Assembly: GCA_000153745.1 (NCBI GenBank)
Contig: DS022282.1
Coordinates: forward strand, 726,027-790,026
Length of the DNA stretch: 64,000 nt
Reading direction: 5' to 3'
DNA from: Rhodobacterales bacterium HTCC2255
GTDB lineage: Bacteria; Pseudomonadota; Alphaproteobacteria; Rhodobacterales; Rhodobacteraceae
In this document: in pieces, positions 1-64,000 of the stretch
Layout: every line of letters begins with the position of its first letter
Numbering within the stretch: the stretch's first letter is position 1
Translations under genes and position numbers: made by a program
The notes under the pieces: model-generated
Database searches by the model: none
Seen by the model: the letters and a program-made list of their open reading frames with translations, nothing else
Told to the model about the DNA's origin: nothing

Positions 1-132
1 GGGCCGAATATTCTAGTTTTTTCTCCAAACCCAATGCCCACAGCTTGTAGGGCTCGTTTTTTTCCTGGTGAAGACCGCTCAGCATTATTTCATCCTAGCG
101 AAGAAGCAGCTCGCCTAATAAAGCAATTGTAA
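1..132 (+). CDS. C-terminal fragment, probable short-chain dehydrogenase
   Basis: An open frame enters from the left edge and ends at a TAA, giving 43 C-terminal residues. The tail contains PNPMPT, then RARFFPGEDRSAL and HPSEEAARLI. This resembles the end of NAD(P)-dependent short-chain dehydrogenases of the YciK type, where a P-x-T-x-x-RA-x-x-PGED segment and a final helix close the fold. The Rossmann motif and the YxxxK active site lie outside the window, so the family call rests on this tail only. The gene ends 9 nt before the convergent copper chaperone gene. A different family cannot be excluded. Confidence 0.45.
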   Translation, partial: GPNILVFSPNPMPTACRARFFPGEDRSALFHPSEEAARLIKQL

Positions 133-141
133 TAATAAATA

Positions 142-657
142 TTAATGGCTCATTTTATGGTCATGTTTTTTTTCAGATCTTTTATTATCTACTAATACTT
201 CTAGTTTCAAAACTTTTTTTTCAAACATCAGCTCAAGATGAATCTTATCACCATTCATAAGGCTTCTATTTAGTCCCATAATCATAACATGGTTTCCACC
301 ACGCTTGAATATTGATCGACTTTTGGGTTCTATGTTTACACCATCATTAATCTTTGCCATGGACATCACTCCATCTCCATCGACTGAGTGGGTGTGCAAT
401 TCAGCTTTTTTTGCGACATCGGCAGTAGCGCCAATTAATTTATGCTCAAGATTTGTACCATTTTCAATAATGAAAAATATTGCACCGGATTTGGCAGAAG
501 CACTTGAAACACGTGCGTAAGGTTGTACAATTTTCAAATTCTCATGCCCAATCTGTTGACCATGAAAATGCATCTTGTGTTGTGGTTTTTCCTTTCCCAA
601 AAAGAAGACACTTATACCAACAAAAAATGCTAAAATAATTATTAATGAATTTTTCAT
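142..657 (-). CDS. Periplasmic copper chaperone PCu(A)C
   Basis: This 171-residue protein begins with one hydrophobic segment (about residues 4-20), a signal peptide or membrane anchor, so it acts in the periplasm. The core shows the copper-binding pattern of the PCu(A)C (DUF461) family: H88, M98/M100, then H123 with M125/M127 in the segment HVMIMGL. The family delivers Cu(I) to the CuA or CuB centre of cytochrome c oxidase. Extra His/Met clusters flank the domain (HKMHFH near residue 27; KKHDHKMSH at the C-terminus) and may add metal-loading capacity. It stands alone between a convergent dehydrogenase fragment and rpmB. Confidence 0.88.
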   Translation of the reverse strand: MKNSLIIILAFFVGISVFFLGKEKPQHKMHFHGQQIGHENLKIVQPYARVSSASAKSGAIFFIIENGTNLEHKLIGATADVAKKAELHTHSVDGDGVMSMAKINDGVNIEPKSRSIFKRGGNHVMIMGLNRSLMNGDKIHLELMFEKKVLKLEVLVDNKRSEKKHDHKMSH

Positions 658-688
658 TTATATTTTTCCATAAGTTAATAATCTTATT

Positions 689-716
689 AAAAAAAAGCCC
701 CACTAAAAGTGAGGCT
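689..716 (-). terminator. Intrinsic terminator of rpmB
   Basis: Read on the minus strand, a 9-bp stem with one mismatch (697-704 with 708-715, closed by A696-T716) and a 3-nt loop is followed by a run of eight T. It lies about 25 nt downstream of the rpmB stop codon, as expected for a Rho-independent terminator. Confidence 0.8.
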
Positions 717-740
717 ATTCATTCAAAAAAAAATTGATAT

Positions 741-1031
741 CTAAGCAGCTGGGGCAGTAGCTTTTGCAATGTCTCTTTTAACTTTTAATGCTTTTTCAGA
801 TAACTCAGCATCTTTTGCTTTTGCCATGAATGCGTCTAATCCACCACGATGGTCAACTGTTCTAAGAGCAGCCGCAGATATTTTAAATTTAAATGCTTGG
901 CCTAAAACATCACTTGCTAGAGTTACGTCATTTAAGTTCGGCAAGAACCGGCGGCGGGTTCTATTTTTAGCATGGCTAACGTTGTTGCCAGTCATAGGGC
1001 CTTTACCAGTAAGTTCACAGCGTCGTGACAT
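741..1031 (-). CDS. rpmB: 50S ribosomal protein L28
   Basis: This 96-residue basic protein starts [20 protein letters not shown], the diagnostic N-terminus of bacterial L28, followed by the [10 protein letters not shown] rRNA-binding segment. The length matches the longer alphaproteobacterial form, with a C-terminal helical extension. L28 binds 23S rRNA of the large subunit. The gene is monocistronic, with a candidate promoter about 70 nt upstream and a hairpin terminator directly downstream. It is divergent from hrpB. Confidence 0.97.
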
Positions 1032-1096
1032 GTTTTATTCCTTTGATTTGGGCTATCTAGTATTACTTCTAGAAAACATATGTATATCAAAGCCGG

Positions 1097-1125
1097 TGTT
1101 TAGGCTGGTCCCGGACAAACGTCAA
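1097..1125 (-). promoter_or_regulatory. Candidate sigma-70 promoter for rpmB
   Basis: On the minus strand TTGACG (1125-1120) and TAAACA (1102-1097) are separated by 17 nt, upstream of the rpmB start. The -35 box is close to consensus and the -10 box is weaker. This is pattern-based only. Confidence 0.45.
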
Positions 1126-1222
1126 GGGATTCGGTGCATCTAACAAAATTTTTCTTATTTTTTTACATAGTTTTTCTATTTTTATGTAAACACTCTTTAT
1201 TTTTTACACTATCACATATTAC

Positions 1223-3703
1223 ATGAATGATTTTGCAGAAAAACTACCCATAGATGAAGTTCTAAATGAACTAATAAAAGCTATGCGTGAAAAAAATCAT
1301 GCCGTCTTACAGGCTCCTCCTGGGGCTGGCAAAACTACACGAATACCGATTGCATTATTAGCGTCTGACTTATTTGAAAAAAAAATCATTATGCTTCAAC
1401 CCCGACGTCTTGCTGTACGATCAGCAGCAAAAAGATTGGCACAGCATTATGGTGATCAATTGGGGCAAACAGTTGGATACAGAATGCGTGGAGAAAGCAA
1501 AGTATCAAATAAAACACGCATTGAAGTCGTTACTGAGGGTGTTTTGATAAAAATGATTCAAAATGATCCAGAATTAAACAATGTTAGCTGTATAATTTTT
1601 GACGAATTTCATGAAAGGTCATTAAGCGCAGATCTTGGTCTTACATTTTGTTTAGAAATAAGATCTGAACTACGAGAAGATCTAGGAATTCTTGTTATGT
1701 CTGCAACTTTAGATGCAGCACCGGTTGCAAAATTGATGGGGGATGCACCTGTTATAACATCTTCAGGTAAATCATATGATGTTTGTCCATACTATTTATC
1801 AAAACCATGGAAGTTTAATAAAACCTTTAAGAATGATTTTATTCAGGCAATATCAGGTTTAATCATAAAAGCGTTTGAAGAAAATGAAGGAAGTATCCTT
1901 GCATTTCTTCCAGGTGCACGTGAAATCAAACAAGTTCAAACTTTTTTAAAAGCAAAATTAGCAAATGATTTAGATATTTACCCTCTTTATGGCGCCATGT
2001 CATTTGATGAACAACAAAAAGCAATATTACCTAGTTGCAGAAGAAAATTGATTTTAGCAACTTCCATTGCAGAAACTTCACTTACCATAAAAGATATAAG
2101 AATAGTTATAGATAGTGGATTAACTAGGAGATCAAGGTTTGACCCAAGTTCAGGTATGTCTAGGTTAATTACTGAGAGAGTTACTAAAGCTGAAGCAATT
2201 CAAAGAATGGGAAGAGCTGGCAGAACTAATACTGGCGTATGCTACAAACTGTGGACTAAAGGTGAAGAAGGTGGATTAAAACCTTTCCCTGAGCCTGAAA
2301 TACTCATTAGTGATTTATCTCCATTAGCAATGGAACTTGCCGCATGGGGAGTAAGTAATCCTAAGAACTTGCCTTTTTTAACACAACCAAAATCATCAGA
2401 TTTTCAAACTGCTCAAGAGTTACTTAGAGATTTAGGTGCGTTAAATGATAATGGAAAAATCACAGCATTGGGCCAAAAAATATCACTTGAGCCAACACAT
2501 CCAAGATTAGCACGTATTCTTATTTCTGGGGGTCAGGATGCAAATCTAGTTGTAGCTTTAATTGAATCAAAAGATATTTTAGGCCCAAATTCACCCACTG
2601 ATTTTAAATTGCGCATAGATGCAATGAAAAATTCCATAAGTTTTGAAAATAATAACCCGTATGCAATCAACAAAAAAGCCAGTTCTAATGTTCTTAAACT
2701 TTCCAAAAGGCTTCATCCTAAAGGTCAGCTAGAATTAAGTAATGCACAAATGGTAGCTTTAGCTTACCCAGATAGGATTGGCTTATCAAGAAATCAAAAC
2801 CGTGGACAGTTTCTATTATCAGGAGGCAAAGGTGCATTTATTAGCGCTTCAGATCAACTTGCATCAGCTAAAATGATAGTTGCCTTAAATCTTGATGGTG
2901 ACAAAAGAGAAGCCAAGTTACGCATAGGAATTGAAATTCTAGAAACTGAATTTATGGAATTATTCCATGACCAAATCAAGTTTAAACGAATTTGTGAATG
3001 GTCAAAACGTGAATTAAAAGTGATAACCTCAGAAGAAAAAACCTTTCAATCATTAGTATTGAGCAAAAAGAAATGGACAAGTTGTAATCCCGAATTGATT
3101 GCTAAGGCACTTTTAATGGGGATTAATGATATTGGTTTAGATATATTACCTTGGACTTCTAAAACTAAAAATTTTCTTGCTCGCGCAAACAAATTAAATC
3201 AAACAAGTGATTTTTTACCAAACTGCTCTTTAGAGTTTTTATCAAAAAAAACACATGAATGGCTTTTGCCTCATTTAGTAGGCTTTCGGTCAAAAGGAGA
3301 TTTAGAAAAATTAAACATGATAGATATTATAAAAAATTTATTTAGTTGGAAGCAGATAGAATATCTAAATAAAAATGCACCAGAATTTATACTGGCCCCC
3401 ACAGGAACAAAAATGATTATCAATTATTCGGAAGAGCAACCCAAAATAAGAATACGTTTACAAGAACTTTTTGGCCTAAAAACACATCCAACGATAGGCG
3501 AGAATAACGAGCCTTTATTAGTTGAACTGTTATCACCAGCTATGAGAATTGTTCAAACTACATCTGATTTACCTAAATTTTGGTTAACTTCTTACTCAGA
3601 TGTTAGAAGGGACATGCGTGGTCGCTATCCAAGGCATCCTTGGCCTGAAGATCCAATGAATGCTGAGCCTACTCGAAGAATAAAAAAGCAAAATAAAACT
3701 TAA
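1223..3703 (+). CDS. hrpB: ATP-dependent RNA helicase HrpB
   Basis: An 826-residue DEAH/DExH helicase of the HrpB family. Motif I is PPGAGKTT (residues 32-39), motif II is DEFH (127-130), motif III is SATLD (160-164), and motif VI is QRMGRAGR. The HrpB-specific C-terminal domain ends with RRDMRGRYPRHPWPEDP, which is highly typical. HrpB is a cytoplasmic RNA-dependent ATPase whose cellular substrate is poorly defined. The gene is divergent from rpmB, and its last 4 nt overlap the convergent DMT transporter gene. The length is full for the family. Confidence 0.95.
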   Translation: MNDFAEKLPIDEVLNELIKAMREKNHAVLQAPPGAGKTTRIPIALLASDLFEKKIIMLQPRRLAVRSAAKRLAQHYGDQLGQTVGYRMRGESKVSNKTRIEVVTEGVLIKMIQNDPELNNVSCIIFDEFHERSLSADLGLTFCLEIRSELREDLGILVMSATLDAAPVAKLMGDAPVITSSGKSYDVCPYYLSKPWKFNKTFKNDFIQAISGLIIKAFEENEGSILAFLPGAREIKQVQTFLKAKLANDLDIYPLYGAMSFDEQQKAILPSCRRKLILATSIAETSLTIKDIRIVIDSGLTRRSRFDPSSGMSRLITERVTKAEAIQRMGRAGRTNTGVCYKLWTKGEEGGLKPFPEPEILISDLSPLAMELAAWGVSNPKNLPFLTQPKSSDFQTAQELLRDLGALNDNGKITALGQKISLEPTHPRLARILISGGQDANLVVALIESKDILGPNSPTDFKLRIDAMKNSISFENNNPYAINKKASSNVLKLSKRLHPKGQLELSNAQMVALAYPDRIGLSRNQNRGQFLLSGGKGAFISASDQLASAKMIVALNLDGDKREAKLRIGIEILETEFMELFHDQIKFKRICEWSKRELKVITSEEKTFQSLVLSKKKWTSCNPELIAKALLMGINDIGLDILPWTSKTKNFLARANKLNQTSDFLPNCSLEFLSKKTHEWLLPHLVGFRSKGDLEKLNMIDIIKNLFSWKQIEYLNKNAPEFILAPTGTKMIINYSEEQPKIRIRLQELFGLKTHPTIGENNEPLLVELLSPAMRIVQTTSDLPKFWLTSYSDVRRDMRGRYPRHPWPEDPMNAEPTRRIKKQNKT

Positions 3704-4647
3704 CGCCTCCTGATGGCTCGCAACATTGCCCCTACTCGCAAACCACTTCCCAATTCTCTTGATCGTGTTCGTAAGACAGGAGTATTTTCAGAATTAGAAC
3801 CACTTTCACGAACAACTATGTAAAGACCACTTAAAATAATAATTGTGGCCCCAGCGATCACAGAACTACTTATTTTTTCATCAAATAAAAAATATCCAAA
3901 AATACTTGCCCATATAATCTGGGAATACTGCATGGGCGCGACTATTGCAGCCTCACCTTCTCTGTACGATGCAATCACAAATAAAGTTGCTACTAGGCCT
4001 AGGATGGCAATTAAAAAGGAAATACGCATATCTTCAATTGGCATAGGCCTGTAATTAAATTGTAATGCAAAACCCATTATGAAAAATGTTATTAACATTG
4101 GGTAAATCATTAGAACTACTAATCGTTCATCTTTCCCGATTTTCCTCATAATTACTGAAGCTGTTGCACCACTAAATGCGGCTCCAAGTGCTGCTAGGTG
4201 TCCAATTCCAAGCTGGACATCATCAGGCCTCAAAACAATCAAAACGCCAATCAGACCTGTTAACACTGCAACCCAACGGTGAAATCCAACTTTTTCGCCT
4301 AAAATAGGGATTGCCAAAACTGTAATCAACAAAGGCATTGCAAACAAAATACTATAAACTTGTGCAAGCGGTAAAACAGAGAATGAATAAAATGCCAATA
4401 AACCAGTCATCATCGTCGCGATAGTTCTAATTCCTGACCAAATAGGGTGAACAGGAAGCAAAGTTCCAGGCCTTGAATCCTGTATCATTATCAATGCTAC
4501 TAATGGCATTCCAAATAAAACATTGAAAAATACAATTTGGAAAGCGGAGTATTCTGCTCCTAATATTTTTACAAAAACATCATGTGTCGCATAAATTGCA
4601 AATGCAGTTAAGGAATAAAGAGCAGCTTTTATGTTGGATTTTTTCAT
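3700..4647 (-). CDS. DMT-superfamily transporter (two EamA domains)
   Basis: An integral membrane protein with about ten hydrophobic helices arranged as two EamA repeats, as in the 10-TM drug/metabolite exporters (RhaT/YdcZ-like). The start at 4647 (MKKSNIKAALYSLTAF) is preferred. A longer frame reaching 4725 would run through the terminator of the upstream gene and adds a sequence without membrane character. The C-terminus carries a basic cytoplasmic tail rich in Arg (RSRELGSGLRVGAMLRAIRRR in part). The substrate cannot be predicted. The gene is convergent with hrpB, sharing 4 nt at the stops. Confidence 0.85.
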   Translation of the reverse strand: MKKSNIKAALYSLTAFAIYATHDVFVKILGAEYSAFQIVFFNVLFGMPLVALIMIQDSRPGTLLPVHPIWSGIRTIATMMTGLLAFYSFSVLPLAQVYSILFAMPLLITVLAIPILGEKVGFHRWVAVLTGLIGVLIVLRPDDVQLGIGHLAALGAAFSGATASVIMRKIGKDERLVVLMIYPMLITFFIMGFALQFNYRPMPIEDMRISFLIAILGLVATLFVIASYREGEAAIVAPMQYSQIIWASIFGYFLFDEKISSSVIAGATIIILSGLYIVVRESGSNSENTPVLRTRSRELGSGLRVGAMLRAIRRR

Positions 4648-4698
4648 TAGCCAATGGCATCCATTAAAATAAATAAAGTTTTTGTTTGCTTTGAATGC

Positions 4699-4722
4699 AA
4701 AAACGCCTCCATAATGGAGGCG
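4699..4722 (-). terminator. Intrinsic terminator downstream of the DUF6280-like gene
   Basis: An 8-bp perfect stem (4704-4711 with 4715-4722, CGCCTCCA/TGGAGGCG) with a 3-nt loop is followed on the minus strand by TTTTTGC. It separates the small upstream gene from the DMT transporter and helps fix the transporter start at 4647. Confidence 0.8.
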
Positions 4723-4741
4723 CACAACTGCTTAGTATTGG

Positions 4742-5056
4742 TTAAGCAGCTTCTTTAGCAGCAGCCTGCCGTTCACTCTCTTCGCGAGATAGCGCAACAG
4801 ATGTACGCACACCTTTTTCTACAAAACCCATCATACCAGTCACACAACGCTCTGTTGGTTCAATTCCAGCACACATCAAAACCTCACGCCCATCTCGTGA
4901 GCGTGCCCAGCGTGCGATGGACTCTACGCCATTGCCATATTTCTTATCATCTGCAATGGCATCATCCAGTGCAGCAAGCACCACAGCGGCAAAAAGCTTT
5001 TGGGCTCTTTTGCCTTGATCGTTTGTGTAAGCCGTGTCGTCAACGAAATCAAACAT
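4742..5056 (-). CDS. Small conserved protein, DUF6280-like
   Basis: A 104-residue soluble protein with N-terminal VDDTAYTNDQGKRAQKLF, then AAVVLAALDDAIADDKKYGNG, a central ARWARSRDGREVLMCAGI and a C-terminal SVALSREESERQAAA helix. I recognise this as the conserved small protein family (DUF6280) found across Rhodobacterales; no function is known to me. It is predicted mostly helical, with no signal peptide or membrane segment. It has its own terminator and is divergent from efp. The family name is from memory of the sequence pattern, so the assignment is moderately secure. It is a lineage marker more than a functional clue. Confidence 0.7.
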   Translation of the reverse strand: MFDFVDDTAYTNDQGKRAQKLFAAVVLAALDDAIADDKKYGNGVESIARWARSRDGREVLMCAGIEPTERCVTGMMGFVEKGVRTSVALSREESERQAAAKEAA

Positions 5057-5262
5057 CTCGTCGTCCTTTATATTGTTATAATTTATAAGGTTTTTGTAAT
5101 ATGACTATTCTGAAACAATTAGGTACCCCATTTTGCGCATAGCTAATATGCATTATTTGCATACCTTAACTCTTTTATAAGCATTTTAAGAGCCTTGTCG
5201 TTGCTCACATAAATTCATATAAGTCAGTTAATTATATTTTCAACCACCTAAGGTGCCAAAAA

Positions 5263-5826
5263 ATGCCAAAAATAAACGGTAACGAAATTCGAATGGGTAA
5301 TATACTGGAACATAATGGGGGTCTTTGGATCGCTGTAAAAATTGACCATGTTAAGCCAGGTAAAGGTGGTGCATTTGCACAAGTTGAAATGAAAAATTTA
5401 CGTAATGGTTCAAAACTTAATGAACGTTTCAGATCAGCAGATAAAGTTGAAAAAGTACGTTTAGAGCAAAAAGATCAACAATTCCTTTATGAAAATGATG
5501 GAATGTTGGTATTCATGGACAATGACACCTTTGAACAAATTGAACTACCGTCAGATATACTTGGTGAAAGAAGACCTCTATTGCAAGATGGAATGATAAT
5601 TCAAATAGAGTACTACGAAAGTGAAGCACTTAGCGCTTCATTACCCACAAAAGTAGTTTGTAAAGTGATTGAAACAGAGCCAGTAGTAAAAGGCCAAACA
5701 GCTGCAAATAGTTTTAAACCTGCGGTTCTGGATAATGGTTTACGCCTTATGGTTCCTCCATTTATTGAACAGGATACAGATATTATAGTTCACACCGAAA
5801 CAATGGAATACTCTGAAAGAGCCTAA
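5263..5826 (+). CDS. efp: Translation elongation factor P
   Basis: A 187-residue EF-P with the KOW-like N-domain and two OB domains, full length. EF-P binds between the P and E sites of the ribosome and relieves stalling at polyproline. The tip loop reads KPGKGGAF, placing a lysine at position 34, the residue that is beta-lysylated by EpmA/EpmB in many proteobacteria; neither modifying enzyme is encoded in this window. The start ATG follows ACCTAAGGTGCCAAAA, with AAGG acting as ribosome binding site. It is divergent from the DUF6280-like gene and convergent with metF, whose stop lies 18 nt away. Confidence 0.96.
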
Positions 5827-5843
5827 TTCTTTCAATGTTTTAT

Positions 5844-6725
5844 TTATGCAACTTTAGTAATATTTGTTGAAGTAACTTTACGGCCTAAAGCTTCACAAAC
5901 TTTTTGTGTTAATTTTGGGTCATTTAAAGTATAAAAATGTAAATTATTTACTCCCTCTTGCATTAATTCGTTACACATCTCTGTGCATAGTGCCTGCGAT
6001 AATAGATCATGTTCTTCGTTATTTTTACAATTTTCATAAGCCTTGCTCATCCATTGTGGTGCGTCCATGCCGCAACGCTTTGCAAATATTTTTGTTTTAC
6101 TCCAATTTTCAACAGGCAAAATACCAGGTATAATATTCTGGTAAATCCCAGCAGCATTACATTTGTCTCGAAAACGTAAAAAATCTTCTTTATCAAAAAA
6201 GAATTGAGTAATAGCACTATCAGCACCAGCATCAAATTTAGCTTTTAGCACATCTAAATCAGATTTTTCTGATTGAGCATTTGGATGTACATTCGGATAA
6301 GCCGCAACATATAGTTCGAAGTTAGTGTTTTTTTTAAGAGACGCAATTAACTCAACTGATGAAGAGAAGTTATCTGTTTCATGATTCTCAGAACCTTGAT
6401 CCTCTGGTGAGTCCCCTCTTAAAGCTACTATTTTTCTTGCTCCAGCTTTTCCATATTCAAGAGCGATATCCATGATTTCTTTTTTTGAGGATCCAACACA
6501 TGTTAAATGACCCGCCACATCAATATTATACTCTTTCGCTATTACAGAAACAGCTGATTGTGTCAGTTCACGAGTTGAGCCATCTGCCCCATAAGTTACC
6601 GAAATAAAGTTAGGATTTAATTTTTCTAGCACTTCTATAGTACGCCAAAGTTTAAAACTTGCCTTTAAATTGCGAGGTGGAAAGATCTCAAAAGAAAGCC
6701 CAAAGTCTTTATGATTTATGTCCAT
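5844..6725 (-). CDS. metF: 5,10-methylenetetrahydrofolate reductase
   Basis: A 293-residue TIM-barrel flavoprotein that reduces methylene-THF to methyl-THF, the methyl donor of methionine synthesis. The N-terminal FEIFPPRN contains the catalytic glutamate (E13). VTYGADGS, HLTCVGSS and ALRGDSPEDQG are the FAD/folate-binding segments of the family, and QFFFDKEDF and PGILPVEN follow in the expected order. The gene is divergently transcribed from a MetR-type LysR regulator, with a MetR box between them, so homocysteine-responsive activation is the likely control. Confidence 0.95.
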   Translation of the reverse strand: MDINHKDFGLSFEIFPPRNLKASFKLWRTIEVLEKLNPNFISVTYGADGSTRELTQSAVSVIAKEYNIDVAGHLTCVGSSKKEIMDIALEYGKAGARKIVALRGDSPEDQGSENHETDNFSSSVELIASLKKNTNFELYVAAYPNVHPNAQSEKSDLDVLKAKFDAGADSAITQFFFDKEDFLRFRDKCNAAGIYQNIIPGILPVENWSKTKIFAKRCGMDAPQWMSKAYENCKNNEEHDLLSQALCTEMCNELMQEGVNNLHFYTLNDPKLTQKVCEALGRKVTSTNITKVA

Positions 6726-6764
6726 AATAATACCTTTTTCTTTTTTGTACTTAAAAAATAAACT

Positions 6765-6777
6765 TGAATCAAATTCA
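6765..6777. promoter_or_regulatory. MetR operator between metF and metR
   Basis: TGAATCAAATTCA matches the MetR recognition pattern TGAA-N5-TTCA, including the central A/T. It sits in the 95-bp divergent region between metF and the LysR gene. A second, weaker copy (TGAA-N5-TTAA, 6796-6808) lies closer to metR. The pattern is established for enterobacterial MetR; its use here is inference. Confidence 0.65.
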
Positions 6778-6820
6778 TATTTTTAATAAATAATATGAAA
6801 ATTATTAATATAGGTATAAA

Positions 6821-7711
6821 ATGTATTTAGAATTTCGTCATTTAAAAACAATAAAAGCTATCCACGAATATGGGGGCCTTGCCAGAGCTGCTGATATTCT
6901 TTGCATATCCCAATCTGCATTATCACATCAGGTTAAAGCATTAGAAGATCAAGTTGGAATGGAGTTGTTCCTCCGTAGATCAAAACCCTTAAAGCTTTCA
7001 AAGGCTGGGCATAAACTCCTGATATTGGCAGAGAAAATATTACCCCAAGTATCAGAACTTGAAGATGATTTTGCAGGACTAATCAGTGGCTTAGGAGGAC
7101 GATTGCATATTGCAATTGAATGTCATGCTTGCTTTGAATGGCTATTTCCAGTTCTAGAGAGTTTTCGTAAAAACTGGCCTGATATTGATATTGATATTAA
7201 ACCTGGGCTATCGTTCGATGCATTGCCGGCCCTACAGCGCGAAGAAGTAGATATTGTAATCTCATCTGATCCTGAAGAATTAAAAGGCGTAGTTTTCAAA
7301 CCACTGTTTGAATATACTCCAACCTTTGTTTGCGCAGAAAATCATCCCTATGCGCAAAAAGAATACATAGATGCGGAAGATTTTCGTGAACAAACACTCA
7401 TAACTTATCCAGTTGATAAAAATCGATTAGACATTTTTTCTCAACTACTAACTCCAGCTCATGTTGAGCCAGCAGCCATCAGGCAAGCAGAATTGACAGC
7501 AGTAATCATATTACTTGTTGCCTCTGGACGGGGTGTCTCAGTTTTACCTGATTGGGTGGTTAAGGATCAGAAATATAAACATAATTTTGTAACAAAACCT
7601 GTTACCGTAAATGGCTTAAAGCGAAAATTATATGCTGCAATAAGACAATCTGAGTCTGAAACACCATTTATGAAAGACTTTGTTAGCTTAACAACTAAGC
7701 AAAGAATTTAA
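6821..7711 (+). CDS. metR: LysR-family regulator, MetR type
   Basis: A 296-residue LysR regulator. The N-terminal winged helix-turn-helix (about residues 4-62) has the typical AADILCISQSALSHQVKALE recognition segment, and the C-terminal part is the periplasmic-binding-protein-like effector domain. The N-terminus MYLEFRHLKTIKAI and the divergent arrangement with metF identify it as MetR, which uses homocysteine as coregulator to control methionine genes. The intergenic region holds a canonical MetR box, consistent with autoregulation and control of metF. Other LysR proteins could look similar, but context makes MetR the best call. Confidence 0.85.
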   Translation: MYLEFRHLKTIKAIHEYGGLARAADILCISQSALSHQVKALEDQVGMELFLRRSKPLKLSKAGHKLLILAEKILPQVSELEDDFAGLISGLGGRLHIAIECHACFEWLFPVLESFRKNWPDIDIDIKPGLSFDALPALQREEVDIVISSDPEELKGVVFKPLFEYTPTFVCAENHPYAQKEYIDAEDFREQTLITYPVDKNRLDIFSQLLTPAHVEPAAIRQAELTAVIILLVASGRGVSVLPDWVVKDQKYKHNFVTKPVTVNGLKRKLYAAIRQSESETPFMKDFVSLTTKQRI

Positions 7712-7778
7712 TTTTCCGCTTGGTATCTTCATCTCTACAGCATATAGGTTCAAAATCCGAATATTAGAGGTAATTCAC

Positions 7779-8570
7779 ATGGCACAATGGTCTGCAAATA
7801 TTAATGTAATGTTGAAAGCAATTCGCGTCGCAGGTCGTGCTATGATGCGTGATTTTAAAGAGGTGGATAAATTACAAGTTTCTAAAAAAGGTCCGAATGA
7901 TTTTGCTAAGCGTGCTGACCAACGTGCGGAAGAAATACTGCAAGAAATGTTATTTGAAGCCAGACCTAATTATGGATTTGTTGGCACAGGTGGACGCGAA
8001 ACTAAGGGCGAAGATCCAACACGTCGCTGGATAGCTCAACCATTAGATGGTTTAGACAATTTTATTCATGGCTTACCACATTGGTCATTATCGATAGCTC
8101 TTGAATACAAAGGTTCTATAGTGGCAGCAGTGATTTTAAGCCCGGTAATTGAAGAGTTATTTTTAGCAGAAAAAGGTGCTGGGACTTGGTTAAATGAGCA
8201 ACGCGTTCGTGTATCCGGGCGTACAGCTTTAGATCAAATGGTATTTGCGACCGAGTTTCCATCAGGTAACAAAGGTGATCTACCTACGCACTTAAAAGAT
8301 ATTGCAAGAATTGCACCTGGTGTTGGTGGTGTCCGAAGTTTGGGAGCTATTGGCCTAGACTTAGCTTACACTGCTGCAGGTCGATACGATGGCATCTGGG
8401 CTAGAGAACTGAAACATTGGGAGATGGCAGCAGGCTTACTACTAGTTCAAGAAGCTGGTGGATTATGCCAAGCTATAGTTGAGCACGAAGACCCGATGCA
8501 AACCGGAACAATTATAGCTGCAAATGGTGAGGGACATGCTAAGTTTTCTAAGTTAGTTCGTGATAAATAA
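7779..8570 (+). CDS. SuhB/inositol-monophosphatase-like protein with degraded active site
   Basis: A 263-residue member of the inositol monophosphatase (IMPase) fold, alignable throughout with alphaproteobacterial SuhB. The metal-binding residues are changed: the usual GEEGG motif is GTGGR (residues 69-73), DPLDGTTNF is QPLDGLDNF (87-95, so the first Asp is Gln and the metal-ligating Thr is Leu), and the usual WDMAAG is WEMAAG (E215). Only D90 of the main carboxylate ligands is unchanged. The surrounding scaffold, such as NFIHGLPHW and AEKGAGTW, is intact, so this is not a decaying gene. E. coli SuhB has a phosphatase-independent role in rRNA antitermination with Nus factors; a similar structural role is possible here. 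The last 23 nt overlap the convergent ygfZ gene. Confidence 0.85.
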   Translation: MAQWSANINVMLKAIRVAGRAMMRDFKEVDKLQVSKKGPNDFAKRADQRAEEILQEMLFEARPNYGFVGTGGRETKGEDPTRRWIAQPLDGLDNFIHGLPHWSLSIALEYKGSIVAAVILSPVIEELFLAEKGAGTWLNEQRVRVSGRTALDQMVFATEFPSGNKGDLPTHLKDIARIAPGVGGVRSLGAIGLDLAYTAAGRYDGIWARELKHWEMAAGLLLVQEAGGLCQAIVEHEDPMQTGTIIAANGEGHAKFSKLVRDK

Positions 8571-9309
8571 TTTTAGCAGTACCTGCTTTCATATCATTGG
8601 ATACTCGATTAAACCTGAGATAGGCAATTGCCATTCCATTTGACTGAGTAAATATTTGTCCAACAACTTTATCATTTGATATTATATCTGTGCCAATAGG
8701 TGCTGATCCATCAATTTGAACTTTAACAAAACCTTTTTTTAGTTCAACTTTATGCTTCATTCGAGCTGTCACTTCTTGACCCACATAACACCCTTTTCGA
8801 AAATCAACTCCAGATAATTTTTCAAAATTTGCTTCTAATATGTAAGTTTCATCAATTATAAGTTCTATGCCAGTTTCAGGAATACAATTTTCAACTCTGA
8901 TTTGGTCCCAATTTATTGATGAGTCTTCTGTTTGAGTAGGGTTGTAAATCCTATATCCAAGTTGGTCACTTCGAGGATCTTGGAATGCTTGTTCTGATAT
9001 TGGACCTATACCTCTACCAACCTTTATATCTGTTTGTTCAATAGTTACATCTGCACGCAATTTGTATAGATTTAATCTTTGGATAAATTGATATGCGTTA
9101 TTAGATGAAATATCTATTAAATATCCATCCGAGTGCGAAGTAATAAAAAAATCAAACAAATATTTGCCTTTTGGCGATAATAACGCTGTATATATTAATT
9201 CAGTTTTTGCACGTGAAACATCGTTGGTAATTAAACCTTGTAAAAAATTTTCTGAGTCATTGCCTGATACCTTTAATATGCTTCTATTTTTTATAATTTC
9301 TGGACACAT
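8548..9309 (-). CDS. ygfZ: YgfZ/GcvT-domain folate-binding protein
   Basis: A 253-residue protein of the YgfZ family. The signature KGCYVGQE stands at residues 172-179, with the conserved Cys needed for function, and the N-terminus shows the GcvT-like folate-binding fold (SGNDSENFLQGLITNDV). YgfZ assists repair or assembly of certain Fe-S enzymes such as MiaB in a tetrahydrofolate-dependent way. The protein is somewhat shorter than the about 320 residues of enterobacterial YgfZ, as usual in alphaproteobacteria. It overlaps the end of the SuhB-like gene by 23 nt in convergent orientation and is divergent from the glycosyltransferase gene. Confidence 0.88.
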   Translation of the reverse strand: MCPEIIKNRSILKVSGNDSENFLQGLITNDVSRAKTELIYTALLSPKGKYLFDFFITSHSDGYLIDISSNNAYQFIQRLNLYKLRADVTIEQTDIKVGRGIGPISEQAFQDPRSDQLGYRIYNPTQTEDSSINWDQIRVENCIPETGIELIIDETYILEANFEKLSGVDFRKGCYVGQEVTARMKHKVELKKGFVKVQIDGSAPIGTDIISNDKVVGQIFTQSNGMAIAYLRFNRVSNDMKAGTAKIIYHELT

Positions 9310-9382
9310 CTTCTTAACTCAATCAATATTAATGTATATGATGTATATACTTAGCCACAATCAATCAGGATTACCAATATAA

Positions 9383-10066
9383 ATGCCAGCTCTTCTATCA
9401 ATTGTTATTCCTACACTTAATTCTGCTGAAACAATTAATCATACTTTATTGTCTTTATCTGAAGGCATAACATCTGGCCTCATAAAGGAACTCATCATCT
9501 CTGATGGAAATTCAAAAGATGATATAGAAAAATTATCTGCAGAAATTGGCGCAGTTTTCATTAAAGGTGAAAAAGGAAGAGGAAAACAACTTCATAGAGG
9601 CGCAGTCCAATCGAGTGCAAAATGGATATTTTTTATTCATTCTGATACAATACTACCGCTAGGATGGTCTCAAATATTCCTTGAACATATGATCAATCAA
9701 GAAAGTGCAGGCTATTGTAAATTGAGTTTTGACGACACAAATATAATGGCAAAAATAATCAGTTTCAGCGCAAATTTAAGATCAAATATATTTAAACTTC
9801 CATATGGTGATCAGGGCTTATTAATTTCAAAAAAACTTTATAACCAAGTTGGTGGCTACCCCGATTTACCCCTAATGGAGGATGTAGAAATTGCAAAATC
9901 ACTCAAGAAAAAAATTCGATTAATTCCGCTAACTATAAAAACTTCAGCTTATAAATATAAAAGAGATGGTTGGTTTAAAAGAAGCATGTGTAATGTAATT
10001 TTTTTAATAAAATTTAAGTTTGGAGCTAATCCATACAAATTAGCTAAATCATATTATAAAAATTAA
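9383..10066 (+). CDS. Family 2 glycosyltransferase, TIGR04283 type
   Basis: A 227-residue GT-A fold glycosyltransferase. N-terminal LSIVIPTLNSAETI, ISDGNSKDD (the NDP-sugar Asp region), GEKGRGKQLHRGA and FIHSDTILP (DxD equivalent) follow the pattern of the TIGR04283 family, often labelled arsenosugar-biosynthesis-associated glycosyltransferase. There is no clear membrane helix. Most members of the family have no proven substrate; the arsenic label derives from some gene neighbourhoods and is not supported by adjacent genes here, although arsH lies about 49 kb away. Its stop overlaps that of the convergent ABC transporter by 4 nt. Confidence 0.75.
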   Translation: MPALLSIVIPTLNSAETINHTLLSLSEGITSGLIKELIISDGNSKDDIEKLSAEIGAVFIKGEKGRGKQLHRGAVQSSAKWIFFIHSDTILPLGWSQIFLEHMINQESAGYCKLSFDDTNIMAKIISFSANLRSNIFKLPYGDQGLLISKKLYNQVGGYPDLPLMEDVEIAKSLKKKIRLIPLTIKTSAYKYKRDGWFKRSMCNVIFLIKFKFGANPYKLAKSYYKN

Positions 10067-11943
10067 AGTCCTAAGAATTTAGACAACCTAAATAGTGGGT
10101 TAGACCAATTGCTTTTATTCGTTCCAGAGAAAGATCTATTTCTTTTTTCACTGGTGTTCTTTGGGCTCATATCAAACTGTAAATTAAATAATTCTGCATA
10201 AATACCACCTCGCTCAAGTAGCTCTGCATGTGTTCCTTGATCAACAATTTTACCTTGATCCATTACAATTATTTGATCAGCATCTAATATTGTGGATAAT
10301 CTGTGAGCAATTATAAGTGTTGTTCTATTTTTTGAAAGTTCATCCAAGGCTTTACGGATTTGATTTTCAGACTGTGCATCAAGTGCAGACGTTGGCTCAT
10401 CTAAAAGCAAGATTGGAGAGTCTCTTAGTATTGCACGAGCTATAGAAAGTCTCTGTTTTTCTCCGCCAGAAAATTTAATTTTGGAAGGGTCAATTTTAGT
10501 ATCATAACCATCTTTAAGTTTTGCAATAAATGTATTAGCCGCAGCCGCTTTTGCTGCAGATATACAATCTTCCCTACTTGCACCTTCCCTGCCAAAACCA
10601 ATATTATCCAAAACTGTTCCTGTAAGTAAAATACTGTCTTGGCTAACCACAGATATCTGATCCCTCAAAGTAGAAACCTTATAATCTAGAAGTGATCTGC
10701 CATCCAAACTAATCTGGCCTTTGGTCGAGTCGAATAATCTTGATAATAAATTAAATATTGTCGACTTACCCGCTCCAGATCGTCCTACAAACGCATATGA
10801 TTTTCCAGCTTCAATATTTAAATTTATATTATGTAGAGCTTGGTAACCATCAGGGTATGTGAAATCTACATCGGAAAAAATTAAGTTCCCTTTGGATTTT
10901 TCATTACCACTATAACTGAAAGACCCATCATTAATTTTATTTGGCGTATCAAATAGTTCGTAAACCCGCTCTAATGCTGCAATACCTTGCAATGCAGATG
11001 CATATGCCCCACCTAGCTTCCTAGCAGGATTGGTAGCAACACCAAGTGCAGTTAGAAGCCCAATAAAACCTGCTAGATCAATAGCTCCTACCTGCATTCT
11101 AAGAGCTACAAGAAGCAAAAGAAGGCCAATAGCAATTGCGCCCAAAATCTCCATTAGTGGAGATACACTTGATTGCCATTTAACAATAGATAAGCGTAAT
11201 TTAAATAAACGTTCAAATGTTGCAAATGCACTTTCAGACAATCTTTTTTCCAGACGGTAAGTTCGAACCATACGAATGCCTGCTAAGCCCTCATTTACAG
11301 TCTCAGTCATGTGAGCAATTTCTTTTTGGGTGCTAACAGAAATTTTTCTTACTTTTGCTCCAACTATACCAACTGGGCCAAAAGCTAATAAAAAGATGAA
11401 AATCAAACTTATGGTTAAAGTCCAATCGATTGAAAGCATCACGCCAAAAGTGGCAATAATTGTTAAAATTGCAGTTATTGAGCCTAAAATTGAATTCGTG
11501 GAACCTCTAATAAGTTCAATATCTGCAGAAAAGCGCGTTGCAAGGGCAGCCGGAGACTCTGCCAATAGATTGGCTAAATCCATATGTACCAACGAATTAA
11601 ACATTTTATATTGAAGGTTTGCCTGCACTCGAGAAAGAATTCTGTTCTGCATCAATAACTGACTATATTGGCTCAAACCCTTTATGATTGCTAATGAAAT
11701 AATTCCAACTGGACCCCACCATATAACGCTTGCTGAATTCGTTTCAAATGCAGATATTATTATTTGTATAAATTTAGCATAACCAGCAGCCGAAATTGCT
11801 ACGAGAAACATAAGAACAAATGTTATGGCTAAACCGAAGGAATGCTCCTTAAGCCATTCACTCCATAGACGACTGTAAGCATCTCGTGCAGATAATACTT
11901 TTGGATTTTTTTCAGCCATCAAATCTACTTTGCAATGATTCAT
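10063..11943 (-). CDS. MsbA-type ABC exporter, fused membrane and ATPase domains
   Basis: A 626-residue half-transporter. Six hydrophobic segments fill residues about 35-305 (ABC type-1 transmembrane domain), followed by the nucleotide-binding domain: Walker A GRSGAGKS (387-394), signature FSGGEKQR (491-498), Walker B ILLLDEP (511-517) and H-loop IAHRL. Homodimers of this type flip lipids such as lipid A or export peptides and drugs. Substrate cannot be assigned; the neighbouring glycosyltransferase makes a glycolipid or envelope role plausible but unproven. A second ATG eight codons in (MAEKNPKV) is an alternative start. The C-terminus has a 45-residue polar tail. Confidence 0.88.
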   Translation of the reverse strand: MNHCKVDLMAEKNPKVLSARDAYSRLWSEWLKEHSFGLAITFVLMFLVAISAAGYAKFIQIIISAFETNSASVIWWGPVGIISLAIIKGLSQYSQLLMQNRILSRVQANLQYKMFNSLVHMDLANLLAESPAALATRFSADIELIRGSTNSILGSITAILTIIATFGVMLSIDWTLTISLIFIFLLAFGPVGIVGAKVRKISVSTQKEIAHMTETVNEGLAGIRMVRTYRLEKRLSESAFATFERLFKLRLSIVKWQSSVSPLMEILGAIAIGLLLLLVALRMQVGAIDLAGFIGLLTALGVATNPARKLGGAYASALQGIAALERVYELFDTPNKINDGSFSYSGNEKSKGNLIFSDVDFTYPDGYQALHNINLNIEAGKSYAFVGRSGAGKSTIFNLLSRLFDSTKGQISLDGRSLLDYKVSTLRDQISVVSQDSILLTGTVLDNIGFGREGASREDCISAAKAAAANTFIAKLKDGYDTKIDPSKIKFSGGEKQRLSIARAILRDSPILLLDEPTSALDAQSENQIRKALDELSKNRTTLIIAHRLSTILDADQIIVMDQGKIVDQGTHAELLERGGIYAELFNLQFDMSPKNTSEKRNRSFSGTNKSNWSNPLFRLSKFLGL

Positions 11944-12013
11944 TCATAAACATACATGTACAGTTATACCATTCCAACGAAATAATGCCCTACAAGCCAA
12001 TACCTATTCCAAA

Positions 12014-13138
12014 CTATTGATTTCTAGCTTTTTCTAATGCCCTTGGAAATGCCTTTGCAAAATGTTCAATATCTTCTGGTATCCCAACTGATACCCTCAG
12101 GCATCTATCTTGAGGAGCAACAAATGCCATACGAACAAATATACCCATTCCAACCAATTCAGCCAAAACTTTACGGGTAAAATCGCCATCTAATCCACAA
12201 TCAACAGCAACAAAATTTGTAGATGAAGCTATTGTTTTCAAACCATTTTCTCTCGCAATCTGATTAATTCTCTCACGGCCAAGTTCAATAGAATTGCGAA
12301 CTTGAGAAATATATTTTTGATCTTTTAATGCCGCCAGAGCAGCTTTTTGGCCAATAGTATTAACGCCAAAATGATTCCTGATTTTATCGAATGACTTCAC
12401 TAAATCTACATGTCCAATCGCATAGCCAACTCGTGCACCCGCCAAACCATAAGCTTTAGAGAATGTTCTAAGCCTTATTACATTTTTATTTAAAACATCT
12501 AATTTTGGCGCCACACCATCAGGTGCCAATTCAATATATGCTTCATCAAGAACCAATAAACTCTCTTTAGGCACAGAATCAATCATTCGCTGGATCACCT
12601 CTGCACTGTGGTGTGTTCCCATTGGATTATCAGGATTAGCTAGATAAATCATCTTGGCATTAAGAAGCTTAGCTTTTGCAATTAAAGCATTAGGATCTTC
12701 ATAATCTGCCAAATATGGAACAGTTTCCAACACCCCTCCTACACCTTTGACTTGATAATTGAATGTTGGGTATGCTCCATTTGAGGTTACAACAGTATCA
12801 CCCTCTTCAAGCATCAATCTGCATAATATCCCCATTAAACCATCTATGCCTTCCCCAACAATGATGTTTTGACTTGGTATTTGCAAATGTTTTTCAAGTT
12901 CTTTTTTTAAATCAAAGGCGTCAGGGTCGCCATATTTAAAAACATCAGAAGTAGATTCTGCAATAATTTTCTTAACTTTTGGCGATGGTCCAAAGCTACT
13001 TTCGTTAGCACCTAACCGTGCAATGACCGGAATTCCTGAGAGGCGCTCAGTCATTTCTGGCGCAACAAAAGGTACACTAGATGGGAGTGAATTCGCCAAT
13101 GATGTTAATCTTGGATATAGATTTTTATTATTGCTCAT
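12014..13138 (-). CDS. HisC-type PLP-dependent aminotransferase
   Basis: A 374-residue fold-type I aminotransferase close to histidinol-phosphate aminotransferase. The PLP lysine lies in TFSKAYGLAGARVGY, the NPDNPMGT loop and the DEAYIELAP segment bind the cofactor, and the C-terminal LRVSVG holds the substrate-carboxylate arginine. The function could be histidinol-phosphate transamination (HisC) or transamination of aromatic amino acids; Rhodobacterales carry paralogues, and no other his genes are nearby. It lies 84 nt downstream of valS in the same orientation and may be cotranscribed with it. Confidence 0.82.
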   Translation of the reverse strand: MSNNKNLYPRLTSLANSLPSSVPFVAPEMTERLSGIPVIARLGANESSFGPSPKVKKIIAESTSDVFKYGDPDAFDLKKELEKHLQIPSQNIIVGEGIDGLMGILCRLMLEEGDTVVTSNGAYPTFNYQVKGVGGVLETVPYLADYEDPNALIAKAKLLNAKMIYLANPDNPMGTHHSAEVIQRMIDSVPKESLLVLDEAYIELAPDGVAPKLDVLNKNVIRLRTFSKAYGLAGARVGYAIGHVDLVKSFDKIRNHFGVNTIGQKAALAALKDQKYISQVRNSIELGRERINQIARENGLKTIASSTNFVAVDCGLDGDFTRKVLAELVGMGIFVRMAFVAPQDRCLRVSVGIPEDIEHFAKAFPRALEKARNQ

Positions 13139-13222
13139 TATTCAATCCAATATGATTTCATTTATAACTTTAAGTAAAATTAACCACATTAACTGGCTAA
13201 ATGAAATTATAGAATATAAGAT

Positions 13223-16093
13223 TTAGAACATTTCCATAACTCTTTTTAACGCAGCTTGAAGCGTAAGCAATTCTTTGCCACCAACTTCTATACGGGTTCT
13301 ATTTTCAAGTATTACAGCAGCGGGTGCGTTTGAAATAAATTTATCATTTGAAAGCTTTTGGTTTATAGAATTCAATTCTTTTTCAAGCTTATCTATTGCT
13401 TTATTTAAGCGAGCTTTTTCAGCCTCTAAATCAATAATATCTGCAAGTGGTAGACAAAACTGCCCACCTTCTACAGGCAATGTCACAGCACCATTTGGTG
13501 CTTCAGATGCAAGTGTTACGCTCTCAACTCTAGCCAAACGCATTATCATTAACTTATTATTATCTAAAGCTTTTTGAGCAATGGTGTCCAAGGATAATTG
13601 GATCATTGGAATTTTTGCACCTGCATTAACACGCATTTCAGATCGTACAGATCGAATTTGTTCAATCAAAGAAATTACCCAATTCATTTCCTTATCTGCT
13701 TCTTCATTTACATAATCAAGTGAAGTATATTTTGGCCATTCAGCATGAGTTAATAGTTTTTTACGCAAGCCAGTTTCATCCCATAGACTTTCTGTAATGA
13801 AAGGCATTATCGGATGTAAGAGGATATATGATTGATCCAAAACCCAAGCTAATGTTTCTTTAGTTTCAAGCACAGCTGTAAGATCTTCGCCTTGTAATAA
13901 TGGCTTTGAAAGCTCAACATACCAATCACAAACTTTGTTCCAAACAAATACGTAAAGTGCATTAGCAGCATCATTAAATCTATATTGCTCAAGAGAATTA
14001 TCGACTGCTTCACGCACCAAAGCAGTTTCACCTATTATCCATTTATTTAATGTTTGCTTTACAGATTTAGGATCAAAGTCATTATTAGGAGATGCCTCAT
14101 TAAACTCAGCAAATCGAGTTGCATTCCATAATTTTGTTCCGAAATTACGATATCCCTCAATACGATTTTCTGAAAGCTTTAAGTCACGGCCCATTGCAGC
14201 CATAGCAGTTAAAGTAAACCGAACAGCATCAGCACCATACTTATCTATCAAATCTAGTGGATCCATTACATTTCCAGTAGATTTTGACATCTTTTTACCA
14301 TGTTCATCTCGTACTAATGGATGAACATATACTGTTTCAAAAGGAACTTTACCCATTGTCTCAATACCCATCATCATCATTCTGGCGACCCAGAAGAAAA
14401 TAATATCAAAACCAGTTATTAATGTTCTGTTGAGATTGTTGGAAGTGTAATAGCGTTCAAGTTCTTTTGAATTTTCAGGCCACCCAAGTGTGCCAAAAGG
14501 CCATAAACCTGAAGAAAACCAAGTATCTAATACATCTGGATCTCTTGAAAGGACAATAGTCTTTGTCTGTCCATCATCTTCATCTAAAGAATTGTTATTT
14601 GGATTATCATCAACCAAAATTTTAATTTTGGCATTTGGATATTTGGATTGGTATTTACTTAATGCCTTCTCAATGGCCTCTTCTTCTGAAGTTGCGCAAT
14701 AAGCATTACCTTCAAGATCGTTCCATACCGGCACTTGATGGCCCCACCATAATTGACGAGAAATACACCAAGGCTCAATATTTTCGAGCCAATGGAAATA
14801 AACCTTTTTATCTCCTTCAGGTAAAATTTTTGTTGTCCCATCTTTAACCGCATCAATTGCAGGCTGAACAATTTTAGCAGTATCAACAAACCATTGGTCT
14901 GTAAGTGCTGGTTCAATAACTACTTTCGATCGATCACCAAAAGGTTGCATTACTTTTTTATTTTCAATTTTGATCATTAAGCCTAAAGCATCAATATCAG
15001 CCACAACAGCTTTTCGAGCCTCAAATCGATCCATTCCTTGATATTTTAGTGGCACAAAATTATCTTCATGGTCGTCAGATCGCATTGCACCTTTTGTATC
15101 TAATAATGAATACATTGGAATGCTGTTACGTTTAGCTACTTGGTAGTCATTAAAATCATGTGCACCCGTTATTTTAACAGCACCTGATCCAAAATCAGGA
15201 TCAGGATACTCATCTACAATCACAGGAATTGTTCTATTACATAAAGGTAAGTGAACACTTTTTCCTACTATAGGTGCATATCTCTCATCTTTTGTGAACA
15301 CTGCTACTGCCCCGTCACCCAACATAGTTTCAGGGCGCGTTGTAGCTATAGAAATATAGTCTCTCTCTTCGCTTAATGTTATGTTGTTATCTTCATCTTT
15401 TTCAATGTAAGTATATGTTTCTCCATCGGCTAATGGATATTTAAAGTGCCACATATGGCCATCAACTTCAATATTTTCAACTTCCAAATCAGAAATTGCT
15501 GTTTCGAAATGTGGATCCCAGTTAACTAATCTTTTACCTTTGTATATTAATCCTTTGTCATAAAAATCAACAAAAGTTTTTAAAACTGCGTCATGGAAAT
15601 TAGCACTATTTTCATGACCTGTTTTTGTGTCACCATGCGCACCTGCCATAGTAAATGCTGTACGAGAAAAATCACATGATGCACCTAATCGTTTAAGCTG
15701 GTTAATAATCGTACCACCAGATTGTTCTTTCCATTTCCAAACTTTTTCCAAGAATGCATCACGCCCTAATTCAGATCTTGATGGCTCATTATTTTTTGCT
15801 AATTCACGTTCAACAACCATCTGTGTAGCAATACCTGCATGGTCAGTGCCTGGTTGCCAGAGCGTATCAAATCCTCTCATTCTATGCCAACGGATTAGAA
15901 TATCTTGAAGTGTATTATTAAAAGCATGACCCATATGTAAAACACCAGTAACATTTGGGGGTGGAATCATTATTGCGTAACCGCTTGCATCAGGTGAGGC
16001 ATTCGCACCAGCTTTGAATGCATTTGCATCTTCCCATTTTTTCCAAATTATAGCTTCTTTAGAAGCTGCATCAAAGTTTTTTTCCATAGCCAT
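13223..16093 (-). CDS. valS: Valyl-tRNA synthetase
   Basis: A class I aminoacyl-tRNA synthetase of 956 residues with [13 protein letters not shown] (HIGH motif, HMGH at residues 53-56) and [10 protein letters not shown] (KMSKS motif). It includes the CP1 editing domain that hydrolyses mischarged Thr-tRNA, the anticodon-binding domain, and a C-terminal coiled coil (about the last 70 residues) that clamps tRNA. The start at 16093 ([10 protein letters not shown]) matches family N-termini; the frame is open 16 codons further upstream, but that extension is not conserved. It is followed by the HisC-like gene on the same strand. Confidence 0.96.
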
Positions 16094-16271
16094 TTGTCTT
16101 GCCTTTAAAACATTATTGTACGCTTCATACAGTGCGATCAAAGCAAGGGAAAGTCTCTTGGATCATATCTGGGAAATTATATTCAATGATAAACTTTTGG
16201 CCTTAAATATAACATGTACCCATTTACCATTAACAGTTATAAATATGAAAAATTTTATAAGTTAAATAATA

Positions 16272-17135
16272 TTAACTAAGTCTTTTCAATAATGATGAAG
16301 TATCCCACCTACCACCACCCATTTTTTGGACATCTTTATAAAACTGGTCAACTAATGCAGTAATAGGAAGGCTTGCACCATTTTCATTTGCAGTATTCAA
16401 GCATATTCCTAGATCTTTACGCATCCAATCAACTGCAAAACCATGTTCATATTGATCATCTAACATAGTCTCAAATCTATTTGCCATTTGCCAGCTACCA
16501 GCAGCTCCTTGACTAATTACTTCAACTACATCACGCCCATCCAAACCAGCTTTTTGGGCAAAGTGAAGAGCTTCAGACAACCCTTGTACTAAACCTGCAA
16601 TAGCAATCTGATTGCACATTTTTGTTAATTGACCTGCACCACTTTCGCCAATTCTTTTGCATAATTTGGCGTAAATATTCATTATTTTTTCTGCTTCGAT
16701 GTAGTGATTTTCTGATCCACCACACATAATTGAAAGTTGTCCGTTTTCTGCACCAGCTTGCCCCCCAGAGACTGGTGCATCAACAAATGAAATTCCATGA
16801 GATTTTGCAATATCGTGTAATTCTTTAGTAACAGCTGCAGAAACTGTCGTATGATCTATGAATAAACTGCCAGGTTTCATAGATGAAAACGCACCATCTT
16901 CACCTAAGCATACTGACCTTAAGTCATCGTCATTTCCAACACAAGCAATGACAATATCCACTCCATCTGAAGCCTCTGAAGGTGTTTTCCCATGATTTCC
17001 ACCATATTCTTTAGTCCATTTAACAGCCTTACTTGCCGTACGGTTATAAACTTTAACGTTATGACCTGCATTAAATAGATGCCCAGCCATCGGGTATCCC
17101 ATTACTCCAAGTCCAAGAAAAGCCAGTTTTGTCAT
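16272..17135 (-). CDS. 3-hydroxyisobutyrate dehydrogenase-family oxidoreductase
   Basis: A 287-residue beta-hydroxyacid dehydrogenase: Rossmann motif GLGVMG (residues 8-13), DAPVSGGQAGAENGQLS substrate loop, and the catalytic lysine in GQLTKMCNQ. The family includes 3-hydroxyisobutyrate dehydrogenase, tartronate semialdehyde reductase (GarR) and related enzymes. It is the last gene of the operon that begins with the TRAP binding protein at 22790, 15 nt after the 2-hydroxyacid dehydrogenase. Specificity probably relates to the imported substrate and cannot be read from the sequence. It differs from the second member of the family in this window (LtnD at 31.7 kb). Confidence 0.83.
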   Translation of the reverse strand: MTKLAFLGLGVMGYPMAGHLFNAGHNVKVYNRTASKAVKWTKEYGGNHGKTPSEASDGVDIVIACVGNDDDLRSVCLGEDGAFSSMKPGSLFIDHTTVSAAVTKELHDIAKSHGISFVDAPVSGGQAGAENGQLSIMCGGSENHYIEAEKIMNIYAKLCKRIGESGAGQLTKMCNQIAIAGLVQGLSEALHFAQKAGLDGRDVVEVISQGAAGSWQMANRFETMLDDQYEHGFAVDWMRKDLGICLNTANENGASLPITALVDQFYKDVQKMGGGRWDTSSLLKRLS

Positions 17136-17150
17136 TTTATTTCCTTTTAA

Positions 17151-18110
17151 TTATAATAAGTCCTCAGGAGTTTTTCCTGCAAAATACGAATCTAAGTTAT
17201 CAAGTGCCCGAAAACCCATAGCATCTCGAGTTTTTACAGTAGCACTACCAATGTGAGGAAGCATAAAAATATTTTTAAAATTTGAAAATTTAGGGTTACC
17301 TCCAGGCTCATCTTGATAACAATCAAGTCCAACTCCCGAAATTCGTCCTGAAGTTAAAGCATCAATTAAAGCCTCTTCATCAATCAATGATCCCCTTGCT
17401 GTATTTACTAGAATAGCTCCAAATGGCATTATATTTAATCGTTTAGCATCGATTAATAATTTTGTTTCTGGCGTAGCTGGGCAGTGTAATGATAAAAAAT
17501 CAGATACTTTCAGAAGGCTTTCTATATTATCATGATATGATGCACCTAAAGAAACACTATCATTTAGTTTGGTTCTATTAAAATAATGAATATCCATATC
17601 AAATCCACGGGCTTTTTTTGCGAACGCTTGCCCAACGCGCCCCATACCAATAATTCCTATCCTTGCACCCGTAAGTTGCTTTCCAACCATAAAAGAGGGT
17701 GACCAGTTTTTCCAATTTCCACTTCTGACAATTTCATCTCCTAAAACAGCATGTCTTGCTGCACCTAACATCAACAGCATCGCTATTTCTGCTGTCGCAT
17801 CCGATAAAACATCTGGAGTGTTTGTTACAAGTATATTCTTTTCATTGAGAGCCGCTAAATCACAATGATCAACACCAACAGAATGATTTGCTATAATTTT
17901 TAACCTTGGCCCAAATTTGGAGACAACGTCAGAAGAAAATACTTCCGAATGGCAAGGAACAATAGCATCAAATTCAAAACTTGCAGAAATTATTTCTTCT
18001 TTAGTGCCAGGTTGATCTTCTAAATTTATTACAACATCATAATCTTTTTGAGCACGTTCTAAAGTAGCATCTGACAGTTTCCGCGTAATCCATATGCGCG
18101 GTTTATTCAT
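17151..18110 (-). CDS. D-2-hydroxyacid dehydrogenase (GyaR-like)
   Basis: A 319-residue D-isomer-specific 2-hydroxyacid dehydrogenase. The NAD-binding motif is GIIGMGRVGQ, the arginine of NTARGSLIDEEAL binds the carboxylate, and HIGSAT holds the catalytic histidine; the acid is in QDEPGG. The sequence resembles glyoxylate/hydroxypyruvate reductases. The start at 18110 (MNKPRIWITRKL) overlaps the stop of the upstream small membrane protein as ATGA, which implies translational coupling and argues against the in-frame ATG 15 nt earlier. It belongs to the TRAP/amidase operon. Confidence 0.85.
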   Translation of the reverse strand: MNKPRIWITRKLSDATLERAQKDYDVVINLEDQPGTKEEIISASFEFDAIVPCHSEVFSSDVVSKFGPRLKIIANHSVGVDHCDLAALNEKNILVTNTPDVLSDATAEIAMLLMLGAARHAVLGDEIVRSGNWKNWSPSFMVGKQLTGARIGIIGMGRVGQAFAKKARGFDMDIHYFNRTKLNDSVSLGASYHDNIESLLKVSDFLSLHCPATPETKLLIDAKRLNIMPFGAILVNTARGSLIDEEALIDALTSGRISGVGLDCYQDEPGGNPKFSNFKNIFMLPHIGSATVKTRDAMGFRALDNLDSYFAGKTPEDLL

Positions 18111-18301
18111 TTCTTTCGAACACACTCAGACCAAAAGTCATAAACAGCAGCAGCACAAACAATAATTGCAATAATCATAAATGGTAATCCACCTGAAAAC
18201 CCTGCAAATCCTGTAGAAATTGAATGTGATAAACCACCGATAAATATTATGAAGATACCAACACCTATAAATCCAACTAATAATTTAATATTATATGACA
18301 T
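18107..18301 (-). CDS. Small two-helix membrane protein of unknown function
   Basis: A 64-residue protein with two hydrophobic segments (about residues 6-25 and 37-54) joined by a Gly/Ser-rich loop (SHSISTGFAGFSGG) and ending in a basic VRKK tail. I recognise no family. It sits inside the operon, 11 nt after the amidase and with an ATGA overlap to the hydroxyacid dehydrogenase, so it is translated as part of the set. It could be a small partner of the transporter or of a membrane-bound step. The tight spacing on both sides makes a real gene likely. Confidence 0.7.
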   Translation of the reverse strand: MSYNIKLLVGFIGVGIFIIFIGGLSHSISTGFAGFSGGLPFMIIAIIVCAAAVYDFWSECVRKK

Positions 18302-18312
18302 GTTATTCCCTT

Positions 18313-19656
18313 TTATTTGGCATCTTCACTGAGATACTGTTGTAACCAATTTGCTGTTCTTAACAAACGACCATCTTGTTCTGCTTCTCCAATTAATTGA
18401 ACACCAATTGGCATTTCATTTTCTCCAACAAGTAGTGGAAGCGTAACTGTTGGAAGCCCAGCCAAAGTCCACAGTGTGCAAAAAATTGGATCACCAGTTG
18501 TCGCTTCACTGATAAATGGCGCTTCACCTATTGCTGAAGGTGCAATGATAGCATCATATTCTGTAAAAAAATCAGCAAAGAAATCTTGTGCAGATAACTT
18601 AACTGCCAGAGCATCAGAATATTCATCTGAGCTGATTTTACGTGCACGTTTAATCGCCAATTTAAGAGTATCGCTTAAACCATCCCAACTTTGGTCAAAT
18701 ACATCACTTTGATGTTTACAAATTTCATACTCATGTATCCTAGCTTGTACAGCAACTAAATTTGAGAGCTGATCTGCAGCAGTCATTTTAGAAACTTGTG
18801 CACCTAAAATATCATTTATTGCATTTAACCCTTCTCGTGTTTCTGAAGCTAAACGATCATAAAAAGGTAAATCTAACCAGGCTATATTCGGTGTAACAGG
18901 TGGATCAGATAATGCTCCATCATACATTTTAGGTCGCGGCCTAGAAAAACTATTTATGTCGTTCTGGTCATAAGATCCAAGAACATCACCCAGCAACCCA
19001 ATATCAGCTAGAGAGCGGCCAAAACATCCAACCTGATCCAAAGTCTCAGAAGTTTGAAGTATACCTGATCTTGATATAATACCCGCAGTAGGTTTAAAGC
19101 CATATGTTCCACAAAATGAGGCAGGACGAATAACAGAACCGTTGGTTTGTGTTCCAACAGCAATTGGAATATGATTTGCGGCTACTGCTGCAGCAGAACC
19201 ACTTGAAGATCCACCCGGAGTTCTCTCTAAGTTGTGTGGGTTGCGTGTCTTGCTTGGATGCAAAAATGCCAATTCAGTAGTAACAGTTTTGCCCATTATT
19301 ACAGCTCCAGCCTCACGCAACCTTTCGACTAATCTTGCATCTTTTTTTGTTTGTCGTCCTTGAAAAACAGCGGTGCCAAGTTGAGTTGGCATATCAACCG
19401 TATCAATTATATCCTTCAAACCAACTGGCACACCGTGGAGTCGCCCAATTGACTTTCCTTGCCTACGTATCCGGTCACACTCTTTTGCTTGTTCAAGTGC
19501 CTTGTCACTATCAACATATTCCCAAGCTTTAATTTGATCATCTGTATTAGATATTTGATCTAAACAAGATTGCACCAAGTCCACAGAACTTAATACCCCG
19601 GATGCAATGGAGGAGGCAGCCTCCGTTGCTGTTAAAGTGTTAGGTTCTCTAATCAT
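18313..19656 (-). CDS. Amidase signature-family hydrolase
   Basis: A 447-residue amidase. The Ser-cisSer-Lys triad is visible: K81 in HGVPVGLKDIIDT, the Ser cluster in TPGGSSSGSAAAVA (S150-S154) and the nucleophile S174 in GTQTNGSVIRPA. These enzymes hydrolyse carboxamides to acids and ammonia; GatA, the glutamyl-tRNA amidotransferase subunit, is related, but no gatB/gatC is adjacent and the context is catabolic. It overlaps dctM by 4 nt (ATGA), so uptake and hydrolysis are translationally coupled. The likely role is release of ammonium or an organic acid from the imported compound, which is inference. Confidence 0.87.
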   Translation of the reverse strand: MIREPNTLTATEAASSIASGVLSSVDLVQSCLDQISNTDDQIKAWEYVDSDKALEQAKECDRIRRQGKSIGRLHGVPVGLKDIIDTVDMPTQLGTAVFQGRQTKKDARLVERLREAGAVIMGKTVTTELAFLHPSKTRNPHNLERTPGGSSSGSAAAVAANHIPIAVGTQTNGSVIRPASFCGTYGFKPTAGIISRSGILQTSETLDQVGCFGRSLADIGLLGDVLGSYDQNDINSFSRPRPKMYDGALSDPPVTPNIAWLDLPFYDRLASETREGLNAINDILGAQVSKMTAADQLSNLVAVQARIHEYEICKHQSDVFDQSWDGLSDTLKLAIKRARKISSDEYSDALAVKLSAQDFFADFFTEYDAIIAPSAIGEAPFISEATTGDPIFCTLWTLAGLPTVTLPLLVGENEMPIGVQLIGEAEQDGRLLRTANWLQQYLSEDAK

Positions 19657-21017
19657 GGTATATATTCACCAAATAAATAGTCAGGGAACCATAAAGCAAT
19701 TCCAGGGTAGATATACATTAGAACCATTGTGAATATAACAATCCCAAGATAAGGCATTATACCCTTAAATATATCTATCAATTCAATTTGATTTTTCAAA
19801 ACGCCCTTCAAATAATATGCAGACATAGCCATAGGAGGTGTCAGAAAGGAGGTTTGTAGGTTGAGAGCAACCAACATGGCAAAAAAGTAAGGATTCACTC
19901 CAAAAGGCTCTAACAATGGAAGAAAAATTGGAACAAATATAATTAATATTTCTGACCACTCTAGTGGCCAACCAAGTATAAAAATAATCAATTGTGCCAA
20001 AATCAAAAACTGTATTGTGGTTAAATCCATACCAATGACCCAATGTGAAATTAAGTCATGACCACCTAAATATGAAAACACAGAAGCAAAAGTCCAAGAT
20101 CCCACAAATAACCAACAGACCATCGCAGTTGCTTTAGCTGTTAAAAACACACTTTCCTTAAGTTTATCCCATGTCATCGATCTGTAACAAACTGCAAGAA
20201 TCATACCACCGAGAGCACCCATAGCAGCGGCTTCAGCTGGCGTGGCTAATCCACCAAGAATTGAGCCAAGAACTACTGTAATCAATAGAGTTAGAGGCAC
20301 AAAGGAAACTAACAAGTCCCAGTAAATCTGACCTTTAGGAGGCACATCGTCTAAATTAGGCTTTGGTGCTATGGATGGATTCCACCAAACTCTAGCAATA
20401 ACGTAAACTATATAAAATCCAGCAAGTATCAAACCAGGAAAAACTGCTGCTGCGTAAAGGCGTAATGGTGAAAGGTTTCCAATTGCTGCGTATACTATTA
20501 ACATAATTGAAGGGGGGATAAGGATTCCCAGTGTACCTCCAGCACAAATAACACCCGAAGCAAAACTTTTATTATAATTTGCATTCGCCATTGCAGGATA
20601 TGCCAAAAGGCCCATTAAAGTTACAACTGCACCAACAATTCCTGAAGCCGTAGAGAAAACAGCACAAGTCAATAATGCTGCAATTGCTAAAGATCCAGGT
20701 AAATTTCTTGCCGCCATATATAGTGAAAAGAACAGTCTATTAACAATATTTGCACGCTCTACTACATAACCCATAAATAAGAACAATGGTATTGCAACAA
20801 GAGTATCATTCTCCATAACCGAATATGTATTTTGGTTGAGCAAATAGAATATATTATTATCAAATATCTCTGAAAATATTTCTGGTGGGCCATCGTAATA
20901 GGCATAATAACCGAAACCTACTCCCATTGCGATTAATGTAAATGCAATAGGAAATCCTAATAAAACTAGCATGATAAACATGCATAGCATTAAAATTGCA
21001 ACTTCTGGATTTGTCAT
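19653..21017 (-). CDS. TRAP transporter large permease (DctM family)
   Basis: A 454-residue membrane protein with about a dozen hydrophobic segments and DctM motifs such as VAIPLFLFMGY near residue 75 and LGILIPPSIMLIVYA. It forms the Na+-driven channel subunit of a TRAP transporter together with DctQ and the periplasmic DctP just upstream. The loop near residues 50-65 (FDNNIFYLLNQNTY) fits the subgroup paired with TakP/FcbT-type binding proteins. Gene order DctP-DctQ-DctM on one strand is standard. Substrate unknown. Confidence 0.92.
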   Translation of the reverse strand: MTNPEVAILMLCMFIMLVLLGFPIAFTLIAMGVGFGYYAYYDGPPEIFSEIFDNNIFYLLNQNTYSVMENDTLVAIPLFLFMGYVVERANIVNRLFFSLYMAARNLPGSLAIAALLTCAVFSTASGIVGAVVTLMGLLAYPAMANANYNKSFASGVICAGGTLGILIPPSIMLIVYAAIGNLSPLRLYAAAVFPGLILAGFYIVYVIARVWWNPSIAPKPNLDDVPPKGQIYWDLLVSFVPLTLLITVVLGSILGGLATPAEAAAMGALGGMILAVCYRSMTWDKLKESVFLTAKATAMVCWLFVGSWTFASVFSYLGGHDLISHWVIGMDLTTIQFLILAQLIIFILGWPLEWSEILIIFVPIFLPLLEPFGVNPYFFAMLVALNLQTSFLTPPMAMSAYYLKGVLKNQIELIDIFKGIMPYLGIVIFTMVLMYIYPGIALWFPDYLFGEYIP

Positions 21018-21084
21018 TTTAGTAACTTTCGTAAATGCTTATTTTAAGTAATTAAACTTAAGAGTTATGTAGGTTATGTATTGC

Positions 21085-21654
21085 TTAATCAGTTAACATA
21101 TCTTCAGTTTCTCGTACGTCATCAAGTCTTTCCATCCAGACGCCTGTTCGCATAGCTGTCCAACATCTTATCAATTCAGCCACACCTTGAAGTAGCATCA
21201 AAGCACCTGCTAATGGAATTAATGTTTTAAAGAAATAGATTTGAATTCTTGCTGGACTATTCCAACTAACTTCTTGATATCTCCAACTATCTGATGCAAT
21301 TTCCCAACCGTACCAGAATAAAGCTAATATTCCCGGGAAGAAAAACAAAAGGTATAATAGAAAGTCCAATCTAGCCTGCCATTTTTTTGAAAATAATCTA
21401 TATAAGACGTCTCCGCGTACGTGAGTATCTTGTGCTAGCGCGTATGGTCCAGCCATAAGAAATAATGCACCATACATTTGTATCATCATATCAAAAGCCC
21501 AAACAGTGGGTGAATTTAAAACATAACGCATAAATACTTCGTAAGCCACGGATAGTGTTAAAATCAGTATACACCAACCAAATGCTCTCCCAACCCAAAT
21601 ACTCAGACCCTCAATTCCATGGACAATTTTGAGCAAATATCTTCTCCCTATCAT
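21085..21654 (-). CDS. TRAP transporter small permease (DctQ family)
   Basis: A DctQ protein with four hydrophobic segments and the conserved GRAFGWCILILTLSVAYEVFMRY helix region (written here in part: AYEVFMRY) and VWAFDMM loop. It is the small membrane subunit of the TRAP system. The start is uncertain. An upstream ATG at 21684 lies within the terminator-like hairpin that follows dctP. The ATG at 21654 directly follows the T-tract and lacks a clear ribosome binding site, and a TTG at 21636 is preceded by GGGAGAAG. I report 21654; mature length is about 180-190 residues in any case. Confidence 0.85.
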   Translation of the reverse strand: MIGRRYLLKIVHGIEGLSIWVGRAFGWCILILTLSVAYEVFMRYVLNSPTVWAFDMMIQMYGALFLMAGPYALAQDTHVRGDVLYRLFSKKWQARLDFLLYLLFFFPGILALFWYGWEIASDSWRYQEVSWNSPARIQIYFFKTLIPLAGALMLLQGVAELIRCWTAMRTGVWMERLDDVRETEDMLTD

Positions 21655-21680
21655 AAAAAAAATGAGGGCCAATCTGGCCC
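21655..21680 (-). terminator. Hairpin with T-tract between dctP and dctQ
   Basis: On the minus strand a perfect 6-bp GC-rich stem (GGGCCA/TGGCCC, 21666-21680) is followed after TCA by eight T. It lies between the stop of the binding-protein gene and the permease genes. Such partial terminators typically let the binding protein be made in excess over the membrane subunits. Confidence 0.75.
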
Positions 21681-21695
21681 CCATTAAAATACTAA

Positions 21696-22790
21696 CTACC
21701 CAAAGTAATGCTTATAAGCTAATTTATAATCAGGTTGGTTAAGGTTTAGATAACCCATAACATTTTTCGCATAAGCTTTTTGGCTTTCGATAACTTTTGC
21801 AAAGAATGCATCTTCACCAGCAATTCTATCTGTAACAACATCCCAAGCTTCTAATTGTGCCTGCATAACACTGTCTGGTGTTCTATGTACATTTACGCCA
21901 TGCTCGCTTTGTAGCTTCTCAAGATCATCAGAATATCTTTTTGTGTTATTCCAATAGAAGTTTGAATTTTCAGCTTCAGAAGCGTATTTTAGGATCGCTT
22001 TGAGCTCATCTGGAAGTTTGTTGTATTTCTTTTTATTAAACGATACCTCAAAGAACTCTTGAGATTGGTGGAAAGATGCCAAATGATAATCTTTTGAGAC
22101 ATCTTGCATACCAAAATCACGGTCTGATGTAGGGTTGTTGTACTCAGCAGCATCAATTAACCCAGATTTCATTGCTGGCTGTATTTCACCACCAGGCAAT
22201 TGAACAACAGACATTCCCATTTCGAGTAATACGTCTGCAGCCAAGCCTACTGTTCGGTATTTTAGGCCTTCCATTTGAGCAGCGCTTTTAATCTCTTCCT
22301 TGAACCAACCTAATGGCTGCGCTGGCATTGGTGAGTTGAAAAACGAAACAAGATTTAAACCTAGGTCGCCCATTAATTCATCAAATAGCTCTTGTCCGCC
22401 ACCATAGTTCACCCAGCCTAGCACTTCTTGTGATGACCAACCAAAACACGGTCCTGTGCCAAATAATGATGCTGTTTTTGACTTAGAATACCAATATGCT
22501 GGCACATAGTGACATGCATCTAGAACACCTCTATGTACTGCATCTTGCATTTGAGACGTTTTCACGACTGAATTTACTGCTAGTAAATCAATTTTCAATG
22601 AATTACCTGCCATCGCGTGGACACGATCTACGTAAGATTGTGCATTTTCAAGGAATATGCCTCCACCCCATGCTGCTTGCATTTTTAGAGTGGTTGCGTG
22701 CCCGTCAGCAATTGCCGGTGTTGCAAGAGTAGCTGCACCTGCCACTGCTGTTCCACGTAAAAATTTTCTACGATTTAATTTATCTGTCAT
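21696..22790 (-). CDS. TRAP transporter periplasmic binding protein (DctP/TakP type)
   Basis: A 364-residue secreted protein. The N-terminus MTDKLNRRKFLRGTAVAG contains the twin-arginine RRKFLRG motif followed by a hydrophobic stretch and a probable ADGHA cleavage region, so it is exported folded by the Tat system. The body is a TRAP solute receptor of the TakP/FcbT1 group (MKMQAAWGGG start of the mature fold, AYWYSKSK, GGEIQPAMKSGLIDAAEYNNP). TakP binds 2-oxo acids, so an organic acid ligand is plausible. The ribosome binding site is very strong, GGGAGGGG about 4-11 nt before the ATG. First gene of the 16-23 kb operon. Confidence 0.92.
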   Translation of the reverse strand: MTDKLNRRKFLRGTAVAGAATLATPAIADGHATTLKMQAAWGGGIFLENAQSYVDRVHAMAGNSLKIDLLAVNSVVKTSQMQDAVHRGVLDACHYVPAYWYSKSKTASLFGTGPCFGWSSQEVLGWVNYGGGQELFDELMGDLGLNLVSFFNSPMPAQPLGWFKEEIKSAAQMEGLKYRTVGLAADVLLEMGMSVVQLPGGEIQPAMKSGLIDAAEYNNPTSDRDFGMQDVSKDYHLASFHQSQEFFEVSFNKKKYNKLPDELKAILKYASEAENSNFYWNNTKRYSDDLEKLQSEHGVNVHRTPDSVMQAQLEAWDVVTDRIAGEDAFFAKVIESQKAYAKNVMGYLNLNQPDYKLAYKHYFG

Positions 22791-23082
22791 ATTCCCCTCC
22801 CAAGGATATAGTTTGATTAATGATTTTGATTTTACTCATAATCAGAAAAGTTGTTACCAAAACGTTCTATAATCAAGTAGCGATTTTTGTAAGAATTTAA
22901 TAAACAGTAACCAACATATATTGAGAGTAGCATGTGTTTTAAATTGGTCAACTATATTTACCAGTTTTTTTATAAATTCATTGCAAAATATTTGCTCCGG
23001 ACTTTTACAACATGCTATTGCTGATCTAGCCAAGCTGTGGCAATAAACAAAAATAACTCACATTCTAAAGAAGATATTACAA

Positions 23083-23739
23083 ATGACTAACTTTCAAACT
23101 GCACGAGAATCTATGGTAGATTGCCAAGTAAGACCTTCTGACGTTACTAAATACCCCATTATTGACGCATTATTACAAACTCCCAAAGAAAAATTTGTGC
23201 CAATTGAAAAGCAATCTATAGCTTACATGGGAGAACATTTAACGCTTTCTGAAAACCGCATAATTTTAGATCCACGAATATTTGCAAAAATGTTAGATGC
23301 AGTATCAATAAAATCAGAAGAGTTAGTATTAGATGTAGCCTGCGGCACAGGATACTCTACTGCAGTTATAGCGAAACTTGCTCAAGCTGTAGTTGCACTT
23401 GAGTCAGATAATAAACTAGCGGAATTTGCTCAAAAAGCCCTAGAAGACGAAGGCGTTGATAATGCCATAGTTATATACGGTGAACTTCAAAATGGTGATG
23501 AGAAACATGGTCTTTATGATGTGATTATAATTGAAGGTGGCGTACAAAAACTTTCTGAAGACTTAAAAACACAACTAAAAGATGGTGGAAGAATTATTTG
23601 TATATTCACAGATGGTGCAATTGGTCAGTGTTTTCTTGGTATTAAAAGAGGTTCTGATATCACATGGCGCTCTGAATTTGATGCAACAGCACCAATCATC
23701 AAAGACTTCTCTGAAACAAAGTCGTTTTCTTTAGTTTGA
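23083..23739 (+). CDS. Protein-L-isoaspartate O-methyltransferase-like protein
   Basis: A 218-residue SAM-dependent methyltransferase of the Pcm family: the SAM motif VLDVACGTGYSTAVIAKLA and the N-terminal ARESMVDCQVRPSDVT are typical of the alphaproteobacterial form that precedes tolC. Pcm repairs isoaspartate in aged proteins, but alphaproteobacterial members linked to tolC are divergent from the characterised enzyme, so the activity is not certain. It is 52 nt upstream of tolC on the same strand and probably cotranscribed. The 292-nt region upstream separates it from the divergent TRAP operon. Confidence 0.82.
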   Translation: MTNFQTARESMVDCQVRPSDVTKYPIIDALLQTPKEKFVPIEKQSIAYMGEHLTLSENRIILDPRIFAKMLDAVSIKSEELVLDVACGTGYSTAVIAKLAQAVVALESDNKLAEFAQKALEDEGVDNAIVIYGELQNGDEKHGLYDVIIIEGGVQKLSEDLKTQLKDGGRIICIFTDGAIGQCFLGIKRGSDITWRSEFDATAPIIKDFSETKSFSLV

Positions 23740-23791
23740 TTTAAAATCAAATAAAGATAAATGTACTATTAACAACGTACCAAGGTTCAAA

Positions 23792-25126
23792 ATGTTTAGA
23801 TTTTTTTCTAGCTCTGCAATAATCATACTCTTTGCTTTTCCTGTATCCGCAAAAGAAACAAATCTTAAATCAACATTAGAGGCTACTTACAATAATAATT
23901 TCTTAATCGCACAGCAGCGTGAAAAAATATTAAAGTATAATGAAAGTGTTACGCAACAGTTATCAGTTAAAAAACCTGATGTAAGCGCAAACTTGTCACA
24001 AAATCTTGACGAAAGTAATGGTAAGTATAACAACAGCGCAAACATAACTATTAAACAATTACTATATGATGGTGGTCAATCATCAAACTTAGTAGATGCG
24101 GCTAAGTATACTGTTTTAGCCGAAAGGGAACTATTAATTAAAGCTGAGCAAGACAATTTATTAAAAGCCATCACAGTTTATATGGATTTGCGTCAAGCCC
24201 AAGCAAATCTAGAATTAGCTGAAAATAATATTAAAGTTATTGAGGAACAATTGCGAGCAGCAAATAATCGTTTCGAAGTTGGTGAAGTTACCCGTACTGA
24301 TGTAAGTCAAACAAAAGCAAGACTTGCTCTAGCTGTAAGTAATGTTGAAACACGTAAAGCAATTTTGACTGGAAAAAGCGCATCCTATCTTCTTGTAGTA
24401 GGCGAGAACCATGGCAATTTATCTACCCCCCCCAAACATCCCGAAATTCCAAATAGATTTTCCAAAGCAGAAAAAATTGCAATAGAAAATCACCCAAGAA
24501 TTCTTGCAGCGAGACTACAGTTGAAAGTTTCCGAATACAGAATTGATGCATCACGAGGAATTTTTAACCCAACTATAATAGGTAGTATTACGTCAAAGAC
24601 TGGCACATCCATTAGTTCTTCTACCGGAGCTACAATACAAGCAACAATTCCTTTATTTAATTCCGGTAATCTAAGAAGCAAAAAACGCGCTGCCATAAAT
24701 GATAAAAAAATTAGCAAGCACGCATTAGATATTGCATTACTCACAACAAGATCAAATCTTCAGATATATCACTCTTCATGGTTAGCCGCTGTAGCTGCTA
24801 TAAAAGCAAGCAAAGCACAAATTAAAGCATCACAAATAGCTTTTGAAGGAATGCGCGAAGAATCTAAACTGGGATCTCGAACTACACTTGATGTATTAGA
24901 TGCCGAACAAGAACTCCTTTCAGCAAGGTCAAACTTAGTTACAGCTCTTAGAGATGAACAAGTTCAAGCTTACAACGTCTTGTCAGAGATGGGTCAATTA
25001 ACAACTTCAAACTTGGGTTTAGAAGTTCAAACTTTCAATTCATTTAGTAATAATAATAAAATTGAGCAAACTTCACCTTTGGGCAAAGCAAGAATAGGAA
25101 TTTTAGAAAAGCTTAAAAATAGATAA
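23792..25126 (+). CDS. tolC: TolC-family outer membrane channel
   Basis: A 444-residue outer membrane efflux protein. A signal peptide (about residues 1-20, ending VSA-KE) is followed by two outer-membrane-factor repeats with long coiled coils: AAKYTVLAERELLIKAEQ, LRAANNRFEVGEVTRTDVSQ and the matching second-repeat segment REESKLGSRTTLDVLDAEQ. TolC trimers form the exit duct for type I secretion and multidrug pumps. Length and double-repeat layout match the TIGR01844 type. It is preceded by the pcm-like gene and convergent with cobQ, one base from its stop. Confidence 0.92.
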   Translation: MFRFFSSSAIIILFAFPVSAKETNLKSTLEATYNNNFLIAQQREKILKYNESVTQQLSVKKPDVSANLSQNLDESNGKYNNSANITIKQLLYDGGQSSNLVDAAKYTVLAERELLIKAEQDNLLKAITVYMDLRQAQANLELAENNIKVIEEQLRAANNRFEVGEVTRTDVSQTKARLALAVSNVETRKAILTGKSASYLLVVGENHGNLSTPPKHPEIPNRFSKAEKIAIENHPRILAARLQLKVSEYRIDASRGIFNPTIIGSITSKTGTSISSSTGATIQATIPLFNSGNLRSKKRAAINDKKISKHALDIALLTTRSNLQIYHSSWLAAVAAIKASKAQIKASQIAFEGMREESKLGSRTTLDVLDAEQELLSARSNLVTALRDEQVQAYNVLSEMGQLTTSNLGLEVQTFNSFSNNNKIEQTSPLGKARIGILEKLKNR

Positions 25127-25127
25127 A

Positions 25128-26582
25128 TTATTTTTCAGATGCGATCCTTAGTATCTGATCCAAATCGCAATTTTCTTCCATGTGGATTGCTAAATCATTT
25201 AATGTCTTTTCAACCTTAACTGAATATTCACTTTTAGCAATATTTGCACCAATTCGCTCTAAATAATTTTGTCGAAATCCATCAGAAGAAAAAAGGCCAT
25301 GAATATAGCATCCTTGGATTTTACCATCTGCTGATGCAGCACCTGTCTTGTTATTATTCATTATTAGCCAATGATTATTACAATCATTACCACTTGTTTG
25401 GCCAATATGAATTTCATAGCCATCAACACTAGCCCCAGAAATCAAATCAGTGCCAGAAACTATTGCCAATCGTTTTTCAGCATGCATTTCAGTTACAACA
25501 TCTAAATGCCCTAGTCCCTTATGCTTTCCAGGTGTCCCTTCTATCCCTTCAGAGTCAACTATTTCTTGACCTAGCATTTGATAGCCACCACAGATGCCAA
25601 GAACTTGCCCACCCGCTCTCACGTATGCTGCCAAATCAATATCCCAGCCTTGTTCTCTAAAAAACTTTAAATCTCCAATTGTTGATTTTGTTCCCGGTAA
25701 TAACATTAAATCTGAGTCAAGTGGTAATGGTTGCCCAGGAGATATTATCTCTACAGAAATATTTGGATCTGCTGAAAGAGGATCTAAATCATCAAAGTTT
25801 GCTATACGTGAAAGTTTAGGCACTACAACTTTAAACCCTTTGCCCGTAGATTTTGGTTTTATATCTGATGCATCTTCAGCAGGCAGATACCCCGCATTAT
25901 TAAACCATGGCAAAACACCCATAGACGGCCACTTTGTGTGATTAATAATATCAGCTAATCCACCATCAAATAGTGTAACATCGCCTCTAAATTTATTAAT
26001 CATAAATCCTTTTATTCTTGTTAAATCTTCAGAATCTAAGATCGAATAGGTTCCTACCAACTGTGCGATTACTCCACCACGGTCAATATCACCAACTAAT
26101 ATAACAGGTATATTTGCAGCTTCGGCAAATCCCATATTTGCGATATCACCTGCACGAAGGTTAGTTTCTGCTGGGCTTCCTGCACCTTCAACTATTATAA
26201 GGTCTGCTTCCTTGGCTAATCTATTAAAACTTTCCATAACACGTGGCATTAAAGTAGGCTTTAATTGAGCATAATCTCTTGCCTTCACAGTTGTTAACCT
26301 CTGACCTTGCACAATAACTTGTGCACCTACTTCTGTTTCAGGTTTGAGCAGCACAGGGTTCATATCAATAATAGGATTTACTCTACATGCCATTGCTTGC
26401 ATCGCCTGAGCTCTTCCTATTTCACCACCATCTGCGGTTACAGATGCATTATTTGACATATTTTGTGGTTTAAATGGTAAAACTTTTAAACCTCTAGCAC
26501 TAAACGCTCGGCAAAGACCTGCTACAATCATTGACTTGCCAACATTAGAGCCAGCACCTTGTATCATAATAGATTTAACCAT
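25128..26582 (-). CDS. cobQ: Cobyric acid synthase
   Basis: A 484-residue enzyme that amidates adenosylcobyrinic acid a,c-diamide to adenosylcobyric acid with glutamine. The N-terminal DTBS-like ATPase domain has GAGSNVGKS (Walker-like, about residues 9-17), KPQNMSNNA and VEGAGSPAE. The C-terminal class I glutaminase domain has LGICGGYQMLG with the catalytic cysteine and GYEIHIGQT. The protein is full length. It is not clustered with other corrin genes, but cobT and cobS lie about 12 kb away. I see no B12 riboswitch in the 159 nt upstream. Confidence 0.95.
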   Translation of the reverse strand: MVKSIMIQGAGSNVGKSMIVAGLCRAFSARGLKVLPFKPQNMSNNASVTADGGEIGRAQAMQAMACRVNPIIDMNPVLLKPETEVGAQVIVQGQRLTTVKARDYAQLKPTLMPRVMESFNRLAKEADLIIVEGAGSPAETNLRAGDIANMGFAEAANIPVILVGDIDRGGVIAQLVGTYSILDSEDLTRIKGFMINKFRGDVTLFDGGLADIINHTKWPSMGVLPWFNNAGYLPAEDASDIKPKSTGKGFKVVVPKLSRIANFDDLDPLSADPNISVEIISPGQPLPLDSDLMLLPGTKSTIGDLKFFREQGWDIDLAAYVRAGGQVLGICGGYQMLGQEIVDSEGIEGTPGKHKGLGHLDVVTEMHAEKRLAIVSGTDLISGASVDGYEIHIGQTSGNDCNNHWLIMNNNKTGAASADGKIQGCYIHGLFSSDGFRQNYLERIGANIAKSEYSVKVEKTLNDLAIHMEENCDLDQILRIASEK

Positions 26583-26693
26583 TTTTATTTCTCGATATTA
26601 CAAAACTTACTAGCTTATAAGATAATATAATTGCAGTTAAACTAAAATTTAATTTTTGACTATTAAAAGCTTGATATAAGGCCATGTTTCATC

Positions 26694-26722
26694 TTGCACC
26701 ACATGCATCCGATTGGTATAGC
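26694..26722 (+). promoter_or_regulatory. Sigma-70 promoter of tRNA-Cys
   Basis: TTGCAC (26694-26699) and TATAGC (26717-26722) are spaced 17 nt apart, about 20 nt upstream of the mature tRNA 5' end. Both boxes are near consensus and the position suits a short leader. Confidence 0.7.
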
Positions 26723-26741
26723 CCAGTGTACCACATCAGAT

Positions 26742-26815
26742 GGCGAGTTGGCGGAGTGGTGACGCAGCGGATTGCAAATCCGTGTACACCGGTTCGATTC
26801 CGGTACTCGCCTCCA
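26742..26815 (+). tRNA. tRNA-Cys (GCA)
   Basis: Acceptor stem GGCGAGT/ACTCGCC (26742-26748 with 26805-26811), discriminator T at 26812 as expected for tRNA-Cys, and encoded CCA at 26813-26815. The anticodon loop TTGCAAA (26772-26778) places GCA at 26774-26776. The T loop reads GGTTCGATTCC. A T-rich run shortly downstream may end transcription. Confidence 0.96.
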
Positions 26816-26897
26816 AATACTCGAAATTCTTTTTTTTTAAGATAGATTCTCTTTGTAATCTCAATGCAGAAACTTACAATTTAAAGAGATATATTTG

Positions 26898-27079
26898 ACG
26901 CACTCAAGCAGTGGAGTAACTCAAGTGCGTTATCAATAGAATTGTATAATAAATCAGATTATTACAATAAATGAATTCATTCAGATGATATAAAGCGAAA
27001 ACGTGCCTACTATGAGCATGGATATAACTCTTTACGAATAACAAGTAGACACGCATTATTATTATGAAGGAGTTATCTC
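26898..27079. other. Structured intergenic region with crossing inverted repeats
   Basis: Three sets of complementary segments lie here. ACGCACT/AGTGCGT (26898-26904 with 26924-26930) forms a simple hairpin. Then arm A (27002-27011) pairs with A' (27044-27053, 9 of 10 bases) while arm B (27021-27033) pairs with B' (27067-27079, 12 of 13 counting one G-T). The order A-B-A'-B' is that of a pseudoknot or of two mutually exclusive hairpins. No convincing coding frame covers it. Strand and function are unknown. Confidence 0.5.
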
Positions 27080-27112
27080 ATAAATCAAGAAACTTATAAA
27101 ATTAGAACAAGA

Positions 27113-27292
27113 TTATTTCTTAAGTGATTTTTTTTCATCTTTAGTTAGTGGATTATTCCATACGTTGTTGCTTAGGCCTAATTCATGTTTCATAGGCTTT
27201 GTTTTACCCTTTGTGACCTTTCCACCTTTTTTTAAGAATTCATCAATCAAAGCTTGATCAGTTTTTTCTTTTGGTGTTCCAGACATAGACAT
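27113..27292 (-). CDS. Small basic protein, 59 residues, unknown function
   Basis: A short frame beginning MSMSGTPKEKTDQALIDEF and continuing through LKKGGKVTKGKTKPM, ELGLSNNVWNNPLT and a lysine-rich tail. It is preceded by GAAGGA 7 nt before the ATG, a good ribosome binding site, and amino-acid use is biased and low in complexity rather than random. I recall similar small basic proteins in marine Rhodobacterales, without known function. The KGGKVTKGKTKP stretch could contact nucleic acid. It lies 50 nt downstream of the glutathione-transferase-like gene on the same strand. Confidence 0.72.
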   Translation of the reverse strand: MSMSGTPKEKTDQALIDEFLKKGGKVTKGKTKPMKHELGLSNNVWNNPLTKDEKKSLKK

Positions 27293-27342
27293 AATTCAAT
27301 CCTTCAATATTTTAATTGATACAAACGAATAATTTTTTACTT

Positions 27343-28269
27343 CTACTCATTCACTAGTATTTCATAGCCAGAAACTGGGAAATGAATAGCTACATTTCCA
27401 GCTTCAACTGAATAATGATTAATTGCAATAGTTATACTGTCTAAATATCGCAAATCTCCAGAAACTATTGGATCTGATGATTCACCAGAAGGTTTTATCC
27501 TAACATTTTGCCCAATTTCTAAGTGTGAATAAACATTACTATTCACCCCTTTTGGTGATTTTGGATTCAATTTATTTGCTAATTCTAGCGCTTCACAACT
27601 GCTCATGTCTTTACAGTTCTTATAATTCAAATTGTTTATCTCTTCTTCGACTCTCAATAAGTTTTTATATTTGCTTAGAATCTTTTCCCCCTCATTCCAT
27701 CTGCCCCTTATAAACCAAATCAAATAACCAACAGATATATCAGCATAAGATAGCTTACTTGAAAATATGTTACTGCCTTCTCCTAGAATATCATCAATAA
27801 TTTTTAGTTTTGCATCAAGCTGCAATATTATACTAGGTAGCTTCTGGTAAAGTTTTTCTTGGCTCCAACCTTTTTCAAAATACAAATCACCACGGTCTTG
27901 AATGAATTCTTTTGGAGCTGCATTTATTGAATTAGTAATAACAATTCTTGCTGCAAGTTCAAAAACAGTATCATCTATCCATGACGAAAATACTAATGCT
28001 TTATTCATACAACCTTCAGGAAACAAACGCTCTTTGAAGCCTTCATTTCCAATCGCACATATAATATTTTGCGTATCGCAAAAAACATCCGCACCAATCT
28101 GTAATACAGGAGTCCGTCGGTAACCTGCGGTCAATGGTATAAGATTGGGCTTTGGAGGAATTCTAGGTATCTCAACAGAATTCCACTCAACTTCAGCAAG
28201 TCCAAATGCGAGTCGTATTTTATGAGCAAATGGTGATGGCCAATAGTGATGTAAAATAAATTCTGACAT
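27343..28269 (-). CDS. Glutathione S-transferase-like protein with C-terminal extension
   Basis: A 308-residue protein. The N-terminal thioredoxin-like GST domain is clear (YWPSPFAHKIRLAFGLAEVEW, then TPVLQIGADVFCDTQNII, where the SNAIL-type glutathione loop becomes DTQNI). A helical GST C-domain follows, to about residue 225. The last 80 residues (from about NVYSHLEIG) form an extra, probably beta-rich domain that classical GSTs of about 210 residues lack. A catalytic Ser/Cys is possibly S12 in WPSP. The substrate is unknown. It precedes the 59-residue gene on the same strand and stands alone otherwise. Confidence 0.78.
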   Translation of the reverse strand: MSEFILHHYWPSPFAHKIRLAFGLAEVEWNSVEIPRIPPKPNLIPLTAGYRRTPVLQIGADVFCDTQNIICAIGNEGFKERLFPEGCMNKALVFSSWIDDTVFELAARIVITNSINAAPKEFIQDRGDLYFEKGWSQEKLYQKLPSIILQLDAKLKIIDDILGEGSNIFSSKLSYADISVGYLIWFIRGRWNEGEKILSKYKNLLRVEEEINNLNYKNCKDMSSCEALELANKLNPKSPKGVNSNVYSHLEIGQNVRIKPSGESSDPIVSGDLRYLDSITIAINHYSVEAGNVAIHFPVSGYEILVNE

Positions 28270-28471
28270 ATCTATATCCTAGTATATTTTGTTTTTCTAA
28301 GTAAAAATTTTGTATGTACAAATAACTTACTTACGACCTTATGTATCATGATAAAAATAGTAATTATAGATTTAGGATCATTATTTACAAAATAAAAATA
28401 TAATGAATTTATATTAGATATTGTTATGAAAAATTTTTATTGGCTCTTTAAAGAATGGCTTATATTATATC

Positions 28472-28759
28472 TTAAACTACAATAAACAAACCAACTTTTT
28501 TTTCATCTGAATGAGAAAGAAAACCCTTTTTTTCAATTGATTTTAATGCTCTGAAAAATGTTGGGCGTGACATTTTTTGTGTAAAACTGTGCTTAAGAAT
28601 TTGTTTCGTTTGAACCAAACCATCCTGAGATTTTGAAGCCTGGGCAGCTAGATAAACATTTTTTTCAACTCCTGACAAAGATGATAAGCCAATATCTTGC
28701 TCCATATCATCTAGCATTTGTTTTAAAAGTATAATTTTTTTAACAAAATCTGATTTCAT
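28472..28759 (-). CDS. Small winged-helix (MarR-like) regulator
   Basis: A 95-residue protein: an N-terminal helix (LLKQMLDDMEQDIGLSSLSG), then VEKNVYLAAQASKSQDG, LKHSFTQKMSRPTFFRALKSIEKKGFL as helix-turn-helix plus recognition helix, and SHSDEKKVGLFIV as the wing. This matches small MarR-like regulators of Rhodobacterales in which the winged-helix domain is nearly the whole protein. The target is unknown; it stands alone, flanked by about 200 AT-rich nt on each side, between the GST-like gene and the acid-sugar operon. It may act on one of these neighbours. Confidence 0.65.
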   Translation of the reverse strand: MKSDFVKKIILLKQMLDDMEQDIGLSSLSGVEKNVYLAAQASKSQDGLVQTKQILKHSFTQKMSRPTFFRALKSIEKKGFLSHSDEKKVGLFIVV

Positions 28760-28950
28760 AATAATATCATAACTATACTATTTTTAGGTTTGATGCAAAA
28801 AAAATATTTTATCTAATATATACTAAAAAAAATATTGATATGTTCATACTTAATACATAATTAATAATAGAGCGAAAATATATTAATTATAATTCTCTTT
28901 TTATGAAAAAATAAAATATAATAGCTTCCTAGTTTTATATTGTTTTGATA

Positions 28951-29721
28951 TCAAATATAAGTTTTCATCCAATTTAAAGACGAATTAGTATCACCTTTTG
29001 GCTTATATTCAGCACCAATAGGGTCTTCATAACCTAACTGTTGTATAATCTTAAAAATAAATTCATACGATAACTCTCCATCTCCTGGGCTTCCTCTATC
29101 CGGAACAGAAGCAAATTGTATATGTCCAATGTATGGCATTAAACTTTTGAGCTTATGCACAATATTACCTTCCATTAATTGTACATGGTAACAATCAAAC
29201 ATAAGTTTCAAATTTGGCTGATTTACTTTTTTTATAATTCCTAGAGCTTGGGAGGTTGTTTTTAAAAAATACCCAGGAGCATCATATTGATTCAAGGGTT
29301 CAATTAAAATCGTAATGTCATGAAGTAATGCTTTATTGCATGCATAATTTAAATTTTTTATAAATACTTTCTCTGCTTCATCTCCACTTGAGAATCCTGC
29401 CATGACATGAATATTCTTTGCTTTTATCTCAGCAGCATACAAAATTGCTTCATCTATAGCATCCTTAGCATCATCTTCTCTACCAGGTAACGCACTCAAG
29501 CCATTTTCGCCAGTGCCCAAATCTCCTCTTCGAGTATTCAAGCCTATCATTGTAAAGTTTGTGTCTTGAAGTGCACCAATGATTGCTTTTGGATCTGTAT
29601 CATATGGCCAATGGCATTCAACAGCATCAAAGCCGGCAGCTTTGGCAGCTAGAATTGCACTTGGTAAGTTTAATTCAGTCCATAGAAATCCAAGATTAGC
29701 TGAAAATTTTATGAGTCCCAC
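28951..29721 (-). CDS. otnI: 2-oxo-tetronate isomerase / hydroxypyruvate isomerase family
   Basis: A 256-residue xylose-isomerase-like TIM barrel of the Hyi/OtnI family. Metal-binding acids appear in ILIEPLNQYD, MFDCYHVQ, HIQFASVPDR and GAEYKP. In the pathway defined for DUF1537 kinase clusters, OtnI interconverts 2-oxo- and 3-oxo-tetronate. It is the last gene of the ltnD-otnK-otnC-otnI operon, its first 13 nt overlapping otnC. Hydroxypyruvate isomerase is the common alternative annotation, but the complete neighbouring set favours OtnI. Confidence 0.85.
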   Translation of the reverse strand: MGLIKFSANLGFLWTELNLPSAILAAKAAGFDAVECHWPYDTDPKAIIGALQDTNFTMIGLNTRRGDLGTGENGLSALPGREDDAKDAIDEAILYAAEIKAKNIHVMAGFSSGDEAEKVFIKNLNYACNKALLHDITILIEPLNQYDAPGYFLKTTSQALGIIKKVNQPNLKLMFDCYHVQLMEGNIVHKLKSLMPYIGHIQFASVPDRGSPGDGELSYEFIFKIIQQLGYEDPIGAEYKPKGDTNSSLNWMKTYI

Positions 29722-30359
29722 TCCACATCAAATTTTTTAACGATAGACTTTACTTGAGAGGCATTTAATAATCTTGCATTCATTCCTCTAGTCATCATAG
29801 CAAGTCGAGCAGTATCTTCTAGTTCCTCAATAGCATTACAAGCTGCTTCAATATCTTTTCCAGCAACTACTGGACCATGATTTGCTAGCATAATAGCTGA
29901 CCGCTTACCAGCCAACCCTCGGACTGCTTTACCCATCTCAGGATCACCTGGCATATAAAATGGTAACAATTTAACACGTCCAAGTTTCATAATTGAGTAA
30001 GGTGTGAGATGCGGCAGAAAATCATCTTCATCAACATCAGGCATAAGAGACAATGCAACCGAATGACAAGAATGAAGATGAACAACAGCACCTGCAGTAC
30101 TTCTGGTTTCATAGAATGCAGAATGAAGTGGCATTTCTTTTGTAGGTATGTCGCCTGAAATAAAAACTCCTTTCGAGTCAAACCTACTTAATTTATTTGG
30201 GTCAAGGCGACCAAAACTTGTTCCAGTTGGGCTTACTAGAAGTCCACCATCTGAAGTTCGTGAAGAAATATTTCCTGTACTCCCACCGGTAAGTCCACGG
30301 TCATAAATTGATTTGGCCAATAGACAAATCTGTTCACGAAGTTTATTTTCATCATTCAT
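29709..30359 (-). CDS. otnC: 3-oxo-tetronate 4-phosphate decarboxylase (class II aldolase family)
   Basis: A 216-residue zinc-dependent class II aldolase/adducin-family enzyme. GGSTGNISSR is the phosphate/substrate loop, the metal ligands lie in VVHLHSCHS (two His) and MLANHGPVV (third His), and the catalytic acid is E80 in PTKEMPLH. OtnC decarboxylates 3-oxo-tetronate 4-phosphate to dihydroxyacetone phosphate. Coupled at both ends: 4-nt overlap with otnK and 13-nt overlap with otnI. Generic names such as fuculose-phosphate aldolase are likely in automatic annotation; the operon identifies it. Confidence 0.88.
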   Translation of the reverse strand: MNDENKLREQICLLAKSIYDRGLTGGSTGNISSRTSDGGLLVSPTGTSFGRLDPNKLSRFDSKGVFISGDIPTKEMPLHSAFYETRSTAGAVVHLHSCHSVALSLMPDVDEDDFLPHLTPYSIMKLGRVKLLPFYMPGDPEMGKAVRGLAGKRSAIMLANHGPVVAGKDIEAACNAIEELEDTARLAMMTRGMNARLLNASQVKSIVKKFDVEWDS

Positions 30360-31627
30360 AAATTTTCCAATTTACTTAATGCTTCAGTAAAAAAATCCAC
30401 TTTACCAAAATTACCTGATTTGAGTGATAAAGCCATTTGATTATTTTTTGTACCAAAAAATGTCCACGGCACACCTGGCGCAATTTCTATCCCTATGTCT
30501 AATTGACTAATATTTAAGGCTTTTGTAATTGCACCAGAAGTTTCTCCTCCCGCAATAATGAAGTTTTTTGCTCCTATTTCCTTAGCTTTTACTGCACATT
30601 CAGAAAGACCCTGCTCTACAATCCTACCTGCATTTTCTACACCTAGCCTGTCTTGAACTGTTCTAACAATATTTGGATCAGCAGTGGCATATATTATAAT
30701 ATTTTTAGTAAAATCTTGCTCAGTCAACCAATCTAAAACTTTCTTTATACCATTTTCAGCCATATCAATAGGATCCAATTGGAATGCTACCGCTCCTCGT
30801 TCTATAAAATCTTTAACTTGGAGGATAGTCATCTCTGAACAACTTCCCGACAGCACCACACTTCCAAAAGTTAATTCATGGTTTCTGTAAATGTTATTAT
30901 TTTCGGATATTTTTCCTGATAACTTATAAAGTTCAGCAAGCGGCATGGCTAAAGCAGAGCCACCCGTAATAAAGTCCATATCTTCACATGCATTTGCAAT
31001 TATCTCTAGGTCTTTTTCAGCTACAGCGTCAACAACGACATGTGCAACACCATCTTTCTTAAGTGCAATGAGTTTTTCTTTTAATATGTCAGCACCATTA
31101 TTAACAATCATATGATCAGCCAAACCAACTGAATTAGTGACCTGCGCACTTAGGAGGCGTACCAAATTGCTGTCCTTCATGGGTGTTAGTGGATGATCTT
31201 TCATAGAGCTTTCTGATAAAAGCTTTTGACCAACAAAAAGATTTCCCATAAAAATTGATCTTCCGTTTTCTGGAAATGCTGGGCAGTATATTGTTTGGTT
31301 AATTCCTAACTGACCCATTAATGCCTCCGAAACAGGTCCAATATTTCCTTTTGATGTACTATCAAATGTTGAGCAATATTTTAAAAAAAACTTTTTTGCA
31401 CCTGCCTGTTTCAACCATTTCAATGCAGATAAAGATTCTTTAACTGCATCAGATGCGGGTATGGATCTAGTTTTCAATGCTATCACCTCTATGTCTGCAG
31501 TATTTTTTGGCTCTGTCCTAGGCACACCAATTCGAAGTGAAACATTTACACCAGATCTAGCCAGCATACTTGCTAAGTCTGTAGCTCCAGTGAAGTCATC
31601 CGCAATACATCCTAAAAATGTTACCAT
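30356..31627 (-). CDS. otnK: 3-oxo-tetronate kinase (DUF1537 family)
   Basis: A 423-residue four-carbon acid sugar kinase. The N-terminal substrate domain starts FLGCIADDFTGATDLA, with the conserved DDFTGA motif, and contains KYCSTFDST and YCPAFPENGR. The C-terminal nucleotide domain has FIIAGGETSGAI and GVPWTFFG. DUF1537 kinases phosphorylate 3-oxo-tetronate at C4. Gene order (dehydrogenase, kinase, decarboxylase, isomerase) equals that of characterised threonate/erythronate clusters. The start is the ATG at 31627, 30 nt after ltnD. Confidence 0.92.
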   Translation of the reverse strand: MVTFLGCIADDFTGATDLASMLARSGVNVSLRIGVPRTEPKNTADIEVIALKTRSIPASDAVKESLSALKWLKQAGAKKFFLKYCSTFDSTSKGNIGPVSEALMGQLGINQTIYCPAFPENGRSIFMGNLFVGQKLLSESSMKDHPLTPMKDSNLVRLLSAQVTNSVGLADHMIVNNGADILKEKLIALKKDGVAHVVVDAVAEKDLEIIANACEDMDFITGGSALAMPLAELYKLSGKISENNNIYRNHELTFGSVVLSGSCSEMTILQVKDFIERGAVAFQLDPIDMAENGIKKVLDWLTEQDFTKNIIIYATADPNIVRTVQDRLGVENAGRIVEQGLSECAVKAKEIGAKNFIIAGGETSGAITKALNISQLDIGIEIAPGVPWTFFGTKNNQMALSLKSGNFGKVDFFTEALSKLENL

Positions 31628-31657
31628 AGCTATTTAGTCTCCGTGTCGTAAAATAAA

Positions 31658-32560
31658 TTAGACATCATTTTTTTTAGGTAATGATAAATTAGCTGACTTC
31701 GCATAAACTTTAGCTACTGCGGCATCATCTTCAAAACCTAAACCCATATCAACTGCAGTCCTGAATTGCTCCAAAGCTGCAGTTGCTATAGGCGCATTAA
31801 ATTTTGATTCTAGTGCCACATCAAGAACAATACCTAAATCTTTTGGCCAAATATTTATTGAGCTATGCGGTTTATAATCTCCATTTACAATATGGGGAGC
31901 ACGATTTTCCAACATCCAACTTGTTCCAGCACATTTACTTATAACTTCAACAAATTTATCAGGCGATATTCCTTGCGAAATTCCAAAAGTTAATGCTTCA
32001 GCCATTACAGCAATATGTACACCAGCCAATAATTGATTAACAGACTTCATAGCACTTCCCGTACCTGCCTCATCCCCCAACTCAAAAACAGTTTCTGATA
32101 TGCTATCCAATGTTGGCCGAGCATGTTGAAAAGCTTCTTTCACTCCAGATGCCATAATTGAAAGTTGACCATTTTTAGCTTTTAAGGCCCCACCAGAAAT
32201 AGGAGCATCAAGATAGAAAATTTCAAATTCCTTACATCTTCTTTCCATGTCTATTGCAAAAGTTGGTGCAACTGTTGCACATGAAATTACAACTGTCCCA
32301 GGCTTTAAATTTTCAACAAGACCTTCCTGACCAAAAAGTACTTCCTCAGTTTGCACCGAATTTAATACTACAACAACAACAACATCAATTTTATCAATAA
32401 CTGAATTTAATGTGGTGGCTTGGCCACCTTGACTACAAAATGCTTTTACTTGATCAATATTTGTATCAACTCCCCAAACTAAATGACCACTTCGCAAGCA
32501 GGATGTGGCGATACCATATCCCATCGATCCAAGCCCAATAACTGCAATATTATTCTTCAT
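31658..32560 (-). CDS. ltnD: L-threonate-type dehydrogenase
   Basis: A 300-residue beta-hydroxyacid dehydrogenase: GLGSMGYG Rossmann motif near the N-terminus, DAPISGGALKAKNGQLS substrate loop, and the catalytic lysine in GSAMKSVNQLLAG. In this gene context it should oxidise a C4 acid sugar (L-threonate or D-erythronate, not decidable here) at C2 or C3 to the oxo-tetronate. The ATG at 32560 is chosen; the frame extends to a GTG 18 nt upstream, but the GxGxxG motif then lies further in than is usual. First gene of the otn operon, divergent from an Lrp-type regulator. Confidence 0.86.
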   Translation of the reverse strand: MKNNIAVIGLGSMGYGIATSCLRSGHLVWGVDTNIDQVKAFCSQGGQATTLNSVIDKIDVVVVVVLNSVQTEEVLFGQEGLVENLKPGTVVISCATVAPTFAIDMERRCKEFEIFYLDAPISGGALKAKNGQLSIMASGVKEAFQHARPTLDSISETVFELGDEAGTGSAMKSVNQLLAGVHIAVMAEALTFGISQGISPDKFVEVISKCAGTSWMLENRAPHIVNGDYKPHSSINIWPKDLGIVLDVALESKFNAPIATAALEQFRTAVDMGLGFEDDAAVAKVYAKSANLSLPKKNDV

Positions 32561-32713
32561 ATTTTTTAATACTTTCACTTTTTTTAAATTTTATAGCATT
32601 TATTTTTTAGGTATACTTAAAGTTAAAGAAATAATTGTAAAATAAATTTACATATCCATATTATATATTTAAAGATTTTTTATATATAAAATTACAACTT
32701 CATGAGTTCTTGA

Positions 32714-33199
32714 ATGAAAAATACTTCACTTGATGCAACAGATATTCGAATATTAAGCGCATTACAAAACTATGGAAATCTAAGTAAATCAAAATTAGCA
32801 GAAGTTGTAAATCTTTCTCCTACACCTTGCTGGGTTCGTCTAGATAAATTAAAAAAATCAGGCCTCATAGACGGTTATTCTGCTAATATCTCAATAAAAA
32901 AAATTATAAATTTTACAAGTGTTATTGTAACAGTTTCTTTGTCAAGTCATAGAAAACATGACTTTGACAACTTTGAAACATATATAAAAGATATAGATAC
33001 TGTAACAGAGTGCATAGCTACTGGAGGTGGTACTGATTATATAATGAAAGTAATCACGCCAAATTTGGAAAGCTTTCAAGAGTTGATGAATGAATTAATT
33101 TCTACTGATTTAAAAATAGACAGATATATGACATATATAATAACAAAAGAGATCAAATCATCTCACCCCAATTTATCAAAATTAATACCAATAAAATAA
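32714..33199 (+). CDS. Lrp/AsnC-family transcriptional regulator
   Basis: A 161-residue Lrp/AsnC protein: N-terminal helix-turn-helix (TDIRILSALQNYGNLSKSKLAE, then LSPTPCWVRLDKLKKSGLI, each part of residues about 6-55) and a C-terminal RAM ligand-binding domain (residues about 70-150). It is divergent from ltnD and lies directly upstream of the DmdA-like operon on the same strand, so either operon could be its target. Many marine Lrp proteins sense an amino acid or the pathway substrate. The rather AT-rich upstream region has no obvious operator that I can define. Confidence 0.88.
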   Translation: MKNTSLDATDIRILSALQNYGNLSKSKLAEVVNLSPTPCWVRLDKLKKSGLIDGYSANISIKKIINFTSVIVTVSLSSHRKHDFDNFETYIKDIDTVTECIATGGGTDYIMKVITPNLESFQELMNELISTDLKIDRYMTYIITKEIKSSHPNLSKLIPIK

Positions 33200-33320
33200 A
33201 TATTTAACAAAAATTCAATTTTTTAGTCTGATTGGACTATTTTTAAAAATAATTTAGTACAACCTATTAATAATTATTAAATATAATTTACTCATAATCT
33301 AACAATTTGTGAGAAAATAA

Positions 33321-34481
33321 ATGAACCCTTCAGAAAACAAAAAAAATTTTGGCTTTGGGACACAAATACGAAAGTCTCCTTATTTTGACGCAACAGTTAG
33401 TTGGGGTGCTCAAGATTTCTCAGTTTATAATCATATGTACATACCGCGTGACTTTGGAGATCCAGAACAAAATTTTTGGAATTTAGTAAATGATGCAATC
33501 TTATGTGATGTTGCTGTAGAAAGACAGGTTGAAATAAATGGCCCTGATGCTGCAGAATTTGTTCAACTACTTACACCCCGTGATTTATCTAAGTTAGCTG
33601 TTGGACAATGCAAATATATTATTATTACAAATGCTGAAGGTGGTATCTTAAATGATCCAGTCTTATTGCGCCTAGAAGAAAATAAATTTTGGATTTCTTT
33701 AGCTGACAGTGACATTCTATTTTGGGCACAAGGTTTGGCTATAAATTCTGGCTTAGATGTAAGTATACACGAACCAGATGTTTCCCCATTACAATTGCAA
33801 GGACCCAAGTCTGGCAAAATAATGCAAAAACTTTTTGGGAATGGCATTAAAGAATTAAAATACTATTGGCTAGAACATCTTAACCTAAATGGAATTGATT
33901 TAGTGGTTTCAAGAACTGGCTGGTCTAGTGAGTTAGGGTATGAAATTTACTTACAAGATAGTTCACGTGGAACTGAACTTTGGGATACAATTATGTCTGC
34001 AGGCAAAGAATTTAATCTCAGCCCTGGGCATACTTCATCGATTAGACGCATTGAGGGCGGTATGCTTTCATATCATGCTGATATGGATATTTTGACAAAC
34101 CCATTTGAACTTGGTTTAGATAGACTCATTGACTTAGACAGTGGTCAAAAATTTATTGGCCATGATGCTTTAAGTAAAATAAAAGCCAATGGAGTATCAA
34201 GGAAACAAGTTGGCATCATCATAGATTGTGAGCCACTTGCAGGGCCAAATACTACCTTCTGGAAAATCACGAAAAACAATAAAGTTATTGGTAAGGTTAC
34301 TTCAGCAATTTATTCACCCCGTTTAGAAAAAAATATAGCATTAGCCATGATGTCAATTGAATACTCTGAAATTGATACAAGGCTAAAAATAGAAACACCT
34401 TCTGGGATCAAAGAAGCAATTGTAGTTAACAAACCTTTTTACGACCCAAACAAAAAAATCACTGCATCGAATACTATCTAG
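33321..34481 (+). CDS. GcvT-family, DmdA-like THF-dependent demethylase
   Basis: A 386-residue aminomethyltransferase-fold protein. Segments VYNHMYIPRDF, CDVAVERQVEINGPDAA, LTPRDLSKLAVGQCKY, GGILNDPVLLR and EPDVSPLQLQGPKSG are those of the DmdA (dimethylsulfoniopropionate demethylase) branch of the GcvT family. SRTGWSSELGYEIYL and SIRRIEGGMLSY follow. DmdA moves a methyl group from DMSP to tetrahydrofolate, giving methylmercaptopropionate. DmdA-like paralogues of unknown substrate exist, so activity on DMSP is inference. It is the first gene of a tight four-gene operon with OsmC, a crotonase and a DmdB-like ligase; no dmdC (acyl-CoA dehydrogenase) is present. Start ATG follows GTGAGAAAATAA. 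Confidence 0.78.
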   Translation: MNPSENKKNFGFGTQIRKSPYFDATVSWGAQDFSVYNHMYIPRDFGDPEQNFWNLVNDAILCDVAVERQVEINGPDAAEFVQLLTPRDLSKLAVGQCKYIIITNAEGGILNDPVLLRLEENKFWISLADSDILFWAQGLAINSGLDVSIHEPDVSPLQLQGPKSGKIMQKLFGNGIKELKYYWLEHLNLNGIDLVVSRTGWSSELGYEIYLQDSSRGTELWDTIMSAGKEFNLSPGHTSSIRRIEGGMLSYHADMDILTNPFELGLDRLIDLDSGQKFIGHDALSKIKANGVSRKQVGIIIDCEPLAGPNTTFWKITKNNKVIGKVTSAIYSPRLEKNIALAMMSIEYSEIDTRLKIETPSGIKEAIVVNKPFYDPNKKITASNTI

Positions 34482-34490
34482 GAATAAAAT

Positions 34491-34943
34491 ATGAATGAAT
34501 TATCAATAAAGTTAGATTGGCAGCGAACAGAGGCTGAATTAACTCCTGGGAAATATACAAATTCTCATAGCATTATGTATAATGACGATAACAAAGTCAT
34601 AGTAGATGCAGCACCAGATTGGGGGGGGAACATCGAACATACAAACCCTGAACAGGCACTTGCGGCAGCTTTATCAAGTTGTCACATGATGACATTTTTA
34701 GCTCTTTCTGCAAAAGCTAAATGGCCAGTTTTAAGCTTCGCTGATCATGCTATTGCCCACCTAGGAAAAAACTCAAAAGGACAAATGTCAGTAACACAAA
34801 TTGATCTTAATCCGGAAGTAACTTTTGATGATGGGTTTTATGTAGACAAGAAAATATTACAGGAAATGCAGAAACGAGCTCATAATTATTGTTTTATTGC
34901 AAACACATTAGCTGATAGTGTTATGATAAATATAAACAGCTAA
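34491..34943 (+). CDS. OsmC-family thiol peroxidase-like protein
   Basis: A 150-residue OsmC/Ohr-fold protein. Both redox cysteines are present: C64 in ALSSCHMMTFL and C134 in HNYCFIANTL, in the usual helix contexts, preceded by NPEQALAAALSSCH. Such dimeric enzymes reduce organic hydroperoxides with a thiol partner. It begins 9 nt after the DmdA-like gene and is followed 23 nt later by the crotonase gene. Placement inside a demethylase/acyl-CoA ligase operon is unusual and suggests it deals with a reactive sulfur or peroxide by-product, which is inference. Confidence 0.88.
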   Translation: MNELSIKLDWQRTEAELTPGKYTNSHSIMYNDDNKVIVDAAPDWGGNIEHTNPEQALAAALSSCHMMTFLALSAKAKWPVLSFADHAIAHLGKNSKGQMSVTQIDLNPEVTFDDGFYVDKKILQEMQKRAHNYCFIANTLADSVMININS

Positions 34944-34966
34944 GTTTTAATTAGAGGAATAATGCT

Positions 34967-35779
34967 ATGTATTGGGCAACTGGTGAATATGATTTTATTA
35001 CAGCTGATCTCAAAGAAAATGGGGTGCTAAGAATTACACTTGATGATCAAAAAAGACGAAATGCGTTGTCTGAAAAAATGCTCTTAGCACTCAACAAAAT
35101 CTTCTCAGCGGCTAATAATGATACCTCAATTAGAGTCATTGTACTAAGTTCAAACGGCCCAGCTTTCTCAGCTGGACATGATCTCAAAGAGTTAACATCA
35201 GCAAGGTCAAATTCAGATCAAGGTCAGGAATTCTTTTCACATATAATGAATATGTGTTCCACATTAATGCAAAATATAACAAACTGTTCTAAACCTGTGA
35301 TAGCGGAAGTTGAAGGCGTAGCGACTGCTGCCGGATGTCAACTAGTAGCAAGTTGTGACTTAGCGATTGCAGATAATAATGCTAAATTTAGTACTCCTGG
35401 AGTAAATATTGGACTTTTCTGCTCTACTCCGATGGTAGCATTATCAAGGAACGTTTCAAAAAAGCATGCCATGAGGATGCTTTTAACTGGTGACATGATA
35501 TCAGCCGATCATGCAGTGGATATTGGCTTAGTTAATCAGTCAGTAAAGAACATTATGCTTGAAGATACAGTTACTAAACTTGCCGAAAAAATTGCGTCTA
35601 AATCAAGTATAACATTAGCAACAGGAAAAGAGGCATTTTACACACAATGTGACATGAGCCTCCCAGATGCATATGAGTATGCATCTAAAATTATGGTGGA
35701 AAATATGCTAGCTCTTGACGCAAAAGAGGGGATCGGCGCATTTATAGAAAAACGAGCTCCCATTTGGAAAGATAAGTAA
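34967..35779 (+). CDS. Crotonase-fold protein lacking the hydratase glutamates
   Basis: A 270-residue enoyl-CoA hydratase/isomerase-family protein. The oxyanion hole is retained (SAGHDLKEL, residues 68-76, and GVATAAGCQ). The two catalytic glutamates of hydratases are replaced: the GGGCEL motif is AAGCQL (Q125), and the usual PE is PG (G145 in STPGVNIGLFCS). The FCSTPMVALSRNV segment resembles the ECHDC3-like branch. Water addition to enoyl-CoA is therefore unlikely; thioester hydrolysis, isomerisation or a decarboxylation are alternatives. It is in operon with the DmdA-like and DmdB-like genes, where DmdD would be expected. Confidence 0.82.
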   Translation: MYWATGEYDFITADLKENGVLRITLDDQKRRNALSEKMLLALNKIFSAANNDTSIRVIVLSSNGPAFSAGHDLKELTSARSNSDQGQEFFSHIMNMCSTLMQNITNCSKPVIAEVEGVATAAGCQLVASCDLAIADNNAKFSTPGVNIGLFCSTPMVALSRNVSKKHAMRMLLTGDMISADHAVDIGLVNQSVKNIMLEDTVTKLAEKIASKSSITLATGKEAFYTQCDMSLPDAYEYASKIMVENMLALDAKEGIGAFIEKRAPIWKDK

Positions 35780-35785
35780 ATAAAA

Positions 35786-37414
35786 ATGACCAATCCATTT
35801 AATAAAGATCTTGATCAAAACCCAGCTAATTATCAACCACTCACACCCCTAACTTTTTTAGAACGAGCTGCTAGTGTTTTTCCAGATCAAATAGCTGTAA
35901 TACATGGAAATTTGAGGCAAAATTATTCAGAACTCTATAGACGCTCTGTCAAATTAGCTTCTTCTTTAAATAAAATTGGTATAAAGCGTGGCGATACCAT
36001 TTCAGTATTACTTCCCAATACTCCAGCAATGCTCGAAGCGCATTATGGCGTGCCAATGTCTGGTGCAATCTTGCATTCAATAAACACAAGACTTGATGCA
36101 AGTACTATTTCATTTCAACTCAATCATGCAGAAACTAAAGTATTTATTATTGATAATGAATATATGGCTTTGGCTCAAGAGGCACTTAAAAGTATAGATA
36201 TTAAACCAATAATTATTGAATATGATGACCTTGAGTATTTAGGCAAAAAAGAAGAATTTGAATCTATAAATTATGAAGAATTCATAGATCAAGGTGATGA
36301 TGCATTCAATTGGTTGATGCCCGAAAACGAATGGGATGCTATTTCAATTAATTATACATCTGGAACAACTGGACGCCCCAAAGGAGTTGTTACGCATCAT
36401 CGTGGGGCTTATTTGTTGGCCCAAGGAAATGCATTAACTATATCAATGCCTAAACATTCAATATATCTTTGGACATTACCAATGTTTCATTGCAATGGCT
36501 GGTGCTTTCCTTGGACAATGTCGGCAATTTCTGGAACCCATGTTTGTTTAAGACAAGTCCGGGCAGATAAAATCTGGCATTTAATTTCAGAACATAAGGT
36601 TTCACATCTTTGTGGCGCACCAATAGTAATGTCAGTTATTGTTAATGCTCTTCAATCCGAAAAACGTAAATTAAACCATACTGTAGAGTTTTTAACTGCT
36701 GCAGCTCCACCACCTGAGAAAATATTAACTGGAATGAATCTATCCGGATTTAACGTTACACATTTATACGGATTAACAGAGACTTATGGTCCTGCAGTTG
36801 TGAATGACTGGCAAGAAAACTGGTCTAAACTTCCAGAAGAAGAACAGGCTAAATTAAAATCACGTCAAGGTGTTAGATATCTTCCATTAGAGGGACTGGA
36901 TGTATTAGATCCAGCAACTATGAAACCAGTTCCAAGGGATGGAAAGTCTCTTGGAGAAGTTATGTTTCGAGGAAATGTCGTTATGAAAGGATATTTCAAA
37001 AACCCGAAAGCAACTAATGAGGCATTTAAAGGTGGTTGGTTTCATTCAGGCGATCTTGGTGTAATGCATCCAGACGGATACTTACAATTAAAGGATCGAT
37101 CAAAAGATATAATTATATCTGGTGGTGAAAATATTTCATCTATTGAGATAGAAGAAGTTTTATATAGCCACAATTCAGTAGAAATTGCAGCCGTTGTAGC
37201 CATGCCTCACGAAAAATGGGGGGAAACGCCATGTGCATTTGTGCAAATAGCTGAAGGTCATTGTATAAATGAGAATGATTTGATGGTTTGGTGTAAAAAA
37301 TTTCTTGCTTCATACAAAATTCCAAAGAAATTTATCATCAAAAATATTCCTAGAACATCAACAGGTAAAATACAAAAATTCCTATTAAGAGATGAAGCCA
37401 AAATTTTAAAATAA
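35786..37414 (+). CDS. Acyl-CoA ligase, DmdB-like
   Basis: A 542-residue ANL-superfamily acyl-CoA synthetase: P-loop YTSGTTGRPKGVV, GLTETYGP (A5), GEVMFRGN, SGDLGV (A7), RSKDIIISGGENIS (hinge, A8) and PRTSTGKIQKF with the catalytic lysine (A10). Length and N-terminus (MTNPFNKDL-x-x-NPANY-x-PLTPL) match the roseobacter methylmercaptopropionate-CoA ligase (DmdB) and related medium-chain ligases. It is the last gene of the operon, 6 nt after the crotonase. The acid activated is presumably the product made by the DmdA-like protein or a related short acid. No acyl-CoA dehydrogenase accompanies it here. Confidence 0.87.
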   Translation: MTNPFNKDLDQNPANYQPLTPLTFLERAASVFPDQIAVIHGNLRQNYSELYRRSVKLASSLNKIGIKRGDTISVLLPNTPAMLEAHYGVPMSGAILHSINTRLDASTISFQLNHAETKVFIIDNEYMALAQEALKSIDIKPIIIEYDDLEYLGKKEEFESINYEEFIDQGDDAFNWLMPENEWDAISINYTSGTTGRPKGVVTHHRGAYLLAQGNALTISMPKHSIYLWTLPMFHCNGWCFPWTMSAISGTHVCLRQVRADKIWHLISEHKVSHLCGAPIVMSVIVNALQSEKRKLNHTVEFLTAAAPPPEKILTGMNLSGFNVTHLYGLTETYGPAVVNDWQENWSKLPEEEQAKLKSRQGVRYLPLEGLDVLDPATMKPVPRDGKSLGEVMFRGNVVMKGYFKNPKATNEAFKGGWFHSGDLGVMHPDGYLQLKDRSKDIIISGGENISSIEIEEVLYSHNSVEIAAVVAMPHEKWGETPCAFVQIAEGHCINENDLMVWCKKFLASYKIPKKFIIKNIPRTSTGKIQKFLLRDEAKILK

Positions 37415-37442
37415 GATCTTATACAAGAATTCCTAGTCTTAT

Positions 37443-37796
37443 CTAAGTTTTGCTTCTGTATTTATGCAGCTTGAAAAGAAAAGGCGCCAAAATTTTCGAA
37501 TATACTAGATTTGAAATACTTTTTAATGGCCATATAGCTATAATTTTGCTGAGTACCCAATAGTAAGGTAAATTATTCCAAATTGCTTGGAATGCGTCTA
37601 CTCCGTCTATTTGTTTTCCATTTAACCTGGCGTGAAGTTTTTTTGCAGCTTGATCTTCACTCAAAGACCATAATTTTGCTGTTTCATTAGAAATTGGTAT
37701 AAAATTAATATTATTTTTTGATATCTTCTTGTAATGATTAATTTCTCTACTACAAATCGGGCATTCCGAATTATACAAAACCTCTAAATCAGCCAT
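37443..37796 (-). CDS. DCC-family thiol-disulfide oxidoreductase-like protein (DUF393)
   Basis: A 117-residue thioredoxin-like protein. LEVLYNSECPICSREINHYKK carries the CPxC pair near the N-terminus, in place of the classical DGxCPxC of the DCC family, followed by FIPISNE and LHARLNGKQIDGVDAFQAIW. The function is unknown; the name is by fold. The start at 37796 is preferred because AGGAGA stands 9 nt upstream; the frame itself opens 11 codons earlier with a non-conserved basic segment. It is isolated, convergent with the acyl-CoA ligase gene. Confidence 0.8.
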   Translation of the reverse strand: MADLEVLYNSECPICSREINHYKKISKNNINFIPISNETAKLWSLSEDQAAKKLHARLNGKQIDGVDAFQAIWNNLPYYWVLSKIIAIWPLKSISNLVYSKILAPFLFKLHKYRSKT

Positions 37797-37884
37797 ATCA
37801 TCTCTCCTACGTATGATGACAACTAGCACTAATCAATGAATAAACCAGTTATTAAACTAGGCATTTTATAATAAAGACTTGAAG

Positions 37885-38904
37885 TTAATCTTCTGAAACG
37901 CCTGCTTGAGCAAAAGTAGCCATTCCAGAATGGCACGCAATTGCAGCTTTAAGAACACCAATTGCCAGCGCAGCTCCAGAACCCTCACCTAGTCTCATTC
38001 CTAGGGATAATAGGGGTTTCTTATCAAGTCGTTTCAATAGCTCTTTGTGTGCTTGCTCATTGGATTCATGCCCAGCAACACAATGTTCTAAAGAACCTGA
38101 GACCGTAGCTTCTAAGCAAGCAGCTGCAGCAGTACAAATAAAACCATCGAGTATTACTGGAATAGATTTTGATCTTGCACTTGCAATTGAGCCAACTATG
38201 GCGGCTAATTCCCTTCCGCCTAAACATCTTAATGCTTCAAGACCATCACCTATTGCAGAAGGATTTTTTTCTAGCCCTGCGGCTACCACAAGATATTTAT
38301 TTTTTAGCCCTTGATTATCTACACCAGTACCTCGACCAACCCAGTCTGACGCAGATCCACCATACAATGCATTTGCAATAGCGGCTGCAGATGTAGTATT
38401 CCCAATGCCCATTTCACCAGCAACGAATAAATCAGAACTTTCATCAACTGCATTCCAACCTCTTCTTAAGGCATCTATACAATCAGTTTCGGACATTGCT
38501 GGCTCACAAGTAAAATCGTTTGTTGGGTTATCCAAATCAAGAGCTATGACATCAAGTTTTGCACCAAATGTTTTACACATTTGGTTTATAGCTGCACCAC
38601 CATGTTCAAAATTTAAAACCATTTGCGCCGTTACTTCTTGAGGAAATGCAGAAACTCCTTGAGAGGTAACACCATGATTACCAGCAAAAACGACCACTTG
38701 AGGAGAAGAAATAATTGGTGCTTCATTTCCATTCCAGCTAGCAAACCAAACTGAAAGTTCCTCTAAACGCCCCAATGCACCAGGAGGCTTAGTCAGTTGA
38801 TTATTTCTTTCTAATGCACGATCTTTTAGATTAGAGCTTGCAATAGGTAGAGACAGCAATATTTCTTTGAATTCATTAAGGCTCGTAAATTTTGCTTCAT
38901 TCAT
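37885..38904 (-). CDS. cobT: Nicotinate-nucleotide-dimethylbenzimidazole phosphoribosyltransferase
   Basis: A 339-residue CobT that makes alpha-ribazole phosphate for the lower ligand of cobalamin. Signatures include LTKPPGALGRLEEL-type N-terminus (NQLTKPPGALGRLEEL in part), VFAGNHGVTSQGVSAFPQ, GEMGIGNTTSAAA and the catalytic glutamate in RLGEGSGAALA. It is divergent from cobS, 84 nt from its ATG, so both steps of nucleotide-loop assembly share a regulatory region. I see no B12 riboswitch in this short gap. Confidence 0.95.
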   Translation of the reverse strand: MNEAKFTSLNEFKEILLSLPIASSNLKDRALERNNQLTKPPGALGRLEELSVWFASWNGNEAPIISSPQVVVFAGNHGVTSQGVSAFPQEVTAQMVLNFEHGGAAINQMCKTFGAKLDVIALDLDNPTNDFTCEPAMSETDCIDALRRGWNAVDESSDLFVAGEMGIGNTTSAAAIANALYGGSASDWVGRGTGVDNQGLKNKYLVVAAGLEKNPSAIGDGLEALRCLGGRELAAIVGSIASARSKSIPVILDGFICTAAAACLEATVSGSLEHCVAGHESNEQAHKELLKRLDKKPLLSLGMRLGEGSGAALAIGVLKAAIACHSGMATFAQAGVSED

Positions 38905-38988
38905 AATTTTATATTTCTTTGTTGATTTTTGGATACTTTTAGCGCCATCTAACGAAAGTTAAAATCCCATTTGCGAAGTATTTATCAA

Positions 38989-39753
38989 ATGAACGACAAT
39001 CAAAAAGATACTTTAATTGAAGCACACGATATCTGGGCCGCTGTAAGCTTATTAACTCGGCTCAAAGTTCCAGTAGACCATTCTAGAGCAGGCACTAGAG
39101 CCAACAACGCAACATGGGCTTATCCCATAGTTGGAGCATTAATTGGGGCTATGTCTGGCATTATATTTATTGGGTTGAATTTAATGGGGCTTACTACTGG
39201 ATTTTCTGCAGCAGTAACACTTTTGGTACTAATTGCTATTACTGGAGGAATGCATGAAGATGGTTTAGCAGATTGTGCTGATGGCTTCTGGGGAGGTCAA
39301 AACTCAATGCGCCGATTAGAAATAATGAAAGACAGTTCTATCGGAGTTTATGGAGCATGCGCATTAATATTATTCTTAATAGCAGAATGGTCATTATTCG
39401 AATTATTGATTTCAAAAAATCCAATTTTTACACTAGCTGGCATTGGGGCAATCAGCAGACTGCCTATGGTCATAGCAATGAGAATTGTACCCAATTCAAG
39501 AAATAATGGCCTATCAGCAACCGTTGGAAAACCTCAGTTAATTTCTGTTTATATAGCTATTATTACAACATTTATTATAGCGTTAATTTGTTTTGGAATA
39601 TCCGGTCTTTTAATAACTTTAGTTGGTTTACTTTTTTCTCTTCCAGTTTTTTTGGTAGCAAAAGCAAAAATTGGAGGACAAACAGGAGATGTATTAGGTG
39701 CTTCTCAAAAATTTGCAGAAATAGCTGCATTATCAACAGCTTTAATTTTATAA
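38989..39753 (+). CDS. cobS: Adenosylcobinamide-GDP ribazoletransferase
   Basis: A 254-residue integral membrane enzyme that joins adenosylcobinamide-GDP with alpha-ribazole to complete cobalamin. After the N-terminal LLTRLKVP come NATWAYPIVGALIG, the acidic HEDGLADCADGFWGG motif for the metal, and several transmembrane helices, ending GQTGDVLGASQ, all typical of CobS. The ATG at 38989 is chosen; the frame also opens at a TTG 18 nt upstream. It is divergent from cobT and ends at a hairpin shared with the convergent carD gene. Confidence 0.93.
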   Translation: MNDNQKDTLIEAHDIWAAVSLLTRLKVPVDHSRAGTRANNATWAYPIVGALIGAMSGIIFIGLNLMGLTTGFSAAVTLLVLIAITGGMHEDGLADCADGFWGGQNSMRRLEIMKDSSIGVYGACALILFLIAEWSLFELLISKNPIFTLAGIGAISRLPMVIAMRIVPNSRNNGLSATVGKPQLISVYIAIITTFIIALICFGISGLLITLVGLLFSLPVFLVAKAKIGGQTGDVLGASQKFAEIAALSTALIL

Positions 39754-39782
39754 GCTCCACCATCAAAATAAAGTAGAGCTTA
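39751..39782. terminator. Probable bidirectional terminator between cobS and carD
   Basis: TAAGCTC (39751-39757) and GAGCTTA (39776-39782) form a 7-bp stem that includes the cobS stop codon. T-rich sequence follows on the plus strand (TATTTTTAA), and TTTT follows on the minus strand after a short gap. It lies between two convergent genes. Confidence 0.5.
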
Positions 39783-39794
39783 TATTTTTAATAA

Positions 39795-40307
39795 TTAAGA
39801 TGCTCGCGCCACAAGTATATCTGTAACTTTTTCAGCTGCTACACCTTCATCAGTTCCATCTACTGCTGCAACTTCTCGTGTTAAACGTTCAAGTGCTGCT
39901 TCGTATAGCTGTCTTTCAGAATATGACTGCTCTCTTTCCTCATCATTTCGATGTAAATCACGAACTACTTCAGCAATAGACATCAAATCTCCAGAATTTA
40001 TTTTTTGTTCATATTCTTGTGCACGGCGAGACCACATAGCACGTTTAACGCGAGCACGGCCTTTAAGTGTTTTCATAGCTTTCTCAACAAGTTCCTCACT
40101 TGCCAGATTTCTCATTCCAACTGCTGTTGCTTTAGCAGTTGGCACTCTGAGCGTCATTTTGTCCTTTTCAAAAGCAATGACGAATAATTCCATCTGCGTT
40201 CCAGCGATTTCTTGAGTTTCAACTGTCATAATTTTGCCAACACCATGAGCTGGATAAACAACAAAATCATTTAATCTGAATTCGCCAAATTTTTTTCCTT
40301 TAGCCAT
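39795..40307 (-). CDS. carD: CarD-family transcription regulator
   Basis: A 170-residue CarD/CdnL protein. The N-terminal Tudor-like RNA-polymerase interaction domain reads NDFVVYPAHGVGKIMTVE and MTLRVP. The C-terminal helical domain has RRAQEYEQKINSGD, with the tryptophan of MWSRRAQ that wedges the promoter fork in CarD structures. CarD binds the polymerase beta subunit and stabilises open complexes, typically at rRNA and housekeeping promoters. The order carD - fdxA - S4 protein - helicase (all minus strand in this window) is characteristic of Rhodobacterales. Confidence 0.94.
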   Translation of the reverse strand: MAKGKKFGEFRLNDFVVYPAHGVGKIMTVETQEIAGTQMELFVIAFEKDKMTLRVPTAKATAVGMRNLASEELVEKAMKTLKGRARVKRAMWSRRAQEYEQKINSGDLMSIAEVVRDLHRNDEEREQSYSERQLYEAALERLTREVAAVDGTDEGVAAEKVTDILVARAS

Positions 40308-40500
40308 AATAAGCTATCCTTTTATTTATGGAGCATGAACACATAAAAAATCACTAAAATTTAGCGACATTAAGTTAAATATGTGGGGATATATTGAATT
40401 AAAATTATTAATTTAAAGCAAATATTAATCCAAAAAAGCTCCTTGGTTCTTTACATATATTATATCATAAATTTCAGCCTTATGCCAGAAGGCAAAAAGC

Positions 40501-40522
40501 ACTTATTTTTATTGTGATAAGT
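40501..40522 (-). terminator. Possible weak terminator of fdxA
   Basis: ACTTAT (40501-40506) and ATAAGT (40517-40522) make a 6-bp AT-rich stem with a 10-nt loop; on the minus strand it is followed by GCTTTTTG. It lies 42 nt past the fdxA stop. The short AT-rich stem makes this tentative. Confidence 0.35.
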
Positions 40523-40564
40523 AAAAAAAATCGCTGTTTAATTTATTCAACAAATATGATTCTT

Positions 40565-40903
40565 TTACCCACCTTCACCAGGCTTTTCAGAAAAATATTT
40601 CTCAAGTTTTCCTTCTTCACCATCACGAACTTCGGCATCTGGTAACGGAGTTTTTTGACTAATTATAACAGGCCATATTTCTGAATATTTTCTATTAAAC
40701 TCAACCCATTTTTCTGTATCTGGTTCTGTATCTGGCAATATAGCATCAGCTGGACATTCTGGCTCACACACACCGCAATCAATACATTCATCAGGGTGTA
40801 TAACCAACATATTTTCCCCCTCATAGAAACAATCTACGGGGCAGACTTCTACACAGTCAGTATATTTACAAGCAATACAGGCGTCGTTGACGATATATGT
40901 CAT
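40565..40903 (-). CDS. fdxA: 7Fe/8Fe ferredoxin FdxA
   Basis: A 112-residue ferredoxin with nine cysteines: C9, C12, C17, C21 and C25 in [18 protein letters not shown], then C40, C43, C46 and C50 in [13 protein letters not shown]. This is the pattern of the [3Fe-4S][4Fe-4S] ferredoxin II/FdxA group, including the long C-terminal tail (residues 55-112, [17 protein letters not shown]) typical of alphaproteobacteria. It serves as a low-potential electron carrier; partners are not evident here. It lies between carD and the S4-domain gene, 51 nt after the latter. Confidence 0.94.
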
Positions 40904-40954
40904 TTATTATGTCCAAAAATTATAATCATCAGCCTATTAAGAGGTGTTGGCCAA

Positions 40955-41326
40955 TCAATCAAGACCGCTATTAGAAAAAGAATGTAATGCACGTCGCCAT
41001 TTACCCGTTGGGCGTCCTTTTCCCTCATATTTCGGATTTTCAGGTATTTTTTCCCGTATTGGACGGGGTTCAGAGTGGTCTAAATACAATTCCTGTGCTT
41101 CTGACGCTGGTCCTCGCCTTACCCCCATTTTCACAACTTCTATTTTTCTCATCCATTCAGATAACGAAAATACTAAATTGTCTCCTATTTCAACTTTGTG
41201 AGAGGGCTTCGAAATTTTTGACCCATTTACTCGAATCTTACCCTCTTTTATTAATTTTGCACTTAAACTCCTAGATTTTACAAATCTAGCTTGCCAGAGC
41301 CATTTATCTATTCTTTCAGGAATCAG
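40955..41326 (-). CDS. S4-domain RNA-binding protein (Hsp15-like) with non-canonical start
   Basis: The S4 domain is clear (RIDKWLWQARFVKSRSLSAK, then KLIKEGKIRVNG and KISKPSHKVEIGD), followed by the family C-terminus VVKMGVRRGPA and YEGKGRPTGKWRRAL. Hsp15 binds 50S subunits carrying stalled nascent chains. The frame has no ATG, GTG or TTG before the domain: between the upstream in-frame stop (41330-41332) and the domain only CTG (41326) or ATT (41323) are credible. CTG would overlap the helicase stop as CTGA, the exact analogue of the ATGA overlaps elsewhere here, and AAAGG stands upstream. The first ATG (41152) would delete the whole S4 domain. I report the CTG start, 123 residues. Confidence 0.8.
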   Translation of the reverse strand: MIPERIDKWLWQARFVKSRSLSAKLIKEGKIRVNGSKISKPSHKVEIGDNLVFSLSEWMRKIEVVKMGVRRGPASEAQELYLDHSEPRPIREKIPENPKYEGKGRPTGKWRRALHSFSNSGLD

Positions 41327-43968
41327 GACTTACCTTTCAATGCAAGTAGAGCCGCAAACGGATTATCAGGATCTAATGGTTTGTCTTTTTTCACAGATGA
41401 CGCTGACTGCTTTTTAAATTTAGTATTTTCTGATTTTTTATTTTTCTTTGGCTTATTATGTTCTTTTTGAGAGTGTTCTTTACGCATTGGACGAACTTTT
41501 GGCACCCACCTAAATATATAAAAAGTTTCCATAATATCTTCATCAGCTTCAGCAGACTTTACCTCATTACCGTCTTGGGGCTCAGGCTTTATTTTTTCAC
41601 GTTCACTTTTTTCAACTGAAAAGCCTAAGCCTTCCATCATATTTGAAAATTGATCAAGGGTCGTTCCTGAAATTGAGAGCATATCAGAATTAGCTTCAAA
41701 ACCATCTTTTACGTTTTGGGTGCGTGTTAAATCGGCTAGCCTTTCTAACATATCTATTCGAATTGCTCTATCGCCAGCTAATCTGTAGCCAGCTCTTGGA
41801 TAATACCCTTTTGGTGAACCTTTTGTTTCTGGTATTGTAACTAATCCAGGTGGAGGTGCTTCAGGGAATTCATCCAAGTCTTCAAATAAAGACCAAAGTA
41901 CAAGCCTTAAACGTGTCGGAGCTGGCTTTAACATTAATTGTTGAAATAATGTATATTGTCCAAATCGAACACCATGTTTGCGTAACAATCCACGCCCGTC
42001 TTGGTCTAATTCTTTCACATCTTTAGCAACAACAGATCTTGGAATAACGCCCAGACTTTCAACTAATCGAAATGCCAAACCACGAGCCATTCCATTTACA
42101 AGTTCATCATCTCTCATAGCTAGTAAGGGTTCAAATGCTGAATTGATCTTTCTGTCGATAAAGTGCCGAAGCCGCTTTTGAACTTTGGTTAAGACTTCGT
42201 TTCCAGCTTCACCATCAACAAAGGCGTCAATACGAGGAGAAAGGATGTCATCACCTTTAATAAGTTTACCAACGCCATATTCTCCCCACATAAGCCCACC
42301 TTGTTCGGTAAATTCGAATTCGGTATCTGGGGCATTGTACATTCGATCTGCCCGCAAATTGAACTCTGGCTGCAAAGCCTGAATAGATGCTGCACGTAAT
42401 GTTTTACCTTCTTCAGCAGTTGCATCCTTATCCATTTGGAAACGGAAACCATTTAATTTACCAACGAATTCACCTTCGATGGTTACTTCACCTTTTGTAT
42501 CAACCTCAGCCACAAGGCTCTCCTTTTGCTTCAAGCGGCGCATAAGTAATGATGTACGCCGGTCAATAAATCGTTGTGTTAATGCACCGTGAAGCGCATC
42601 AGATAGGCGATCTTCTACTGCACGAGTCTCTTCACGCCAATAGCTTTCATTCTGAACCCACCCTTTTCTTTGACAAATGTATGTCCAGGTTCGTATAAAA
42701 GCTAATCTTTTTGATATAGTATCTATATCTCCACCAGTTTTATCAATATTTGCAATCTTTTGTGCAAGCCAAATTTCACTTACTTCTCCTTTTTCATGCA
42801 AAAAATTAAAGATTTTAGAAACTAGCGATGTATGATCTGTAAAACTTACCCCTCGGAAATCTGGTATTCCACATGTTTCCCATAATAATTTAACAGAAGG
42901 CCCATCGCTTGCTCGAGCTGATACTTCTCCATCCTCAACTAAAGTAGTTAAAGTGCGAAAATCTTCAGCTGGTTGAGCTTTTATCAAAAGAATATCTTCA
43001 GAAGATTTATCCAAAGAATTTATTAATGAATTTGTCGTTCCAAACTCTAGGCGTGAGTTACGCCATTGAAGTTTTTTAAGAGGTGCAAATTTATGGTTCT
43101 CAATAGCTTCGACTACTTCTTGATCAAGTTTTGGAGCCTCACCTGTAACACCAAATGTGCCAGAGTTAAGATGTCTTCCAGCTCGCCCTGCAATTTGGGC
43201 AAGCTCATTTGGCATTAGATACCTCATACGCCTACCATCAAACTTCGTGAGACTGGAAAATGCGACGTGGTTAATGTCTAAATTTAAACCCATCCCAATC
43301 GCATCTGTTGCAACCAGGTAATCGACGTCACCATTTTGGTATAATTCAACCTGCGCATTGCGGGTTCTTGGGGACAGCGCTCCCATAACTACTGCTGCAC
43401 CACCTTTTTGCCTCCGAAGTAATTCAGCAACTGCATATACATTATCAACAGAAAAACCAACGATAGCACTTCTTGAAGGCATTCGACTAGTTTTCTTTGT
43501 TCCCGTGTATTCCAAATCTGAAAATCTTGATCGAAAAATAAATTCAACGTTTGGTATCAACTGGCCAATCACTTTACGCATAGTATCAGCGCCCAAAAAG
43601 AGTGTTTCCATTGAACCACGCATATTTAGCAACCGATCAGTAAATACATGCCCCCTTTCAGGATCGCCACAAAGTTGTATTTCATCGATCGCAACAAATT
43701 CAGCACCAATATCCTGAGGCATAGCTTCAACTGTACATACCCAGTAACGTGCTTTCACTGGCACTATTCGTTCTTCCCCAGTTACTAGAGCAACTGAACT
43801 CAGCCCACGAAGGGCTACAACTTTATCATAAACTTCTCTTGCTAACAAACGAAGTGGTAACCCAATTATACCTGAATTTCGAGCCAACATGCGCTCGATA
43901 GCATAATGAGTTTTTCCCGTATTTGTTGGGCCAAGAATAGCCGCTAAACGAGATTGATAATGTGACAT
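41323..43968 (-). CDS. SUV3-like superfamily 2 RNA helicase
   Basis: An 881-residue helicase. Motif I is GPTNTGKT (residues 13-20), motif II is DEIQ in FVAIDEIQLCGD, motif V/VI are ATDAIGMGLNLDI and QIAGRAGRH. These are features of the SUV3/mitochondrial RNA-degradosome helicase group, which alphaproteobacteria retain. The C-terminal 60 residues are lysine-rich and low in complexity (HSQKEHNKPKKNKKSENTK) and probably contact RNA. It is 8 nt downstream of the TPR gene and overlaps the S4 gene at its stop, so helicase and S4 protein are translated together and may share an RNA substrate. Confidence 0.9.
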   Translation of the reverse strand: MSHYQSRLAAILGPTNTGKTHYAIERMLARNSGIIGLPLRLLAREVYDKVVALRGLSSVALVTGEERIVPVKARYWVCTVEAMPQDIGAEFVAIDEIQLCGDPERGHVFTDRLLNMRGSMETLFLGADTMRKVIGQLIPNVEFIFRSRFSDLEYTGTKKTSRMPSRSAIVGFSVDNVYAVAELLRRQKGGAAVVMGALSPRTRNAQVELYQNGDVDYLVATDAIGMGLNLDINHVAFSSLTKFDGRRMRYLMPNELAQIAGRAGRHLNSGTFGVTGEAPKLDQEVVEAIENHKFAPLKKLQWRNSRLEFGTTNSLINSLDKSSEDILLIKAQPAEDFRTLTTLVEDGEVSARASDGPSVKLLWETCGIPDFRGVSFTDHTSLVSKIFNFLHEKGEVSEIWLAQKIANIDKTGGDIDTISKRLAFIRTWTYICQRKGWVQNESYWREETRAVEDRLSDALHGALTQRFIDRRTSLLMRRLKQKESLVAEVDTKGEVTIEGEFVGKLNGFRFQMDKDATAEEGKTLRAASIQALQPEFNLRADRMYNAPDTEFEFTEQGGLMWGEYGVGKLIKGDDILSPRIDAFVDGEAGNEVLTKVQKRLRHFIDRKINSAFEPLLAMRDDELVNGMARGLAFRLVESLGVIPRSVVAKDVKELDQDGRGLLRKHGVRFGQYTLFQQLMLKPAPTRLRLVLWSLFEDLDEFPEAPPPGLVTIPETKGSPKGYYPRAGYRLAGDRAIRIDMLERLADLTRTQNVKDGFEANSDMLSISGTTLDQFSNMMEGLGFSVEKSEREKIKPEPQDGNEVKSAEADEDIMETFYIFRWVPKVRPMRKEHSQKEHNKPKKNKKSENTKFKKQSASSVKKDKPLDPDNPFAALLALKGKS

Positions 43969-43976
43969 AATGTACC

Positions 43977-44555
43977 TTAAAGAGATGTGCCTTCAAGATC
44001 TTTAATTAATCTATTGACTGACGTTATTGCATTGCTTGACCTTGGATGCACTTCTAAAAGCTTTTTGTAAACCTCTAGAGCTTGTTTGGGCTGACCAGAT
44101 CTCTCAAATATCATTCCTAGTCCACTTAAAGCACCAAAATGGCGTGGATTAAGCTTAAGAGTTTGCTGAATATCTGAAACCGACAGCGCATACTTTTCCA
44201 TTAAAAAGAAAACAGTAGCTCTCATATTCCAAGCTTCAGCAAACATAGGCGTATAATCAATAGCAGCAGTTAAATGTTCAACTGATGCAGTGAAGTCCCC
44301 TTGAGCCATGGCGTTCATACCCCGCTTTAAAAGTAAGTCGCTTTTTAACGAACCCGACTTACGCCATTCTGACCAAATTTGCTCCTCTATAACTTCGTAG
44401 TTTTTAGTATCTTTATCTTGTAATTTAATGAATAAATCATCGATTTTAGAACTTTGCGCATATGCATGATTTCTAAACCCAAATTGGCTAGACAAAGAAA
44501 AGACACTAATTAATATCAAGCATAGTAGTGTTCGTATGAAATCGATTTTATACAT
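43977..44555 (-). CDS. Exported tetratricopeptide-repeat protein
   Basis: A 192-residue protein with an N-terminal hydrophobic signal (about residues 8-33, cleavage likely near AYAQS) and tandem TPR units from about residue 75 (MAQGDFTASVEHLTAAID, MEKYALSVSDIQQTLKLNP, SGQPKQALEVYKKLLEVHP), ending with a capping helix. TPRs mediate protein contacts, here in the periplasm. Specific partners are unknown. It directly precedes the SUV3-like helicase on the minus strand (8 nt gap) and is divergent from the SCP2 gene. Confidence 0.85.
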   Translation of the reverse strand: MYKIDFIRTLLCLILISVFSLSSQFGFRNHAYAQSSKIDDLFIKLQDKDTKNYEVIEEQIWSEWRKSGSLKSDLLLKRGMNAMAQGDFTASVEHLTAAIDYTPMFAEAWNMRATVFFLMEKYALSVSDIQQTLKLNPRHFGALSGLGMIFERSGQPKQALEVYKKLLEVHPRSSNAITSVNRLIKDLEGTSL

Positions 44556-44618
44556 AAATATTAAATAGCTCGATGTTTTATAAAATAAAGTATCAGTTCA
44601 AATCATAAAGGATTTCTA

Positions 44619-44915
44619 ATGAGTATAATAATTGAGAATGCTTTGATTAAAATTAATGAAAAGTTGATAAACAACGAATTCAATAACTCCCTTAAGATTG
44701 AGATTATCGGAGAGGGTACAATTTTTATTACTCAAAATGGTGCATTTACAGAACCCTCAGATGTAGAGTGTACAATGACCTCAGATCTGGAAACTTTTGA
44801 AGGAATAATAAATGGCACTATTAAAGCATCAGGTGCATTCATGTCTGGAAGAGTAAAAATTACAGGAAATATTTCTACAGCAATAAATTTAGCTCAAAAA
44901 TTAAATTCTAGATAG
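44619..44915 (+). CDS. SCP2 sterol-carrier-domain protein
   Basis: A 98-residue single-domain protein of the SCP2 fold: NSLKIEIIGEGTIFITQNG, then DVECTMTSDLETFEGIINGTIKASGAFMSGRVKITGN, shown here only in part as FEGIINGTIK and AFMSGRVKI, which is the lipid-tunnel signature. SCP2 domains bind acyl chains or hydrophobic ligands non-covalently. It is cytoplasmic, with no signal. The stop is 1 nt from the convergent HisN-like gene. Ligand unknown. A ribosome binding site AAAGGA precedes the ATG. Confidence 0.88.
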   Translation: MSIIIENALIKINEKLINNEFNNSLKIEIIGEGTIFITQNGAFTEPSDVECTMTSDLETFEGIINGTIKASGAFMSGRVKITGNISTAINLAQKLNSR

Positions 44916-44916
44916 C

Positions 44917-45717
44917 TCAAAGATTATTTAATAACTTAATAGCTGCAGAATGAATTTTTGGGTCACCAGCTGCAATTACTTGTCCCCCCCCATCGACAGG
45001 ACCACCATGCCAGTTGGTAACAACTCCACCAGCGGCTTCGACTACTGCTAAAGGGCCTTGAATATCGTAAATATTTAAATCTGCTTCAATTACCAAATCG
45101 ATTTGACCCATCGCTAGCAAAGCATAAGCATAGCAATCCAAACCAAATCTTGTTAATTTGCATTTTTCTGCAACTTTATTAAATAATTCAGTCTCAGATC
45201 GGCTGCCTACCTGAGGCATAGTAGAAAATAGAATTGCATCTTCTAAATTAGAACATTCCCTTACATTTATATCGGATATTTTATCCTTTGCTTGTAGAGT
45301 TGAGTATCCAAATCCTCCAATAAATCTTTCCTCAGTATATGGTTGATCAATAACACCGAATATTGTTTTTAATCCATCATTTACGCCAATCAACATTCCC
45401 CATGTAGGAGACCCTGATATAAAACCTCTTGTTCCATCAATTGGGTCAAGGATCCAAGTAATACCAGATTGACTTGGAGTTTTTGGAAACTCTTCTCCAA
45501 TAACACCATCACCGGGACGCTGTTCAGACAGAATCTTGCGAAAGATTAGTTCTATTTCCTTGTCAGCGACTGTAACCGGATCGAATCCTTTAATTAATTT
45601 ATTTTCAATTTCTTGTGACTTGGTTCTAAAATATGACAATGCAATTGGCCGCGCCGCATCAGCCATATTATTCGCTGTTTCGAGTATATTTTGCTTCTCT
45701 AACTCACTCAAATCCAT
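44917..45717 (-). CDS. hisN: HisN-type inositol-monophosphatase-family phosphatase
   Basis: A 266-residue IMPase-fold phosphatase with an intact metal site: GEEFP (E75/E76), ILDPIDGTRGF (D91, D94, T96) and IYDIQGPLAVVEAAGG with the third Asp. The RGFISGSPTWG segment matches the histidinol-phosphatase HisN branch of alphaproteobacteria and actinobacteria. It would dephosphorylate histidinol phosphate; related sugar-phosphate phosphatases are possible. The start at 45717 is preceded by GGAGAG at good spacing and is preferred over an ATG 15 nt upstream. It contrasts with the degraded SuhB-like protein at 7.8 kb. Confidence 0.85.
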   Translation of the reverse strand: MDLSELEKQNILETANNMADAARPIALSYFRTKSQEIENKLIKGFDPVTVADKEIELIFRKILSEQRPGDGVIGEEFPKTPSQSGITWILDPIDGTRGFISGSPTWGMLIGVNDGLKTIFGVIDQPYTEERFIGGFGYSTLQAKDKISDINVRECSNLEDAILFSTMPQVGSRSETELFNKVAEKCKLTRFGLDCYAYALLAMGQIDLVIEADLNIYDIQGPLAVVEAAGGVVTNWHGGPVDGGGQVIAAGDPKIHSAAIKLLNNL

Positions 45718-45845
45718 TGAGCTCTCCAACATGAATTAAACAGATTAAAACTTTTCATAATAAGTATCTCAGGTCAACAGGATGCTTTTTTTGGGATTTA
45801 AAAAAGAATATGGATTATTCATATCAGTTAAATGTTGATTATAAT

Positions 45846-45872
45846 AATTTTGGCGTGTTAATCGCCAAAATT
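45846..45872 (-). terminator. Inverted repeat downstream of typA, possible terminator
   Basis: A perfect 10-bp inverted repeat (AATTTTGGCG/CGCCAAAATT, 45846-45855 with 45863-45872) with a 7-nt loop lies 29 nt past the typA stop. On the minus strand the stem ends in AATT followed by ATTATAAT, so the U-tract is poor. Confidence 0.5.
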
Positions 45873-45900
45873 CAGTAATATTTAATTATAATTGGAATAT

Positions 45901-47724
45901 TTAGCCTTTTGCAGATTTTGCTTGGCGTTTTCTTTCATGTGGGTCTAAGAATCTTTTTCTCATCCTGATAGCATTTGGCGTTACTTCAACTAATTCATCG
46001 TCGTCGATGTAAGCAATTGCTTCTTCTAATGAAAATTTAATAGGTGTTGTAAGACGAACAGCTTCATCAGTTCCTGAAGCCCGCACATTTGTTAATTGCT
46101 TACCTTTTAGAGGATTAACCTCTAAATCGTTCTCACGATTGTGCTCAGCTAATATCATTCCTTGATATACATCTTCTTGAGCGCCAATAAAGAAACGACC
46201 ACGATCTTCTAGGTTAAAAATAGCATAGGAAACCGATTGTCCGTTTTCCATTGATATCAACACACCTGATCTACGCCCAGGCATGATACCTTTATATGGT
46301 GCCCAATCGTGGAATACTCTATTCAATACTCCTGTTCCACGTGTATCAGTTAAAAATTCACCATGGTATCCAATTAATCCTCTAGCAGGTACATGAGCAA
46401 CAATTCTAGTTTTGCCAGCACCAACCTGCTTCATTTCGATTAATTCACCTTTTCTTGCACCAGTCAGTTTCTCGATAACTTTTCCCGAGTACTCATCATC
46501 AACATCAATTGTTGCCTCTTCAATCGGCTCCATTCGTTGACCATCAACTTGTTTAAACAAAACTTGGGGTCTAGATATTGATAACTCAAAACCCTCACGA
46601 CGCATATTTTCAATCAAAACACCCATTTGCAGTTCACCACGACCAGCAACTTCAAATGCCTCACCACCGGGAGTGTCACTAACCTTGATTGCTACATTTG
46701 ACTCTGCTTCTTTTAAAAGACGATCGCGGATGACACGAGATTGAACTTTTTTCCCGTCTCTACCTGCAAGAGGGCTATCATTTATACCAAAAGTTACAGT
46801 GATTGTTGGCGGATCAATTGGTTGAGCAGGAATAGCTTCATTAATTGAGAGATCCGATAGGGTATCAGCAACTGTTGCTTTACTCATCCCAGCTATAGAA
46901 ACAATATCACCAGCTTCAGCTTCTTCTATTGCAGATTGTGATAATCCACGAAATGCCATAATTTTTGTTACTCGAAAACTTTCAATCAATTCACCATCTC
47001 GAGACATTGATTTAATTGTTTCACCAGCCTTTAAACGGCCAGTTTCAACCCTACCAGTTAATAATCGGCCTAAGAATGGGTCTCCGCCTAATGTAGTTGC
47101 AAGCATTGAAAATTTTTCATCGCGGCGATCTACTTGTGCTGGAGGTGGGACGTGATGCAAAATTAGATCAAACATAGCTGTAAGATCTTTTCTTGGTCCA
47201 TCTAGATCCATATCAGCCCATCCAGATCTACCAGAGGCGTACATTGATGGGAAATCCAACTGCTCATCAGATGCTTCAAGATTGGCAAATAAATCAAAAC
47301 ATTCATCTAAAGCACGGTCAGGTTCTCCATCTGGTTTATCAACCTTGTTGACAACAACGATTGGTCGTAAGCCTAAAGCAAGTGCTTTTGATGTAACAAA
47401 TTTTGTCTGTGGCATTGGGCCTTCTGCAGCATCGACGAGTAAGATAACTCCATCAACCATTGAAAGTATTCTCTCAACTTCGCCACCAAAATCTGCGTGG
47501 CCAGGAGTATCAACGATATTTATTCGAGTTCCCTTCCATTCAACAGATGTGGGTTTTGCAAAAATAGTTATACCACGTTCACGTTCTAGATCGTTACTAT
47601 CCATAGCACGTTCAGTAGTTGTTTCGTTATCACGGTAAATACCGGACTGCTTCAGAAGTTCGTCAACTAATGTCGTTTTACCGTGGTCAACGTGTGCAAT
47701 TATAGCAATATTTCTCATATCCAT
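45901..47724 (-). CDS. typA: Ribosome-associated GTPase TypA/BipA
   Basis: A 607-residue translational GTPase. G1 is AHVDHGKT (residues 10-17), G2 includes RGITI, G3 is DTPGHADFGGEV, and G4 is NKVDKPD. Domains II, III, V and the C-terminal BipA domain follow in order (ISRPQVLFK, GLIGYHGEFLTDTRG). BipA binds ribosomes and aids 50S assembly and stress or cold growth. It is monocistronic, divergent from the Bax-inhibitor-1 gene across a 256-nt AT-rich gap in which I see no further gene. It ends at an inverted repeat. Confidence 0.97.
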   Translation of the reverse strand: MDMRNIAIIAHVDHGKTTLVDELLKQSGIYRDNETTTERAMDSNDLERERGITIFAKPTSVEWKGTRINIVDTPGHADFGGEVERILSMVDGVILLVDAAEGPMPQTKFVTSKALALGLRPIVVVNKVDKPDGEPDRALDECFDLFANLEASDEQLDFPSMYASGRSGWADMDLDGPRKDLTAMFDLILHHVPPPAQVDRRDEKFSMLATTLGGDPFLGRLLTGRVETGRLKAGETIKSMSRDGELIESFRVTKIMAFRGLSQSAIEEAEAGDIVSIAGMSKATVADTLSDLSINEAIPAQPIDPPTITVTFGINDSPLAGRDGKKVQSRVIRDRLLKEAESNVAIKVSDTPGGEAFEVAGRGELQMGVLIENMRREGFELSISRPQVLFKQVDGQRMEPIEEATIDVDDEYSGKVIEKLTGARKGELIEMKQVGAGKTRIVAHVPARGLIGYHGEFLTDTRGTGVLNRVFHDWAPYKGIMPGRRSGVLISMENGQSVSYAIFNLEDRGRFFIGAQEDVYQGMILAEHNRENDLEVNPLKGKQLTNVRASGTDEAVRLTTPIKFSLEEAIAYIDDDELVEVTPNAIRMRKRFLDPHERKRQAKSAKG

Positions 47725-47980
47725 GATTGATGGCCTTTTAGGGAAAAGAATTTAAGCGCGCTTTAGACTACAGTGCACTTAAACACCAGCATAAAAAATC
47801 ATAGTTTGGTTCTGTTAAAATTATAAAATCATATCATTTTTAAAAAAATTACTGTTAATAGTAATTAATTCAAATAAATCATCACTTAATTTACCGTTTT
47901 ATCTTGAAATTTATTCAATAAAAGCCATTGTGTGCTCATGAACGCGTTTTGTAACGCTGACAACAATTTAGGAGTATAAA

Positions 47981-48697
47981 ATGGCAGATTATCAAACAAT
48001 TAATCGTGCGGGTACAACTGCATTAGAAATTGATGAGGGCCTACGCGCTCACATGAGCAGTGTTTATGGAATAATGAGTGCTGGAATGGCAACTACTGGA
48101 ATAGTTGCATATTTGACTGGCCAAAATGATGCTCTTTTGGCAACATTATTTACAGGTGGCTTACGCTGGGCTGTAATGTTTGCACCACTAATAATGGTTT
48201 TTTTCCTGGGAAGTATGATCAATCGGCTATCACAAACAGGCGCTAGATTAGCTTTTATTACTTTCTCAGCATTAATGGGCTTATCAATTTCATGGATTTT
48301 TGCAGTATACACTGGCATATCAATCACTCAAACGTTTTTCACTACCGCAATCGCATTTGGTGGTCTTTCATTGTATGGGTATACTACCAAACGTGACATA
48401 TCAGGTTGGGGAAGCTTCCTAATTATGGGTGTAATTGGACTAATAGTTGCTTCTATTTTGAATATTTGGATGGCTTCATCTGCAATGACTTTTGCAATTT
48501 CAGTTATAGGTCTCTTAATATTTGCCGGACTTACCGCATATGACACTCAAAAAATTAAGAACACTTACATTGCAATGGCTTCAAACGGCCAAACAGACTG
48601 GCTGGGCAAGGCTGCAATTATGGGTGCGTTGAGCCTGTATCTAGATTTTTTGAACATGTTCATGTTCTTACTTCACTTCATGGGTGGTCGGGAATAA
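47981..48697 (+). CDS. Bax inhibitor-1/YccA-family membrane protein
   Basis: A 238-residue protein with seven predicted transmembrane helices and the BI-1 features: N-terminal INRAGTTALEIDEGLRAHM, GLSLYGYTTKRDISGWGSFL and the C-terminal LIFAGLTAYDTQKIKN, containing the conserved Asp pair region of the TMBIM pH-gated Ca2+ leak channels. In bacteria, relatives (YccA, YbhL) interact with FtsH or leak ions; the role here is unknown. It is preceded by TTTAGGAGTATAAA (AGGAG as ribosome binding site) and followed by a strong terminator. Confidence 0.92.
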   Translation: MADYQTINRAGTTALEIDEGLRAHMSSVYGIMSAGMATTGIVAYLTGQNDALLATLFTGGLRWAVMFAPLIMVFFLGSMINRLSQTGARLAFITFSALMGLSISWIFAVYTGISITQTFFTTAIAFGGLSLYGYTTKRDISGWGSFLIMGVIGLIVASILNIWMASSAMTFAISVIGLLIFAGLTAYDTQKIKNTYIAMASNGQTDWLGKAAIMGALSLYLDFLNMFMFLLHFMGGRE

Positions 48698-48719
48698 CTA
48701 TAGCCTAATATAAAATTTT

Positions 48720-48749
48720 AAAGCCAAGGTAGATACCTTGGCTTTTTTT
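48720..48749 (+). terminator. Intrinsic terminator of the BI-1 gene
   Basis: AAGCCAAGGT (48721-48730) pairs with ACCTTGGCTT after a short loop, and a run of seven T follows. The 10-bp stem is a classic Rho-independent terminator placed 23 nt after the stop codon. Confidence 0.9.
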
Positions 48750-48765
48750 ATGTCTTATGAATGTA

Positions 48766-48793
48766 CAAAAAAAAACCGCATTTAAATGCGGTT
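48766..48793 (-). terminator. Intrinsic terminator of rpmG
   Basis: A 20-nt palindrome, AACCGCATTT/AAATGCGGTT (48774-48793), is followed on the minus strand by a run of nine T. It lies 26 nt past the rpmG stop and faces the BI-1 terminator. Confidence 0.88.
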
Positions 48794-48818
48794 GTTTTAA
48801 ATCAAAAGGTATGTCAGT

Positions 48819-48986
48819 TTATTTGATTTTACCTTCTTTATATTCAACATGTTTACGTACTACTGGGTCATATTTTTTTACAACCATTTTTTCAGTCATT
48901 GTACGTGCATTCTTTTTAGTCACATAGAAATGACCAGTGTCCGCTGTTGAATTCAAACGGATTTTTATTGTGGTTGGCTTCGCCAT
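48819..48986 (-). CDS. rpmG: 50S ribosomal protein L33
   Basis: A 55-residue protein: [19 protein letters not shown], then [22 protein letters not shown] and a [11 protein letters not shown] end, the standard bacterial L33. It has no cysteines, so it is the zinc-free (C-minus) form and would not be expected to be Zur-controlled. A promoter with TTGACT and TAGAAC lies about 50 nt upstream, and a 14-nt perfect palindrome sits in its leader. It is monocistronic with its own terminator. Confidence 0.97.
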
Positions 48987-49004
48987 GAGAATTCTCCATA
49001 CGGG

Positions 49005-49018
49005 TCGGAATATTCCGA
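49005..49018. promoter_or_regulatory. Perfect palindrome in the rpmG leader
   Basis: TCGGAATATTCCGA is a perfect 14-nt palindrome located between the rpmG promoter and its start codon. With no loop it is a better candidate for a dimeric protein-binding site than for an RNA hairpin. The binding protein is unknown. Confidence 0.35.
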
Positions 49019-49034
49019 TTAATCTTGAAGTTGC

Positions 49035-49062
49035 GTTCTAGCGGGCTGTGGCTCCGAGTCAA
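49035..49062 (-). promoter_or_regulatory. Candidate sigma-70 promoter for rpmG
   Basis: On the minus strand TTGACT (49062-49057) and TAGAAC (49040-49035) are separated by 16 nt, about 50 nt upstream of the rpmG ATG. A GC-richer discriminator region follows, common for ribosomal protein promoters. Confidence 0.55.
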
Positions 49063-49110
49063 GTGTCAAAAATCTATAAAACTCAATTTTTTTAAAATAA
49101 TTGTATTTTA

Positions 49111-49563
49111 TTAATATAATGCAGCATCTCGCCTTATAAAAAGTTCTCTAAATTTACTATTTAAAGGAACTGGTTTGCCAGCAATTAAATCTGCCATTAC
49201 AATCTTTGATTGCCCCTTAGCTCTGACCTTTAGTCCACTATGAACCTCATAATCTAAATCAAAACTGGTATTTCCAACTTTAGAACACCTTATAATTGTT
49301 GTGTATTCTTCATTAAGAAACATTGCTGAATTATACTCAATACTAGCAGCACGAACGACCGGCATAGGGTTTTTTTTATTTGTAAAATCAAAACCTGATT
49401 TTGTTAAATATATAATGCGTAAATTTTCGAACCAGGTATGATAAATTTTGTTATTAACATGATCATATGTATCAAGATCACTATATCTAACAAAATCATG
49501 AAGGCCCATAACCCAATCACCCTTAATTCCTGACTTCACTATTTTATTTCTATCCCAAATCAT
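49111..49563 (-). CDS. Acyl-CoA thioesterase, 4HBT/YbgC-like hotdog fold
   Basis: A 150-residue hotdog thioesterase: HDFVRYSDLDTYDHVNNKIYHTWFENLR contains the YxDxDxxxHVNN active-site pattern (given here as DLDTYDHVNN) of the 4-hydroxybenzoyl-CoA thioesterase group, and MPVVRAASIEY follows. It hydrolyses acyl-CoA; the acyl chain is unknown. The start overlaps the mrp stop as ATGA, so it is translationally coupled to mrp although no functional link is obvious. Confidence 0.87.
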   Translation of the reverse strand: MIWDRNKIVKSGIKGDWVMGLHDFVRYSDLDTYDHVNNKIYHTWFENLRIIYLTKSGFDFTNKKNPMPVVRAASIEYNSAMFLNEEYTTIIRCSKVGNTSFDLDYEVHSGLKVRAKGQSKIVMADLIAGKPVPLNSKFRELFIRRDAALY

Positions 49564-50621
49564 AAAATGTTACTATCGATAAGCTTTTGGGCCAAATTAA
49601 GGTAAGCTTCGGAATGTTTGCTTTCAGTTGCCGCGACTGGAGTACCTCCATCTCCAGCTTCACGTATTTCCAACTCTAGTGGTATTTCACCAAGAAATGG
49701 TAAATTAAATTTTTTGGCATCAACTTGCGCGCCCCCATGCCCAAATATATGTGCCTCGTGACCACACTTTGGGCAATGATAGCTAGACATATTTTCTATC
49801 ATTCCAATTATTGGAACTTCCATACGCTCAAACATGTTAATTGCTTTTCTTGCATCTAATAATGCTACGTCTTGAGGAGTAGAAACTATTATTGCTCCAG
49901 AAACTTCCGTTTTCTGAGATAAAGTAAGCTGCACATCACCCGTGCCAGGAGGTAGATCTATCAACAAGACATCTAATTGGCCCCATTCAACTTGATTTAA
50001 CATCTGTTGCAATGCACCCATTAACATTGGTCCACGCCAAATAACTGCTTCATCTTCTTTCAGCATCAATCCAAGAGACATCATTGTAACACCATGTGCT
50101 TTCAAAGGTATAATAGTTTTGCCATCTGGGCTTGCCGGTCGCTTGGATACACCCATCATTCTGGGTTGTGACGGCCCATGAATATCTGCGTCAAGGAGAC
50201 CGACTTTTAAGCCTAGTTTTGATAATGCCACAGCCAAATTGCTGGAAACAGTTGATTTTCCAACTCCACCTTTTCCAGATCCAATTGCAATAATACTCTT
50301 CACTCCATCAATCGGCTGTTTATCATCCTGAGGCTTTGCGTGGCCTCCAATTTTTAAACTTGGAGGCTGCTTAGATGCACTGTGCGCTGTCATCATTACA
50401 TTGCATTGATTAACACCATCCATTCGCAAAATTAATGCCTCAGCACCAGATCTAACTGGCTCCATTCGTTCACCAAGCTCGCCTGGCACTTCCAATACAA
50501 AATTCACCTTACTATCTTCAATCGTCACAGCTCGAACCATATCAGAGTCAACTATATTACTTCCATCAGGCAATTGAACTCTCTTCAACTCTTCGATAAT
50601 TGCTTCTACTGTGATAGTCAT
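49560..50621 (-). CDS. mrp: Mrp/ApbC Fe-S cluster carrier ATPase
   Basis: A 353-residue protein: N-terminal MIP18-like domain (residues about 1-80), then a deviant Walker A IGSGKGGVGKST, GLLDADIHGPSQPRMMG, LLIDLPPGTGD and the cluster-binding CxxC in YHCPKCGHE. Mrp/Ind1/Nbp35 homodimers carry a [4Fe-4S] cluster to target apoproteins in the cytoplasm. Full length for alphaproteobacteria. It is coupled to the downstream thioesterase gene and divergent from the tungstate importer. Confidence 0.95.
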   Translation of the reverse strand: MTITVEAIIEELKRVQLPDGSNIVDSDMVRAVTIEDSKVNFVLEVPGELGERMEPVRSGAEALILRMDGVNQCNVMMTAHSASKQPPSLKIGGHAKPQDDKQPIDGVKSIIAIGSGKGGVGKSTVSSNLAVALSKLGLKVGLLDADIHGPSQPRMMGVSKRPASPDGKTIIPLKAHGVTMMSLGLMLKEDEAVIWRGPMLMGALQQMLNQVEWGQLDVLLIDLPPGTGDVQLTLSQKTEVSGAIIVSTPQDVALLDARKAINMFERMEVPIIGMIENMSSYHCPKCGHEAHIFGHGGAQVDAKKFNLPFLGEIPLELEIREAGDGGTPVAATESKHSEAYLNLAQKLIDSNIL

Positions 50622-50706
50622 ATGGTATGCATCCTTCTATTTGATGTAACTAACTTTCGTAATTTAACGCCAAGAGCAAGGCCCAAGACGCCAGAAAGAT
50701 ACTTTT

Positions 50707-51408
50707 TTGAATATTTTGAATGCAACATTTCATTTAATTTCCTCTGGAGATGCTATTTTGTGGGATATAGTAGCACTATCTTTGCGAATTTCTCTATCTG
50801 CAACCTTAATTGCTGCTTTTTTTGCAATACCAATTGGAACTGCATTAGCGATGGGAAGATTTACAGGCCGGAAAGTAATTATTATGTTTTCTTCATCTTT
50901 GATGGCTTTACCACCAGTAGTGGTTGGTTTGGCAATATATTTACTTTTATCTCGATCTGGCCCACTTGGTGAATACGGGCTACTTTTCACACCAACAGCT
51001 ATGATTATCGCACAATCAGTTTTAATTTTTCCAATTATTTTAGCACTAACAACAGAAGCAGTAAGCCCTTTAGAAAAAAACTATAGACGCTTACTTAATA
51101 GTGTAGATGCATCAATATGGTTTAGATTGAAAATCTTAATTGTAGATGCAAGATTTTCAATTTTTACTGCAGTTTTAGCAGGATTTGGACGAGCAATTGC
51201 AGAAGTTGGTGCTGTTATTATTGTAGGTGGCAATATAGCCGGATCAACTCGTGTTATGACAACTACGATAGCTTTAGAGACGTCAAAAGGTAATTTAGAA
51301 CTTGCTTTGGCACTTGGTATTATTCTTGTTATGCTTGCTGTTGGAGTAAATTCTGTGATGCATATCTTCAAATCTCTTGGCCAAAAATATCATGGAGTAT
51401 TAAGATAA
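50707..51408 (+). CDS. tupB: Tungstate ABC transporter permease
   Basis: A 233-residue inner membrane permease with five or six hydrophobic segments and the ABC-permease loop EVGAVIIVGGNIAGSTRVMTTTIALE, given in part as AIAEVGAVIIVGGNI, typical of TupB/WtpB. It forms the channel of a tungstate importer with TupC and TupA. The last base of the stop codon is the first base of the tupC ATG (TAATG), so the genes are translationally coupled. It is divergent from mrp; no Moco/Tuco riboswitch is evident in the 85 nt between them. Confidence 0.9.
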   Translation: MNILNATFHLISSGDAILWDIVALSLRISLSATLIAAFFAIPIGTALAMGRFTGRKVIIMFSSSLMALPPVVVGLAIYLLLSRSGPLGEYGLLFTPTAMIIAQSVLIFPIILALTTEAVSPLEKNYRRLLNSVDASIWFRLKILIVDARFSIFTAVLAGFGRAIAEVGAVIIVGGNIAGSTRVMTTTIALETSKGNLELALALGIILVMLAVGVNSVMHIFKSLGQKYHGVLR

Positions 51409-52103
51409 TGGAGCTGAATTTTAACTCTGTTTCCTTTCGTCAAAATGGCGATACCCTCCTTGGCCCAGTTGATTTCAAAATAAAATTTGAAGGGATCACC
51501 AATGTTCTTGGATATAACGGCGCAGGAAAATCATTATTTTTAGAATTGTGTCATTCTATGATACAGCCAACTTACGGAAGTGTGTATTGGAACGGTCATT
51601 CTGCAAGAGATACAAAGAATTTAAGAGGGTTTATTTTTCAACACCGAGTGACACTATATCGCTCAGTTAAGAAAAATATTGCATTGCCAATGCAAACTGC
51701 AGGATGGAATAAACAATTAATAAAAAATCGTTTAGAAGAACTTCTATTTATGGCCAATCTAGAAACAAAAAGTAACGATCCCGCATCTACCTTATCGGGT
51801 GGGGAAGTCCAGCGTATGGCTTTAGTGCGTGCATTGGCTACATATCCTAAAATGGTAATAATGGACGAACCTACTTCAAGTTTAGACCCAAGCGCCACGA
51901 CACAGTTTGAAGATTTAATATCAAATAGTGCTAATTCTGGTGTAAAATTTTTATGGGCAACACACAATATTAATCAAGCAAAACGCTTTGCTAACGATAT
52001 AATCTTCATATCGGATGGTAAAGTTTCTGAAATTAGTGAAGCAAAGAATTTTTTCAAAAAACCTTCATCAATAAATGCTCAAAACTACATCAAAGGTTTA
52101 TAA
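51408..52103 (+). CDS. tupC: Tungstate ABC transporter ATPase
   Basis: A 231-residue ABC ATPase. Walker A is GYNGAGKSL (about residues 36-44), the signature is LSGGEVQRMAL, Walker B is MVIMDEPTSSLDP and the H-loop is WATHNINQAKR. It powers uptake of tungstate with TupB and TupA; molybdate is a less likely ligand judged by the binding protein. One-base stop/start overlaps with tupB and tupA on either side (TAATG both times). Confidence 0.9.
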   Translation: MELNFNSVSFRQNGDTLLGPVDFKIKFEGITNVLGYNGAGKSLFLELCHSMIQPTYGSVYWNGHSARDTKNLRGFIFQHRVTLYRSVKKNIALPMQTAGWNKQLIKNRLEELLFMANLETKSNDPASTLSGGEVQRMALVRALATYPKMVIMDEPTSSLDPSATTQFEDLISNSANSGVKFLWATHNINQAKRFANDIIFISDGKVSEISEAKNFFKKPSSINAQNYIKGL

Positions 52104-52930
52104 TGAGATTTATTATTTTTCTATTTATGATGCTAGCTAGCTCTGTAAATGCCGAAAGACGAGAGCTTATTTTATCATCAACAACTTCAACTCAAAATTC
52201 AGGCTTGTATGACTATATTTTACCGATGTTTACAAAAGATACTGGAATTTCAGTAAAAGTTGTCGCTGTTGGAACTGGTCAAGCAATAAGAATAGCACGT
52301 AATGGTGATGCAGATGCATTATTAGTTCACCATCGTCCATCTGAAGATCTTTTTATAAAAGATGATTTTGGCAAAGAGCGTTTTGATGTTATGTATAATG
52401 ACTTTGTTCTAATTGGACCCCAAAAGAACAAAACCAAGTTTGAAACACTTTCAGATTTTTTTATTAAAGCCAAAACAACCAGTTTATTCCCATTTATTTC
52501 AAGAGGTGATGATAGTGGTACTCATAAAAAAGAAATAGAATTGTGGAATATTTTCACTAACAGTAAACCAAAAGAAAAATGGTACATTGAAATTGGATCA
52601 GGAATGGGTGCAGCTTTAAATATGGCCTCAGCAACAGATTCCTATACTTTGAGTGACCGAGGGACTTGGTTATCATTTAATAATAAAGGTAACTTAGAAA
52701 TCAAATGGTCTGGTGATGATATAATGCAAAATCCATATGGTTTAATTTTAGTAAATCCTGCTATGTTTCCACACATCAAATCAAAATATGCCAAAGAGTT
52801 TGCTAATTGGATGATATCACCAAAAGGTCAAAAAGCGATAGGTGAGTTTAAAGTTGATGGTAAACAATTATTTTGTCCAAACGCAGAGAAAGAAAAGAAA
52901 AATAGATTATTAGCATGCCCAGCAAACTAA
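52103..52930 (+). CDS. tupA: Tungstate-binding periplasmic protein
   Basis: A 275-residue exported protein with a signal peptide (about residues 1-17, SSVNA-ER). The mature start ELILSSTTSTQNSGLYDYILP contains TTSTQNSGL, the oxyanion-binding signature of TupA, and VGTGQAIRIARNGDADALLVHHRP, SRGDDSGTH and GSGMGAALNMAS follow as further ligand loops. Specific high-affinity tungstate uptake supports tungsten enzymes such as formate dehydrogenases or aldehyde oxidoreductases; none is encoded in this window. A dyad (52946-52964) and the small RNA lie immediately downstream. Confidence 0.92.
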   Translation: MRFIIFLFMMLASSVNAERRELILSSTTSTQNSGLYDYILPMFTKDTGISVKVVAVGTGQAIRIARNGDADALLVHHRPSEDLFIKDDFGKERFDVMYNDFVLIGPQKNKTKFETLSDFFIKAKTTSLFPFISRGDDSGTHKKEIELWNIFTNSKPKEKWYIEIGSGMGAALNMASATDSYTLSDRGTWLSFNNKGNLEIKWSGDDIMQNPYGLILVNPAMFPHIKSKYAKEFANWMISPKGQKAIGEFKVDGKQLFCPNAEKEKKNRLLACPAN

Positions 52931-52945
52931 TTTTGTAAGCTAGGG

Positions 52946-52964
52946 ATATGCATTAGATGCATAT
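52946..52964. repeat. Perfect dyad downstream of tupA
   Basis: ATATGCAT, a TAG spacer and ATGCATAT form a perfect 8-bp inverted repeat 15 nt after the tupA stop. No T-run follows directly, so it is a poor terminator; it may mark an mRNA 3' end or processing site ahead of the small RNA. Confidence 0.45.
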
Positions 52965-53019
52965 CGGCTTTGCAGTATAAACACTTTTAAAATTCCAAAC
53001 ATTTGCTATTTTAATGACA

Positions 53020-53152
53020 TGAGATGAAAAACTCTTTGGTCACCTCCTCCCGACCAAAAAATTTAAATGGCTTCGTATTCTCCCAAATCTGAAGCTACGA
53101 AAAAAAGAACGGTGATATGCTACCTCCTCCCAGCATGTTATCGTTTTTTTTT
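53020..53152 (+). ncRNA. Cuckoo/CcsR-type small RNA with two ACCUCCUCCC hairpins
   Basis: Two hairpins expose the same 10-nt loop ACCTCCTCCC. Hairpin 1 (53035-53058) has a 7-bp stem TTTGGTC/GACCAAA. Hairpin 2 (53108-53145) has a 14-bp stem, fully paired if three G-U pairs are counted, and is followed by nine T from 53144, so it doubles as an intrinsic terminator on the plus strand. The loop is complementary to Shine-Dalgarno sequences. This layout matches the cuckoo RNA family of Alphaproteobacteria and the CcsR stress RNAs of Rhodobacter. A third inverted repeat (TTCGTA/TACGAA) lies between the hairpins. The 5' end is estimated; no promoter is certain, although TATTTTAAT near 53007 could be a -10 region. 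It may also be processed from the tup transcript. Confidence 0.82.
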
Positions 53153-53178
53153 GCTTATCTTTAAAATTTTATTTATTT

Positions 53179-55581
53179 TCAATCATTTAAATGAGACACA
53201 AAACTTGCAATTACTTTTTTTGCTCCGCCGGAATCAAATACTATAGAGAGCTTATTTCCTTCAATACCAATAACAGTGCCTTCACCAAGCTTTGTATGCA
53301 TTACTCTATCAGAAATTGAATACTTTTCTGTGACTTTAGCATCTATAATTACAGCTTGAGGGGTTTCTGAGCTATCTAAAAAGCGTTGCGATGTTCTAAT
53401 TTGCATCCGCTTCCAACCAGGGGAATTATATGCATCAGCTTTTGCAGCACGCTCAGGTAAATCACTTTCGAATTCGATGTCTTGTCTTGAAGAATTTCCA
53501 CCATACAAGCCAGGTGGAGTTAGAACCTCTATATTATCCGCAGGTAATTCATCAATAAATCTCGATGGCATTGACGACTGCCATTGACCGTATACTCTAC
53601 GATTAGCCGCGAATGAAATAGTACAAACAGCTTCAGAACGTGTAATTCCTACATATGCTAAACGCCGTTCTTCTTCTAAACCCTTTTGACCAGATTCATC
53701 CATTGATCTTTGAGATGGAAATAATCCATCCTCCCAGCCAGGCAAGAAGACTATCGGAAACTCTAGGCCTTTTGCTCCATGAAGTGTCATTATAGATACT
53801 TTTTCAGTTGAGTCTGAGACATCATTTTCCATGATTAAACTCACATGTTCAAGAAAACCCTGAATATTTTCGAAGCCTTCCAGAGCTTTAACAAGTTCTT
53901 TTAAATTTTCAAGCCTACCTGCTGCTTCAGGCGTTTTGTCATTTTGCCAGAAATCTGTGTAGCCACTTTCTTCTAATATTGTTTGTGCAATTTCAACATG
54001 ACTTGTTTTATCTGAAAAATTATCCAATGTTTCCAGAATTTCACTTCGTGTATTATTGGCTAAATTAGAATTAGATATCAGATTCTTCCAGCGGTCAAAT
54101 CCATCTATTAATTTTCTTAACGAGTTAGACGCTTTTGAAGATAGTCCTCCTTCGTTTAACAAAATGCGAGCCCCCTCCAACATAGATACACCATGGTCAC
54201 GGGCAGTTGTGTTAATTAATTGTTGCGCTTTCTCTCCAATACCACGTTTCGGTGTGTTGACTATACGTTCAAATGCCAAACCATCATCAGGACTCACGGC
54301 AACTCGGAAATAAGCCATTGCGTCTCGAATTTCCATTCGCTCATAAAATCTGGGGCCACCAATAACCCTATAAGGCAATCCAATACTCAGAAACCTGTCT
54401 TCGAATGAACGCATTTGATGAGATGCCCTGACCAAAATCGCCATACTATCTAAGCCAAAAGCAGGGAGCCCCCGCGTGCCTCTTTGATAACTCTCAAGGT
54501 CCTCTCCTACCCATCGAGCTTCTTCTTCACCATCCCAATGACCTATTAGACGTACTTTTTCACCATCCTTGCGAGCTGTCCATAGAGTTTTCCCAAGACG
54601 GTCTTTATTGCCTGCTATAATACCCGATGCTGCAGCAAGAATATCTGGCGTGGATCTATAGTTTTGCTCAAGGCGTACAACTTTTGCACCTTCAAAATCT
54701 CGTTCAAAGCGTAAAATATTTCCAACTTCAGCCCCACGCCACCCATAAATTGACTGATCATCATCACCAACACAGCATATATTTCTATGTTTTGCTGCTA
54801 AAAGACGTAACCACATATATTGTGCAACATTTGTATCTTGATACTCATCAACAAGTATATATTTAAATCCATTTTGATATTTCTCTAGAATATCCGCATT
54901 ATTTTGAAAGATATTTACAACATGCAATAATAGGTCTCCAAAATCCGCTGCGTTTAAAGCTTTTAAGCGACTTTGATATTGCGTATAAAATTCAACACCT
55001 CGACCATTAAATCCATCCTCTCCTGATGGCACATGATTTGGACTCCAAGCGCGATTTTTCCAAGTATCAATAAGACCCAGTAATAAACGTGGGGGCCATC
55101 TTTTTTCATCAATATTTTCAGCTCTTAGTAATTGCTTTAACAATCTCAGTTGGTCATCAGTATCAAGAATTGTAAAATTTGATTTCAATCCAACTATCTC
55201 TGAATGTCTGCGTAATATCTTTACGCATAAAGAATGAAATGTTCCTAACCACGGAAGGCCATCACCAACATTGCCAAGCATCGCACCTACCCGACTCTTC
55301 ATTTCCCGGGCAGCTTTATTTGTAAATGTTACTGCAAGTATCTCATTTGGCCAAGCTTGGTTCATATTCATTAAATGAACAATTCTTGTTGTTAATGCCT
55401 TTGTTTTTCCAGTACCAGCACCAGCTAACATTAAGACAGGCCCATTTAAAGTTTCAACTGCTGATCTTTGAGCAGAATTTAAATCTTCTAAATATGGTGT
55501 CTGTCTGACACCCATTGCTCTTTGAGATAACGTTGTATTACTTTCTATTTGAATAGCTTGATTTTCGTCTCTATTTTTCAT
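53179..55581 (-). CDS. uvrD: UvrD/PcrA-type DNA helicase
   Basis: An 800-residue superfamily 1A 3'-5' helicase: Q motif NSAQRSAVETLNGP, Walker A GAGTGKTKAL, motif II VDEYQDTN, motif III GDDDQSIYGWRGA, motif IV LEQNYRST, motif V MTLHGAKGLEFP and motif VI LAYVGITRSE, and a C-terminal Tudor-like domain (VMHTKLGEGTVIGIEG) that binds RNA polymerase. It unwinds DNA in nucleotide excision and mismatch repair. It is convergent with the small RNA, whose terminator ends about 27 nt from the uvrD stop. Confidence 0.95.
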   Translation of the reverse strand: MKNRDENQAIQIESNTTLSQRAMGVRQTPYLEDLNSAQRSAVETLNGPVLMLAGAGTGKTKALTTRIVHLMNMNQAWPNEILAVTFTNKAAREMKSRVGAMLGNVGDGLPWLGTFHSLCVKILRRHSEIVGLKSNFTILDTDDQLRLLKQLLRAENIDEKRWPPRLLLGLIDTWKNRAWSPNHVPSGEDGFNGRGVEFYTQYQSRLKALNAADFGDLLLHVVNIFQNNADILEKYQNGFKYILVDEYQDTNVAQYMWLRLLAAKHRNICCVGDDDQSIYGWRGAEVGNILRFERDFEGAKVVRLEQNYRSTPDILAAASGIIAGNKDRLGKTLWTARKDGEKVRLIGHWDGEEEARWVGEDLESYQRGTRGLPAFGLDSMAILVRASHQMRSFEDRFLSIGLPYRVIGGPRFYERMEIRDAMAYFRVAVSPDDGLAFERIVNTPKRGIGEKAQQLINTTARDHGVSMLEGARILLNEGGLSSKASNSLRKLIDGFDRWKNLISNSNLANNTRSEILETLDNFSDKTSHVEIAQTILEESGYTDFWQNDKTPEAAGRLENLKELVKALEGFENIQGFLEHVSLIMENDVSDSTEKVSIMTLHGAKGLEFPIVFLPGWEDGLFPSQRSMDESGQKGLEEERRLAYVGITRSEAVCTISFAANRRVYGQWQSSMPSRFIDELPADNIEVLTPPGLYGGNSSRQDIEFESDLPERAAKADAYNSPGWKRMQIRTSQRFLDSSETPQAVIIDAKVTEKYSISDRVMHTKLGEGTVIGIEGNKLSIVFDSGGAKKVIASFVSHLND

Positions 55582-55737
55582 TTTTATGGCACAACAATTT
55601 CATTAATATTACTTAACTATGTTCTACCATTGTTCCCCTAAGTTAATCAATCCAAATCCCACAAACAAGATTTCGATTATATCGAACTTATTGACATTCT
55701 CTTGCATGAATATCTCTATCACTCTAATGGTAGCTAT

Positions 55738-56883
55738 ATGAATATTGATGACATATATCCCAGCCTTAACGATCTAAAAAAACGTGCTAAACAACGTCTT
55801 CCATTTTTTGCATGGGAGTATTTAGATAGTGCAACCGGGGTAGAAGATCAAAAAACTAGAAATAGGATTGAATTAGACAAAATTCTATTTGAAACTCGTA
55901 TTCTTCGAGGTGAATACACTCCTAATCAGGAAACTACTTTTTTAGGTAAAACTTATTCTCACCCATTTGGGGTAGCACCAGTTGGCATGTCAGGTATGAT
56001 ATGGCCAGGAGCTGAATACATATTGGCCAGAGGATGTGCAGATGCAAAAATCCCTTACTGTCTTTCAGCGGTTGCAACTGTCACGCCTGAAATGATCTCA
56101 TCAAGTATTGGTGATATGGGCTGGATGCAGCTTTATCCCCCAACTGATCCAAATGTGAGACGCGACATGCTTCGTCGGGCAAAAGATTCTGGATTTCATA
56201 CTCTTGTATTGACTGTAGATGTTCCCGCACCAAGTCGTAGAGAACGTCAACGAAGAGCGCAACTAACTATCCCCCCTAGAATTACACCTAAAATGTTGTG
56301 GGAAACGGCAACACACCCTTCTTGGGCACTAGGAACTGCAAGATATGGGCAACCTAGGCTTCGATTTGCTGAAAGCTATGTCAAAGTTAAAGGCAATACA
56401 TCATCTACTGCTCATCCAGGCTATATCATTAGAGGCAAACCTGACTGGAATTACCTTTCAGAGCTTAGAGACGAATGGGATGGGCATATTATTGTAAAAG
56501 GCGTTACGTCTGCACATGATGCATCGAAATTAAAAGATGTTGGTGCTGATGCAGTCTGGGTTTCAAATCACTCTGGTAGGCAGTTTGATGGTGGGCAAAG
56601 CAGTATAGAGACTTTACCTGGAATTCGTAAAGCTGTTGGTGATAGTTTTCCACTTATTTTTGATAGTGGCGTAGAAGGTGGTTTAGATATCTTGCGCGCA
56701 ATAGCGCTTGGAGCAAACTTTGTTATGTTAGGTCGTGCTTTTCATTATGCATTAGCTGCACTAGGGAAAAAAGGCTTTGAACAAATGGCATTTATTTTAT
56801 CTGATGATATAAATACCAATATGTACCAAATGGGAATAGAAGAACTATCACAATCTTCTGATAGGATAATAAAGCGAGATTAA
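55738..56883 (+). CDS. FMN-dependent alpha-hydroxy-acid oxidase/dehydrogenase
   Basis: A 381-residue TIM-barrel flavoenzyme of the lactate/glycolate/mandelate oxidase family. PVGMSGMIWPGAE, LYPPTDPNVRR, TVDVPAPSRRERQRR, and the active site SNHSGRQFDGG with catalytic His and Arg are present, followed by FDSGVEGGLDILRAIALGA for the FMN phosphate. The start at 55738 (MNIDDIYPSLNDLKKRAK) aligns with the family; the frame opens 12 codons earlier. Substrate is a 2-hydroxy acid, identity unknown; not the classical LldD N-terminus. A phosphodiesterase gene follows after 2 nt. Confidence 0.88.
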   Translation: MNIDDIYPSLNDLKKRAKQRLPFFAWEYLDSATGVEDQKTRNRIELDKILFETRILRGEYTPNQETTFLGKTYSHPFGVAPVGMSGMIWPGAEYILARGCADAKIPYCLSAVATVTPEMISSSIGDMGWMQLYPPTDPNVRRDMLRRAKDSGFHTLVLTVDVPAPSRRERQRRAQLTIPPRITPKMLWETATHPSWALGTARYGQPRLRFAESYVKVKGNTSSTAHPGYIIRGKPDWNYLSELRDEWDGHIIVKGVTSAHDASKLKDVGADAVWVSNHSGRQFDGGQSSIETLPGIRKAVGDSFPLIFDSGVEGGLDILRAIALGANFVMLGRAFHYALAALGKKGFEQMAFILSDDINTNMYQMGIEELSQSSDRIIKRD

Positions 56884-56885
56884 AG

Positions 56886-57713
56886 TTGCGAAAAGTATTG
56901 GTAATATCTGATATACACCTGCGTTCCAAAAAAAGAAATATTATTGGCCTAGATCCATTAAGACAATTCACAGAAGCTCTTTCACATGCCCTGAAAAAAC
57001 ATCCTGACGCAGAACATATGATATTGATTGGTGATATGACACATTCTGGGCATGTCAGTGAATATGAAATGCTAAAAAGAGCAACAAACACATATAAGAT
57101 ACCCATAACATTTATGTTGGGCAATCACGACAATAGAAGTAATTTTAAAAAAGTATTCCCTGAAATACCTTTAGACAACGAAGGATACTTACAAAAAAAA
57201 ATATCTTTAGGTGACGATGTATTAATATGTTTGGATACTTTAAACTCATCCCCACAACTAGAAATAGAACATGAGGGTAAATTGTGTGAAAAGCGACTCG
57301 AATGGTTGGAACAAGAATTAAGCCAAGCCAAAAACAAACGGATATCAATTTTCACCCATCATCCACCACATAACATTGGCTTTCCCGGTATGGATAAAAT
57401 TAAGCTTAGTAACAGCGCTGATTTATTTAACATTATTAAAAAGTATAAAAATACAAAGCATATATTCTCAGGGCATGTTCACAGATCAATATCCGGGAAT
57501 ACAAATGGTATTGGTTTTACAATATTTAAAAGTACATGCCATCAAATGCCCATGGACTTGCTTTCATTAGACTCCAGTCTTTCAGTAAAAGAGCCTGCGG
57601 CTTATGGAATCGTTTTATTTGATGACCAGAGTATAATTGCCCATACTGAAGATTACCAAATAGCCAAACAGGCTGATCCTTCTAACTTAGATGCAATACC
57701 AGATAAATTGTAA
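56886..57713 (+). CDS. Metallophosphoesterase, class III cyclic-nucleotide phosphodiesterase-like
   Basis: A 275-residue calcineurin-like phosphoesterase: DIHLR, GDMTHSGHVSEY, GNHDNR, FTHHPPHN and GHVHRS supply the two-metal site in family order. The sequence resembles CpdA/GpdQ-type enzymes (cAMP or glycerophosphodiester hydrolysis); which substrate is used is not decidable. The start codon is TTG, 2 nt after the stop of the hydroxyacid oxidase gene, and no in-frame ATG would keep the first metal motif, so the TTG start is well supported. Probable two-gene operon with the oxidase. Confidence 0.88.
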   Translation: MRKVLVISDIHLRSKKRNIIGLDPLRQFTEALSHALKKHPDAEHMILIGDMTHSGHVSEYEMLKRATNTYKIPITFMLGNHDNRSNFKKVFPEIPLDNEGYLQKKISLGDDVLICLDTLNSSPQLEIEHEGKLCEKRLEWLEQELSQAKNKRISIFTHHPPHNIGFPGMDKIKLSNSADLFNIIKKYKNTKHIFSGHVHRSISGNTNGIGFTIFKSTCHQMPMDLLSLDSSLSVKEPAAYGIVLFDDQSIIAHTEDYQIAKQADPSNLDAIPDKL

Positions 57714-57729
57714 AAAGAGAAAAAAGCTC

Positions 57730-57757
57730 TTGCGGCAGGGAAAAAGTTGCGTATAAC
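57730..57757 (+). promoter_or_regulatory. Sigma-70 promoter of tRNA-Gly
   Basis: TTGCGG (57730-57735) and TATAAC (57752-57757) are spaced 16 nt apart, about 39 nt upstream of the mature tRNA. The position just past the phosphodiesterase stop fits an independent tRNA promoter. Confidence 0.65.
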
Positions 57758-57795
57758 GCCCTTACCCAAGAGAACAATTTTTCTCTTCCAAGGAA

Positions 57796-57870
57796 GCGGG
57801 CGTAGCTCAGGGGTAGAGCATAACCTTGCCAAGGTTAGGGTCGAGCGTTCGAATCGCTTCGCCCGCTCCA
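57796..57870 (+). tRNA. tRNA-Gly (GCC)
   Basis: Acceptor stem GCGGGCG/CGCCCGC (57796-57802 with 57860-57866), discriminator T at 57867 and encoded CCA at 57868-57870. The anticodon loop TTGCCAA carries GCC at 57828-57830; the D arm TAGCTCAGGGGTAGAGCA and T loop GTTCGAATC are standard. It has its own promoter and terminator. Confidence 0.97.
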
Positions 57871-57891
57871 AATACCACTAGATGGTATCTA

Positions 57892-57923
57892 AAAGGTCAC
57901 CAATTGGTGGCCTTTAGTTTTTT
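57892..57923 (+). terminator. Intrinsic terminator of tRNA-Gly
   Basis: AAAGGTCACC (57892-57901) pairs with GGTGGCCTTT (57906-57915), one G-T pair included, with a 4-nt loop, followed by AGTTTTTTATT. It lies 21 nt downstream of the tRNA. Confidence 0.88.
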
Positions 57924-58037
57924 ATTACAAAAAAAATCAATTAGAAATGTTAGCAATACGCAGATTCTAGTCGATTTTACTTTACCAATATATTTTATCA
58001 CTTAATCATTAAATTCTAGAAATATATAGGACTAGAA

Positions 58038-58877
58038 ATGAAACTTTTAAGATATGGCCCTTTAGGACAAGAAAAAACTTGTATTCTTGATATTGAGGGT
58101 AAAATTCGAGATCTTTCAGCATATATAAAAGATTTATCTGGTGACTCAGTATCTCTAGAAAACTTAAATAAGATTAAGGCACTAAATTTAGAAAAATTAC
58201 CAATATGTCCAGATGGGGATAGGATTGGATCGTGTTTGGCGGATGCACCAAACTTTTTTTGCATTGGTTTAAATTATGCAAAACATGCTGCAGAAACTGG
58301 AAGCAAATTGCCAGATGAGCCATTAGTATTTAATAAAGCCACCTCAGCAATTATTGGACCATTTGACAATCTTAAGATTCCTAAGGGATCTGTGCATACT
58401 GATTGGGAAGTGGAACTTGGATTGGTAATTGGAAAACCATGTTACCAAGTATCACAAGATGACGCTTTAAGTTATGTTTCAGGTTACTTTACTGCAAATG
58501 ATGTATCTGAGCGCACTTATCAAAAACACAGATCTGGCCAATGGGTAAAAGGAAAATCATCTCCAACATTTGCACCAATTGGGCCATATTTAGTAACTGC
58601 AGATGAGGTGGATGACCCACAAAATTTATCACTTAAAACAACTATAAATGGCAAAGTAATGCAGAGTTCAAATACTGACGATATGATATTTAATTTAAAA
58701 AAAATAATATCAACATTGTCAGAATATATGGTCCTTCGTACTGGTGATATAATTGTAACCGGAACACCAGAAGGGGTTGGCGCAGGTATAAAACCTAATC
58801 CTAGGTTTTTACGAATAGGAGACACTATTGAGGTTGAAGTAGAGAGCTTAGGAGCTCAAAGCATGAAGGCCGTATAG
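58038..58877 (+). CDS. Fumarylacetoacetate hydrolase-family protein
   Basis: A 279-residue FAH-fold enzyme: FFCIGLNYAKHAAETG, PLVFNKATSAIIGP, the metal-binding acids in HTDWEVELGLVIG, GYFTANDVSERTYQ and VTGTPEGVGAG. The layout equals that of 2,4-diketo-3-deoxy-fuconate hydrolases and other beta-diketone or acylpyruvate hydrolases. It is often mislabelled as ureidoglycolate lyase. It stands as a single gene after tRNA-Gly; the substrate is probably a sugar-acid or aromatic-ring cleavage intermediate. Its stop abuts that of the convergent arsH. Confidence 0.88.
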   Translation: MKLLRYGPLGQEKTCILDIEGKIRDLSAYIKDLSGDSVSLENLNKIKALNLEKLPICPDGDRIGSCLADAPNFFCIGLNYAKHAAETGSKLPDEPLVFNKATSAIIGPFDNLKIPKGSVHTDWEVELGLVIGKPCYQVSQDDALSYVSGYFTANDVSERTYQKHRSGQWVKGKSSPTFAPIGPYLVTADEVDDPQNLSLKTTINGKVMQSSNTDDMIFNLKKIISTLSEYMVLRTGDIIVTGTPEGVGAGIKPNPRFLRIGDTIEVEVESLGAQSMKAV

Positions 58878-59582
58878 TTACTTACTCTTTTGCACTCTTT
58901 GCATAAGTTCCTCAGCAGTTTCAATGCGTTCCGAATAACGATCCACTAAGCTAGATTTTATATCCCGGGTAATAAGTGTAAATTTCATAAGTTCTTCCAT
59001 TACATCAACTATTCTGTTGTAATTACCTGAGGGCTTCATTCTACCATTCTCATCAAATTCCTTCCACGCCTTTGGAGTTGAGGATTGATTTGGTATAGTG
59101 AGCATGCGCATCCATCGCCCTAAAATTCGCAACTGATTTACTGTATTAAAGCTTTGCGATCCACCATTCACTTGCATTAAGGCTAGTGTTTTCCCTTGTG
59201 TTGGCCTTACTGCACCATCAGACAAAGGAACCCAGTCAATTTGTGTTTTCATTACCCCAGTCATTGCTCCATGGCGTTCTGGAGATGACCAAACCATACC
59301 TTCTGACCATTTAACTAATTCATGAAGCTCTAAAACTTTTGGATGGGATATATTTTCTTCATCTACTAGTGGCAAACCTGCAGGATTATAAAATTTTACA
59401 TCCGCACCAAGCTTTACCAATATTCTACCCGCCTCTTCCGCTACGAGTCTGCTATAAGATTTTTCCCTTAAAGATCCGTATAAGATTAATATTTTTACAG
59501 GATGCAACGATATATTTTTACTAATCAATGAATTAATATCTATTTGCTTGAATTCATCATTATTAATATTCGATGTTGTCAT
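58878..59582 (-). CDS. arsH: ArsH-type NADPH-dependent FMN reductase
   Basis: A 234-residue flavodoxin-like protein. [20 protein letters not shown] is the FMN-phosphate loop, [19 protein letters not shown] and [14 protein letters not shown] are ArsH signatures, with [13 protein letters not shown] following. ArsH oxidises trivalent organoarsenicals such as methylarsenite and also reduces quinones or azo dyes. No other ars genes flank it; a TIGR04283 glycosyltransferase occurs elsewhere in the window. It is 9 nt downstream of the acetyltransferase gene and may be cotranscribed with pyrE and that gene. Confidence 0.9.
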
Positions 59583-59591
59583 TATATTTTC

Positions 59592-60191
59592 TTAATCTCG
59601 CTTTTTATTAAGCTGAAAATTTAGGTGAGATTTAACTGTAGGCCATTCAGATCTAATAATAGAATATACTGCGGTATCACGCAAAGTTCCATTTGGCATT
59701 GTTGAATGGTTTCTTAAAATACCATCAAATTTTGCTCCAAGCCTTTCAATAGCTTTTCTACTTTGTGTATTAATAAAGTGTGTTCTAAACTCAACAGCAA
59801 TACAATTTAACTTCTCAAAAGCATGTGCCATAAGTAGTAGCTTACATTCAGTATTTATAAATGTTCGTTGAGTTGATTTTGAAAGCCAAGTTGATCCAAT
59901 TTCAACTCTTCTATTAGTAGCATCAATATTCATAAAAGTTGTCATGCCAACAGCAAGTCCAGTGGCTATATCGATAATAGCAAATGGTTGCATCGATCCC
60001 ATTTCTCGTAATCTTAATCTTTTATTTATTTCTTCAAGCATATCGTCTGCGTTTGGGATAAAAGTATACCAAAGTAAATTCAATTCACCATCTCTGACCG
60101 CATCTTGTAAATCATTTAAATGATTTACAGAAAGAGGATCAATTCTTACATAATCACCTAAAAGAGTAATATCTTCAGGCCAATGCTTCAT
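59592..60191 (-). CDS. GNAT-family N-acetyltransferase (RimJ/RimL type)
   Basis: A 199-residue GCN5-related acetyltransferase. [17 protein letters not shown] opens the fold, [29 protein letters not shown] spans the beta-bulge and acetyl-CoA region (core VEIGSTWL), and the C-terminal [18 protein letters not shown] is the typical RimJ/YjcK-like ending. It probably acetylates a small molecule or protein N-terminus. The start at 60191 overlaps the pyrE stop as ATGA, so it is translationally coupled to pyrE; the open frame continues upstream inside pyrE but is not needed. Confidence 0.87.
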
Positions 60192-60895
60192 TTCTTTGTT
60201 ACACCCAATTCTGATATACCACCATTTGCAGCAGACCATTTTAATGGATTATTTAAAAAGGATTCAACCTGGTCGAGAGCACTAGCATTAAAGTTTCCAC
60301 CTTCACGGGCTGCTCGAAGAATATCCCACCACGTTAAAAGATAATGAAGTTCTAATCCGTTTTCTGCGAGCATCTCATGAGTATTTTCAAAAATATCATA
60401 ATAAAATATTACCAAAATATGTTCGCAAATTGCTTCGGCACGTCTTATTGCTTCTGCAAACATAAGTTTAGAGCCACCGTCAGTTGTTAAATCCTCTACT
60501 AATAATACACGCTGATTTGGATAAATATCACCTTCAATTTGTGCATCACGACCATAACCCTTAGGTTTTTTCCTTACATACTGCATTGGTAAAGACATCT
60601 TATCTGCAATCCATGCAGCAAAAGGAATGCCAGCAGTTTCCCCTCCAGCAGCACTATCAAATTTTTCAAACCCAACTTCACGATATAGTGTAGCAACTGC
60701 AAAATCCATTAACGCAGACCGTATTCTGGGATGACTTATTAGTTTTCGACAATCAATATAAACTGGCGAAGCAAGCCCCGAAGCAAATGTATAGGGTTCT
60801 TCAGGACGAAATTTTACTGCTTCAATTTCTAAAAACATTTTAGCAGCCAAATTTGCCATTTGTTCTTTTGTTGCAAAAGTATTTGGAAAAGCCAT
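60188..60895 (-). CDS. pyrE: Orotate phosphoribosyltransferase
   Basis: A 235-residue type I phosphoribosyltransferase of pyrimidine synthesis. [14 protein letters not shown] is the PRPP-binding motif, [11 protein letters not shown] and [17 protein letters not shown] the flexible loop. The family usually has about 190-230 residues; the C-terminal portion ([12 protein letters not shown]) is the alphaproteobacterial form. It makes orotidine monophosphate from orotate. It leads a probable operon with the GNAT gene (4-nt overlap) and perhaps arsH, and is divergent from the ANL gene. Confidence 0.95.
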
Positions 60896-60993
60896 ATCTA
60901 ACCCTCTTTAAATTTTCTAATCTTTATCTAGATTCGTCCAACAAGCCAAGTCTCACAATTGCAGGAAAAAAATAATAAATATATAAGAACTTT

Positions 60994-62157
60994 ATGGAAG
61001 AGCGTTTCAAATCAACTAAGAACCAAAAACTTCAAAATGCCTATGGAATGTGGGCATCCAAGATAGATAATAAGCAAATAATTGCAATTTGTCTTTATGA
61101 TCCAGAACATGAAATGGCTGCATTTTTTGGCATTTCCGCATTAGGAAAACAAGTCTGCATCGTTTCAAACGATATTATGAAAAATCTTGATAAAAGATTT
61201 ACAGCTCTTACAGAAAAGAAAGCCCCCTCTAGCTGCTTAATGCCTACTGGAAAACCAAATAGTTTTATTACCTTCACAAGTGGATCTACTAATAATCCAA
61301 AAGCAATTTTGCGAAGTCAAAAGAGTTGGATTTATAGCTTCAAAAAAAATGGCGTTTTAAAAAATGATACAGTTGCCGTTCTAGGGAATTTGTCTCATTC
61401 GTTAGCACTCTATGCGGCTACAGAGGCAATGCATATCGAGGCAGATTTGATTTTTACTGGATTACGCCCAAAAGGACAGCCTACAGTTATTTATGCAACG
61501 CCTACCTTGTTAAAATTAATTTATAAAAATGATAGTATTTATCCAATTGTACGTAAAATTTTTATTGGAGGTGGAGTATTTAATGAAGCCGATCGAATGT
61601 TTTGCAATCACCGATTCCCCAATGCTGAAATTAAGGTTTTTTACGGAACAGCTGAAACAAGTTTTATTACTGTATCCGATGATAAAACTCCTCCAAATTC
61701 AGTTGGCCGTGCTTATGAAGGTGTGGAAATTGAAATTAAAAATGAAGCAGTTTTCATAAAGTCACCCATGATAGCTGAAAATTATCTTGATAACCAAATT
61801 TTAATGGATGTTAATATCTATTTTCCCACAGGAGAATTAGGCAGAGTTGATAATAATGGATTTCTTTTTTTAAAAGGTAGATTAGATAGAGCAGTCAACA
61901 TTTCAGATAAAATCATTTATTTGGATGTATTAGAGGATGATCTTTTATCACTTCCTGGAATAGAATATGCAGCAGTAATTGCACTTCCAAATTCAAAAAG
62001 AGGACAAAAGGTATTTGCTGCAGTATACGGTAATAATGCATCTCATAATCAAATATCAGAGATCCTTAGCTTAAAAGAATGGCCATTACTTCTATCCGGA
62101 AAAACTGATTATGTAAAAATTACTGCAATATTGAAAGATTTTTTTTATGAAAAATGA
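60994..62157 (+). CDS. Short ANL-superfamily (AMP-binding) acyl-CoA ligase-like protein
   Basis: At 387 residues this is 100-150 residues shorter than ordinary acyl-CoA ligases, the missing part being N-terminal. The core motifs exist: P-loop TFTSGSTNNPKAI, FYGTAETSFIT (YGxxE), TGELGRVDNNGFLFLKGRLDR and a C-terminal SGKTDYVK that could supply the catalytic lysine. There is no space upstream for a lost N-terminus, because pyrE starts 98 nt away and no frame continues there, so the short form is genuine. Its end overlaps the thiolase start by 11 nt; both adjoin bioY. It may activate a dicarboxylic or fatty acid for biotin-precursor supply, which is inference. Confidence 0.78.
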   Translation: MEERFKSTKNQKLQNAYGMWASKIDNKQIIAICLYDPEHEMAAFFGISALGKQVCIVSNDIMKNLDKRFTALTEKKAPSSCLMPTGKPNSFITFTSGSTNNPKAILRSQKSWIYSFKKNGVLKNDTVAVLGNLSHSLALYAATEAMHIEADLIFTGLRPKGQPTVIYATPTLLKLIYKNDSIYPIVRKIFIGGGVFNEADRMFCNHRFPNAEIKVFYGTAETSFITVSDDKTPPNSVGRAYEGVEIEIKNEAVFIKSPMIAENYLDNQILMDVNIYFPTGELGRVDNNGFLFLKGRLDRAVNISDKIIYLDVLEDDLLSLPGIEYAAVIALPNSKRGQKVFAAVYGNNASHNQISEILSLKEWPLLLSGKTDYVKITAILKDFFYEK

Positions 62158-63256
62158 TGCTTATATAATTGCTGCCAAGCGTACTGCAGTTATTCCAAAA
62201 GGTGGTGCCTTTAAAACATTGAACATTCATGAATTAGCTGCACCAGTTATTAGGGCTCTATTAAAAGAGGCTAATGTGCCGAGTACATCTATTAATGAAA
62301 TAATACTTTCGAATGCTGTAGGAGGAGGTGGCAATCCTGCAAGGCCAACAGCTTTAGCTGCAGGCCTTCCAGAGCATATTGGAGGTTTTACAATAGACAG
62401 GCAGTGTACTGGAGGGCTTGATGCCATATGGTTGGCTGCCCAAATGGTAATGTCGGGTTCACATAACATTATTATTGCTGGCGGTTCAGAGAGTGCATCA
62501 TGTAGACCAATAAGAATGAGAATTAATCATAATACTGGGGAAAAAATTGCATATGATCGACCAATTTTTACAGGCTTAAAAGATAGAGATCCAGATATGA
62601 TAGACTCTGTAGCAGAAATTGCAGTCTCATCAGGCATCTCAAAAGAAGCGCAAGAAGCTTGGGCGATTAATAGTCATAAAAAAGCTTCAAATACAAATTT
62701 CAAAAGTGAAATTGTTAATATAAACAATCAAAACAAAGACACTTTTACACGTAAATTAAATAAAAAAATATGTGAGCGGGCACCTATTTTGAAAGGCAAT
62801 ATTTCATCTGCTACAACAGCAGTTGACTCAGATGCTGCAGCTTTTTGCATAGTGGTTAGTGAGAAAGTCGCTAAAAACTTTCCAAATGCTATTAGAATTG
62901 TCCATGGCGTTTCATCCGCAGGAGTTCCTGATACTCCAGCTTTTGCAACAATAAATTCTATTAATAGAATTCTTGAAACTACAAAAATTACAATTGAGTC
63001 ATTGAAAGTCATTGAAATAATGGAGGCATATTCAGCTCAAGCCATAATAGCCAAAAATGAATTTAAATTTAATGAACAATTAATAAACAGAGGTGGTGGT
63101 GCATTAGCACGCGGACATCCAATCGGAGCATCTGGTGCAATCCTAGCTGTTAGATTATTTCATGAATTACAAAAAACAGATGGAAATGGGTTAGCAACAA
63201 TTGCAGCTGCTGGTGGCCTTGGAAGTGCACTTATATTATCTACTGTTAGCCCATGA
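62147..63256 (+). CDS. Thiolase-family protein lacking second active-site Cys
   Basis: A 369-residue thiolase fold. The acyl-accepting nucleophile is present (C87 in DRQCTGGLDA), and H324 in ARGHPIGASG is kept. The second catalytic cysteine, normally in a C-x-GGG segment near the C-terminus, is alanine (A353 in TIAAAGGLG), and the NEAFA motif is MEAYS (M292). These changes remove the base used in Claisen condensation, so ordinary acetoacetyl-CoA chemistry is doubtful; acyl transfer or hydrolysis remain possible. It is coupled to the short ANL gene (11-nt overlap) and convergent with bioY, overlapping its end by 21 nt. Confidence 0.82.
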   Translation: MKNDAYIIAAKRTAVIPKGGAFKTLNIHELAAPVIRALLKEANVPSTSINEIILSNAVGGGGNPARPTALAAGLPEHIGGFTIDRQCTGGLDAIWLAAQMVMSGSHNIIIAGGSESASCRPIRMRINHNTGEKIAYDRPIFTGLKDRDPDMIDSVAEIAVSSGISKEAQEAWAINSHKKASNTNFKSEIVNINNQNKDTFTRKLNKKICERAPILKGNISSATTAVDSDAAAFCIVVSEKVAKNFPNAIRIVHGVSSAGVPDTPAFATINSINRILETTKITIESLKVIEIMEAYSAQAIIAKNEFKFNEQLINRGGGALARGHPIGASGAILAVRLFHELQKTDGNGLATIAAAGGLGSALILSTVSP

Positions 63257-63790
63257 TAAAACTGAATTTGGTCGTGATTTATGGATACCATTTGCTATAA
63301 ATCCTGCCAAAATACATTTAATGATATCACCAGGTATAAATGGAGACATAGTTAATAAAGATTGGAAAAAATCCATTTTGGCACCAATCATATAATATGG
63401 GATAGCAATTACATACAGAACTATAATACTTCCAAAAAATGCGGCAAAACTAGCTGTAAAACTAATAGGCATATGCTTAAATTTTTCCATTATATACCCC
63501 GTAGTATATGCAGCTATAGGAAAGCCAAATAAGAACCCAGCCCATGGGGTAGTAAATACTCCTAATCCTCCACGTCCACCGGCCAAAAGTGGCAGCCCAA
63601 GAGCAACCAAAGACAGAAAAAGTAAAACTGCTAAAGCTCCTCTTTTAGCTCCTAGGATCACCCCACATAACATAACCCCAAGACTTTGGGCTGTAATTGG
63701 AATCCCACTTATTAATGTTAATTTTGGTAGAAGCCCAAGCACTGCAATCAATCCCGAAAATAATGCAATGTAAACTATATTTCTTTCCAT
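63236..63790 (-). CDS. bioY: Biotin transporter substrate-binding component BioY
   Basis: A 184-residue membrane protein with six hydrophobic segments: LISGIPITAQSLGVMLCG, GALAVLLFLSLVALGLPLLAGGRGGLGVFTTPWAGFL (core PLLAGGRGGLG) and GFPIAAYTTGYIMEK are BioY signatures. It is the S-component that captures biotin in ECF-type transport. The ATG at 63790 is preceded by GAGGTGGGA; a GTG 15 nt upstream inside the bioN stop region is a weaker option. bioN lies just upstream (5 nt gap), and bioM would be expected beyond the window edge. Confidence 0.92.
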   Translation of the reverse strand: MERNIVYIALFSGLIAVLGLLPKLTLISGIPITAQSLGVMLCGVILGAKRGALAVLLFLSLVALGLPLLAGGRGGLGVFTTPWAGFLFGFPIAAYTTGYIMEKFKHMPISFTASFAAFFGSIIVLYVIAIPYYMIGAKMDFFQSLLTMSPFIPGDIIKCILAGFIANGIHKSRPNSVLSWANSR

Positions 63791-63794
63791 AAGA

Positions 63795-64000
63795 TTAGAT
63801 CCCACCTCGTGCTCGTATCGCTTCTGCTACTCTATCTGCATCGTCAATTACCGTAATAAAAATTGGAAGAATAATACGCCAATTCGTACGCTTTAAAGCT
63901 CTTGCTCGCCAACTTTCTAATAATTGTTTTGCGCGCTCTATTAATACCGGTGTAAATCGAATAACCATCCCAAGTGCAAGGCCAATTGATGATGTTTTAA
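63795..64000 (-). CDS. bioN: ECF transporter T component BioN (partial, CbiQ family)
   Basis: The last 68 codons of a gene cut by the window edge. The translated part has GLALGMVIRFTPVLIERAKQ, then SWRARALKRT and AEAIRARGG, the two Ala-Arg-x coupling helices by which EcfT proteins contact the ATPase. Together with bioY 5 nt downstream this is the energy-coupling membrane subunit of a biotin importer. The stop is TAA at 63797-63795; the start lies outside. Confidence 0.9.
   Translation of the reverse strand, partial: KTSSIGLALGMVIRFTPVLIERAKQLLESWRARALKRTNWRIILPIFITVIDDADRVAEAIRARGGI

Follow-up and report, generated by a model that had tools for sequence, protein, structure and literature searches.

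A probable anti-Shine-Dalgarno small RNA of the cuckoo/ar14 kind, preceded by a putative LysR-type operator, in an AT-rich genome of the Rhodobacteraceae

In the genome of Rhodobacterales bacterium HTCC2255 (G000, 2.30 Mb), three plus-strand hairpins sit in the gap between a gene for a tungstate-type periplasmic binding protein (52103..52930, + strand; Pfam PBP_like_2) and a convergent gene for a UvrD/PcrA-type helicase (53179..55581, - strand; Pfam UvrD-helicase, UvrD_C and tudor), and the question is whether they belong to a regulatory RNA in its own right or merely close the upstream operon. All positions refer to the window, i.e., the whole stretch of 64,000 nucleotides that was analyzed (G000:C1:726027-790026; GC content 36%). 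The upstream gene is presumably a tupA and is called tupA-like here, a name we share with the preliminary description of this DNA.

The RNA, with predicted ends at 53020 and 53152 on the + strand (~130 nt), has a minimum free energy of -38.7 kcal/mol compared to -19.1 (sd 3.1) for shuffled sequences (z -6.2; 0 of 200 shuffles as low). Hairpin 1 (53035..53058, +) has a 7-bp stem and the loop ACCTCCTCCC at 53042-53051. The same loop recurs at 53122-53131 in hairpin 3, an intrinsic terminator (53108..53152, +) consisting of the hairpin proper (53108-53145) and a nine-T run (53144-53152); three of its 14 bp are G-U, two of the nine T already lie within the 14 bp, and further T of the run pair with an upstream A-run in the minimum free energy structure. 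Both the identical 10-nt loops and the last stem (14 bp, three G-U pairs, nine-T tail) had been pointed out in the preliminary description and were found as described. A terminator scan returned nothing at the locus; it allows loops of 3-8 bases only, and the 10-base loop of hairpin 3 falls outside that range. Hairpin 2 (53068..53097, +) requires a correction: the earlier account had counted only two loop copies with a further stem between them, and the stem is indeed present, but it carries a third, shortened anti-Shine-Dalgarno (anti-SD) loop, TTCTCCC. This loop is shared by G000, G218 and G220, and in other relatives it reads TTCCTCCC (G219, G221, G225), TCCTCCTCCC (G199) or ACCTCCTCCC (G120, G228, G223). 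Given these longer loops, and given that the Rfam ar14 alignment puts hairpin 2 in the place of the middle anti-SD hairpin with a five-base loop gap, the molecule is most plausibly a three-loop RNA with one loop eroded, and not a two-loop RNA. The proposed drift toward AT with the loop kept applies to loops 1 and 3 but not to loop 2.

The loop motif alone is not rare in the window: exact ACCTCCTCCC is confined to the two loops, and with one mismatch there are four matches where 1.26 are expected, a number found in 4 of 100 shuffles. In the whole genome CCTCCTCCC occurs four times (twice in these loops and twice inside ORFs), and GGATCACCTCCTTTCT, which we take to be the 3' end of the 16S rRNA with the anti-SD tail, occurs once and has ACCTCCT in common with the loops.

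The stems were compared among the congeneric genomes (Amylibacter and kin). When seven sequences were first aligned, MAFFT misaligned the columns of hairpin 2, and the RNAalifold consensus did not recover it; covariation was therefore counted on loop-anchored alignments of hairpins 1 and 3 only, each with 9 genomes (8 distinct rows) of 17. In hairpin 1, 94.6% of the cells were paired and both sides had changed in six of the seven pairs (12 doubly changed cells); hairpin 3 had 97.3% of its cells paired and 34 doubly changed cells, with changes on both sides in 11 of 14 pairs. For either hairpin, the fraction of paired cells, the covariation score and the count of doubly changed cells were higher than in all of 500 shuffles, and the number of doubly changed pairs was reached in 0 (hairpin 1) and 5 (hairpin 3) of 500. 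The number of further standard pair types was not above the shuffles (112 and 344 of 500 as high for hairpins 1 and 3, respectively). Sliding the partners by 1-3 columns gave far poorer pairing in both hairpins. Nine of the ten loop columns were invariant in each alignment, which is partly by choice because the rows had been picked for their 10-base loop. These comparisons indicate that the loops are kept in the congeneric genomes and that the stems change by compensation, e.g., GCGCCC/GGGCGC in G120 and G228 versus TTGGTC/GACCAA in G000, an example that fits the earlier suggestion of G-U and A-U pairs in place of G-C. The two sequence-based checks on which the earlier interpretation as a whole had been staked, stem covariation in relatives (seen in hairpins 1 and 3) and loop conservation (the loops recur in related genomes), were thus both passed.

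Might the hairpins nevertheless do no more than end the tup operon as its terminator and 3' UTR, or serve tup and uvrD as a bidirectional terminator, with C-rich loops that are incidental? The position between convergent genes and the hairpin with nine T at the end would suit such a role, but there are further hairpins with anti-SD loops on covarying stems, and a conserved box (see below) stands between tupA and the hairpins. Moreover, in G199 the RNA adjoins tupA though uvrD is ~590 kb away, and arrays adjoin uvrD with no tupA match in some loci of the family (e.g., L009, L012 and L014). We regard a mere terminator as very unlikely, and an RNA with anti-SD loops as the better description of the locus.

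At gathering thresholds, Rfam reports only two tRNAs in the window. Below threshold, the ar14 model (RF02344) matches 53023-53148 over its full length with 40.9 bits (E 2.1e-6), short of the gathering score of 58.8 bits. The same holds for all 15 loci tested (the window's own included), which match full length at 35.2-52.0 bits, none at the cut-off. The ar14 RNA of Sinorhizobium meliloti, NfeR1, is reported to have three hairpins, each with an identical CCUCCUCCC loop (PMC10746234); here the full loop is present in hairpins 1 and 3 only, whereas G120, G228 and G199 have the CCUCCUCCC loop in all three hairpins. The RNA resembles ar14/NfeR1 in its size (~125 nt), in its three hairpins of which the last is the terminator, and in its anti-SD loops on variable stems; it differs in scoring under the Rfam cut-off, in the shortened middle loop, in AT-rich stems with G-U pairs, and in its location in Rhodobacteraceae between tupA-like and uvrD genes.

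The CcsR1 model (RF02791) gave no match to the RNA at E up to 10. CcsR RNAs are described as co-transcribed with a DUF1127 gene from an RpoHI/RpoHII promoter (PMC10253847), and there is no DUF1127 gene at the locus studied here, where the conserved upstream feature is the LysR-type box. The locus shares with CcsR1-4 and ccaF1 of Rhodobacter sphaeroides ('CIN1') the occurrence of anti-SD hairpins in Rhodobacteraceae, and its relatives hold a DUF1127 gene together with such hairpins; it differs in having one RNA instead of four, and three hairpins compared to the two reported for RS0680a (PMC3927594). The broader kind is represented by the cuckoo RNAs of rhizobia (RFM SmelA075/SmelA099), which are reported as adjacent CCUCCUCCC-loop hairpins on variable stems, related to stress and proposed to block ribosome sites (PMC3927594). 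With two full CCUCCUCCC loops and one shortened loop on adjacent hairpins, the stems of which vary by compensatory change, the RNA agrees with this broad definition, although one of its three loops is incomplete and a single locus was found in G000 compared to several copies per genome in rhizobia. Cuckoo RNAs have 2 to 4 hairpins. We place the RNA with the cuckoo/ar14 kind, as a variant derived from it, and not as a formal member of ar14 or CcsR. The layout of the cuckoo/CcsR type that had been proposed stands in so far as the ar14 model aligns end to end, albeit under its cut-off, but the CcsR layout proper, with DUF1127 in the locus, is absent; overall, the preliminary interpretation is supported. 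Among the open-licence papers searched, we found none that treats this RNA in Amylibacter or relatives, and our claim of novelty is limited to that literature.

NfeR1 is activated by LsrB through TGCA-N6-GCAT at -72 to -60, and its core promoter is given as CTTAGAC-N17-CTATAT (PMC10746234). Upstream of the RNA we identified a putative operator for an LsrB/VtlR-like LysR-type regulator, TGCATTAGATGCAT (52949..52962, +), which conforms to the same TGCA-N6-GCAT motif (it may also be written TGCA-N6-GCATANCGG) and the conserved extension of which, ATATCGGCTTTGCA, reaches 52974. By eye, from comparison with NfeR1 and the relatives, a candidate core promoter was placed at 52984..53011 (+; CTTTTA at 52984-52989, 16 nt, CTATTT at 53006-53011), so that transcription would start near 53018-53021. 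With a start at 53020 the box lies at about -71 to -58, close to the position in the LsrB/VtlR regulon (about -72 to -60), and the CTT..A/CTATxT form of the promoter is likewise shared with NfeR1. A scan for consensus sigma-70 promoters (TTGACA/TATAAT) found nothing at the locus. The pattern TGC(A/G)-N6-GCATA-N-C-N-G-N3-TGC is present upstream of the RNA in 19 of 19 loci compared, and in 21 of 25 congeneric genomes (23 plus G208 and G199) the box precedes the anti-SD hairpins. In G206 it occurs only after the first motif, before a DUF1127 gene, and in G198, G200 and G208 it is absent genome-wide despite anti-SD arrays.

These features bear on the relation of the RNA to the tup operon, after which it had been placed in the preliminary description: the tupA-like gene is directly upstream, but the space between the two holds a conserved box and what is likely the RNA's own promoter, so that its transcription could be independent of that operon. 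Processing from the 3' UTR of the tup mRNA, with the box serving something else, would have a precedent in CcsR1-4 of R. sphaeroides, which RNase E is reported to release from the ccaF1 mRNA (PMC10253847), and it would agree with the same-strand gene directly upstream and with the presence of a tupA homologue at 17 of 29 congeneric uvrD loci, as far as their flanks reach. Because the box and the -35/-10-like pair show an NfeR1-like spacing between tupA and the RNA, we consider such processing unlikely and prefer transcription from a separate promoter.

Where else does the box occur? The pattern TGCRNNNNNNGCATANCGG was found three times in G000 (none with the reversed control; 0.15 expected from base composition), namely before the RNA, before a DUF1127 gene ~77 kb away, the product of which starts with MAFASTTT (Pfam DUF1127, E 5e-11), and before a 54-aa ORF (box at G000:C1:1779060-1779084, - strand; ORF at L163:1279-1443). 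The latter had no Pfam match when searched in a 51-aa form, and its product may be a novel small protein that belongs to the same regulon. The longer box pattern was present in 26 of 33 genus genomes (46 sites versus 3 for the reversed control) and in 109 of 198 family genomes (by hand count, with the reversed control in 6 of 198). For 55 fetched loci the sequence behind the box was inspected (L168, L175 and L249 were dropped, the site being off the expected place), with DUF1127 matches accepted at E up to 1e-3 against a profile of 37 pieces. A DUF1127 gene or an anti-SD motif followed the box at 23 of 28 congeneric sites and at 9 of 27 family-draw sites, two of these nine being weak DUF1127 matches (3e-4). 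The remaining 23 of the 55 sites precede neither, and 18 of them belong to the family draw (among L234-L261); because the reversed control matches in so few genomes, these 18 are not due to chance alone. The tie of the box to DUF1127 genes and anti-SD hairpins thus appears strong within the genus, and in the wider family the box seems to precede other things as well. Since DUF1127 genes are also preceded by it, the box is no longer regarded as specific to the small RNA. In Amylibacter marinus (L036:1728-2033), the DUF1127 gene downstream of the RNA is preceded by a second TGCA-N6-GCAT box, TGCATCAGGCGCAT, the extension of which is slightly off the pattern.

A regulator that could bind the box was sought among the LysR genes of G000. 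Two rhizobial LysR proteins, taken as LsrB/VtlR by synteny with trxB and not by name, both had L194 (C1, about 346208-347116) as their best match (42% identity, 260 and 261 bits; next 126 and 132). The reverse search with L194 in both rhizobial genomes, Chelativorans multitrophicus and Mesorhizobium sediminum, returned the same trxB-linked genes at 265 and 269 bits (next 141 and 110), so that they are reciprocal best partners, with identities of 42-43% over the two directions. In the helix-turn-helix stretch, 30 of 38 residues are alike (hand count). The trxB active-site motif was found in none of the 1.5-kb flanks of 19 LysR genes of G000, and the trxB locus of G000 gave no LysR match; since no LysR gene lies beside trxB, orthology was tested by reciprocal hits. 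Ruegeria marisrubri has a homologue of L194 at 71%, and the regulator is also present in G198 and G208, both without the box. LsrB is stated in a 2025 paper to be found solely in Rhizobiales (PMC11975290); the reciprocal hits of L194 suggest that it is not confined to that order.

The DUF1127 gene is a recurrent companion of these RNAs. Two copies of CCTCCTCCC at array-like spacing were found by pattern search in 119 of 198 family-draw genomes and in 10 of 33 genus genomes. In 30 family-draw anti-SD loci (L005-L034, with 1.5-kb flanks), DUF1127 was matched in 26 and uvrD in 13. The arrangement resembles the one of anti-SD RNA and DUF1127 gene known in the literature as 'CIN1' (PMC10253847). 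At least one CTCCTCCC or TTCCTCCC was present in 24 of 29 congeneric uvrD loci and absent in five (L058, L060, L070, L072 and L077, some of them short contig ends). By tblastn, 17 of the 24 motif-bearing loci have a DUF1127 gene and seven lack it; six of the seven (G000, G218, G220, G219, G221 and G225) form one clade in the UvrD tree (support 100/98), and the seventh, G223, is placed on another branch. G000 has two DUF1127 genes, ~77 and ~212 kb from the RNA, and no CCTCCC motif was found in the fetched flanks of either.

In Rhizobiales, VtlR, the ortholog of LsrB in Brucella and Agrobacterium, is reported to control AbcR RNAs and DUF1127-type genes (PMC7486931, PMC12595884). As there, small RNAs and DUF1127 genes stand behind a GCAT-type box here and would be controlled by a LysR regulator; the differences are that the genomes belong to Rhodobacteraceae, that the regulator gene is not beside trxB, and that the regulon is deduced from sequence only. 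The LsrB/VtlR circuit might also work in Rhodobacteraceae, with one LysR protein and one box driving anti-SD RNAs and DUF1127 proteins; in the AT-rich clade the protein gene would have left the locus, both kinds of gene would have kept the box, and a regulon of three members (the RNA, a DUF1127 protein and the 54-aa ORF) would have resulted. Because of the 18 unexplained family box sites, we hold the chances of this reading to be even. It would tie the CcsR/CcaF1 locus of Rhodobacter and the LsrB-NfeR1 circuit of rhizobia into one proposed regulatory unit, and since the RNA and the DUF1127 genes are no longer adjacent in this clade, their roles could be tested apart.

How might the RNA act? 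NfeR1 is described as silencing mRNAs at the translation start by three redundant anti-SD loops, with candidate targets that are mostly transport genes (PMC10746234), and by likeness to it the exposed loops are expected to prevent initiation by base-pairing with ribosome sites rich in G. We consider it probable that the RNA is a trans-acting anti-SD RNA of the cuckoo/ar14 (NfeR1-like) kind that is activated by a LysR protein and blocks translation of mRNAs with purine-rich ribosome sites. An LsrB/VtlR-type regulator would bind the box at 52949-52962 and turn on a short transcript from near 53020 to the T-run ending at 53152; the two intact loops (and the shortened one weakly) would expose the sequence of the 16S anti-SD tail and base-pair with ribosome sites that are strong and rich in purines, probably those of transporter and metabolic mRNAs. 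The same regulator would turn on the DUF1127 gene and the 54-aa ORF elsewhere, the DUF1127 gene that relatives have at the locus presumably having been lost from it in this clade.

Duplex prediction on the 53 ORFs of the window gave as by far the best candidate target the mRNA of a TRAP transporter solute-binding protein (DctP type; 21702..22790, - strand), the ribosome site of which, GGGAGGGG, would pair with the loop at -15.4 kcal/mol, followed by a BioY gene at -9.8; TTGGGAGGGGAAT stands before the ATG of the TRAP-transporter gene. For an AT-rich window, the ribosome site of this gene is unusually strong. With the first ATG assumed to be the start codon, loop pairing at -7 kcal/mol was found in 4 of 53 upstream regions and in 16 of 265 gene interiors of the window, i.e., with next to no enrichment (medians -3.3 upstream and -2.4 inside genes), and broad targeting of Shine-Dalgarno sites in the window is not supported; weak ribosome sites of G000 may leave few targets. 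This weak pairing, together with loops that copy the 16S tail and with the multi-copy arrays of other genera, which would suit titration, could also point to an RNA that acts on the ribosome itself, or to a sponge that titrates an RNA-binding protein or a second RNA, and not to action on chosen mRNAs. Two intact loops are, however, poorly suited to titration, and the studied relative NfeR1 is reported to silence specific mRNAs (PMC10746234), so that we judge such an action to be distinctly unlikely and retain the blocking of selected mRNAs as the preferred reading. The RNA appears to be a reduced relative of known stress RNAs that apparently shares a common switch with small protein genes, of a type that adjoins such RNAs in related bacteria. 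Being found at one locus only, in a marine bacterium with a small genome, it offers a simple model for target choice by anti-SD RNAs.

A few observations were made on related loci. In L035, L037 and L038 (G198, G200 and G208), which belong to the same genus, tandem anti-SD units of a different repeat type occur without the LysR box. Several congeneric loci (e.g., L059, L061, L062, L063, L071 and L076) have a second two-hairpin anti-SD unit ~400-900 nt past the first, before uvrD. In L008 (G165:C1:334949-335935) the anti-SD hairpins form a long tandem array, with 24 pattern pairs in one genome, and in L016, from another genus, a cobalamin riboswitch (2118-2304, - strand) lies near the anti-SD array.
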